Shown piece after piece: positions 1-37,656 of a stretch of DNA of 37,656 nt. The position numbers and the translations under genes are program-made. Location of the stretch: the NCBI GenBank assembly GCA_900317835.1, contig ONIL01000027.1, forward strand, positions 1 through 37,656, given 5' to 3'. How positions within the stretch are numbered: the stretch's first letter is position 1; every line of letters starts with the position of its first letter. The notes below the pieces were generated by a model that made no database searches, was not told the DNA's origin, and saw nothing but the letters and a program-made list of their open reading frames with translations. The stretch is from an uncultured Prevotellaceae bacterium (lineage in GTDB: Bacteria > Bacteroidota > Bacteroidia > Bacteroidales > Muribaculaceae).

Positions 1-497
1 TTGAGACGTGCTCGGGCTTTCTGTTCCTCCTCGACTAAGGCCTTCACTTTTTTTAGCAAAGCATTCTCTGCCCTCAGGCGGAGGTTCTCTGCCTGGAGCC
101 TTTCAAGCTCTGTCTGCGGTTCTTTCTTCTTTGGTCTTGCCATCGGATCTTTGGGTGGACGTCCTCGTCGTTTTACATCATATAGGGAGCCTCCAGCACG
201 GATTATCCTCAACCACGACTTGATAGTGCTGCGGTGCACGTCATAATGGAGGCTCAGATGCGACAAAGGTACTCCTTTTTTCGTATGTTCTAAAATGATT
301 TTCTCTTTTTCCGCCGCCGTGTAATTAAGGCATTTTGCCGATGCGTGAAGACCGGCCTCGCCATAAAGCCTGAAACGAGCCAACCAATTTCGAACCTCAT
401 GACGGTCAAGATGCTGCTCTCGACATACTGTTTGCAGACCTTTACCACACGTGATTTCGCTTATAATACTCAGCTTTTCTTCAAAACCATACTTCAT
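1..497 (-). CDS. IS3-family transposase OrfA (partial, C-terminus outside window)
   Basis: An open minus-strand frame runs from ATG at 497 to the window edge (165 codons, no stop). The start reads MKYGFEEKLSIISEI. Two helix-turn-helix segments follow, roughly residues 15-45 (CREQHLDRHEVRNWLARF) and 70-100 (VPLSHLSLHYDVHRSTIKSW). Then come a basic linker (RRGRPPKD) and a leucine zipper (LERLQAENLRLRAENALL, about residues 130-150). This is the layout of IS150-type OrfA (InsJ), the DNA-binding half of the transposase. An A7G run (T7 at 48-54 on the plus strand) lies in the zipper-proximal part and matches an A-AAA-AAG slippery heptamer, the usual -1 frameshift signal of IS3 elements. Because the zero frame also stays open, I cannot tell whether the shift is used. 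OrfB would lie left of the window. Confidence 0.85.
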   Translation of the reverse strand, partial: MKYGFEEKLSIISEITCGKGLQTVCREQHLDRHEVRNWLARFRLYGEAGLHASAKCLNYTAAEKEKIILEHTKKGVPLSHLSLHYDVHRSTIKSWLRIIRAGGSLYDVKRRGRPPKDPMARPKKKEPQTELERLQAENLRLRAENALLKKVKALVEEEQKARARL

Positions 498-548
498 AAA
501 CAAATTGCACTCCAAAAGTTTTGTGTCTAACTTTTGGGGTGCAGTTCA
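1..548 (-). mobile_element. IS3-family insertion sequence, left end (truncated by window edge)
   Basis: On the minus strand the element starts at 548 with TGAACTGCACCCCAAAAGTT, which has the TG start and AAAAGTTAGAC core typical of IS150-group IS3 terminal repeats. Its orfA start codon lies about 50 bp inside. Just inside the end, AACTTTTGG (529-537) is echoed by CCAAAAGTTT (512-521), forming a small inverted repeat. The other end lies outside the window, so intactness, length and target duplication cannot be judged. The bases directly outside are CCT (549-551), one side of a possible 3-bp target duplication. Confidence 0.8.
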
Positions 549-599
549 CCTGAGCGTGAGGGGTTTTCTTTTTTGTCACCTGGTGTGCGGTGCTACTGT

Positions 600-845
600 G
601 ACGATGAAGGCCATCTGCGCTTCGCTGGGTTTACCGTGCGAGCTATGCGCTCGTCTCAGGAGTAATACCTCCAGTAGAGCACGCAATTACCCGCTACAGT
701 TGTCGTCTGTGTGATATGAATGTTGAACAGTCTCGATGGGGGCGATTGAACTGGTGCTGGGCATAACGCTAATTTTCCTGCCGACTTTTGTTGCAGGAAG
801 GGCCATTTTGAGACGCAACTGCTGGAAATAGTGGTTGCGTTTTTG
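600..845 (+). ncRNA. Candidate structured RNA ending in a terminator (family not recognised)
   Basis: The gene-free stretch 549-987 holds more base pairing than expected. By eye: an outer helix GACGATGA (600-607) with TTGTCGTC (700-707); GGGT (627-630) with ACCC (689-692); CGTGC (635-639) with GCACG (679-683). Inside these sit two small hairpins, GAGC/GCTC (640-652) and GGAG/CTCC (659-672). Further on are a 7-bp hairpin TTCCTGC/GCAGGAA (775-799) and a terminator at 813-845. No conserved motif of RNase P RNA, tmRNA, SRP RNA or a riboswitch that I know is present. No promoter is visible, and the IS may have replaced one. The helices were picked by eye and could be chance. Confidence 0.25.
813..845 (+). 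terminator. Intrinsic terminator
   Basis: ACGCAAC (813-819) pairs with GTTGCGT (834-840) and is followed by TTTTG. It faces the plus strand and ends whatever is transcribed from the 549-812 stretch, before the promoter of the gene at 988. The left arm with its flank (GAGACGCAA) resembles the arm of the palindromic repeat at 21180. Confidence 0.6.
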
Positions 846-868
846 TTGGGCTGTTTTTGGGCCTTTTT

Positions 869-900
869 GTTGTATTTTTTGTGTGTTTTTTCTACATTTG
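869..900 (+). promoter_or_regulatory. Bacteroidetes-type promoter for the gene at 988
   Basis: TACATTTG (893-900) matches the TAnnTTTG -7 element exactly. GTTG at 869-872 lies 20 nt upstream as a weak -33 element. The leader would be about 80 nt. Confidence 0.55.
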
Positions 901-987
901 CGATTGAAAAGTATTTGTTTTTTTGATGTTTAGTTCAAAAAAGAATCTGTTTGTTATTCACATCGTTAACTTTTAATCATTTTTATT

Positions 988-1878
988 ATGAAGAAATTTT
1001 TATCCTTCTTTTTTGCTGCCGCACTGGCAATGACTGCCCAGGCCCAGTTTCTTGATTGGATCGAGGTGGGAGACTATTACAACCCCACCGAGCTCTATAA
1101 CGGCTCTTACTTTGACATGGCACCAACCAACTTCTATGTGGCTCACACCGGCGCCCAGATGATTTACACGCCCGACTTGATAACTGGCATGGAAGGCAGG
1201 GACGGTATGAAGATCAAGTATCTGAACTTCAAGTTCTATAGCGAATCATTTGAAGAGATTATCCGCAATGCGAAAGTGTATCTTCAAGGAATTGATGCCA
1301 CCGAATTTGCCATCAATGACGATGGCGTAAAACAATTCTTCGATTTCGGCGAACTTGTTGCTGAAGGTCGATATGACTTGGAATTGCTTGATTGCTATGG
1401 AGAAGACCAGGTTCTCGCTTTTGAATTGGAAGAACCGTTTAACTATATCCCTGGCAAGAGCCTGCTTGTGACCATCGTCTTTGACGCTGAAGATGACGAC
1501 AACTGCACCATGGGCAGCGATTATGCACCCTTCTACACTTCGGGCATTCGTGGCAAGGCGATGACCTACACCAGCAACTGGACCAGTTTCGTTGACTTTG
1601 CTATGAGTCCCAACTTCCCCAATGCTACCGTCACGCTGGGTTGCGGCACCAATGTCGATCTGCCTGTGACCGAGATAGGTTACACCTATGAGAAGATGCG
1701 TGGTGACGTTAATGGAGACGGCATTGTGAACATCGCTGATGTTAGCTTCTATATTGACTACCTGCTGAGTGGCGAATCTACTGGCTTTTACGAGGTAAAT
1801 GCCTATGTTGACAATGACAGCAGCATCACCATCGGCGATGTCACCAGGTTAATCGACATGGTATTAATCGGAAATTAA
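988..1878 (+). CDS. Secreted protein of unknown function with C-terminal dockerin-like repeats
   Basis: The protein has 296 residues. MKKFLSFFFAAALAMTAQAQ is a clear Sec signal peptide with cleavage after AQA. Residues about 20-230 are rich in aromatic and acidic residues with beta-strand-like alternation; I do not recognise the fold. From about residue 238 there are two dockerin-type calcium-binding repeats. The first, GDVNGDGIVNIADV, has the full D-N-D-N-D ligand pattern. The second (YVDNDSSITIGDV) is degenerate. The same type of tail ends three other secreted proteins in this window, so it is probably an attachment or sorting module. The gene has its own promoter, no close plus-strand partner and an A/T-rich leader without a Shine-Dalgarno site. 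Function unknown. Confidence 0.8.
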   Translation: MKKFLSFFFAAALAMTAQAQFLDWIEVGDYYNPTELYNGSYFDMAPTNFYVAHTGAQMIYTPDLITGMEGRDGMKIKYLNFKFYSESFEEIIRNAKVYLQGIDATEFAINDDGVKQFFDFGELVAEGRYDLELLDCYGEDQVLAFELEEPFNYIPGKSLLVTIVFDAEDDDNCTMGSDYAPFYTSGIRGKAMTYTSNWTSFVDFAMSPNFPNATVTLGCGTNVDLPVTEIGYTYEKMRGDVNGDGIVNIADVSFYIDYLLSGESTGFYEVNAYVDNDSSITIGDVTRLIDMVLIGN

Positions 1879-1930
1879 TCGGGCAACCTGTATCAATAAT
1901 AATCTGCTGCAACACGAAATGTCTCGCCTT

Positions 1931-1955
1931 AAAAAAGAACCGCTCTAGCGAGCGG
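1931..1955 (-). terminator. Minus-facing terminator-like hairpin
   Basis: CCGCTC (1940-1945) pairs with GAGCGG (1950-1955). Read on the minus strand it is followed by TTCTTTTTT, a typical U tract. On the plus strand it is followed by GAAATAAAA, so it should not end the gene at 988. No minus-strand gene lies to its right, so it may block antisense transcription or be a relic. Confidence 0.4.
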
Positions 1956-1990
1956 GAAATAAAATTGAATATTAACTATTCAAAATAAAA

Positions 1991-2007
1991 TATTTTTGTT
2001 ATTTTTG
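1991..2007 (+). promoter_or_regulatory. Two overlapping -7 elements upstream of the gene at 2101
   Basis: TATTTTTG occurs twice, at 1991-1998 and 2000-2007, and both match TAnnTTTG. ATTG at 1964-1967 is a possible -33 element, 23 nt before the first copy. The leader would be about 90 nt. Confidence 0.45.
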
Positions 2008-2100
2008 TAGCGCGAGATGAATAAGGAATGACTAATCTCGTTAATTGACTGACTATTTTGTTATTAACATAATTAATTACTAAACTCAGTTCTGTTTTTT

Positions 2101-3588
2101 ATGAAAAAAGTTATTTCTCTTCTTTTTGTGGCTATGCTGGCGATGTCGGCGTGGGCTGACGTGACTGTGACCTTTATCCCGGGTACCACCGTTGGCAACA
2201 ACATGTCGGCTAACGCTTTTGACGAAATGTCGCTCGATGGCGTGACGATCACGTGCACTTCAGGAGCTTTTGCCCAGACGCAGTACCGCTTTGGCGGTGG
2301 CAGCACATCGACGTTCACCTCAACTGTGGGTAATATCAAGAAGGTGGAATTCACTTGTCTGGGTTCTTTTGGCCAGACTTATGGCCCCGACTTCTATGGT
2401 GATGGTTACACCGCTCATTCAGGCAGTAATATTGGTGTGTGGCAAGGTGATACCACTTCATTTGTCCTGAAAGCCGCCTCCCAGGTTCGTGTCACAAAGA
2501 TTGTCGTGACCATAGCCGAGGATGTGGTCACCGAGCTTGTTGCTCCCGAGTTCCACCCCAACGGCGGTGAGTTCACCGGCAGCTTGGAAGTTACCTTGAC
2601 TTGCGCAACCGAGAATGCCCAGATTTATTACTTCGAGGGCACCCCCGAAGGCGAATGGACGGGTCAGACATTCTACAATGCTCCTTTCTATGTGACCGAG
2701 ACCAAGACTTACACGGCCTATTCCGTCAAGGGTGATGAGATGAGCGAGTTTTTGACCGTCACGTTCACCAAGGTTGAGCTGACTGTCGAGCCTCCCGTGT
2801 TCACTCCTGCTTCGTGCAGCTTTGCCGACCGCCTGGATGTGACGCTGGCATGCGCTACTCCTAATGCCCGCATCTACTACAGCCTTGACAATGAGCTGTG
2901 GAGCGAGTACTCTGGTGCGATTCCCGTGACCGATGACTTGACCATTTGGGCTAAGGCTGTTGTCGGTGACGTGGAGAGCGAGGTAGTTAGCGCTACCTAC
3001 ACCAAGTTGCCCGCCACCACTGTGGATGTAGTCTTCGACGCTACGGTTGACAAGGGCGATGGCACCACCACGCGCAGCCACTTCACCATCGTGAAGGATG
3101 GCGTGACCCTGTACTGCGGTGACGGTACGGTTTATCCTGACCAGTACCGCATCTATGCCAGCGACTCCGCTTGCTTGACCTTTACTGCTGCAGTTCCCAT
3201 CGTCAAGATTGAGTTTGAGGGCGTGAGCGGCTATCCTGCCAGCAACCTCAAGATTGCCGAGGGCTATGATGGTACTTTCACAACCAGTAATCCTGACGGC
3301 GTGTGGGAAGGTGTTGCCAATGAGGTTTCATTTGACATCACCAAGCAGGCCCGTTTCTACACGATTACTGTGACTCTTGCTGGTGAAGTTGAGCCCGAGT
3401 TCCCCATCGGAGACGTGAACCATGACACCTATGTGAACATCACTGATGTCACAGCCCTGATCGACTATGTGCTCTCGGGCAGTGTCGATATTCCCGCTGA
3501 GGGCAACCTCAATGGTGACGAAGCTATCAATATTGCCGATGTTACCGCACTGATTGATTATGTGTTGAGTGGCACCATCGGTGAATAG
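2101..3588 (+). CDS. Secreted multidomain protein with chitobiase-C-like and dockerin-like domains
   Basis: The protein has 495 residues and a Sec signal (MKKVISLLFVAMLAMSAWA). The body reads as A-B-B-A. Domain A (about 20-137) ends GVWQGDTTSFVLKAASQ...TKIVVTIA, and a second A (about 305-430) ends GVWEGVANEVSFDITKQ...YTITVTLAG, so they look like diverged duplicates. Between them are two consecutive domains of about 80 residues (APEFHPNGGEF...VTFTK and PPVFTPASCSF...ATYTK). These resemble the Fn3-like chitobiase/beta-hexosaminidase C-terminal domain (CHB_HEX_C / Fn3-associated). The C-terminus has two near-canonical dockerin repeats (GDVNHDTYVNITDV, GNLNGDEAINIADV), each followed by TALIDYVLSG. 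There is no catalytic domain, so a binding, scaffold or surface role is likely. Substrate unknown. Confidence 0.8.
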   Translation: MKKVISLLFVAMLAMSAWADVTVTFIPGTTVGNNMSANAFDEMSLDGVTITCTSGAFAQTQYRFGGGSTSTFTSTVGNIKKVEFTCLGSFGQTYGPDFYGDGYTAHSGSNIGVWQGDTTSFVLKAASQVRVTKIVVTIAEDVVTELVAPEFHPNGGEFTGSLEVTLTCATENAQIYYFEGTPEGEWTGQTFYNAPFYVTETKTYTAYSVKGDEMSEFLTVTFTKVELTVEPPVFTPASCSFADRLDVTLACATPNARIYYSLDNELWSEYSGAIPVTDDLTIWAKAVVGDVESEVVSATYTKLPATTVDVVFDATVDKGDGTTTRSHFTIVKDGVTLYCGDGTVYPDQYRIYASDSACLTFTAAVPIVKIEFEGVSGYPASNLKIAEGYDGTFTTSNPDGVWEGVANEVSFDITKQARFYTITVTLAGEVEPEFPIGDVNHDTYVNITDVTALIDYVLSGSVDIPAEGNLNGDEAINIADVTALIDYVLSGTIGE

Positions 3589-3616
3589 CTCTTTTCATAA
3601 CGTTATTATTTGAAAT

Positions 3617-3652
3617 GGGGAAGCTCGATAATGCGGGCTTCCTCTTTTTTTT
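3617..3652 (+). terminator. Intrinsic terminator of the gene at 2101
   Basis: GGGGAAGC (3617-3624) pairs with GCTTCCTC (3637-3644, one G-T pair), followed by TTTTTTTTG. It lies about 30 nt after the stop codon. Confidence 0.85.
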
Positions 3653-3693
3653 GTAAAATAGTGCCGAGAGATGTAGAATACGGGCTAAAAAGC

Positions 3694-3724
3694 TTTGATT
3701 TAACAGCCGTAATGCTTACCTTTG
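3694..3724 (+). promoter_or_regulatory. Strong Bacteroidetes promoter for the patatin gene
   Basis: TTTG (3694-3697), 19 nt, then TACCTTTG (3717-3724): both elements match consensus at consensus spacing. The start codon at 3758 gives a leader of about 28 nt. Confidence 0.8.
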
Positions 3725-3757
3725 TGGTACGAATTTTTTTGATATAATACTGATATT

Positions 3758-5362
3758 ATGGATACTGATTTGAATATAGGGATGTCTTTCTCGGGCGGAG
3801 GCTATCGTGCGGCGGCGTTTGATCTTGGCGCCTTGTCGTTCATGAACTCCATCCGTTTGGAGGATGGGCGGACACTGTTAGACTGTGTGAAGGTCTTGAC
3901 GTCGGTGTCGGGCGGCACAATCACGGCGCTGAAATATATGCTCGCCCGTGCCCGTGGACAAGAAGTGGAGCAGATGATAGACGAGTTGTTTGATTTCCTT
4001 TGCAACGGGGACGTGATTATCAAGGGCTTGCAGGGCCTGAGTGACGAGAAAGCCAACCGTAATGCCTCGAGTATCAGGATCATGGCCAACATTTATGACG
4101 AGTATTTATTCGGTGGAGCTGTCATGGGTGACATTATCGACAACCATGACAAGGTGCCGGTCTCTGACTACACGGCGCTGGCGACCGACTTTGACAACTC
4201 ATTGCCTTTCCGTTTCCGCCTGACTAAAGGTCAGATGATTGATGGCGAGCGGATGACCTTCGGCGTTTTCGGCAACCAGAAGCACAACATCAGCCGCTCA
4301 GTGGTGCGGCACATTACACTGGGCGAGGCATTGGCGTGCTCATCTTGTTTTCCCAGCGGCTTTGAGCCGATGATGTATCCTGACGATTTCAAGGTGTCTC
4401 AGATGCCGGAAGTCGCTTGCAATATCAAGTGTCGTTTCGGCATCATGGACGGAGGCGTGGTTGACAACCAGGGTCTTGACCCGATTATTCTGGCCGAGGA
4501 GCGTTTGCGCAAGTACCGTGAAGACAAGGAACGCACCGACTGTGCTCTGGATCTGGTCATCATCAGTGACGTGGCCAGTCCTTACATGACGGGATATACC
4601 CCATGTGAGCAAATGATGCCTAAAGGTGTCGGCAAGCTGACCTTGGGTCGCCTTCGCAACTATGGACTGATTGCGCTGGTGGTCTCTATGGTGTTGTTCA
4701 TCCTCGCGTTGGTGTTGGGCAGTAACTTCTGGTTGGGTGTGATGTCGGTGATATTGGCGTTAATCACTATTGCCAATATTATTGGCGCTGTGTTGAAGAA
4801 CAAGATGTTTGGCGCTATCCAGCGCACATTTGTCGGTAATAATGCCACCTTCCTGAGTCATTTGAAGTTTGCCACTCTTGAGTCGATGTTGATGAACCGC
4901 GCAAAGTCAATCATCATGTTGAGCAGCGAGGTCTTCCTCAAGCGTTTGCGCCAAGTGAATTACAGCAGCCTGTATGACCAAGAGGAATGGTTCAACCGCA
5001 TGGTGACCAGTACCATCTACGAACTGCGTCCTGGTGAGCGCTGGGCAAGTAAGATCAAGAATGGTACCATCCCCTCTTATCTTGAGCCCAGCAAGGCTGT
5101 TCAGCATAATAGCGCGCAGGCTGCCAGCATGGGCACGACCCTGTGGTTTACCGCTGAGGAGAAATCAGCTGGCATGCCCCAGGCCCTGATGGCCGCCGGG
5201 CAGTACAACATCTGCTACAACCTGCTCGATTATATCGAGAAGATCGAGAAGGATCCGACGAACCTCACCGCAGCTCACCAACAACTGATTGCCTGCAAGC
5301 CACAACTGCTTTCGGCCTGGCAACGCTTCCAGAAGGACCCCCATTGGATGCTCAAGAAATAG
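3758..5362 (+). CDS. Patatin-like phospholipase with a transmembrane hairpin
   Basis: The 534-residue protein has the patatin serine-aspartate dyad. The oxyanion-hole glycine loop is SFSGGGYRAA (residues 10-19), the nucleophile motif is SVSGG with Ser51, and the Asp motif is MDGGVVDNQG with Asp231. No signal peptide is visible. Residues about 303-346 form two closely spaced hydrophobic segments (LIALVVSMVLFILALVLG and LGVMSVILALITIANIIGAV), predicting a membrane hairpin. The remaining 190 residues have no motif I recognise. Patatins are lipid acyl hydrolases, so the likely role is membrane phospholipid or lipid hydrolysis at the inner membrane, with the catalytic domain probably cytoplasmic. 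It is a single-gene unit with its own promoter and a hairpin after the stop. Family call is firm; substrate is unknown. Confidence 0.88.
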   Translation: MDTDLNIGMSFSGGGYRAAAFDLGALSFMNSIRLEDGRTLLDCVKVLTSVSGGTITALKYMLARARGQEVEQMIDELFDFLCNGDVIIKGLQGLSDEKANRNASSIRIMANIYDEYLFGGAVMGDIIDNHDKVPVSDYTALATDFDNSLPFRFRLTKGQMIDGERMTFGVFGNQKHNISRSVVRHITLGEALACSSCFPSGFEPMMYPDDFKVSQMPEVACNIKCRFGIMDGGVVDNQGLDPIILAEERLRKYREDKERTDCALDLVIISDVASPYMTGYTPCEQMMPKGVGKLTLGRLRNYGLIALVVSMVLFILALVLGSNFWLGVMSVILALITIANIIGAVLKNKMFGAIQRTFVGNNATFLSHLKFATLESMLMNRAKSIIMLSSEVFLKRLRQVNYSSLYDQEEWFNRMVTSTIYELRPGERWASKIKNGTIPSYLEPSKAVQHNSAQAASMGTTLWFTAEEKSAGMPQALMAAGQYNICYNLLDYIEKIEKDPTNLTAAHQQLIACKPQLLSAWQRFQKDPHWMLKK

Positions 5363-5381
5363 TTGAATCCTTGTACCCGTC

Positions 5382-5400
5382 AAGAGCTGTTATCGCTCTT
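5382..5400 (+). terminator. Terminator-like hairpin after the patatin gene
   Basis: AAGAGC (5382-5387) pairs with GCTCTT (5395-5400) across a 7-nt loop. It is followed by a C/T-rich run rather than a pure T tract, so it is a modest terminator at best. Confidence 0.45.
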
Positions 5401-5532
5401 CTCTCCCGAAATGTCAGTGGGAAAAAGGGCTGATAGTGCCAATAGGTGAAGATGTGTTGACGGCTTGAAGTAGGGTAGGGGAATGAAACATATTTTAAGG
5501 GGAAATCATGTGCTGATGTCGTGCAAAAGGTG

Positions 5533-5540
5533 TACCTTTG
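5533..5540 (+). promoter_or_regulatory. -7 element upstream of the DUF4491 gene
   Basis: TACCTTTG matches TAnnTTTG. No clear TTTG lies 19-21 nt upstream. Its position rules out the most upstream possible start (5538) for the next gene and favours a start near 5601. Confidence 0.5.
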
Positions 5541-5600
5541 CAGTGTGAAAGCCGCCGCATGACCATGTGTGGTGGCTGTGGGATTATGCTTGTCAAAACA

Positions 5601-5945
5601 ATGATGGATTTTTTATCGACATATCATCTTCAAGGCTTGGTGTTGGGCCTGTGCTCCTTACTGATTATTGGCATTTGCCATCCCATTGTCATTAAGGGGG
5701 AGTACCACTTTGGACAGCGTTTCAAGTGGTTCTTTGCTGTGGCCGGTTTGTTGCTGTGCCTGGGATCGTTGCTCGTTGACGGCGTGATGCTCTCGTCGTT
5801 GATGGGCGTTGGGGCTTTTTCTTGCTTCTGGGGCATCAAGGAAATGGGCGATCAGCAGGAACGGGTCCGCAAGGGATGGTTCCCGCGCAATCCCCGTCGC
5901 ACCTATCCATGGGATAATCCCACACAAACGACAGACAATCAATGA
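5601..5945 (+). CDS. DUF4491 family small membrane protein
   Basis: With the start at 5601 (ATGATG; 5604 is equally possible) the protein has about 114 residues. It contains three hydrophobic segments, separated by HPIVIKGEYHFGQR and followed by a cytosolic-looking tail VRKGWFPRNPRR. This HPxVIKGEYxFG plus RVRKGWFPxNP pattern is what I know as DUF4491, a Bacteroidetes family of unknown function. The frame opens further upstream (5538), but the -7 element at 5533-5540 overlaps that start and the family begins just before the first hydrophobic segment. The stop overlaps the start of the phosphoesterase gene (ATGA), so the two are translationally coupled. Confidence 0.75.
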   Translation: MMDFLSTYHLQGLVLGLCSLLIIGICHPIVIKGEYHFGQRFKWFFAVAGLLLCLGSLLVDGVMLSSLMGVGAFSCFWGIKEMGDQQERVRKGWFPRNPRRTYPWDNPTQTTDNQ

Positions 5946-7774
5946 CAGACGTTAAGGCAATACTGCTGACCATGCTTCTTGGGCTCACGGGCACGGTATG
6001 GAGCGCTGCTCAAAATGTGAGTGGCTCCATCACCTGTGACGGTCAAGGTGTTGCCGGTGTCGCTGTGAGCGACGGCCACTCGGTGGTGCTCACCGATGCC
6101 TCGGGCCACTATGCGATGACGAGCGATAAGCAGAATGGCTATGTGTTCTACACGTTGCCGGGCGGTTATGAACCGATGCTGGCCGACGGTTTCAAGCCCC
6201 AGTTCTGGTCAACACTGGCCAGCAGCGATGTCACGATTCCCGAGAAACATGATTTTGTGCTGCGCCAAGTGGACAACGACAGGCACATCGTCATCTTTGG
6301 CGCCGACACCCATTTGGCACGCCGCTACAGTGACTGCGCCTTCTTCAAGAAAGGTATGATTGTCAGCCTGTGCGATGAAGTGTTACGCGCTGAAGGCACA
6401 CCTGTGTACTCGGTGCTGCTGGGCGACCTCACGTGGGACGTGTTCTGGTATCAGAACGATTATGACTTGACCCACTTCATGGCCGACATGACCCACTATG
6501 AATATCCCATGCCGCTGTGGCCGGTCATCGGTAACCACGACCATGACCCCAGCGCGATGCCGTGGGATAACACCGATTGGGTGTCAGCGGGCCTGTGGCG
6601 CACTGTCATGAGCCCCACCTATTACAGTTTCAATTTGGGTCAAGTGCACTATGTCGTTCTCGACGACATCATCTACAAGAACGAACCTAAACCCGGCGAA
6701 GAGTACCCTGAGGGTGTTATGGGTCGCCGCAACTACTGGGCCACCATTACCGACGAGCAGTTGGCATGGCTCAGCGCCGACCTCGCTCTCATCGACAAGA
6801 GTACGCCACTGGTAGTGTGTATGCACATCCCGGCATGGGGCATCACGTCAACACTGGGTTATAACAAGTCGCTGTACAATGCCGACGCATTGTGCGACCT
6901 GCTCAAGGATTTCGATAACGTGAATATCATGAGCGGCCATGTCCACATCAACAACACCACGCGCCCCGATGAGTATCCTAACATTGTCGAGCACAGCATA
7001 GCGGCCACTAGCGGATCGTTATGGCTGACAGCGGCGGTGAGTGGTCACCACATCTGTCAGGACGGCAGCCCTGCGGGTTACCTGCGCTGGACTGTCGATG
7101 GTGACAAGTCGCAGTGGTATTACAAACCCATCCATGAGGGTGAGCGGCAGATGCGCCTCTACGACATGAACACCGTGGGCGATTTCTACAGGACAAACTC
7201 GGCGATGCGTGAAATTCTCAACGATTATCCGTCGAGGGTGGATTATGCGCAGATTGAGCGCAACACAATTATGGTCAATGTGTTTGCCTATGACACCAAG
7301 TGGCAAGTGGACATTTGCGAGGGTGACAGCCTGCTCCAGTGCTCGCGCGTGTACAACGAGGATCCTTACCACACGTTGGCCTATGATGTGCCACAATACG
7401 CTTCGGGCAACTATTACTCGACTTCCTATGCCACTTCTCCGACGGCCCACTTGTTCAAGGCCCAGGCCACTACGGCCGATCGCCCCATTACCGTGCGTGC
7501 CATTGACCCGTTTGGCAACATTTACCTCAAATCCATCACCCGTCCCCACCCCTATGGATTGACCATGGAAAACCGTGAGCAGGACCTGCTGGTGGGAGAC
7601 ACCAATGTTGACAACGAAATCAATATCTCGGATATCAACCTTGTCATCGACATGATTTTGGGGAACGGGATTCACTCTCGCCCTCTCATAGTTGCCGACT
7701 GCAACGGCGATAACGAGGTGAACATTGCCGATATCAACAAGATAATAACGCTTATAGTAAAAAATAACCAATAA
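5942..7774 (+). CDS. Secreted calcineurin-like metallophosphoesterase with dockerin-like tail
   Basis: The protein has 610 residues and begins with a Sec signal ending about SAAQ. Residues about 25-90 resemble the N-terminal carboxypeptidase-regulatory-like domain of this family. The catalytic domain (about 100-350) carries the metallophosphoesterase signature in order: GADTH (D-x-H), GDLTWD, GNHDHD, CMHIP and GHVH. All metal ligands seem present, so it should be an active metal-dependent phosphatase or phosphodiesterase outside the inner membrane. A C-terminal beta domain (about 370-550) is followed by two dockerin-like repeats ([28 protein letters not shown]). The start codon overlaps the DUF4491 stop and trmD starts 1 nt after its stop, so it lies inside a housekeeping operon. 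Substrate unknown. Confidence 0.88.
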
Positions 7775-7775
7775 A

Positions 7776-8462
7776 ATGCGAATAGATATCCTCACCGTAA
7801 TGCCCGACGCGCTCGAGTCACCACTACACTGCTCCATCCTGCAGCGTGCACAGGACAAGGGCCTCGTTGAGATCCATGTCCACAACCTGCGTGACTGGAG
7901 TTTGCGCAAGCACCGCAAGGTAGATGATTACCCCTTCGGCGGGGAGGCTGGCATGGTGATGCAGATTGAACCCGTGTGGCGTTGCATGGAGGAGTTGAAG
8001 AGCCAGCGCGACTATGACGAAATCATCTTCACGTCGCCCGATGGCGAACAACTCGACCAACCGATGGCCAACGCCCTGTCGCTGAAGGAGAACCTGATGA
8101 TCCTGTGCGGACATTACAAGGGCGTTGATTACCGCATCCGCGAACACCTGATCACCAAGGAAATCACCATTGGTGACTATGTGTTGACGGGTGGTGAATT
8201 GCCCGCGGCCGTAATTGCCGATGCCGTCGTGCGCCTCTTGCCTGGCGCGATCGGTGACGAACAGAGCGCCTTGAACGACTCGTTCCAGGATGGTCTTATC
8301 GAGGCCCCCGTCTATACGCGCCCCGAGGTGTTTAACGGATGGCACGTTCCCGAGATTCTGTTGAGCGGCCATCAGGCCAAAATCGCCGAGTGGAAGATGC
8401 AGATGTCACTTGAGCGCACCCGCCGCCTGCGCCCGTCACTGCTAAAAGACCAAGATTCATAA
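7776..8462 (+). CDS. trmD: tRNA (guanine-N1-)-methyltransferase TrmD
   Basis: The 228-residue protein matches TrmD over its whole length. It begins [11 protein letters not shown] and contains [13 protein letters not shown], the SPOUT trefoil-knot motif [14 protein letters not shown] and [16 protein letters not shown], which bind S-adenosylmethionine and tRNA. The C-terminal domain with [21 protein letters not shown] is also present. TrmD makes m1G37 next to the anticodon of tRNAs that read CCN, CUN and CGG, preventing frameshifts. The gene begins 1 nt after the phosphoesterase stop and is followed by the ftsB-like gene. Size and motifs are normal. Confidence 0.97.
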
Positions 8463-8496
8463 TCATATATACATCATACTCTAAATTCAATAAGAT

Positions 8497-8805
8497 ATGT
8501 CACCATTCAAATTGCAACGCCCCAAGTGGATACCGCGCTGGTTGAACATCCCGCTGCTGATTTTTGTCGGCTTTGTGGTTGTGTTGTTGTTCTTCGGGGA
8601 CAATAACTACATGCGCATCAACAAGTACCGCTCCGAGATTAACGACCTCAAGAGCCAGATCAAGAACAACCGCGACTCGGCCGCGATGTATGAGGCCAAG
8701 GCCAACGAGCTCAACACCGACAACGAGACGCTTGAACGCCTTGTGCGCGAGAAGTACGGCATGAAGCGTGTCAACGAGGAGGTCTATATTACCGATATAC
8801 CTTGA
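8497..8805 (+). CDS. ftsB: FtsB/DivIC family septum formation initiator
   Basis: The 102-residue protein has a short basic cytoplasmic N-terminus, one transmembrane segment (about residues 19-37), a periplasmic coiled coil (about 45-85; SEINDLKSQIKNNRDSAAMY) and the typical end ERLVREKYGMKRVNEEVYI. This is the FtsB/DivIC architecture: a bitopic protein that links FtsL and FtsQ in the divisome. The symbol follows the family name, since Bacteroidetes annotations vary between FtsB and DivIC. It sits 34 nt after trmD, and its stop overlaps the upstream edge of the next frame. Confidence 0.88.
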   Translation: MSPFKLQRPKWIPRWLNIPLLIFVGFVVVLLFFGDNNYMRINKYRSEINDLKSQIKNNRDSAAMYEAKANELNTDNETLERLVREKYGMKRVNEEVYITDIP

Positions 8806-8810
8806 GCAAA

Positions 8811-9194
8811 ATGATGAATAACAAAGAAAACATGGTCCGCTGGTCAGGTGTGCTCGTCGTGGCAGGCTTGTTGCTCATGGTCGTGATGGCCCTCATGCCG
8901 TTGCTCAACATGAACGAGCCCTGGATGCGCTGGACTTTTGCAGCTGGCGCCGTGGCCGTGCTGGTGGCACGCATCATTGAGGCTTGGGCCAAGAATAATG
9001 ACCAATCGACGTTGCGTGTAAAACGCCTGTATCGCATTCTCATCTCCAGCGGCATTCTCTATTGCGTGAGCGCCCTGATGATGTTTCTCTCACGCGGGTC
9101 TAACGACTGGATTGGATTCCTGTTGGCAGGTGTTGTGGTGCAGATGTATGCCAGCTGGATGATTGACCGTGAGCACAAGTCCAGCGGTCAGTGA
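8811..9194 (+). CDS. Small four-helix inner-membrane protein of unknown function
   Basis: From the ATG at 8811 the protein has about 127 residues. There are four hydrophobic segments, roughly 12-32, 38-60, 78-98 and 103-120, with a basic loop (LRVKRLYR) between the second and third. I do not recognise a catalytic motif. The frame opens at TTG 8802, inside the FtsB stop region, but ATG 8811 or 8814 is more likely. Tight linkage to the ftsB-like gene suggests co-transcription, and perhaps an envelope role, but that is inference only. Confidence 0.65.
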   Translation: MMNNKENMVRWSGVLVVAGLLLMVVMALMPLLNMNEPWMRWTFAAGAVAVLVARIIEAWAKNNDQSTLRVKRLYRILISSGILYCVSALMMFLSRGSNDWIGFLLAGVVVQMYASWMIDREHKSSGQ

Positions 9195-9197
9195 CAA

Positions 9198-9219
9198 GTT
9201 GTTTTCTAATCAAAACAAC
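9198..9219 (+). terminator. Hairpin after the small membrane protein gene
   Basis: GTTGTTTT (9198-9205) pairs with AAAACAAC (9212-9219), 3 nt after the stop codon. The arms are A/T-rich and no T tract follows, so it is a weak terminator candidate. Confidence 0.35.
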
Positions 9220-9250
9220 TCCTAAATAGATTTAACAGGTCAAATATTTT

Positions 9251-9280
9251 TTTGAAATCACCTAAGTTTTAGTAATTTTG
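9251..9280 (+). promoter_or_regulatory. Promoter giving a near-leaderless coaX mRNA
   Basis: TTTG (9251-9254), 18 nt, then TAATTTTG (9273-9280). The start codon lies only 9 nt after the -7 element, so the 5' leader would be roughly 3-6 nt. Confidence 0.7.
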
Positions 9281-9289
9281 CGCTTTTGA

Positions 9290-10051
9290 ATGAAAGGCAA
9301 TCTCACGATAGACAATGGTAACACCTCGGTAAAGGTGGCCTATTTCATCGGCACTCAGGTGGTGGCGACCAATCGTTTTATGCGCCGTGACGTTAGGCTG
9401 CTTGACCGATTCATCAGTACCTACAAGCCCGATACAGCGATTGTGTGCGGCACTGCGGCGACTGCCGGAACGCAGCGAATTGAGCAACTTGTTGAACAAC
9501 GTTGCCGCCACGTGATCCATCTCACTCACGAGACGCCGATGCCCATCCGTCTAGGCTATTCAACGCCTCAGACGTTGGGCCGTGACCGCATTGCCACGGC
9601 TGTCGGTGCATGGAACATCGCCCAGCGCCTCGACAATGCCAGCGATGTGCTGGTGATTGACGCGGGCACGGCCATCACCTATGACCTGGTGACGGCCGAC
9701 GGCTGCTTTGTTGGCGGCAATATTGCGCCTGGCGTCGGCTTGCGTTTCAAGTCACTCCACGAGCACACGGGGCAGTTGCCTATGGTGGACCCCGAGGGTG
9801 AGACACCTGTGGTCGGCTACGACACCCCGACGGCCATCCGTAGCGGCGTGCTTTTGGGAATTCTGGGCGAGGTGAAGAGTTATATTGCTGACCTGAAGCT
9901 TTCCCATCCCAACCTGATGGTATTCCTCACTGGCGGCGATGGCAGGATGTTGCATTCGCGCCTGAACGACGATTCCATCATCTATTATGAACATCTGGCG
10001 GCTGAAGGCCTCAACCGCATCTATTTATACAACCAAACACATGAGAATTGA
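9290..10051 (+). CDS. coaX: Type III pantothenate kinase CoaX
   Basis: The 253-residue protein belongs to the ASKHA fold. It has the N-terminal phosphate loop TIDNGNTSVK (residues 6-15), DAGTAITYD (Asp124) and GGNIAPGVGLRFKSLHEHT, and near the end FLTGGDG. Type III kinases phosphorylate pantothenate in the first step of coenzyme A synthesis and need a monovalent cation. The start is fixed: the codon directly before ATG 9290 is TGA in the same frame, and the phosphate loop needs this N-terminus. The promoter just upstream leaves almost no leader. The next gene begins 11 nt before this stop, so coaX heads a coaX, outer-membrane protein, lptC, CBS-protein operon. Confidence 0.95.
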   Translation: MKGNLTIDNGNTSVKVAYFIGTQVVATNRFMRRDVRLLDRFISTYKPDTAIVCGTAATAGTQRIEQLVEQRCRHVIHLTHETPMPIRLGYSTPQTLGRDRIATAVGAWNIAQRLDNASDVLVIDAGTAITYDLVTADGCFVGGNIAPGVGLRFKSLHEHTGQLPMVDPEGETPVVGYDTPTAIRSGVLLGILGEVKSYIADLKLSHPNLMVFLTGGDGRMLHSRLNDDSIIYYEHLAAEGLNRIYLYNQTHEN

Positions 10052-11279
10052 TAAGAAGATCATATTACTCACGCTGGCTGCAGTTATGGGTTACAGCGTG
10101 GTGATGGCACAAATCGTGACAACCCCTTATTCCAAGATGGGCTATGGTATGCTTAATGACAATGTGTCCAGCATCCAGCGCTCGATGGGTGGCGTGGGTT
10201 ATGCGATGAAGGGTGGCCGTATCATCAACGTGATGAATCCTGCGTCCTATGCCGACGTGGACTCACTCACCTTCCTGTGGGATGTGGGCATTGACCTGAC
10301 CAACCTGTGGAGTAAGGAGAATGACAACAAGGGCTATAACTTTGGTGCTGGCCTGGACTACCTCACGGGCCACTTCAGGGTGGCAAAGGGTTTGGGTGCG
10401 TCATTTGGTCTCTTGCCCTATTCATCGGTGGGATATGCCTATGGTGGCACTTTAGATAACGGCGGTGAGTCGCGCTCAGGCAGTGGCGGCCTAAACCAAC
10501 TGTATGTAGGCGCTGGCTATACCCCCCTCAAGAACCTGAGTGTGGGTTTCAACTTCAGCTATCTGTTCGGTACGACGAGCAATTCGACGGTTATCACCTC
10601 GTCCTCGACAAGCTACTTCTCCCGCTACATGAAGGTGCGTGACTGGAATGTCCAACTGGGACTGCAGTATAGCTTGCCCATTAAGGGACGTGACCTGTTG
10701 ACTGTGGGTGCTACCTATCAGCCCAAGAAGTCTTTCCATGGGCACACTTGGGGAACGCGCTATGACAGCCAGGATAGCAAGATGGACACTGTGGGCTATA
10801 CCTCGATGAGCGGCAACTATGAGCAGCCGACGTCGATTGGCGTTGGATTGAGCTATAACGTGAACCGCAAACTCACCGTCGAGGCCGACTACACAATACA
10901 GCAGTGGAGTGACGTCAAGTATCTGCCCATTGGCGGCTATGAACCCGAAACAATGCAGTTCGACGACCGCTGGAAAGTCGCTCTTGGTCTCCAGTATACA
11001 CCCAATAAGCGCGGCAGCTATGTTGGAGCGATGTCCTTCAGGGCTGGTGCATTCTATAATCACGATTACCTGAACTTTTATGGTAATAACGTTCGTGATT
11101 ATGGTGTCAGCCTCGGTGTGGGCCTGCCTGCTCCAGGCAGCAAGACGACCGTTAACCTGGGTGTAGAGTGGCGTCACCGCGAAACCAGCCCCGCGTCACT
11201 CATCACCGAGAATTACCTGAACATCACGCTTGGCGTGAACTTCAATGAACTGTGGTTCTGGAAGAATCGCATCCGCTAA
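10041..11279 (+). CDS. Outer-membrane beta-barrel protein (FadL/OmpP1-like)
   Basis: With the start at ATG 10041 the protein has 412 residues and a signal peptide (MRIDKKIILLTLAAVMGYSV...MAQ). The rest is alternating beta strands with many glycines and aromatics, and small motifs such as PYSKMGYGMLND, RSMGGVGYAMKGG and NPASYADVDS near the N-terminus. Those are typical of the OmpP1/FadL-like transport proteins that Bacteroidetes carry beside lptC. It ends with strand-like LNITLGVNFNELWFWKNRIR. The start overlaps the coaX 3' end by 11 nt and lptC begins directly after the stop. Hydrophobic-compound transport is the family role; the ligand here is unknown. Confidence 0.8.
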   Translation: MRIDKKIILLTLAAVMGYSVVMAQIVTTPYSKMGYGMLNDNVSSIQRSMGGVGYAMKGGRIINVMNPASYADVDSLTFLWDVGIDLTNLWSKENDNKGYNFGAGLDYLTGHFRVAKGLGASFGLLPYSSVGYAYGGTLDNGGESRSGSGGLNQLYVGAGYTPLKNLSVGFNFSYLFGTTSNSTVITSSSTSYFSRYMKVRDWNVQLGLQYSLPIKGRDLLTVGATYQPKKSFHGHTWGTRYDSQDSKMDTVGYTSMSGNYEQPTSIGVGLSYNVNRKLTVEADYTIQQWSDVKYLPIGGYEPETMQFDDRWKVALGLQYTPNKRGSYVGAMSFRAGAFYNHDYLNFYGNNVRDYGVSLGVGLPAPGSKTTVNLGVEWRHRETSPASLITENYLNITLGVNFNELWFWKNRIR

Positions 11280-11879
11280 TTGGTGAGGCGTCTGTTACAT
11301 ATAGGATTGGCCTTAGCACTCATGACAGTTGTCGCAGGGTGTAAGGATGATTCCACCACAATGGTGGACCATCCTACCGACCCCGACAAGGCTCCTACCA
11401 TGACGACAACCGATGTGCAGACCGTCATCAGCGATGCCGGCCACACACGCTACCGCATCTCCACCAAGTTGTGGAACATGTATGAGGAGGCGCGTGAACC
11501 ACACTGGACCTTCCCCAAGGGGGTGACGTGCGAGGAACTGAACGACAATTACCAGAGTGTATCGACCATCAAGTGTGATTCGGCTTACTTCGACAAGAAT
11601 AAGTCCTTGTGGACCCTCACAGGCAACGTGCGCATCACCAATGCCAACAACGATGTGGTGTTGACCGACGAATTGATGTGGGACCAGCGTGAACACAAGA
11701 TGTTTAGCGATGCCTTTATCCACATCGAGAAGCAGGGACGCATTATCGAGGGATACGGCTATGAGTCTAACGAGCGGCTCACGACCTACCAGTTGCGTCA
11801 GGTAGAAGCGATATTCCCCGTCGACGAGAGCCGCATGCCCCATCCCAATAGTGGCAATACACCCAGGACACCTCAATAA
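11280..11879 (+). CDS. lptC: LPS export protein LptC (lipoprotein form)
   Basis: The protein has 199 residues. It starts with TTG 11280 or GTG 11283, directly after the preceding TAA; no ATG fits. The N-terminus is a lipoprotein signal with VVAGC (Cys21). The body has the LptC beta-jellyroll pattern: TRYRISTKLW, then alternating strands SAYFDKNKSLWTLTGNVRITN, LTDELMWDQREHKMFSD and IIEGYGYESNE. LptC is the periplasmic link between LptBFG and LptA in lipopolysaccharide transport. In Bacteroidetes the family is often lipid-anchored, as here, rather than held by a transmembrane helix. The coaX, beta-barrel, lptC, CorC order is a familiar Bacteroidales arrangement. Confidence 0.88.
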   Translation: MVRRLLHIGLALALMTVVAGCKDDSTTMVDHPTDPDKAPTMTTTDVQTVISDAGHTRYRISTKLWNMYEEAREPHWTFPKGVTCEELNDNYQSVSTIKCDSAYFDKNKSLWTLTGNVRITNANNDVVLTDELMWDQREHKMFSDAFIHIEKQGRIIEGYGYESNERLTTYQLRQVEAIFPVDESRMPHPNSGNTPRTPQ

Positions 11880-11907
11880 TTCATAATAAGGATAGAAACA
11901 AAGTATT

Positions 11908-13197
11908 TTGGACCCTAGTTACACAACTCCGCTGATTATCGCGCTCATCGCGCTCCTGTGCTCGGCATTCTTCTCGGGCATGGAAATCGCGTTTGTCAGT
12001 TCCAACAAGGTGCGCGCCGAGATTGAGATGGCCCGTGGCGGCATCATCAACCGCATCCTCAACATCTACTATCGCAACCGCGAGATGTTTATCTCGACCC
12101 TGCTCATTGGCAACAACATCTCCAATATTGTCTATTCGATGGCAATGGCGCGTCTGTTGACCATCCCCTTGCAGCAGTGGGTGGGCAACGAGGCCTTGTT
12201 GCTGCTGGTGCAGACCTTGATTGCCACGTTGATTATCCTGATCTTTGGTGAGTTTGTCCCCAAGTCGATTTTCCGCATCAACCCCAACGCGTCGTTGCGC
12301 ACAGCCTCGGTTCCGCTCTTCATGGTCTATTGTGTGCTGTATCCCATCTCACGCTTCACCGAGTGGCTGTCGGCAGTGCTGATGAAACTGTTCGGTATCA
12401 AGATAGATTCCACACGCGTGCGTCTGCTCACCGTTGACGAGCTCGATGCCTATCTGCAGGAGAACATTGACAAGCGCGAGGACGAGAATAAGACCGTGGA
12501 ACGCGAGGTGAAAATATTTGAGAATGCGCTTGACTTCAGCGACACACGACTGCGCGATTGCATGGTTCCGCGCAACGAGATTGTCGCTGTGGATGTCGAG
12601 GACACGACGCGCGACGACCTGGTAAAACTCTTCACACGGTCGGGCCTGTCCAAGATTGTGGTTTATAAGGAGAACATTGATGACGTGATCGGCTTCATTC
12701 AGGTGAGCGAGCTCTTTGTCACCGATGTGGATTGGAAGACACGTTTGAAGCCTGTCGTGTATGCTCCGGAAACACTCTTGGCCCGCAAGATGATGCAGCA
12801 GCTCATGGACGAGAAGCGTTCCATGGCCATCGTTATCGATGAGTTCGGCGGCACCAGCGGAATGGTGACCCTTGAGGACCTTGTGGAGGAAATCTTCGGT
12901 GAAATCGAGGACGAGCATGACCGCAACCACTTGACGGCACGTCAGCTGGGCGACAAGAGCTACGAGTTCTCGGGCCGTATGGAAATCGAGGAAATCAACG
13001 AGCGTTTCCACCTTGACATTCCTGAGAGCGACGACTACCAGACGCTCGCCGGCTACTTGCTGGCCGAGAACGAAGCCATCCCCAACGTCGGTGAGGTATT
13101 CGACCTTCCGCCCTACCGCTTCACGGTCGAGCGCAAGACCGCTGCGCGCATTGAACTTATCCGTGTCGATATCATCGACGACGATGAGAAGAAATAA
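11908..13197 (+). CDS. CNNM/CorC-type membrane protein with CBS domains (hemolysin-like)
   Basis: The 429-residue protein has an N-terminal DUF21/CNNM membrane domain (about 1-185; [49 protein letters not shown]). A CBS pair follows (about 200-325; [19 protein letters not shown] and [20 protein letters not shown]), then a C-terminal CorC_HlyC domain (about 340-425; [17 protein letters not shown]). Family members move or sense divalent cations, mainly Mg2+, at the inner membrane; related Bacteroidetes proteins are called GldE. The start is TTG 11908, because the next ATG falls within the first helix. It lies 28 nt after lptC and is probably the last gene of that operon. Confidence 0.88.
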
Positions 13198-13246
13198 TGC
13201 CCCGCGACAAAAAATCGGTTCTTTTAACTAAAAAAATGCCGAAATA

Positions 13247-13279
13247 TTTGCAAGATTGAAAACATTTGATGTATCTTTG
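13247..13279 (+). promoter_or_regulatory. Promoter of the tRNA-Asp gene
   Basis: TTTG (13247-13250), 21 nt, then TATCTTTG (13272-13279): both elements match the Bacteroidetes consensus. The mature tRNA starts 27 nt after the -7 element. Confidence 0.75.
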
Positions 13280-13306
13280 CACCGCATTTCCCAAGAAATG
13301 TAACCA

Positions 13307-13380
13307 GGTGTGTTAGTTCAGTTGGTTAGAATACCTGCCTGTCACGCAGGGGGTCGCGTGTTCGAGTCACGTACACACCG
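13307..13380 (+). tRNA. tRNA-Asp (anticodon GTC)
   Basis: This is a 74-nt cloverleaf. The acceptor GGTGTGT (13307-13313) pairs fully with ACACACC (13373-13379), with discriminator G at 13380. The D arm begins TAGTTCAGTTGGTTAGAAT. The anticodon stem CCTGC/GCAGG encloses GTC (13341-13343), and the T arm is GCGTG-TTCGAGT-CACGT with one G-T pair. The 3' CCA is not encoded (CAA follows), so it must be added by nucleotidyltransferase. It stands alone between its own promoter and terminator. Confidence 0.97.
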
Positions 13381-13418
13381 CAATCAAGGAGTCCGTTAGG
13401 GCTCCTTAATTGTTTTTT
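13381..13418 (+). terminator. Intrinsic terminator after tRNA-Asp
   Basis: AAGGAGTCC pairs with GGGCTCCTT, extended by CAAT/ATTG, and is followed by TTTTTT (13413-13418). It starts directly after the tRNA. Confidence 0.9.
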
Positions 13419-13459
13419 ATCATGTCCTCTGCTGGGAAGAAGGCTACACTTTTCTTGTT

Positions 13460-14218
13460 TTATTTCTCAATGTCTAACCGATGGCGCAGGAAATCGAGGG
13501 TTACTACGCATTCTTGCCATTCATCATCAGGATTATAGTATGTATAAAGGTAATAGCGTTCTTTATAGGCGCCCTTTTTAGTCTCGGTGTATTCATAAGT
13601 TTTTCTTATCTTGTGGATGCCCTTGCCCATGGGCTTGTCACACACAATAAGACCCTCGCCATTCAAGTCAGCAACGCCGCGGTTGATGGCCTGTTGAATG
13701 AAATCCTTCAAGTCGGCAGGAGAGTGAAAGAGAATCGTGGCACCTGATGAGGTGTAGGCATCCACCATGAATATCACCGCGTGATCGCCTGAATAAGTGT
13801 ATTCTTTCACTCCGGCCGAATCGGTAATACTCTTCACCTGCCGGCCATATCTGAAATCGACGGCCTTGATGCCGCTATCATCGATATCGTCCGACTCAGA
13901 CAGCACTTCCAGGCCAGCGCCAGCCAGCATCTTGGCTGTTGGACGGCTCCAATAGTTGTCCTTGATGTGGTTCATGATAGTCAGCCACTTTTCAAAGTCA
14001 AAGCGAACCGGTTTCCCGTCGTCAGGTATGTCCTCCCATGTGAGATAATCTTCAGCACTGGAATCGGCTGGCATCTCCTCAAGAATTATTACTTCTTCTT
14101 CTGTTGCTGAATCGTTTTCCTGAATATGCGTTTCAGCGCTTTTTTGCGGCCCACACCCACTTAGGCTAAAGGCAATTACACAGGCCAACATACCCATTGG
14201 CAAACTAATCCTCATCAT
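13460..14218 (-). CDS. Lipoprotein of unknown function
   Basis: The 252-residue protein has a type II signal peptide with lipobox LSGC (Cys22). An acidic low-complexity linker follows (about 30-60; SATEEEVIILEEMPADSSAEDY), then a globular region (about 60-252) rich in Tyr and Lys. Motifs worth noting are FRYGRQVKSITDSAGVKEYT and the C-terminal YYLYTYYNPDDEWQECVVTL. I do not recognise the family. It is the only gene of a minus-strand unit, in opposite orientation to the tRNA on its left and downstream of the araC-type gene, with its own -7 element at 14275-14282. No transmembrane segment besides the signal. Confidence 0.75.
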   Translation of the reverse strand: MMRISLPMGMLACVIAFSLSGCGPQKSAETHIQENDSATEEEVIILEEMPADSSAEDYLTWEDIPDDGKPVRFDFEKWLTIMNHIKDNYWSRPTAKMLAGAGLEVLSESDDIDDSGIKAVDFRYGRQVKSITDSAGVKEYTYSGDHAVIFMVDAYTSSGATILFHSPADLKDFIQQAINRGVADLNGEGLIVCDKPMGKGIHKIRKTYEYTETKKGAYKERYYLYTYYNPDDEWQECVVTLDFLRHRLDIEK

Positions 14219-14274
14219 AGTTCTATGGTTTAGGTTAACATTCGTCTTGGTGACTCACACGTATGATTTTCTCG

Positions 14275-14282
14275 CAAAGATA
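14275..14282 (-). promoter_or_regulatory. -7 element for the lipoprotein gene
   Basis: On the minus strand TATCTTTG matches TAnnTTTG. No clear -33 TTTG lies 19-21 nt upstream. The leader would be about 50 nt. Confidence 0.45.
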
Positions 14283-14328
14283 ATACAATTTAATGGTTTA
14301 ATTACTGATTGAGTCGGATTCTAAGTCA

Positions 14329-14354
14329 GCCCTCAAGATATGTGATATTAGGGC
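14329..14354 (-). terminator. Possible terminator hairpin of the araC-type gene
   Basis: GCCCT (14329-14333) and AGGGC (14350-14354) can pair, with inner ATAT repeats extending the stem. It lies about 70 nt beyond the regulator's stop. No T tract follows on the minus strand, so support is weak. Confidence 0.3.
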
Positions 14355-14423
14355 CGAACAAATATCCTTCACATTATCTAAAGCATGAAAGTCACCTTAA
14401 TCAATGATTCTTTGCTTGGTTGC

Positions 14424-15242
14424 TCATTGCTTGGGTTGCAGGCTCTGGCGGTAGTTGCTGGGCGACTGCCCAAGGTGCTTGGTGCAGTAGCGGCTGAAGT
14501 AACTCAACGAGGTAAAATTCATGTGTTCAGCTATTTGGGTGAGCGACAGGCGCTCATCGTTGAGCAATTCCTTAAGGATTGGCACGGTGTGACGGTCGAT
14601 GTAGGAGGTGACGCTGTGGCCAGTCACGCGCTTGATGGTGGCTGAGAGGTATTTGGGGGATACGTTCAGTCGCTCGGCATAGTAGCTGACGTCACGCTCG
14701 GTGCGGCTGATGCCTGTGGCGAGCAAGGCCATCAGCTGTTTCACGATGTAGGCCGTGCGGTCGGTGTGTGTTTCAGTGGCCTCGCGCTGGGCATGGGCTT
14801 CGAATATATCGTAAATCATGGTCAGGCACAGGCTGCCCATCAGCTGGTGGTAGAATTGCATGTGTCGCTCCTTGAGGCGGTCGCGAAGCCTGTGGAAATC
14901 GTCCAGCAGATGACCGGCCTGCTCATCGGTTAGCGGGATAACGGGATCCTGGTTCAGTGAGATGCTGCCCCCGATGCTGTAGTTGTTGGACGGCAACAGA
15001 TTCTGCAGGAACTTGTAGTCGGCCGCGAACCATTCCACCTGCATGTCGGGTGGTGCAGCAAGGTTCTTGATCCTGTTGGGCATGGGAATCACCACCAGGT
15101 CGTTTTTCACGATGTGGTAGCAATGTTCGTTGAACACAAAGCTTCCCTCGCCCGCTGTGCACAGCAGGTGCATGCAGGTGTGGCTCAGTTCTGGGGCGTT
15201 CATCCCGTAGAAATCGGTGGAAAAAAGAAAATCTACCTTCAT
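14424..15242 (-). CDS. AraC-family transcriptional regulator
   Basis: With the start at ATG 15242 the protein has 272 residues. The N-terminal half (about 1-150) has a cupin-like pattern (GEGSFVFNEHCYHIVKNDLVVIPM) that probably binds a small molecule. The C-terminal about 100 residues hold two helix-turn-helix motifs typical of AraC: DVSYYAERLNVSPKYLSATI and LTQIAEHMNFTSLSYFSRYC, followed by the family end GQSPSNYR. It is divergent from a six-gene redox operon. A 21-bp-period direct repeat between them (15286-15321) is a good candidate operator, so it probably activates that operon. A GTG at 15248 is in frame, but it overlaps the -7 element, which argues for ATG 15242 and a leaderless message. 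Confidence 0.88.
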   Translation of the reverse strand: MKVDFLFSTDFYGMNAPELSHTCMHLLCTAGEGSFVFNEHCYHIVKNDLVVIPMPNRIKNLAAPPDMQVEWFAADYKFLQNLLPSNNYSIGGSISLNQDPVIPLTDEQAGHLLDDFHRLRDRLKERHMQFYHQLMGSLCLTMIYDIFEAHAQREATETHTDRTAYIVKQLMALLATGISRTERDVSYYAERLNVSPKYLSATIKRVTGHSVTSYIDRHTVPILKELLNDERLSLTQIAEHMNFTSLSYFSRYCTKHLGQSPSNYRQSLQPKQ

Positions 15243-15247
15243 CGCCA

Positions 15248-15255
15248 CAAAATTA
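15248..15255 (-). promoter_or_regulatory. -7 element of the araC-type gene
   Basis: On the minus strand TAATTTTG matches TAnnTTTG. Only 5 nt separate it from the ATG at 15242, so the transcript should start at or within about 2 nt of the start codon. A -33 TTTG is not evident (TTCG about 20 nt upstream). Confidence 0.6.
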
Positions 15256-15285
15256 TATCCTATTTTTTTATTAAACGAATGAATT

Positions 15286-15321
15286 GTGCAAAAAGTGAAA
15301 ATTGTAGTGCTTTTTGTGAAA
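15286..15321 (+). promoter_or_regulatory. Candidate AraC operator: 21-bp-period direct repeat
   Basis: GTGCAAAAAGTGAAA (15286-15300) and GTGCTTTTTGTGAAA (15307-15321) share GTGC-N5-GTGAAA, and their starts are exactly 21 bp apart. Within each copy the two GTG cores are 9 bp apart. This fits one AraC-type monomer per copy, with two helix-turn-helix units in successive major grooves. The downstream copy ends 22 nt before the -7 element of the rightward promoter, so it covers the position of a missing -33 element, as expected of a class II activator site. Confidence 0.65.
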
Positions 15322-15343
15322 TATCGACTTCAAAAATGGGCAG

Positions 15344-15351
15344 TAATTTTG
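15344..15351 (+). promoter_or_regulatory. -7 element of the acetyltransferase operon
   Basis: TAATTTTG matches TAnnTTTG exactly. No TTTG sits at -33; the operator repeat occupies that region instead, consistent with activator dependence. The leader would be about 20-25 nt. Confidence 0.65.
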
Positions 15352-15378
15352 CAACAGAAACCAAAAATAAATGCAATC

Positions 15379-15930
15379 ATGGATATTTTCAAGCAATTAA
15401 GTTCAGGGGCTGACGTCGACATGTCAATGCCCGAATATGCAGAGGCCATCAAGGAAATGGGCCGTTGTGGCCATATCTGTTTCCGTATCAACACCACTGA
15501 GCCTGACATGGAAACGGTACATCAGCTGGAAGAGGAGCTGTTCAGTGGTGGCTTGGACAAGACGAGTTACATGATGCCGCCGTTGCAGATTGACTTTGGC
15601 TGCCAGATGACTATCGGCAAGGGCGTGTTTGTAAACCATTCGTTGACGTGTATGGCGGCTGGCGGCATCACTATCGACGACGGTGCGATGATAGGTCCCA
15701 ATGTGCGCATCGTCACCGACAACCATGATTATGAAAACCGCATGGTGCTGCGCTGCAAGCCTGTGCACATTGGCCGCAATGCCTGGATTGGCGTGGGGGC
15801 CATCATCCTGCCCGGAGTGACCGTGGGCGAGAATGCCGTTGTAGCGGCAGGAGCCGTAGTGACCAAGGACGTTGCCCCCAACACCATTGTGGGCGGCAAT
15901 CCGGCAAAGTTTATCAAGAATATAGAGTAA
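15379..15930 (+). CDS. Hexapeptide-repeat O-acetyltransferase (maltose/galactoside acetyltransferase-like)
   Basis: The start at ATG 15379 gives 183 residues. From about residue 75 the protein is a left-handed beta-helix of hexapeptide repeats (MTIGKGVFVNHS, ITIDDGAMIGPNVRI, VHIGRNAWIGVGAIILPGV, VTVGENAVVAAGAVV), ending NTIVGGNPAKFIK. The catalytic His116 is in TDNHDYE. This is the LbH maltose/galactoside O-acetyltransferase type: acetyl-CoA dependent, trimeric, cytoplasmic. The N-terminal 70 residues are not a canonical Mac domain. The frame opens further upstream at 15286, but that overlaps the operator and the -7 element. It is the first gene of the AraC-linked operon, 20 nt before the first SDR gene. 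The acceptor is unknown. Confidence 0.85.
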   Translation: MDIFKQLSSGADVDMSMPEYAEAIKEMGRCGHICFRINTTEPDMETVHQLEEELFSGGLDKTSYMMPPLQIDFGCQMTIGKGVFVNHSLTCMAAGGITIDDGAMIGPNVRIVTDNHDYENRMVLRCKPVHIGRNAWIGVGAIILPGVTVGENAVVAAGAVVTKDVAPNTIVGGNPAKFIKNIE

Positions 15931-15950
15931 TAAGATAAGGAGGAAAGACT

Positions 15951-16796
15951 ATGATTTTCGACAGAAACGAACAGAAATCGGTAGTGGCACTCTTGGGTGC
16001 CGGTAGTATGGGAACCGCCATCGTGCGCCGCATTGCAGCAGGCAAGAAGATTCTGCTGGGTGACATCAGCGAGAAGGCGTTGGAGCGTGTCGGTGATGAC
16101 CTGCGCCGCAGTGGCTATGACGTGGAAACGATGGTAGTGAACGCCCTGCAGCAGGACAGCGTGGAGGCATTTGCACAAAAGGCTGCCGAGATGGGACCAG
16201 TAATGTATTTCATCGATACTGCAGGCGCATCGCCCAACCAAGCCAATCCCGAGCACATTGTTGACCTTGATATGGTGGGTACGGGCTATGCCGTAGATGC
16301 CTTTGGCGAAGTGATGGCCGAGGGTGGTGCAGGGCTTCTCATCAGCAGTCAGGCTGCCTACATGTATCCCATCCCCAACGACATCGAGCTGCAGTTGGTG
16401 AACACGCCGACCGCAGGGCTCAAGGACGTGCCTTTCATCCAAGAGGTGGCCATGCAGAATTCTGGCTTTGCCTACATGATTGCCAAGCGCATGAACCACC
16501 TGCAGGCCCAGCGTGCCGCAGCCACCAGCTGGCGCAAGCGCCGTGCCCGCATCAACACCATCTCGCCGGGCGTTATCGTTACCCCGTTGGCCTACGATGA
16601 GTTTAATGCCAATGGTGAGGGTTACCAGCGCATGATTGATGCCTCAGCCGCCCAGCGCACGGGTACGAGTGACGAGATCGCTGAGGCCGCCGCATTCCTC
16701 CTCGGCGAACACGCACGCTTCATCACCGGCACCGACCTGCTCATCGACGGCGGCGTCATTGCTGCCATCCGCACAGGCGAATATCAATTAGGATAA
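15951..16796 (+). CDS. Short-chain dehydrogenase/reductase (SDR) 1
   Basis: The 281-residue protein has a Rossmann fold with N-terminal nucleotide loop GAGSMG (residues 16-21), a variant of the SDR TGxxxGxG motif. It also has acidic GDIS after beta-2, catalytic Ser in ISSQAA, Tyr175 and Lys179 in YMIAK, NTISPGVIVTPL and the C-terminal FITGTDLLIDGG. So it should be an active NAD(P)-dependent oxidoreductase. It has a long insertion after the catalytic Ser (MYPIPNDIELQLVNTPTAGL). The SDR at 18278 is a clear paralogue sharing the loop, the insertion and the end, so the operon carries a duplicated dehydrogenase. Spacing to neighbours is 20 and 12 nt. Substrate unknown. Confidence 0.88.
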   Translation: MIFDRNEQKSVVALLGAGSMGTAIVRRIAAGKKILLGDISEKALERVGDDLRRSGYDVETMVVNALQQDSVEAFAQKAAEMGPVMYFIDTAGASPNQANPEHIVDLDMVGTGYAVDAFGEVMAEGGAGLLISSQAAYMYPIPNDIELQLVNTPTAGLKDVPFIQEVAMQNSGFAYMIAKRMNHLQAQRAAATSWRKRRARINTISPGVIVTPLAYDEFNANGEGYQRMIDASAAQRTGTSDEIAEAAAFLLGEHARFITGTDLLIDGGVIAAIRTGEYQLG

Positions 16797-16808
16797 CAAG
16801 CAACAATT

Positions 16809-17414
16809 ATGAAATTCAAGAATATCTTTACAATCGCTATGGCGCTGCTCGTTTCGACGGCATGCAGCGGCCAGGCAAAACAAGAACAAGTTATGGAAAC
16901 AACAGGTAAAGCATTGGTAGTGTTTTTCTCGCATGCGGGAGACAACTACTCAGTAGGTAACATCGAGGTAGGTAACACCAAGATTGTAGCCGATTACATC
17001 AGTGAAATCATGGGTGCCGACCAGTTTGAGATCGTGACGCACAAGTATGATGGCATGGCCTACACGCCGCTGATCAACCTTGCCCAGGAAGAGGCAAATA
17101 ACGGTGAACTCCCTGGATATGAGGGCGACGTGGACCTGAGCGGCTACGACACCGTGTTCATTGGTGGTCCCGTGTGGTGGGGTACCTATCCCCAGGTAAT
17201 GTTCACCTTCTTCAAGAAGCACGGTAGCGACCTGCAGGGCAAGACGGTCATCCCCTTCACCACCCACGAGGGCAGCGGTCTGGCCAACTGCGTGGAGGAC
17301 GTGAAAGCGGCTTTTCCGGGTGCCAACGTCACCAAGGGCTTCAGTATATATGGCCACGAGGTGCGCTCTGGCAAGGCCAAGGTCAAGAAGTGGCTCAAGG
17401 GCTTAGGCTATTAA
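16809..17414 (+). CDS. Flavodoxin-like lipoprotein
   Basis: The 201-residue protein has a type II signal peptide with STAC (Cys19), then a flavodoxin fold. The FMN phosphate loop region is VVFFSHAGDNYSVGNIEVGNTK (about residues 37-58), and the isoalloxazine-binding region is GGPVWWGTYPQVMFTFF (about 119-135). The Bacteroidetes flavodoxin_4 family often reads like this. The lipid anchor is notable, because flavodoxins are normally cytoplasmic; here the FMN protein would face the periplasm. In the operon it lies between the first SDR and the aldo-keto reductase (12 and 13 nt spacing), suggesting an electron-transfer or quinone-reductase-like role. Family call firm, role inferred. Confidence 0.82.
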   Translation: MKFKNIFTIAMALLVSTACSGQAKQEQVMETTGKALVVFFSHAGDNYSVGNIEVGNTKIVADYISEIMGADQFEIVTHKYDGMAYTPLINLAQEEANNGELPGYEGDVDLSGYDTVFIGGPVWWGTYPQVMFTFFKKHGSDLQGKTVIPFTTHEGSGLANCVEDVKAAFPGANVTKGFSIYGHEVRSGKAKVKKWLKGLGY

Positions 17415-17427
17415 TAACTAACGACTC

Positions 17428-18273
17428 ATGGACTACATTAAATTAAGTAACGGCGTTGAGATGCCGACTCTGGGCTACGGCGTTTTTCTGGTGAGCCCTG
17501 ACGAGTGTGAACGTTGTGTTAGCGATGCGCTGAGCGTGGGCTACCGCCTGATTGACACGGCACAGGCTTACCAAAACGAGGAGGGCGTGGGCAATGCCTG
17601 GAGCAAGAGCGGCATCAAGCGCGAGGACCTGTTTCTGGTGACCAAAGTGTGGATAAGCAATGCGGGCGAAGAGAATGCCGCAAAAAGCATCGACGAAAGC
17701 CTGCGCAAATTGCAGACCGAGTATATTGACCTGTTGCTCATCCACCAGGCTTATGGTGACGTGTTCGGCTCCTGGCGTGCGATGGAAAAGGCTTATCGTG
17801 CCGGGAAGGTTCGCGCCATCGGCGTGAGCAACTTCCAGGCTGGCCGCTTCTTTGACTTTGCCCACTACGTGGATGTGAAGCCGATGGTCAACCAGCTGCA
17901 GTGCAACACGCACATCCAACAGACGGGTATCGAGCCGATACTTGATGAATTCGGAACGAAGATGATGGCGTGGGGGCCGCTGGGCGGACAGGGTGTCGAT
18001 GGCATCGTGAAGAGCGAGGATCTGGCCGCTATTGGTGCCAAATACAATAAGAGCGCCGCTCAAGTGGCCCTTCGTTGGCTCACGCAGCGCGGTATCGTAG
18101 CCATCCCCAAGTCGAGCCACAAGGAGCGCATGGCCCAGAACTTTGACGTCTTCGACTTCGCGCTCAGCGCCGACGAGATGGCCCAGATTGCAACGCTGAA
18201 CCAGCACGATACAGGCACCATCAACTTTGGCGACCCGCAGTTTGTGAAGTACTTGATTGAGAATTACGGATAA
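17428..18273 (+). CDS. Aldo-keto reductase
   Basis: The 281-residue protein matches small bacterial AKRs of the 2,5-diketo-D-gluconate reductase type. The catalytic tetrad is complete: Asp43 (RLIDTAQAY), Tyr48, Lys73 (LVTKVW) and His106 (LLLIHQ). NADPH-binding motifs near the end are IPKSSHKERMAQN. The signatures GVSNF and VNQLQCNTHIQQ are also present. It should be a cytoplasmic NADPH-dependent carbonyl reductase, possibly for aldehydes. It starts 13 nt after the flavodoxin gene and stops 4 nt before the second SDR, so it is co-transcribed. The true substrate cannot be read from sequence. Confidence 0.9.
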   Translation: MDYIKLSNGVEMPTLGYGVFLVSPDECERCVSDALSVGYRLIDTAQAYQNEEGVGNAWSKSGIKREDLFLVTKVWISNAGEENAAKSIDESLRKLQTEYIDLLLIHQAYGDVFGSWRAMEKAYRAGKVRAIGVSNFQAGRFFDFAHYVDVKPMVNQLQCNTHIQQTGIEPILDEFGTKMMAWGPLGGQGVDGIVKSEDLAAIGAKYNKSAAQVALRWLTQRGIVAIPKSSHKERMAQNFDVFDFALSADEMAQIATLNQHDTGTINFGDPQFVKYLIENYG

Positions 18274-18277
18274 GGCC

Positions 18278-19117
18278 ATGGCACGGAAAATGGTATCGGT
18301 TTTGGTGGGTGCGGGCAGCATCGGGCAGGCGATTATCCGGCGGGTGTCGGCTGGTAAGCACGTTGTGCTGGCAGACTATTCCATGGACAACGCACAACGG
18401 GCAGCCTGGACGCTCGAGGATGCGGGTTTTGAGTGCTCGACGATCAGGTGTGACCTTGCCTCTAAGGAGGACATCCTGACGCTGGTGGACTTTGCTACTA
18501 GCAAGGGTGATGTGGTGAAACTGGTGAATGCTGCTGGCGTTTCGCCCTCGCAAGCCCCTGTCGAGGAAATCCTACGGGTGGACCTCTACGGCACAAGCGT
18601 GCTGCTGGAGGAGTTCGGACGCGTGATTGCCGAGGGTGGCTCCGGAGTCATCATTTCTTCGCAGAGCGGTCACCGTCTGCCGGCATTGCCACAGGACCAG
18701 AACGAGGCGCTGGCCACGACACCGGTTGACCGGTTGCTGGACCTGCCATTCCTCAAGGCAATCAACGACACACTGAAGGCTTACCAGTACTCCAAGCGCT
18801 GCAACGTGCTCCGCGTGATGATGGAGGCCACCCGATGGGGCAAGCGTGGTGCCACTGTCAACTCCATCTCGCCCGGTATCATTATCACTCCACTGGCCAA
18901 CGACGAGCTGCATGGCCCACGCAAGGGGGGTTACTTGAGAATGATTCAGGGGATGCCTGCCCGTCGTGCCGGTACCCCTGACGAGGTGGGTGATCTGGTC
19001 GAGTTCCTGATGTCTTCGCGTGGTCGTTTCATCAGCGGTGCTGACCTGCTCATCGACGGTGGCTGCACCGCCAGCTACTGGTATGGCGACCTGCAGTATC
19101 TTAAAGCCACACATTGA
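18278..19117 (+). CDS. Short-chain dehydrogenase/reductase (SDR) 2, paralogue of SDR 1
   Basis: The start at ATG 18278 gives 279 residues. Motifs: VGAGSIG (residues 10-16), ADYS after beta-2, NAAGVSPSQAP, IISSQSG, Tyr169-x3-Lys173 in YQYSK, NSISPGIIITPL and FISGADLLIDGG. It shares the unusual GAGS(M/I)G loop, the long post-serine insertion and NAxGxSPxQA-type segments with SDR 1, so the pair arose by duplication within the locus. An upstream in-frame start (18257) overlaps the AKR stop and is less likely. The next gene's ATG overlaps this stop (TGATG), so the end of the operon is translationally coupled. Confidence 0.88.
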   Translation: MARKMVSVLVGAGSIGQAIIRRVSAGKHVVLADYSMDNAQRAAWTLEDAGFECSTIRCDLASKEDILTLVDFATSKGDVVKLVNAAGVSPSQAPVEEILRVDLYGTSVLLEEFGRVIAEGGSGVIISSQSGHRLPALPQDQNEALATTPVDRLLDLPFLKAINDTLKAYQYSKRCNVLRVMMEATRWGKRGATVNSISPGIIITPLANDELHGPRKGGYLRMIQGMPARRAGTPDEVGDLVEFLMSSRGRFISGADLLIDGGCTASYWYGDLQYLKATH

Positions 19118-19563
19118 TGCGGTGGCTCATTTTCATCTTGGCGGCAGGGCTGGCTCTAATATTATTGGCACAACAGAGAAGTAACGAAAAGACGATGGAC
19201 GACAAAGAACAAATCATTGCGCTTTATCATCAGATGTATCAAGCCATGGTGGAGAAGGATACCGTTACGCTCGACCATCTCCATGCTCCCGAGTTTGTGC
19301 TGGTGCACATGACGGGAATGCGGCAGCCCAAGCAGGCATATATTCAAACGATTGCTGACGGCACGCTGAACTATTATTCGGCAGAGCATGAACAGATGGA
19401 TGTGACTATCGACAACGATCACGCTACGCTGCAAGGTCGCAGCCGTGTTTCGGCAGCGGTCTTCGGCGGTTGCCGCCACACTTGGCCGCTGCAACTCACC
19501 TTCCAATTGGTGAAACGTGACGGCCTATGGCTGTTCATCGAATCAAGGGCATCCACCTATTAA
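19117..19563 (+). CDS. NTF2-like/SnoaL-type small protein with N-terminal membrane anchor
   Basis: From ATG 19117 the protein has 148 residues. The first 20 are hydrophobic (LIFILAAGLALILLAQ) and form a signal anchor or uncleaved signal. The rest resembles the cone-shaped NTF2/SnoaL (DUF4440) fold: EQIIALYHQMYQAMVEKD, LHAPEFVLVHMTGMRQPK, then strands VTIDNDHATLQGRSRV and LTFQLVKRDGLWLFIESRAS. These domains bind or isomerise small ligands, but the role is rarely known. The start codon overlaps the SDR 2 stop, and it is the last gene of the AraC-linked operon. It would face the periplasm, like the flavodoxin lipoprotein. Confidence 0.75.
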   Translation: MRWLIFILAAGLALILLAQQRSNEKTMDDKEQIIALYHQMYQAMVEKDTVTLDHLHAPEFVLVHMTGMRQPKQAYIQTIADGTLNYYSAEHEQMDVTIDNDHATLQGRSRVSAAVFGGCRHTWPLQLTFQLVKRDGLWLFIESRASTY

Positions 19564-19589
19564 CTATTATCAAAAACTTGGGTCTTAAT

Positions 19590-19625
19590 CATTGCAAGGG
19601 GAAGTGCACGCTCTCCCTTGCAATG
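19590..19625 (+). repeat. Hairpin related to the GGGAG/CTCCC intergenic repeat (copy C)
   Basis: CATTGCAAGGG (19590-19600) pairs perfectly with CCCTTGCAATG (19615-19625). The core GGGGAAGTGCACGCTCTCCC resembles the hairpins at 34247-34266 and 36308-36327. It lies just after the AraC-linked operon and may end it, but no T tract follows on either strand. Confidence 0.55.
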
Positions 19626-19713
19626 TGTTGTCTTGGTTCTCTTTATAATTCTCTGATAAATTTTGAGTAGTTGATTTCCAGGTGGGGGATTTGAAAAATA
19701 ATAATCGCGAAAT

Positions 19714-19744
19714 TTTGATATATACAAGAAATTTAGCAATTTTG
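19714..19744 (+). promoter_or_regulatory. Candidate promoter of the hybrid sensor gene
   Basis: TTTG (19714-19717), 19 nt, then CAATTTTG (19737-19744), one mismatch from TAnnTTTG. The leader to ATG 19815 would be about 65 nt. Confidence 0.45.
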
Positions 19745-19814
19745 CAGACTAATTGATTTTTTATGCCCATCGTGCTATATTTTTAATGCAATTTGGGCTA
19801 TTTAGTTGACGAAA

Positions 19815-22007
19815 ATGCGAAAATATTATCATTTTGCTTTTATTATACTGACGATTGTTGGCCTATTGGCTTCGTGCTCGCAGGAGGAGAAGAAATACCG
19901 CATTGGGGTGTCGCAGTGCTCCGACGACATCTGGCGCGACAAGCAGAACTCGGAATTGAAGATTGGCGCCTATTTCCACGATAACGTGGATTTGTGCTTT
20001 GCCGCGGCCTATGACAGCGACGAGCGCCAGATTCAACAGATAGACAGCCTTGTCGGCACGGGCATTGACCTGCTGATTGTGGCTCCCAACCAGGTCTCGA
20101 CAATCTCGCCCGCCATCGACCGTGCCTATGACAAGGGCATCCCGGTGATTGTGTTTGAGCGCAAGACCAACACCAAGAAATACACGGCTTATATGGGTGC
20201 CGACAACTATGAGATGGGACACCTGATGGGCGAATATGTTGCGACAAGACTGGATGAACGAGGCAAAATCATCGAGGTGATGGGCTTGAAGGGGTCTTCG
20301 CCCGCGATTGAGCGCCACAACGGGTTTAGGGAGGCCATTGCCGAGCATCCCGGCATCCAGGTGGTTGCCACCCTGCAGGGCGACTGGACCGAGCCAACGG
20401 CCTATAACACGGTGAAGCAATGGCTTGAGAAGAACAAGGGCGCTGAGAAGATAGACCTGGTATTCGGCATGAATGACCGCACGGCGATGGGCGCCCGCAA
20501 GGCCTTTGATGAGGCTGGTGGCGTGTTGCCGCTGTTCTGCGGCATCGATGGCCTGCCGGGAGAGAACGGAGGCATCCGCCTGGTGCAGGACTCGTTGCTG
20601 GATGCGTCCTACATTTACCCCACCCACGGCGACCAGTTGCTACAATTGGCGGTGGATATCCTTGAGGGGAAACCATACGAAAAGGAGACGAAGCTGATGT
20701 CGGCGCTTGTCACCCAAGAGAATGCCCGCGTGTTGCTGATGGAGAGCGAGGAAATCATGCGCCAGTCGCACAACCTCGAGCAGTTGCACGAAAAGGCCAG
20801 CCAATACCTCGACCAACTGGGCAACCAACGCACGCTCATCTTTGTGGCACTGGCCGCGATACTGCTGTTGCTGGCCCTGCTTGCAGGCATCTACATGTAC
20901 TACCTGCAGCGGGCCCGCATCCAGGACGAGCGCATGCAGATGGAACGCGAGCAACTGGACTTCTACACTCAGGTGAGCCATGAGTTGCGCACGCCGCTGT
21001 CGCTCATCCAAGGTCCCCTGGACCAACTGTTAAGGACCAATGACTTCCGTGGTGCGAGCGATGAGGCGCGTGAACTCTTCAGCATCGTTCGTCGCAATAC
21101 TCATCACCTCACAGGGATAGTCAACAAAATGCTGGATGCCCAAGTGGGCGGAACTGTCACCGATGGCAATGCCCACATAGAGACGCAAAATCTTGCGTCT
21201 CCCGCTCCTGCAGGAGAAATCAAGCCCGATGAGGACGCACCCACAGTGCTTATCGTTGATGACAATGTCGACATCCGCACCTATCTGCGGTCTATCCTTC
21301 AAGGGCAATACCGCGTACTGGAGGCCGAGGACGGCAAACGCGGCCTTGAACTCGCCCGCGAACAGGTGCCCGACCTGATTGTGTCGGACGTAATGATGCC
21401 CGTGATGAACGGTCTGGAGTTCTGCCAACAGGTGAAGAAGGACGGCATCTCCAGTCATATCCCCGTCATCCTGCTCACTGCCAGGGCACTGGAAAAACAT
21501 CAAATCGAAGGCTATGAAAGCGGAGCCGACGCCTATATCACCAAACCTTTCTCTCCGGAACTGCTGCTGGCCCGTATCGATAACCTGCTGCACAGCCGCC
21601 ACCAACTCAAGGACCTGTGGGCCACGAAATCTGTAGCCGAGGCACCCGCTGCATCCGCCGTGCCAGCTGTCGCTACCCCTGCATCCATCGAAGACGCTTT
21701 CATTTCACGCTTTAAAAACTTAGTGGAGAAACGCCTGGCTGACAGCAACTTGAGTGTCGAGGACCTTGCTGCAGGCATGGGGCTGAGCCGCGTGCAGCTT
21801 TACCGCAAGGTCAAGGCCCTGACGGGCAGCACGCCGATTGACCTGCTGCGCAAGGCCAGGCTGGCCCAGGCCCAAAGACTGCTACAAGAGTCAACACTAT
21901 CGGTCAGCGAGATAGCCTACCAGGTAGGCTTCGCCTCACCATCTTACTTCACCAAGTGCTACAAAGACGAGTTCGGCACCGTACCTGGAGAGGCACGCAA
22001 GACATAA
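19815..22007 (+). CDS. Hybrid two-component regulator (fructan-type HTCS) lacking the HATPase domain
   Basis: The start at ATG 19815 gives 730 residues. Order: lipoprotein-like signal (LLASCSQ); periplasmic type I sugar-binding domain (about 25-310; KYRIGVSQCSDD, VIVFERKTNTKKY, FGMNDRTAMGA); transmembrane helix about 338-362; HisKA with His389 (QVSHELRTPLSLIQGPLDQL); then only about 38 residues before a receiver domain (Asp482, Asp483, phospho-acceptor Asp525, YITKPF); a C-terminal AraC-type helix-turn-helix (about 620-728). The N, G1, F and G2 boxes of an HATPase domain are absent. A palindromic repeat (21180-21201) is read in frame as ETQNLAS in that gap. The sensor type and the adjoining susC match the BT1754 fructose sensor family. 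It cannot autophosphorylate by the usual route. Confidence 0.85.
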   Translation: MRKYYHFAFIILTIVGLLASCSQEEKKYRIGVSQCSDDIWRDKQNSELKIGAYFHDNVDLCFAAAYDSDERQIQQIDSLVGTGIDLLIVAPNQVSTISPAIDRAYDKGIPVIVFERKTNTKKYTAYMGADNYEMGHLMGEYVATRLDERGKIIEVMGLKGSSPAIERHNGFREAIAEHPGIQVVATLQGDWTEPTAYNTVKQWLEKNKGAEKIDLVFGMNDRTAMGARKAFDEAGGVLPLFCGIDGLPGENGGIRLVQDSLLDASYIYPTHGDQLLQLAVDILEGKPYEKETKLMSALVTQENARVLLMESEEIMRQSHNLEQLHEKASQYLDQLGNQRTLIFVALAAILLLLALLAGIYMYYLQRARIQDERMQMEREQLDFYTQVSHELRTPLSLIQGPLDQLLRTNDFRGASDEARELFSIVRRNTHHLTGIVNKMLDAQVGGTVTDGNAHIETQNLASPAPAGEIKPDEDAPTVLIVDDNVDIRTYLRSILQGQYRVLEAEDGKRGLELAREQVPDLIVSDVMMPVMNGLEFCQQVKKDGISSHIPVILLTARALEKHQIEGYESGADAYITKPFSPELLLARIDNLLHSRHQLKDLWATKSVAEAPAASAVPAVATPASIEDAFISRFKNLVEKRLADSNLSVEDLAAGMGLSRVQLYRKVKALTGSTPIDLLRKARLAQAQRLLQESTLSVSEIAYQVGFASPSYFTKCYKDEFGTVPGEARKT
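21180..21201 (+). repeat. 22-bp palindromic repeat inside the HTCS gene
   Basis: GAGACGCAA (21180-21188), AATC, then TTGCGTCTC (21193-21201): 9-bp perfect arms. A second palindrome, CTCCTGCAGGAG (21205-21216), follows almost directly. The repeat encodes E-T-Q-N-L-A-S in frame and lies exactly where the ATPase domain is missing. A diverged copy lies at 22133-22154. Confidence 0.75.
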
Positions 22008-22081
22008 TCAGACAACAGGAACAAGGATTTTAAAACAACTGAAGAATCTAAATTCTCTGAAGGCATCCGCCCCCCTGCTTC

Positions 22082-22106
22082 ACGCTAAGGCGCAAAGACG
22101 CTAAGG
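22082..22106 (+). repeat. Short direct repeat ACGCTAAGG
   Basis: ACGCTAAGG occurs at 22082-22090 and 22098-22106, separated by CGCAAAG, a 16-bp period. It is a low-complexity intergenic repeat next to the palindrome at 22133, in the gap between the sensor gene and susC. Confidence 0.6.
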
Positions 22107-22132
22107 ATTTATTATGGGTATCCGCATTGTTG

Positions 22133-22154
22133 GAGACACAAGATATTGCGTCTC
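22133..22154 (+). repeat. Second, diverged copy of the 22-bp palindrome
   Basis: GAGACACAA, GATA, then TTGCGTCTC (22133-22154) differs from the copy at 21180 at three positions. It is intergenic, about 125 nt after the sensor's stop codon. Confidence 0.65.
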
Positions 22155-22206
22155 TACTGAACTGTACACCATTAATAAATGTTTTAGCACATTAACCCCA
22201 AGCAAA

Positions 22207-22244
22207 ACTAGTAAAAATCGTTCATTGACTAACAAAAATGATAC
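22207..22244 (+). promoter_or_regulatory. Candidate HTCS operator: 21-bp-period direct repeat
   Basis: ACTAGTAAAAATCGTTC (22207-22223) and ACTAACAAAAATGATAC (22228-22244) match at 11 of 17 positions, including ACTA and AAAAAT, and start exactly 21 bp apart. The site ends 60 nt before the -7 element of susC. Spacing and form suit the AraC-type helix-turn-helix of the adjacent hybrid sensor. Confidence 0.5.
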
Positions 22245-22304
22245 CTTGAAACATATTTACAAGTACAAGAACGAAAACTGATAGTCCCCTTTATTTTAGA
22301 AGGT

Positions 22305-22312
22305 TAACTTTG
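22305..22312 (+). promoter_or_regulatory. -7 element of the fructan operon
   Basis: TAACTTTG matches TAnnTTTG. No TTTG lies at -33, consistent with activator-dependent transcription. The leader to ATG 22364 would be about 45 nt. Confidence 0.6.
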
Positions 22313-22363
22313 CCAAAAAATGACATAAATCACCATTTTACATTAACTAAAACCAACAGAACA

Positions 22364-25300
22364 ATGAACGTACTGAAAAGATTTCTACTCAGCTTCATGC
22401 TCATGTTGACGTGTACGATAGTGTATGCGCAAACAGAAATCACAGGCACCGTCGTTGACGAGACAGGAGAGACCGTCATCGGCGCAACTGTGATGGAGAA
22501 AGGTACCAGCAATGGTACAGTGACCGACTTTGACGGCGTTTTCACCATCAAGGTCAATCCCGGAGCAACCCTCGTTTTCTCCTATGTGGGTTATCTCAAT
22601 GTTGAAATGCCTGCCAGCAATGGCATGGTAGTCACCATGAAAGAGGATGCTCTCGCCCTCAACGAGATTGTCGTGACGGGTTACACCACCCAGCGCAAGG
22701 CCGACTTGACTGGAGCCGTGAGTGTAGTTAGCGTGACCGATCTGGTAAAGCAAAACGAGAACAACCCCATCAAGGCGATGCAGGGTCGCGTGCCGGGTAT
22801 GAACATCTCGGCCGATGGTAACCCTTCGGGTGCCGCTACTGTGCGCATCCGTGGTACAGGTACCCTCAACAACAACGACCCGCTCTACATCATCGATGGT
22901 GTTCCCACCAAGGCTGGTATGCACGAGCTCAACGGTAATGACATCGAGAGTATCCAGGTGTTGAAGGATGCAGCCTCGGCTTCTATCTACGGTAGCCGCG
23001 CTGCCAACGGTGTCATCATCATCACCACCAAGGGCGGTAAGGACGGCAAAGTGAAGATCGATTTCGATGCCAGCCTGTCAGTACAGACCTATGCCCACAA
23101 GATGAAGGTGCTGAACGCCAAGGAGTTCGGCCAGGTAATGTGGCAAGGCTTCGTTAATGACGGCCTGAACCCTAACCTGAACGGTCTGGGTTATCATTAT
23201 GACTGGGCCTATGATGCTAAGGGTGTTCCCATGCTCAACAACATCACTATGAGCAAGTATCTGGATCCTGCAGGCATTACTCCCGCCGCCGACACCGACT
23301 GGTTCAAGGAAACGACCCGCACGGGCTTGGTTCAGCAGTATAACGTCTCGCTGAGCCAGGGCACCGAGAATGGAACTTCATTCTTCTCTCTGGGCTACTA
23401 CAAGAACAACGGTATCATCAAGATGTCCGACTTCCAGCGCTTCTCGGCCCGTATGAACTCGACCTACAAGTTGTTGCCCATCGGTGACCGCAAGATCGTG
23501 ACCGTGGGTGAGCACTTCACGGTAAACCGCACCAACGAGCTTCAGGCTCCTGGCGGATTCCTGGAGAATGTGCTGCAGTTCAACCCCTCACTGCCCGTTT
23601 ACACGACCGATGGCCAATATGCTGGTCCCGTGGGCGGTTATCCTGACCGCGAGAACCCCGTGGCCCGCCTTGACCGCAACAGCGACAACCGCTACACCTA
23701 CTGGCGCATGTTCGGTGATGCCTTCATCAACATCAACCCGATTCAGGACCTGAACCTGAAGACGACCTTCGGTCTTGACTATGCCCAGAAGCAGCAGCGC
23801 ATCTTCACCTATCCCATTACCGAGGGTACCGTGGCCAATCCGACCAATGCCATTGAGGCTAAGCAGGAGCACTGGACCAAGTGGATGTGGAATGCTATTG
23901 CTACCTATAACCTGGAGCGCGGCAACCATCGTGGTGACATCATGATCGGTACCGAGCTCAACCGTGAGGATGACTCATGGCTCAGCGGCAAGGCTTATGA
24001 CTTTGCCGTCCTCAATCCTGATTACATGTGGCCCAACTCTGCAGTCGGTGAGGCCGAGGCCTACGGCTCGGGCGAGGGTTACACGCTGGTGTCGTTCTTC
24101 GGCAAATTGAATTATACCTACGCTGACCGCTATTTGGCCAGCTTGACCTTGCGCTATGACGGTTCAAGCCGCTTCGGCCGCAATAACCGCTACGGTACGT
24201 TCCCCTCGATCAGCCTTGGTTGGCGCATCAGCGAGGAATCCTTCATGAAGGGTCTGGACTGGCTCGACAACCTCAAGCTGCGCGCATCATGGGGTCAAAC
24301 CGGTAACCAGGAGATTTCCAACATTGCCCGCTATACCATCTTCGAGAGCAATTATGGTGAGGCTGGTTTTGGTGGCCAGAGCTACGGTACCAGCTATGAC
24401 ATCGCTGGCACCAATGGCGGCCAAACGCTCCCCAGCGGTTTCAAGCGCAACCAGTTGGGTAACGATAACCTCAAGTGGGAAACCACGACACAGACCAACC
24501 TTGGTTTTGACTTCGGCATGCTGCGCAACGCGCTGTACGGCTCATTTGAGTGGTACTACAAGAAGACCACCGACATCTTGGTTTACATGCCTGGCATCGG
24601 TGTGATGGGTGAGGGCAGCAGCCAGTGGATCAATGCTGGTGAGATGACCAATAAGGGTATCGAGCTGAACGTGGGCTATCGCGGCAGCGTGGGCGATTTC
24701 CAGTATGACATCGCCGGCAACATCGGTACCTATCGCAACAAGATCACCAAACTTCCCGAGACCTTGGCAGCAGCCGGCACCTTCGGCGGTAACGGCGTCG
24801 AGAGCGTAGTGGGACATCCCATGGGCGCCCAGGTGGGCTATGTATATGACGGCATCTTCAAGAGCCAGGACGAGATTGACAACCATGCCTCACAGAACGG
24901 TGCCGGTCTGGGTCGTATCCGCTGGAAAGACCTGAACGAGGATGGTGTCATCAGCGAGCTGGACCAGAAATGGATTTACTCGCCTGTGCCCGACTTCACT
25001 TGGGGTCTGAACATCTATCTTGAATACAAGAACTGGGACTTCACCATGTTCTGGCAGGGCGTGCAGGGTGTTGACGTCATCAGCGACCTGAAACGCGAGA
25101 CTGACCTGTGGGCCGGTTTGAATATCACCAACCTGAACAAGGGCCGTCGCTTGCTTGACGCTTGGACTCCCAATAATCCGAGCTCCAACATTCCCGCTGT
25201 GAGCACGATGGACAACAACAACGAGAAGCGCGTGAGCAGCTACTTTGTGGAGAACGGTTCCTTCGCTAAAATGCGTAACATTCAGTTGGGTTACAACTTT

Positions 25301-25471
25301 GGCACTGGCGTGTGTGACAAGTTGCACATCGCCCGTCTGCGCATGTATGTATCAGCCCAGAATCTGCTGACCATCAAGAGCAAGTCATTTACGGGCGTGG
25401 ATCCCGAGAATCCCAACTTCGGTTATCCTATTCCTCTCAATGTCACCTGTGGTCTTAATGTTTCATTCTAA
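22364..25471 (+). CDS. SusC-family TonB-dependent outer-membrane transporter (fructan-type)
   Basis: The start at ATG 22364 gives 1035 residues. Order: signal peptide ending VYAQ; carboxypeptidase-regulatory-like domain (about 25-100; GTVVDETGETVIGATV); TonB box region and plug (ALNEIVVTGYTTQRKADLTG, MQGRVPGMNI, VRIRGTGTLNNNDPLYIIDG, ASIYGSRAANGVIIITTK); then a 22-strand barrel ending in VTCGLNVSF with C-terminal Phe. An upstream in-frame start at 22310 falls in the leader right after the -7 element and is rejected. With SusD it imports oligosaccharides across the outer membrane using TonB energy. The neighbouring GH32 enzymes and fructokinase remnant make the substrate a fructan (levan or inulin). 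The susD gene follows after 15 nt. Confidence 0.95.
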   Translation: MNVLKRFLLSFMLMLTCTIVYAQTEITGTVVDETGETVIGATVMEKGTSNGTVTDFDGVFTIKVNPGATLVFSYVGYLNVEMPASNGMVVTMKEDALALNEIVVTGYTTQRKADLTGAVSVVSVTDLVKQNENNPIKAMQGRVPGMNISADGNPSGAATVRIRGTGTLNNNDPLYIIDGVPTKAGMHELNGNDIESIQVLKDAASASIYGSRAANGVIIITTKGGKDGKVKIDFDASLSVQTYAHKMKVLNAKEFGQVMWQGFVNDGLNPNLNGLGYHYDWAYDAKGVPMLNNITMSKYLDPAGITPAADTDWFKETTRTGLVQQYNVSLSQGTENGTSFFSLGYYKNNGIIKMSDFQRFSARMNSTYKLLPIGDRKIVTVGEHFTVNRTNELQAPGGFLENVLQFNPSLPVYTTDGQYAGPVGGYPDRENPVARLDRNSDNRYTYWRMFGDAFININPIQDLNLKTTFGLDYAQKQQRIFTYPITEGTVANPTNAIEAKQEHWTKWMWNAIATYNLERGNHRGDIMIGTELNREDDSWLSGKAYDFAVLNPDYMWPNSAVGEAEAYGSGEGYTLVSFFGKLNYTYADRYLASLTLRYDGSSRFGRNNRYGTFPSISLGWRISEESFMKGLDWLDNLKLRASWGQTGNQEISNIARYTIFESNYGEAGFGGQSYGTSYDIAGTNGGQTLPSGFKRNQLGNDNLKWETTTQTNLGFDFGMLRNALYGSFEWYYKKTTDILVYMPGIGVMGEGSSQWINAGEMTNKGIELNVGYRGSVGDFQYDIAGNIGTYRNKITKLPETLAAAGTFGGNGVESVVGHPMGAQVGYVYDGIFKSQDEIDNHASQNGAGLGRIRWKDLNEDGVISELDQKWIYSPVPDFTWGLNIYLEYKNWDFTMFWQGVQGVDVISDLKRETDLWAGLNITNLNKGRRLLDAWTPNNPSSNIPAVSTMDNNNEKRVSSYFVENGSFAKMRNIQLGYNFGTGVCDKLHIARLRMYVSAQNLLTIKSKSFTGVDPENPNFGYPIPLNVTCGLNVSF

Positions 25472-25486
25472 AATTCAGGATTCACT

Positions 25487-27226
25487 ATGAAAAAGATATT
25501 TAATATATTGTGTGTCGGCCTGGTTTGCTGCAGCGCCACCACTTTGTTTACATCATGTGATGATTTTCTCGACGAGCACAAGCCCCAAGCCACTCTCAGT
25601 GACGAGCAGGTAAAGTCGCCCGAGAATGCCGAGGCTATGGCCATTTCGGCCTACGCCATCTTCACCTCTGCCGAGGATATCAATTCATCATTCTCGATGT
25701 GGAACTTTGACGTCCGTAGTGATGATGCCTATAAGGGTGGAAACGGTACCAGCGACGGTGACGTGTTCCATCAGCTTGAGGTTCAACAGGGCGTGCTCAC
25801 CACCAACTGGAACATTAATGACATGTGGGTGAGGTTGTACAACAGCCTGTCGCGCGTGAACAGCGCCATCGCACTGCTCAAGGAGACTGATGACAGCTAC
25901 TCCATGAAGGCTCAGCGTCTGGCCGAGATGAAGTTCTTGCGTGCTTACGGCCACTTCCTGCTCAAGCGCCTGTACAAGAACATCCCCTTTGTTGTCAACG
26001 AGAATTTGACCTACGATGAGTATAATGAACTGTCCAACACCCAGTACACCAACGACGAGGGCTGGCAGCTCATCATCGACGACCTGATGGAGGCCTATAA
26101 CACCCTGCCCGCAGTGCAGCAGGACAAGGGCCGTCCCACCCGTGGTGCCGCCGCCGCTTTCTTGGCCAAGGTTTACCTTTACAAGGCTTATCGCCAGGAT
26201 GATGCCAAGAGCAACCAGGTGACTAGCATCGACCAGGGTGACCTGCAGAAGGTCATCGAGTTCACCGACCCCTCGCTGTATGCCAACTACGGCCTGGAGG
26301 CTGACCTCCACAACAACTTCCGTCCTGAGGAAGAGTATGAGAACGGTATCGAGAGCATCTGGGCTATCCAGTATTCACGCAACGACGGTTCCACCTATGG
26401 TAACCTGAACTGGAGCTACGGCCTGATTCCGCCCAACATCCCCGGTGCTACCGACGGTGGCTGCGACTTCTACAAGCCTTCACAGAACCTGGTGAATGCC
26501 TATCACACTGGTGGTGATGGTCTGCCCCTGCTCGACAACTTCAATGACAAGGATTTTGACTTGAACAACGACAATGCCGACCCGCGTCTGTTCCTTACCG
26601 TGGGTATGCCGGGACTGCCCTATATGTTCAACCGCAACTTCATGATGGAGGAGACCAGCATTTGGAGCCGCAGTAACGGTCTGTATGGCTACTACGTGTC
26701 CCTCAAGCACAATGTTGACCCTGCACTCATCGGCTCCTACCTCATTAAGGGTTCTTACTGGGCAAGCTCGATGAACCGCATCGTCTTCCGCTATGCCGAT
26801 GTGCTGTTGATGCGTGCCGAGGCTTTTGCCCAGTTGGGTCAGGCCGACCAGGCCATCAACCTCGTGAATCAGCTGCGCTCGCGTGCTGCTACCAGCACCC
26901 AGATGATTTCCAGCTATCCCAACACCTATGGCGTGAAGATTTACATCAGCAACTATCGTGGCAGCTATTCCAAGGAGCAGGCCGTCAAGATCGTGAAGAT
27001 GGAACGCCGTCTGGAGATGGGTATGGAGAGCGAGCGTTTCTTCGACCTCGTGCGCTGGGGTGATGCCGCCACAGTGCTTAACAAGTACTACTCCGAGGAA
27101 ATTGACCACTGTGCCATTTACAGTGCCGCCCATTTCACCGCCAACAAGGACGAGTACCTGCCCATCCCGTTCAGTCAGATTTCGGCCTCCAACGGCCATT
27201 ACACACAGAACATTGGCAACTGGTAA
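25487..27226 (+). CDS. SusD/RagB-family surface glycan-binding lipoprotein
   Basis: The 579-residue protein has a lipoprotein signal with TSCDDFLDE (Cys24), the hallmark start of the SusD/RagB family. The helical SusD core with TPR-like repeats follows (AEMKFLRAYGHFLLKRLYKNIPFV, RPTRGAAAAFLAKVYLYKAY), then the C-terminal signature MERRLEMGMESERFFDLVRWG and YLPIPFSQI. SusD acts as the lid on the SusC barrel at the cell surface and binds the oligosaccharide. It sits directly between susC and the DUF4960-like lipoprotein, as in other fructan loci. Full length, no defect seen. Confidence 0.95.
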   Translation: MKKIFNILCVGLVCCSATTLFTSCDDFLDEHKPQATLSDEQVKSPENAEAMAISAYAIFTSAEDINSSFSMWNFDVRSDDAYKGGNGTSDGDVFHQLEVQQGVLTTNWNINDMWVRLYNSLSRVNSAIALLKETDDSYSMKAQRLAEMKFLRAYGHFLLKRLYKNIPFVVNENLTYDEYNELSNTQYTNDEGWQLIIDDLMEAYNTLPAVQQDKGRPTRGAAAAFLAKVYLYKAYRQDDAKSNQVTSIDQGDLQKVIEFTDPSLYANYGLEADLHNNFRPEEEYENGIESIWAIQYSRNDGSTYGNLNWSYGLIPPNIPGATDGGCDFYKPSQNLVNAYHTGGDGLPLLDNFNDKDFDLNNDNADPRLFLTVGMPGLPYMFNRNFMMEETSIWSRSNGLYGYYVSLKHNVDPALIGSYLIKGSYWASSMNRIVFRYADVLLMRAEAFAQLGQADQAINLVNQLRSRAATSTQMISSYPNTYGVKIYISNYRGSYSKEQAVKIVKMERRLEMGMESERFFDLVRWGDAATVLNKYYSEEIDHCAIYSAAHFTANKDEYLPIPFSQISASNGHYTQNIGNW

Positions 27227-27265
27227 TCACCGTAACATAGTTAAATTCCGAAGAATAAAATAACA

Positions 27266-28681
27266 ATGATTATGAAAGCTAAGTTATTATATATATTCTG
27301 TGCGTGTCTTGCCTGCTGCGCACTTGCTCCAATGCTCAGCTCATGCTCCGATGACAACATCAGTGACCTGGAGTTGTCGGGCAACTGCATGATTGATCAG
27401 CTCTCACTGGACAACTTTGAGGGTATCATTGACCTGCCTTCACGCTCCATCGTCGTTCGTCTGCCCGAGGTCTATGAGACATCGGCCATGAAGGTGACGT
27501 CATTAAAGATGTCGGATGGTGCTGTTTGCAACATTAACCTGGGCGAAACCATCAACATGGACGCTGCAAAGGTGTTGCACGTTAAGAACGGTGACGTTTT
27601 TATGGACTGGACCCTGTCTGTTCTCCATGACGAAGCCCGCATCACCTCGTTCGTGATCAACGACATCTACACGGGTACCATCGACCAGGAGGCCAAGACA
27701 ATTGTTGTCTACGTTCCTGCAACGCTCGACATCACCAACCTGGTTCCCACCATTACCTATAGCGCTAATGCAACAATCTCACCGTCGTCGGGTGTTGCTC
27801 AGGACTTCACAAATCCCGTCACCTACACGGTGAAGAACAATTCAGCCGAGAGCACCTATACCGTTAAGGTTATCGCCATCAGCAAGCCCAAGGCCCTCTT
27901 CCTGGGTTCAGCTCCCACGATGAGCGAACTGGATCCCGAGGCTCAGACTGCCTGCCAGTGGATGCTGGGTAATGTGGAGAGCTCACTGTATGCTTCGTTT
28001 GCCGACCTGCGCGCTGGCACCCTCGACCTGTCGGAGTGCAAGCTCATTTGGTGGCACTGGCACGTGGACGGTGGCGTGGACGGCCATGACAACTTCGTTG
28101 CCAAGGGTACCGATGCGATGAACACGCTGAACGAGCTGCGCCAGTTCTACGAGAACGGCGGTGCATTGCTGCTCACCCGCTATGCCGTTAACCTGCCTTC
28201 GTTCATCGGCACTACCGGTGACGACGAGTGGACGACGCCCAACAACTGCTGGGGTCAGGACGAGGCCTATGCCGAACTTTGCGGCGGCCCGTGGACATTC
28301 CGCATCTTTGACGGCCAGAATAACCATGCCATCTATCAGGGTCTCGTAGCTGGTGATAATCCTAACGAGGTTTATTGCACCGATGCTGGTTACCACATCA
28401 CCAACTCTACTGCTCAGTACCACATCGGTACCGACTGGGGTGGCTATGACAACTATGACGCTTGGACCAGCCGCACTGGCGGTAGGATCCTCGGCGTTGG
28501 TGGCGATGGCGCTATCGTGCTCTGGGAGTATCCCGCTCATGACGGCAAGGGTGGCATCATCTGCATCGGCTCGGGCTGCTTCGACTGGTATTCCTACACC
28601 TACGAGGCTGGCTATACCGAGAAGTTCCACAAGAACATTGAGATTATGACCAAGAATGCTATCAACTATTTAACCAAGTAA
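27266..28681 (+). CDS. Surface glycan-binding lipoprotein, DUF4960-like (SusE position)
   Basis: The protein has 471 residues (469 if ATG 27272 is used) and a lipobox LSSC (Cys27 from the first ATG) followed by SDDN, a surface-export-like signal. Residues about 35-200 contain tandem immunoglobulin-like domains (DUF5018-like; SFVINDIYTGTIDQEAKTIVVYVP). The C-terminal about 270 residues (LIWWHWHVDGGVDG, GGALLLTRYAVNLPSF, FRIFDGQNNHAIYQGL) resemble the DUF4960 domain I associate with BT1761, the fructan-binding lipoprotein of B. thetaiotaomicron. It lacks glycosidase motifs, so it should help SusD capture fructan at the surface. It is 7 nt upstream of the first GH32 gene. Confidence 0.82.
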   Translation: MIMKAKLLYIFCACLACCALAPMLSSCSDDNISDLELSGNCMIDQLSLDNFEGIIDLPSRSIVVRLPEVYETSAMKVTSLKMSDGAVCNINLGETINMDAAKVLHVKNGDVFMDWTLSVLHDEARITSFVINDIYTGTIDQEAKTIVVYVPATLDITNLVPTITYSANATISPSSGVAQDFTNPVTYTVKNNSAESTYTVKVIAISKPKALFLGSAPTMSELDPEAQTACQWMLGNVESSLYASFADLRAGTLDLSECKLIWWHWHVDGGVDGHDNFVAKGTDAMNTLNELRQFYENGGALLLTRYAVNLPSFIGTTGDDEWTTPNNCWGQDEAYAELCGGPWTFRIFDGQNNHAIYQGLVAGDNPNEVYCTDAGYHITNSTAQYHIGTDWGGYDNYDAWTSRTGGRILGVGGDGAIVLWEYPAHDGKGGIICIGSGCFDWYSYTYEAGYTEKFHKNIEIMTKNAINYLTK

Positions 28682-28688
28682 TTGACTC

Positions 28689-30278
28689 ATGAAACAGTAT
28701 AAGAATATTTTCAGCCTATTGATGCTGTGTTGCTTTATGCTCGCTTCGTCGGCATGCAGTGAAGAGAACTTCGGCCCCGATCCTTCAAAGGACTGGGATA
28801 ACACCGCATTCTTCAATTCGGTGGACGAGGCTGGATTCCAGACCTACTACAATCCGGCCATTGGCCGTTGTGGTGACCCGATGCCTTTCTATGACGCTAA
28901 GGCAGGCCACTTCAAGGTGCTCTACTTGCAAGAGTTTGACAACAATGCCGCTTTCAACTACCACCCCTTCTGGGGCGTGTCGACCATTGATGGCGCCAAC
29001 TATCAGTCACTGGGCGAGGTACTGCCCACAGGCACCTCTCCCGACGAGCAGGATGCTGCCCTGGGTACAGGCTGCTGTATCTACAATGAGAAGGATGGTT
29101 TGTACTACATCTATTACACGGGACATGACCGTTATGGCCGCGAAGCCGTGATGAGGGCAACCTCAGCCGACTTCAAGGACTGGTCAAAGGACGCCGTGTG
29201 GATGTTGAAGGGCTCAGCCTATGGCTACTCGGACAACGACTTCCGCGACCCGCAGATCTTTGTTGCTGATGACGGCCTTTACCACATGGTCATCTCCAGC
29301 AACCTGAAGTTTGCCGAGTTCAAATCCAGCGACTTGAAGGTGTGGGAACACGTCGGCAACTTCCCCATGATCTGGGACCGCATGTGTGAGTGCCCCGACA
29401 TCTTCAAGATGGGCAATTACTGGTATCTCGTTTACAGTGAGGGTTATCGTGCCTCATGGAGCCGCAAGGTGAAGTACATGATGGCAACCTCTTGGGAGGC
29501 TCTCAGGGCCTGCTTCAACGATCCCGGTGCCAACTGGCCCCGCGACGGTCATGAGGGCATTCTCGACACCCGCGCGTTCTATGCCGGCAAGACGGCTAGC
29601 AATGGCCAGGACCGCTACATTTGGGGTTGGTGCCCCTACCGCACGGGTAACACCATCCATGACAAGAATGTCAACGTAGGTGCCGGTGGCGAGCCCAACT
29701 GGTCGGGTGCGCTGGTATGCCACAAGATCATCCAGCATGCCGACGGTACGCTCACCCTGGGCGAGGTGCCTGCTATCGCTGCTAAGTTCAACAATGAGCA
29801 GAACGTCAAGGTGATGGCCAGCAGCGGTGCCCAAATGAGCGGTGTCAACGGCAAGCTTTCAGGCGACGGCGCATTCGTGCTGTACAACCGCCTGGGAACC
29901 AGCAACCACATCTCATTCACGGTGACCACGTCCAACAACTGGGACCGCTTCGGCATCTCGCTGGTGCGTGGTACCGACAGCGATCTTTATTACACGATGA
30001 TGGTCAACCCCGAGGATGAGAACCACCGCAAGGTGAACTTCGAGCAAGAGGGTAGCGCTGGTAAGGGCTTTATCGAGGGTATCGACGGCTATTGGTTTGA
30101 GCGTCCTGCCGACAACGTATATCACATCAACATCTACACCGACAACTCGGTGATGGTGATGTATATTAACGATGTCTGCTGTTACACCAACCGCATCTAC
30201 GGTATCCAGAAGAACTGCTGGAGTATCAACAACTATGGCGGCAATATCACCATTTCGGACCTGAAAGTGTTCCAGTAA
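28689..30278 (+). CDS. GH32 lipoprotein, probable surface endo-acting fructanase (levanase-like)
   Basis: The 529-residue protein has a lipobox SSAC (Cys23) followed by SEEN, which suggests surface display. It is a five-blade GH32 propeller plus C-terminal beta-sandwich. Key acids can be placed: nucleophile Asp63 in RCGDPMPFYD (the usual WMNDPNG is replaced), transition-state stabiliser Asp187 in FRDPQIF and acid/base Glu234 in CECPDIF. The divergent first motif and lipid anchor match the BT1760 endo-levanase type. The C-terminal part (SFTVTTSNNWDRFG, INNYGGNITISDLKVF) is a DUF4975-like sandwich. By position and type it cuts fructan at the surface so that SusC/SusD can import the products. 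Levan rather than inulin specificity is a guess from homology. Confidence 0.87.
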   Translation: MKQYKNIFSLLMLCCFMLASSACSEENFGPDPSKDWDNTAFFNSVDEAGFQTYYNPAIGRCGDPMPFYDAKAGHFKVLYLQEFDNNAAFNYHPFWGVSTIDGANYQSLGEVLPTGTSPDEQDAALGTGCCIYNEKDGLYYIYYTGHDRYGREAVMRATSADFKDWSKDAVWMLKGSAYGYSDNDFRDPQIFVADDGLYHMVISSNLKFAEFKSSDLKVWEHVGNFPMIWDRMCECPDIFKMGNYWYLVYSEGYRASWSRKVKYMMATSWEALRACFNDPGANWPRDGHEGILDTRAFYAGKTASNGQDRYIWGWCPYRTGNTIHDKNVNVGAGGEPNWSGALVCHKIIQHADGTLTLGEVPAIAAKFNNEQNVKVMASSGAQMSGVNGKLSGDGAFVLYNRLGTSNHISFTVTTSNNWDRFGISLVRGTDSDLYYTMMVNPEDENHRKVNFEQEGSAGKGFIEGIDGYWFERPADNVYHINIYTDNSVMVMYINDVCCYTNRIYGIQKNCWSINNYGGNITISDLKVFQ

Positions 30279-30290
30279 ACGTCCTTTACT

Positions 30291-31955
30291 ATGATGAACA
30301 GATTATTAACTATTCTGGCGGCAGTGCTCGTGGCCTTCTCGGCCACGGCACTGGCCCCCCAGATGTTGAGCGAAAACCACGCCATGCTGCGGGTTGACGC
30401 TACGGGTAAGTACCTCTTGCTGCCCGTGCAGGAGAAAGAGGAGAACGCCTACGTGCGCGTTATCGTGGACAACGAGCAGGTGCAGACGCTCAACGTGCGC
30501 TTTGCTGTGGACAAGGTGGACTACTATGTGCCATTGGATATCCAGCGCTTCGGCAACAAGAAGGTGCTGGTCGATATTTCCTTCCATGGTGACCGCCGCA
30601 CGACGGGTGCCGTCAAGGACTTTGTCTGCTGGCGCGAGATGCGGGTGACCGACACATTTGACGATGCAAATCGCGAGCGTTTCCGTCCCGCCTATCACCA
30701 CACGCCAGCCTATGGCTGGATGAACGACCCCAACGGTATGTTCTACAAGGATGGCGTTTGGCACCTGTACTACCAGTTCAACCCCTACGGCTCGCAGTGG
30801 GAGAACATGACTTGGGGACACTCGACCTCGACCGACCTGATCCACTGGACGCCCCAACCCATCGCCATCGAGCCTGATGCGTTGGGAACCATCTTCTCGG
30901 GCTCCTGTGTGACCAATGGTGACGAAGTTGTGGCCATTTATACCTCAGCCGGACAAAACCAGACGCAGTCTATCGCCATCTCGCACGACAACGGCTTGAC
31001 CTTCGAGAAATATGAGGGCAACCCTGTCTTGACGAGCGACGTGCCAGACTTCCGCGACCCGAATCCTTTCTGGAACAGCGACATCAACGCTTGGAACATG
31101 ATTCTTGCTGCTGGTCAGGAGATGAACATCTACAGCTCCAAAGATCTGAAGTCCTGGAAGTATGAGAGCTCCTTTGGCAAGGAATATGGTAACCACGGTG
31201 GTGTGTGGGAGTGCCCCGACCTGATGAAAATCGACGGCAAGTGGGTATTGCTGTGCAACATTAATCCCGGCGGTCCCTTTGGCGGTTCAGCAACGCAGTA
31301 CTTTGTGGGCAACTTCGACGGCCACAAGTTCACATGTGAGTCGATGCCCAAGGTCACCAAATGGATGGACTACGGCAAGGACCACTATGCCACAGTATCG
31401 TTCTATAACGCGCCCGCTGGCCGTCATGTGGTAATTGCGTGGATGTCTAACTGGCAGTATGCCAACCAGGTGCCCACCCGCCAGTTCCGCAGCGCCAACT
31501 CGATTCCCCGCGACCTGGGCCTGTTCACCGACGGCGAAGAGTCCTACGTCAGCGTGAAGCCCTCGCCCGAGATGCTCGCAGCGCGCGGTGCCAAGGTGAA
31601 AAAGCCGACCGAGACCTGCGAAATCGTCGTGGACGTGAAAAACTCGATGGAGTTGACCCTGTCTAACGCCAATGGCGAGCAGGTGGTGATGAAATATGAT
31701 GCAGCCAAGCAGACCTTTGAGATGGACCGTAAGGCCAGCGGTGATGCCTCCTTCAGTGAAGCCTTCCCCGTTGAGACTGTCGCTCCCACCCATGGCGCCA
31801 TCAAGCAACTGCGCATCTTCATCGACCGTTGCAGCATCGAGGCCTTTGATGCCGACGGCAAGATGGCGATGACCAACCTCGTGTTCCCCACCACGCCTTA
31901 CACCAACCTCAAGGTCAAGGGCGGTAAGGCCACGATTTACCAAATCAACTACTAA
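30291..31955 (+). CDS. GH32 exo-fructanase (periplasmic fructosidase)
   Basis: The 554-residue protein has an ordinary Sec signal (AFSATALAP) and no lipobox, so it should be periplasmic. After an extra N-terminal beta domain (about 25-120), the canonical GH32 motifs appear: YGWMNDPNG (nucleophile Asp146), FRDPNPFW (Asp256) and WECPDL (acid/base Glu307). The C-terminal sandwich includes LRIFIDRCSIEAFDADGK. Such enzymes release fructose from the ends of imported fructo-oligosaccharides. ATG 30291 and 30294 are both possible starts. It lies 12 nt after the first GH32 gene. The two GH32 enzymes divide the work: surface endo cutting, then periplasmic exo trimming. Confidence 0.93.
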   Translation: MMNRLLTILAAVLVAFSATALAPQMLSENHAMLRVDATGKYLLLPVQEKEENAYVRVIVDNEQVQTLNVRFAVDKVDYYVPLDIQRFGNKKVLVDISFHGDRRTTGAVKDFVCWREMRVTDTFDDANRERFRPAYHHTPAYGWMNDPNGMFYKDGVWHLYYQFNPYGSQWENMTWGHSTSTDLIHWTPQPIAIEPDALGTIFSGSCVTNGDEVVAIYTSAGQNQTQSIAISHDNGLTFEKYEGNPVLTSDVPDFRDPNPFWNSDINAWNMILAAGQEMNIYSSKDLKSWKYESSFGKEYGNHGGVWECPDLMKIDGKWVLLCNINPGGPFGGSATQYFVGNFDGHKFTCESMPKVTKWMDYGKDHYATVSFYNAPAGRHVVIAWMSNWQYANQVPTRQFRSANSIPRDLGLFTDGEESYVSVKPSPEMLAARGAKVKKPTETCEIVVDVKNSMELTLSNANGEQVVMKYDAAKQTFEMDRKASGDASFSEAFPVETVAPTHGAIKQLRIFIDRCSIEAFDADGKMAMTNLVFPTTPYTNLKVKGGKATIYQINY

Positions 31956-32064
31956 AAACCAAAAACTACGAATTGCACGAATTTCACAAATTATTAATCG
32001 GTTGAAATAAATAGTTGGTATTAATTAGCGTAATGAGTAGTTGAGCAACTTAAAACTAAATAAA

Positions 32065-33234
32065 ATGGCAAAGACTAATAAAATCGCGATCATTGCGGTC
32101 ATGCTGTGCTTCTTCTGCATGGGCTTCGTTGACCTCGTGGGTATCGCCTCCAATTATGTGAAAGAAGATCTCAACCTATCGGACTCGGTGGCCAACATCT
32201 TCCCTTCACTGGTGTTCTTCTGGTTCCTTATCTTCAGCGTTCCCACGGGCATGCTGATGAACAAGATTGGCCGCAAAAAGACCGTTTTGCTCTCGCTGGC
32301 TGTGACCATTCTTTCGCTGATGATTCCGTTGTTCGGCAACAGTTTTGCCGTGATGCTCATCGCCTTCTCGCTGCTGGGTATCGGCAACGCGTTGATGCAG
32401 ACCTCGCTCAACCCCCTGGTATCGACCGTGATGGGCGGTGGTAACTTGGCATCGACGTTGACCTTCGGCCAGTTTATCAAGGCCATCGCCTCGTTCCTGG
32501 CGCCTTATCTGGCCATGTGGGGTGCAACGCAGGCGATTCCCAGTCTGGGACTTGACTGGCGTGTGCTGTTCGCCATCTATTTTGTGGTAGGCACCTTCTC
32601 GGCTGTCTTGTTAGGTGTAACCCCCATCCATGAGGAGAAAATCGAGGGTAAGCCTTCGACCTTTGTGGAGTGCTTCAAGCTCCTCGGTGAGCCCATCGTG
32701 CTGCTCTCGTTCCTGGGCATCATGTGCCATGTGGGCATCGACGTGGGTACCAACACCACCGCTCCCAAGATTCTCATGGAGCGCTTGGGCATGACGCTGA
32801 ACGAGGCTGCGTTTGCCACCTCGCTATACTTCATCTTCCGTACCATCGGCTGCTTGACCGGCTCGTTCTTCCTGCGCGTGCTCAAGATGAGAACGTTCTT
32901 CATCATCAGCGTCATCATGATGGCCCTATCGATGTGCGGTCTGTTCTTCGGCCACGAGAAGTGGATCCTTTACACCGCTATCGCCCTTGTGGGTTACGGA
33001 AACTCTAACGTATTCTCTATGTGCTTTGCCACGGCTCTCGAGTCGATGCCTAAGAAGCAGAACGAGGTATCCGGCCTGATGATCATGGGTCTGTTCGGTG
33101 GCACGATTTTCCCGCTGTTGATGGGCTTCGCCAGCGACGCTGTCGGCCAGGCAGGTGCTGTGGCTGTAATGGCTGTCGGTGTCATCTACCTGTTCACCTA
33201 CATCAAGCAACTCAATCCCGCAACTAAAAGCTAA
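32065..33234 (+). CDS. MFS sugar permease (fructose importer, FucP/GluP-like)
   Basis: The start at ATG 32065 gives 389 residues with about 12 hydrophobic segments. Segment 1 reads IAIIAVMLCFFCMGFVDLVG, and the loop between helices 2 and 3 has the MFS motif NKIGRKK. The family feature GIGNALMQTSLNPLVSTVMG resembles the FucP/glucose-galactose transporter group, as do PIVLLSFLGIMCHVGIDVG and GYGNSNVFSMCFATALESMP. In fructan loci this gene (BT1758-like) imports free fructose across the inner membrane. It is 109 nt downstream of the GH32 gene and 10 nt upstream of the broken fructokinase. No defect seen. Confidence 0.88.
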   Translation: MAKTNKIAIIAVMLCFFCMGFVDLVGIASNYVKEDLNLSDSVANIFPSLVFFWFLIFSVPTGMLMNKIGRKKTVLLSLAVTILSLMIPLFGNSFAVMLIAFSLLGIGNALMQTSLNPLVSTVMGGGNLASTLTFGQFIKAIASFLAPYLAMWGATQAIPSLGLDWRVLFAIYFVVGTFSAVLLGVTPIHEEKIEGKPSTFVECFKLLGEPIVLLSFLGIMCHVGIDVGTNTTAPKILMERLGMTLNEAAFATSLYFIFRTIGCLTGSFFLRVLKMRTFFIISVIMMALSMCGLFFGHEKWILYTAIALVGYGNSNVFSMCFATALESMPKKQNEVSGLMIMGLFGGTIFPLLMGFASDAVGQAGAVAVMAVGVIYLFTYIKQLNPATKS

Positions 33235-33244
33235 GGACTAAAAT

Positions 33245-34070
33245 ATGGACAAACGTTATGTAGTGGGCCTGGGCGAGGCCCTGTGGGATTCTGGGTAGTG
33301 ACAATGCCATCGCCATCAGCGCGCTGGGCGAGGACAAACTGGCCGAGGAGACCATCGAGGCTCTCGAAGAGCATGGCCTCAAGTATCTCATGCCGCGTGT
33401 GCCTTATCCCACCGGCACCGTGCAGGTGACGCTTAACGAGGAGGGAATCCCCACCTATGACATCAAGGAGAACGTGGCATGGGACAACATCCCCTTCACG
33501 CCCGAGATTGAGGAGATCGCTGCCAACTGCCGCGCCGTGTGCTACGGCTCGCTGGCACAGCGCAACGTCGTGTCGCGCGAGAACATCCACCGTTTCCTCG
33601 ATGCTACCCCCGACGACTGTATGAAGATCTTTGACATCAACCTGCGTCAGCAGTTCTACAACAAGGAAATCATTCAGCAGTCGATGCGCCGTTGCAACAT
33701 CCTCAAGATCAACGACGAGGAGCTGGTGACCATCGGTCGCATGTTCGGCTATCCCGGCCTGGACATCGAGAATAAGTGCTGGTTGATCCTGGGCAAGTAC
33801 GACCTCGACATGCTCGTGCTCACTTGCGGTACCAACGGCTCTTACGTCTTCACCCGCGGCCAGATGTCGTTCCAGGAGACCCCTAAGGTCGAAGTGGCCG
33901 ACACCGTCGGCGCCGGTGACTCGTTCACAGGCTCCTTCTGCGCCGCCATCCTCAACGGCAAGCCCGTGACCGAGGCCCACGAGTTGGCCGTCAAGGTAAG
34001 TGCCTTCGTATGCACCCAGAACGGTGCCATGCCCACCTTGCCCCCTGACCTGCTTGCAGCTGCACAGTAA
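33245..34070 (+). pseudogene. Fructokinase (PfkB/ribokinase family), broken by an N-terminal out-of-frame deletion
   Basis: The gene starts properly (MDKRYVVGLGEALWD) but reaches TAG at 33296-33298 after 17 codons. Kinase sequence resumes in another frame at about 33285 (GILGSDNAIAISALGEDKLAE) and runs to 34070, including PYPTGTVQVTL, FDINLRQQF, NILKINDEEL, LVLTCGTNGSYVF and the catalytic DTVGAGDSFTGSF. Compared with the family, about 20-25 codons are missing: those with the GGAxxN substrate-binding motif. TGGGAT at the joint probably marks recombination between two such repeats. A shorter frame from ATG 33390 would give 226 residues without the substrate site. This enzyme normally makes fructose-6-phosphate in the last step of the pathway. 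An assembly error is possible. Confidence 0.85.
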
Positions 34071-34095
34071 AGCGCAACCTGCTTAACAAATAAAC

Positions 34096-34136
34096 GGACC
34101 CAACTGGATTCTCAACAATCCAGTCGGGTCCATTTT
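34096..34136 (+). terminator. Terminator of the fructan operon
   Basis: GGACCC-A-ACTGGATT pairs with AATCCAGT-C-GGGTCC (34096-34131): 14 bp with one mismatch, followed by ATTTTG. It lies 25 nt after the kinase stop. Confidence 0.85.
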
Positions 34137-34184
34137 GTCAACGTATACAAGGCCTGTTAAGAGACTAACTACAAATCCTTTATC

Positions 34185-34269
34185 CTCCCGCCGCTTGATT
34201 GGCAGCGTTTTTCAAGAAGCCGATGATGAGTTGATGGGTGCAAAAAGGGGGAGTGTGCGCTCCCCCTGG
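34185..34269 (-). repeat. Dispersed intergenic repeat, copy A
   Basis: On the plus strand it starts CTCCCGCCGCTTGATTGGCA, continues AAGAAGCCGATGATGAG and ends with the hairpin GGGGGAG...CTCCCCC (34247-34266) preceded by AAAAA. Copy B at 36226-36330 shares the order and most bases. Strand is given as minus because the hairpin then precedes a T tract. Confidence 0.7.
34242..34266 (-). terminator. Terminator of the C10 protease gene, part of repeat copy A
   Basis: On the minus strand GGGGGAG and CTCCCCC form a 7-bp G/C stem with loop CGCACA, followed by TTTTTG. It is about 65 nt beyond the protease stop, well placed to end that gene. Confidence 0.75.
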
Positions 34270-34332
34270 AAAAAGACTAACAAGATAAATTAGTGACTTA
34301 AAATGCAGACTGTTTCTTGTACTCTTTAAGTG

Positions 34333-36000
34333 CTAATTTATACTACCGCTCAGCACGTAGTCGATGAGGGCGGTTATATCTGCGATGTTTACACTGCCAT
34401 CTTTATTGACATCAGCGGCCTCATTGTTAACCGTTCCGCCACCCAGTACCAAATCAATAAGAGCTGTCACGTCGCTGATGTTTACATTGCGGTCACCGTT
34501 CACGTCGCCCAAGATAATAGGCCAATCACCAACAGTAAACGAAGTTGGAGTACACCAATAATAGTTGGCAATAGTGACATAAGGATTAATCAGGAAGAAA
34601 TAATAAGTCTCGCCCTCGGTCAAGTAATTGAACGAACGGTTCACCTCGATGGTCTTCCTCTCTCCTGCAGCGAGTGACACGTTGATTGTCACAACATTGC
34701 TTGTGTACCAACTATAAGAGTCATTGCCGGTTTTAGAACAAACAACGAATGTCAATTCCCCGGTATATGGTCCTCCTAAAGCCTGAATGTCAAAAGAAGC
34801 CTTGACATCATTCGCAGGCATTGTTGATGCCTCGGGAATGATACCGGATTTCATGACGATAGCGCCGGTACCCGTGGCATCGGGCTGAATGCCGGCAATA
34901 ACTCCTTGACTATAACTATAATTATATTTATCAGGGTTATTGCTATCAGCATAAGGACGTAACAGGCTCGTCAAAAAATAATTATTATATGAGCCATTCC
35001 ATCCCCAATTCACATGAAAATAGCCATTGTTGTCATAACCGTCCAGGACAAAAGCATGGCCTGCGTTAGCAGGAGTTTGACCGAAGTAGAAAATAGGCCT
35101 GTTTGCATCTAATTCGTTGCGCAGCATCTCGTCCCAGTCGTCAGAATAACTATCTCTTAGCAGATAACTCATTGATGGCGAGTAATCAAAATAAGCCATG
35201 AAAGCTTCAATGGCTTTATTATAATAGGCAGAACTCTCATAGGTGCCATACTCCATGTCAATTGAAATGCCCACGTCGCTCATCAATTTGGCCACAGCTA
35301 CAGCTTGTGTCTCATTATAACTGGATTGATAGCTGTTTAACATGTTGTTCCAATCATAGATTGATTGTGAGAAATCGGCCGAAAGAGTCATTGCATTGCC
35401 ACCATTGGGCAATAACGTGTAACTGTGGCTACCGTCGCCATGCATGGGCCATTGATAGTAATACATGATTTGGGCCATAGCGGTAGCCAAACAACCTGTC
35501 GGGGCTATATTGTTGCCAATGCGGGGACAATACCTGTTGAAGGGCTCATTCTGCCCCCAAATCGATGACATCAATGGCGCCACACTTCTCGAGAGTGTGG
35601 TAAGTTGACGGGTACCTGCTTCATCATTCTCGCGCAGCCAATTCAGTTGACGCTGATACTCTGAGAGCCACCAACGCATATTCTCAGGCAACTTGTCAAA
35701 ATCAAACTCACCACGCGTGCTGTAGCCCCAAACAGGCTGCGCAAGGTCATCGCCACCAACAACGATGTAACCGCCATCAGCATTCAGGTTAAACACATAG
35801 TAATCGGCATCAATCCCGTTGCTGTGGGCAGTGTAGGCCAGTTGCAGGTTTTCTCCAGCATTACCTGAAGCAAAACGCATTCGGTTTTGTTGTGTAAAAC
35901 GCTGCGCTGCAGCCTGGGCCTGAGCAACAGTAACACTTGCTGCACTCGCACCCGCTGCAGCCAAAACCATCATCGAAATGAAAAGGAAGATACGTTTCAT
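34333..36000 (-). CDS. C10 (streptopain-like) cysteine protease with dockerin-like tail
   Basis: The 555-residue protein has a Sec signal (MKRIFLFISMMVLAAAGASA) and an N-terminal propeptide (about 21-140; GGYIVVGGDDLAQPVWGY, as in Spi/C10 prodomains). The protease domain has catalytic Cys170 in APTGCLATAMAQIMYYYQWP, His315 in AGHAFVLDGYD and the HVNWGWNG segment (328-336). These are the SpeB/interpain/Bfp signatures, so it should be a secreted, self-activating protease. A beta domain follows (about 390-495), then two dockerin repeats (GDVNGDRNVNISDV, ADVNKDGSVNIADI). It has a strong promoter of its own, ends at the repeat-A hairpin and is divergent from a serpin. Related enzymes act in protein degradation or virulence; the target here is unknown. 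Confidence 0.93.
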   Translation of the reverse strand: MKRIFLFISMMVLAAAGASAASVTVAQAQAAAQRFTQQNRMRFASGNAGENLQLAYTAHSNGIDADYYVFNLNADGGYIVVGGDDLAQPVWGYSTRGEFDFDKLPENMRWWLSEYQRQLNWLRENDEAGTRQLTTLSRSVAPLMSSIWGQNEPFNRYCPRIGNNIAPTGCLATAMAQIMYYYQWPMHGDGSHSYTLLPNGGNAMTLSADFSQSIYDWNNMLNSYQSSYNETQAVAVAKLMSDVGISIDMEYGTYESSAYYNKAIEAFMAYFDYSPSMSYLLRDSYSDDWDEMLRNELDANRPIFYFGQTPANAGHAFVLDGYDNNGYFHVNWGWNGSYNNYFLTSLLRPYADSNNPDKYNYSYSQGVIAGIQPDATGTGAIVMKSGIIPEASTMPANDVKASFDIQALGGPYTGELTFVVCSKTGNDSYSWYTSNVVTINVSLAAGERKTIEVNRSFNYLTEGETYYFFLINPYVTIANYYWCTPTSFTVGDWPIILGDVNGDRNVNISDVTALIDLVLGGGTVNNEAADVNKDGSVNIADITALIDYVLSGSIN

Positions 36001-36038
36001 AGCTTAAAGAATTAAAAGATTATACGACTTCATGACTG

Positions 36039-36069
36039 CAAATATACAATATTTTTTCCGTTTGCGCAA
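36039..36069 (-). promoter_or_regulatory. Promoter of the C10 protease gene
   Basis: On the minus strand TTG (36069-36067), 20 nt, then TATATTTG (36046-36039): an exact -7 element at consensus spacing. The leader would be about 32 nt. Confidence 0.7.
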
Positions 36070-36225
36070 TTCCTGATGAGGCTAAACAGCGCTGACGTCA
36101 TTGAGCTCATCAACCACGTCCCATGCAACAATGAATAAAGATCGTTGCGAAACGAGGAAAGAAACACTTTTTATTTGTACAATTGATAAGAGTCGGGTTT
36201 GCGCTCTCCCCTAAACTTTAAAAAA

Positions 36226-36330
36226 CTCCCGACGCCTGATTGACAGCGCTTTCCAGCAAGCCGATGAGGCGTTAAAAGGCGCGGAAAGGCGCCCGACGGC
36301 TCAAAAAGGGAGAGCGTACGCTCCCCCAGG
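36226..36330 (-). repeat. Dispersed intergenic repeat, copy B
   Basis: It fills much of the 468-nt gap between the divergent protease and serpin genes. It starts CTCCCGACGCCTGATTGACA on the plus strand, continues CAGCAAGCCGATGAGGCG, has an extra stretch with AAAGGCG twice, and ends in the hairpin GGGAGAGCGTACGCTCCCCC (36308-36327) preceded by AAAAA. On the minus strand this hairpin precedes TTTTT, yet no minus-strand gene ends here, which favours a mobile or repeated element over a dedicated terminator. A half-like copy, GCGCTCTCCCC, lies at 36201-36211. Confidence 0.7.
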
Positions 36331-36415
36331 ATTCTACGCCTTTTCAGCGCTTGCTCCAGTGAATGAGCCTCATGCGAATGTTAGCATTTTTCGGTGTTAA
36401 TTCAACAATATTTCG

Positions 36416-36423
36416 TAACTTTG
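36416..36423 (+). promoter_or_regulatory. -7 element of the serpin gene
   Basis: TAACTTTG matches TAnnTTTG. TTCG at 36390-36393 is a weak -33 candidate, 22 nt upstream. The leader would be about 40 nt. Confidence 0.55.
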
Positions 36424-36468
36424 CAGGTAAGAGTTAACATGTTTTTATCAACCTGAAAAATGACTGAT

Positions 36469-37656
36469 ATGAAACGAACTAGGAAAATTGTCGCAATAGT
36501 TGCCTTGGCGCTGATGAGTGGCCTCCTGTCTTTCGCCAAGGACAGCGCACCCGCCGTATCTCAAGGCAAGATAACTGATAACAACAATGATTTTGCCTGC
36601 AACCTGTTCCGCACCATCTACGAGCAGCAACATGGCGGTGGCAGCTTCATCATGTCCCCCATCAGCGTGAGCTATCTGCTGGGAATGCTCAATGCTGGTG
36701 CCGAAGGTGAGACGCAACGCCAGATAACCGACGTGCTTGGACTGGATGGTTCAGTAAAGGAAATCAACAATTACTTCAAGAAGGTGATGGATGAAGCCTC
36801 CAGTGTCGATTCAACGGTGACGATAAAAATCGCTAATAGCATCAACGTCAACTCGGGTAGGGGCTACCGCCTTATCCCAAAGTATAAGGAGAACATGCAG
36901 CAGTTTTACAATGCCCAAATCGATGCATTTGACTTCACCATTGACAGTAATGTGGACATCATCAACAACTGGTGCAACACCCACACCGACGGCATGATCC
37001 CCAAAATTATTGACAGTCTCGACCCCCTTGCCGCAATGTATCTGCTCAACGCTGTCTTCTTCAAGGCCTCGTGGACCGACAGATTTGACCCTAATGAGAC
37101 TCGCAACAGGATTTTCACAAAGCAGGACGGCACTATCCTCGAGCACAAGATGATGCACGTTGCCATAAAAGCCGCTTACGGCTCTAACAACTTGTGCAAG
37201 ATGCTCTCTCTGCCCTATGGCAACGGCAGTTACAGCATGAATGTGCTGCTTCCCCACGAGGGTAAAACCATCGACGACATCATCCAGAGCCTCTCGACGC
37301 AACAACTGGAGCAACAGCGAACTGAGGAAATGACCATTCACAATGTGGATATCCTGATGCCCCGTTTCACCACCGAAAGCGAGATCAAACTTGAGCAAGT
37401 CCTCTCGTCGATGGGAATGCCGCTGGCTTTCCATCACCTCGCTGCCCAATTCTCCAAAATGATCAAAGGTGAAGAACTCTGGGTTTCGATGATGATGCAG
37501 AAGGCTAAAATCGAGGTCAATGAAAAGGGGACCAAGGCCTCTGCCATTACTATTGCCAAAGGGTATACAAAATCATTGTCGGGCGGCAACCGCCCAAGGT
37601 ACGTGGAGTTCCACGCCACGCGCCCATTTGTATATTACATCGTCGATAACAGCACA
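36469..37656 (+). CDS. Serpin (protease inhibitor), C-terminus cut by window edge
   Basis: The open frame runs from ATG 36469 (ATG 36460 is also in frame) to the window end, 396 codons with no stop. A signal peptide (MKRTRKIVAIVALALMSGLLSFA) predicts export. Serpin features in order: NLFRTIYEQ and FIMSPISVSYLLGMLNAGAEGET (helix B), INNWCNTHTDGMIPKII, YLLNAVFFKASW (strand 3A), MNVLLPHEG, ILMPRFTTESEIKL, the hinge EVNEKGTKASAITI and FHATRPFVYYIVDN near the end. Only about 10-15 residues are missing. The hinge has Thr at P14 and small residues at P12-P10, as in inhibitory serpins. Counting from the hinge puts Lys at P1, but the loop is several residues longer than usual, so this is uncertain. 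It is divergent from the C10 protease. Confidence 0.9.
   Translation, partial: MKRTRKIVAIVALALMSGLLSFAKDSAPAVSQGKITDNNNDFACNLFRTIYEQQHGGGSFIMSPISVSYLLGMLNAGAEGETQRQITDVLGLDGSVKEINNYFKKVMDEASSVDSTVTIKIANSINVNSGRGYRLIPKYKENMQQFYNAQIDAFDFTIDSNVDIINNWCNTHTDGMIPKIIDSLDPLAAMYLLNAVFFKASWTDRFDPNETRNRIFTKQDGTILEHKMMHVAIKAAYGSNNLCKMLSLPYGNGSYSMNVLLPHEGKTIDDIIQSLSTQQLEQQRTEEMTIHNVDILMPRFTTESEIKLEQVLSSMGMPLAFHHLAAQFSKMIKGEELWVSMMMQKAKIEVNEKGTKASAITIAKGYTKSLSGGNRPRYVEFHATRPFVYYIVDNST

Follow-up and report, generated by a model that had tools for sequence, protein, structure and literature searches.

How does a sugar sensor of the hybrid two-component type signal when the ATPase domain of its kinase is missing? 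Autophosphorylation is the presumed mode of signaling in hybrid two-component systems (HTCSs), and the question is raised by a regulator encoded in the 37,656-nucleotide contig ONIL01000027.1 of an uncultured Prevotellaceae bacterium (GCA_900317835.1), the whole of which was analyzed and is referred to here as the window. The regulator is a hybrid protein of 730 amino acids encoded from an ATG at positions 19815 to 22004 (the mechanically called open reading frame opens at a TTG, position 19806). It sits directly upstream of a fructan-type utilization locus (22364 to 33234), which encodes SusC, SusD, a DUF4960 protein, a BT1760-like GH32 protein, a second GH32 protein carrying DUF4980, and an MFS protein. 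Regulator, locus, and all window features described below lie on the forward strand.

The protein begins with a putative signal peptide (19815 to 19877) that, as read from the sequence, contains a lipobox-like LLASC motif (19863 to 19877). The cysteine of this motif is invariant in all 19 aligned ATPase-less proteins, which suggests a lipid-anchored sensor that has a membrane helix besides. The periplasmic sugar-sensor domain spans residues 27 to 341 (19893 to 20837), includes a Pfam Peripla_BP_4 match at residues 55 to 286, and aligns over its full length to PDB entry 2x7x (9e-81), which is deposited merely as "sensor protein" and which we take to be the periplasmic domain of BT1754. A hydrophobic, probably transmembrane stretch at about residues 341 to 364 (20835 to 20906), again read from the sequence, leads into a HisKA (DHp) hairpin at residues 381 to 441 (20955 to 21137) with the motif H389-E390-x-x-T393. 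After a linker come a receiver domain (Response_reg, residues 478 to 588; 21246 to 21578), whose phospho-acceptor is Asp525, and an AraC-type DNA-binding domain (HTH_18, residues 651 to 729; 21765 to 22001). A residue check confirmed His389, Glu390, Thr393, Asp525, and Lys577.

A Pfam search with 19 families returned no HATPase_c match in the 730 residues even at an E value of ≤10, bearing out the original prediction that the ATPase domain is absent between HisKA and receiver. The gap, put there at about 38 residues, measures 36 between the two Pfam matches (residues 442 to 477; 21138 to 21245). In an alignment with relatives, the same interval holds 32 to 51 residues in 52 ATPase-less forms versus 198 to 228 in 34 full forms. 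There is no HATPase gene anywhere on the window's contig, ruling out an ATPase domain that had shifted into a neighboring gene. The regulator thus has the periplasmic sensor, HisKA with its histidine, receiver with its aspartate, and AraC output of an HTCS but not the HATPase_c domain, and its H-E/D-x-x-T/N motif unaccompanied by an HATPase places it among ATPase-less HisKA proteins. It is not a one-component membrane regulator, a class defined by having no phosphorelay domains and represented solely by its short relatives (see below). Judged by its domain content, the regulator is unable to phosphorylate itself.

Relatives were sought at three depths. Among 101 genomes of the window's genus, a sensor homologue was found at an E value of ≤1e-30 in 42, and 36 of these carry an ortholog of the window protein at 60 to 100% identity (assigned by reading the rows), including one truncated at a contig end (G124), one split by a frame change (G017), and one with a stop (G117). 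The other six comprise two longer proteins with a degenerate ATPase (G016 and G074), a short form (G004), a copy cut by a contig end (G116), a full form (G021), and a more distant ATPase-less form (L102) in a single-contig genome (G062). Of 393 genomes sampled evenly across the order, 36 gave a match at an E value of ≤1e-60; full, ATPase-less, and short forms were all represented. Two of 15 genomes matched in the genus of G211, a genome that has a second sensor copy with a stop inside its frame (L124; G211:C31:4295-5455). A scan of named genomes yielded 572 relatives, of which the best 80 were kept; these are mostly from Prevotella or other Prevotellaceae and from uncultured Bacteroidales, with two from Muribaculaceae and many from ruminant samples. 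The best 80 divide into 30 ATPase-less, 45 short, and 5 incomplete loci (L149, which breaks off within the receiver, plus four of the short type that lack the end). None of the 80 showed an ATPase domain; since they are the nearest relatives, these class counts are no estimate for Bacteroidales at large.

Setting aside matches that start after query residue 60 or 340, four partial open reading frames, and 17 of the 80 named loci that were identical to earlier rows, 142 distinct sequences were compared: 34 full forms, 2 with a degenerate ATPase, 52 ATPase-less forms, 49 short forms, and 5 that were incomplete and left unclassified. In the short forms, HisKA, ATPase, and receiver are all gone and the sensor, hydrophobic stretch, and AraC domain remain, so that, as far as domains tell, a large share of the relatives resemble membrane regulators of the one-component kind. 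As far as the 142 sequences are complete (L149 ends inside the receiver), none is a HisKA-only or a receiver-only form.

From the genes neighboring the regulator and the match of its sensor to 2x7x, we infer that fructan is the signal. BT1754, the fructose sensor of Bacteroides thetaiotaomicron, binds fructose (PMC3404733, accessible text), which fits this match. Among loci from named genomes, 40 of the 45 short ones and 21 of the 30 ATPase-less ones are flanked by SusC or SusD similarity, but only 3 of 45 and 2 of 30 by GH32, an absence that means little because the flanks were at most 6 kb. With GH32 rarely seen in these limited flanks of named relatives, the evidence for a fructan role is confined to the window locus.

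To place the loss in time, a tree was built by a quick search, with no bootstrap, from the sensor and HTH columns alone of 127 rows (the 137 classified sequences less 10 near-identical ones). A clade of 91 rows (SH-aLRT 97, starred) holds 45 ATPase-less forms, 44 short forms, both degenerate forms, and no intact ATPase; the corresponding clade in a previous 78-row tree had 42 rows and a support of 99. In the degenerate ATPase domains (L021 from G016 and L103 from G074), the G1 box is missing, and their scores of 17.5 and 20.3 bits fall below the Pfam cutoff of 26.4, compared with 98.6 and 101.3 bits for two full controls. A topology that unites the ATPase-less and short forms in one clade and excludes the two degenerate forms was not rejected (AU test, P = 0.062) and is therefore still compatible with a single ATPase deletion. 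One ATPase-less form (L129) and one short form (L095) do not belong to the 91-row clade; both have long branches, flagged as unsure by the tree program, and may be separate losses. By these comparisons, and in agreement with the age originally proposed for it, the domain loss is old, common to a clade, and under selection.

The short forms record a further step. In 34 of the 49, the ERV that follows the membrane stretch is joined directly to an LW motif, and this LW motif stands after the receiver in 46 of the 52 ATPase-less forms, a junction that points to descent of these short forms from ATPase-less forms by one deletion. The remaining 15 do not have the ERV..LW pattern, and those among them whose junctions were printed (L022, L085, L095, and L210) differ, which makes an origin in separate events likely.

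All 52 ATPase-less forms keep the phospho-accepting histidine, the threonine four positions after it, the two acidic residues of the receiver, the phospho-accepting aspartate, and the lysine; the receiver Thr/Ser position is threonine in 51 and serine in 1. The residue directly after the histidine is less constant (E in 43, D in 2, Q in 6, and S in 1), being nonacidic in 7 of 52 ATPase-less forms, at five places in the tree as counted by eye, versus 0 of 34 full forms, all of which have E or D. According to the accessible text of Willett and Kirby (PMC3510030), the acidic residue after the histidine is needed for kinase activity alone and the Thr/Asn for phosphatase activity alone. The threonine is also present in 34 of 34 full forms and may be kept for structural reasons. 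Purifying selection acts on the sensor, HisKA, receiver, and AraC domains: pairwise dN/dS among 22 sequences of the genus is 0.07 for the sensor, 0.12 for HisKA, 0.31 for the linker, 0.07 for the receiver, and 0.08 for the HTH domain, values that are rough because synonymous differences are near saturation (pS of 0.53 to 0.64).

Retention of these residues is not automatic, as seen in a contrasting TPR-type HTCS of the same genus, whose histidine is kept in only 6 and whose receiver aspartate in only 1 of 30 orthologs (the best 30 of 43 genomes with a match). Conservation of His, Thr, and Asp speaks for a continuing role of phosphate, and the drift, in some lineages, of the residue needed for kinase activity alone speaks against one for autophosphorylation; comparison with relatives thus suggests, as originally proposed, a regulator that works without autophosphorylating itself. 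The window protein retains Glu390, and 45 of the 52 ATPase-less forms have E or D there, so this signature of kinase loss marks a minority of them, which leaves room for phosphorylation in trans.

The reading that we favor, tentatively and at somewhat short of an even chance, is that the regulator is a functional, kinase-dead relative of the BT1754-type fructan regulators whose receiver is charged from outside and whose HisKA hairpin removes the phosphate under ligand control. Ligand binding would move the membrane and HisKA helices. Because the protein is predicted to be unable to phosphorylate itself, the tethered receiver would be charged from elsewhere, with acetyl phosphate or a separate kinase as the source. 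The hairpin with its phosphatase motif would act most likely as a ligand-gated phosphatase, or else as an acceptor. The ligand would in this way set the phosphorylation of the receiver and hence the activity of the AraC domain. Lineages no longer needing phosphate control might then drop HisKA and receiver together, leaving one-component regulators made of sensor, membrane stretch, and AraC domain.

We prefer this outside-charged receiver to a purely conformational switch, in which HisKA would be a dimer spring and the receiver a spacer, with ligand binding repositioning the AraC domains directly, presumably as in the short relatives. That roughly a third of the compared sequences (49 of 142) do without HisKA and receiver and still keep sensor and AraC domain indicates that the receiver is dispensable elsewhere; 40 of the 45 named short loci are flanked by SusC or SusD similarity, and the junctions in 34 of 49 short forms point to an origin from ATPase-less forms. 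Against this reading, every one of the 52 ATPase-less forms retains His, Thr, Asp, and Lys, whereas His and Asp drift in the TPR-type HTCS, and neither a HisKA-only nor a receiver-only form occurs among the 142 sequences, as far as they are complete. We regard a conformational switch as the strongest rival, if a doubtful one.

Somewhat less probable still, and in our view unlikely, is a split kinase, the alternative raised in the original prediction, in which the ATPase domain of another protein would act in trans on His389 and the phosphate would then pass from His to Asp. There is precedent for split kinases, CheA3/CheA4 being an example. In the accessible text of Amin et al. (PMC3591291), 1,556 of 42,417 HisKA proteins (3.66%) have no HATPase, and 711 of these carry the phosphatase motif; the text also discusses split kinases and cites split EnvZ as active. 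The explanation also has candidates. At one locus (L204), a kinase composed of SBP_bac_3, HisKA, and HATPase domains with no receiver (L204:4229-5920) is encoded directly upstream of the ATPase-less regulator and is a possible partner. In the window's own genome, the TPR-type HTCS (L230:4073-6928; G000:C12) has an HATPase_c domain of 92.4 bits, with Asn at the positions of both the HisKA histidine and the receiver aspartate, and proteins of this type occur in 29 of 36 ortholog-bearing genomes versus 14 of 65 others (a hand count, not corrected for kinship). Against a split kinase, the window has no ATPase gene, L204 is alone among 65 ATPase-less or short loci in having one in the stretch examined, and the acidic residue needed for kinase activity is gone in 7 of 52 ATPase-less forms. 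Moreover, 7 of the 36 ortholog-bearing genomes, three of them 90 to 97% complete, have no TPR-type candidate at an E value of ≤1e-150, and this protein was rejected as an obligate partner supplying the missing ATPase.

A decaying pseudogene or a strain-specific deletion is very improbable: broken copies do occur in some relatives (the frame-split G017 and the stop-containing G117), but the window's frame is open, the domains evolve at a dN/dS of 0.07 to 0.12 in the 22 genus sequences, and an ortholog is present in 36 of 101 genomes.

The linker itself holds two palindromes exactly where they had been noted, GAGACGCAAAATCTTGCGTCTC at 21180 to 21201, read through in frame, and CTCCTGCAGGAG at 21205 to 21216. 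The former matches the window twice at ≤2 mismatches versus 0.01 matches expected, its second copy, absent from the original prediction, being intergenic (22133 to 22154). This 22-base palindrome occurs in 12 places in its own genome at ≤3 mismatches, versus 1 for a reversed control; of 10 other places examined in that genome, 4 are under no open frame of ≥90 codons and 6 are under a mechanical frame that is not necessarily a gene. At ≤1 mismatch, it is found in 42 of 101 genomes of the genus, with up to 139 copies in one, and so has the many near-identical inverted-repeat copies across the genome that characterize a dispersed palindromic (REP-like) repeat. Two repeat copies also lie inside one 243-codon open frame at another locus (L228:1433-1502).

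Of 53 ATPase-less rows, only 10 have a repeat-type linker. In the remaining 43, some of them close relatives from the same genus, the domain is likewise missing but the linker is a different one of similar length, a point that the original prediction does not raise. The repeat therefore most likely arrived after ATPase loss, and the palindrome is, on this comparison, most likely a dispersed repeat with no link to that loss, one that was later inserted into the linker or took the place of part of it. The original prediction had also viewed the palindrome as the patch or scar of a deletion, a view suggested by its position inside the gap but rejected as highly unlikely given the same architecture without it in 43 of 53 rows and its dispersal through the genus. 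Close relatives lacking both domain and palindrome, which that prediction had set against itself, do exist and count against its palindrome part. Least credible is an assembly collapse at the palindrome that hides an intact ATPase domain, which the repeat's location in the gap had raised and which we reject because those 43 rows share the architecture without the repeat and an ATPase-less form occurs in a single-contig genome (G062, L102).

Several known systems resemble this regulator in part. Like BT1754, it combines a periplasmic-binding-type sensor, HisKA, receiver, and AraC domain and lies beside a GH32/SusCD locus, but BT1754 is a full HTCS (PMC3404733, accessible text), whereas the window regulator has no ATPase domain. 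With the ATPase-less HisKA proteins and split kinases of Amin, Porter, and Soyer (2013), it shares a HisKA with phosphatase motif and no HATPase, but it is a hybrid whose single chain also contains a receiver and a DNA-binding domain, and no partner ATPase was identified. The broad kind is therefore already known, as the accessible text of PMC3591291 reports both HisKA proteins without HATPase and split kinases. For ATPase-less or short fructan HTCSs, titles and abstract openings of the open-licence literature yielded no description, which is weak evidence of absence. Another likeness, that of a HisKA hairpin keeping its phosphatase residue without an ATPase, is to the HisKA-only phosphatase fragment of EnvZ. 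That fragment is engineered, whereas the window case is natural and has its HisKA, a predicted phosphatase, tethered to a receiver. Regulators of the ToxR/CadC type are membrane-anchored one-component proteins, and the short relatives (49 of 142) resemble them in consisting of sensor, hydrophobic stretch, and DNA-binding domain alone, but differ in having an AraC-type output and a sensor of the sugar type; the window protein, for its part, retains HisKA and receiver.

The relatives make up a natural series that runs from proteins with the complete relay to proteins without any of it, and the size of the natural set, with 52 ATPase-less forms that keep His, Thr, and Asp and 49 that are relay free, allows a direct test of what phosphorylation contributes. 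For Bacteroidales, we tentatively propose, at less than an even chance, that a fructan HTCS underwent decay or deletion of its ATPase, with the His-Asp pair kept as a ligand-gated phosphatase/receiver switch acting on outside phosphate, and that HisKA and receiver were later dropped together to give a one-component membrane regulator. Surveys that count kinases only by HisKA and HATPase together would presumably miss such proteins, and short regulators of this kind could be overlooked. Textbook wiring is, from its domains, unlikely to be the working mode of the window regulator and, if the series is true, the textbook phosphorelay would be optional for gut sugar sensors of this class.
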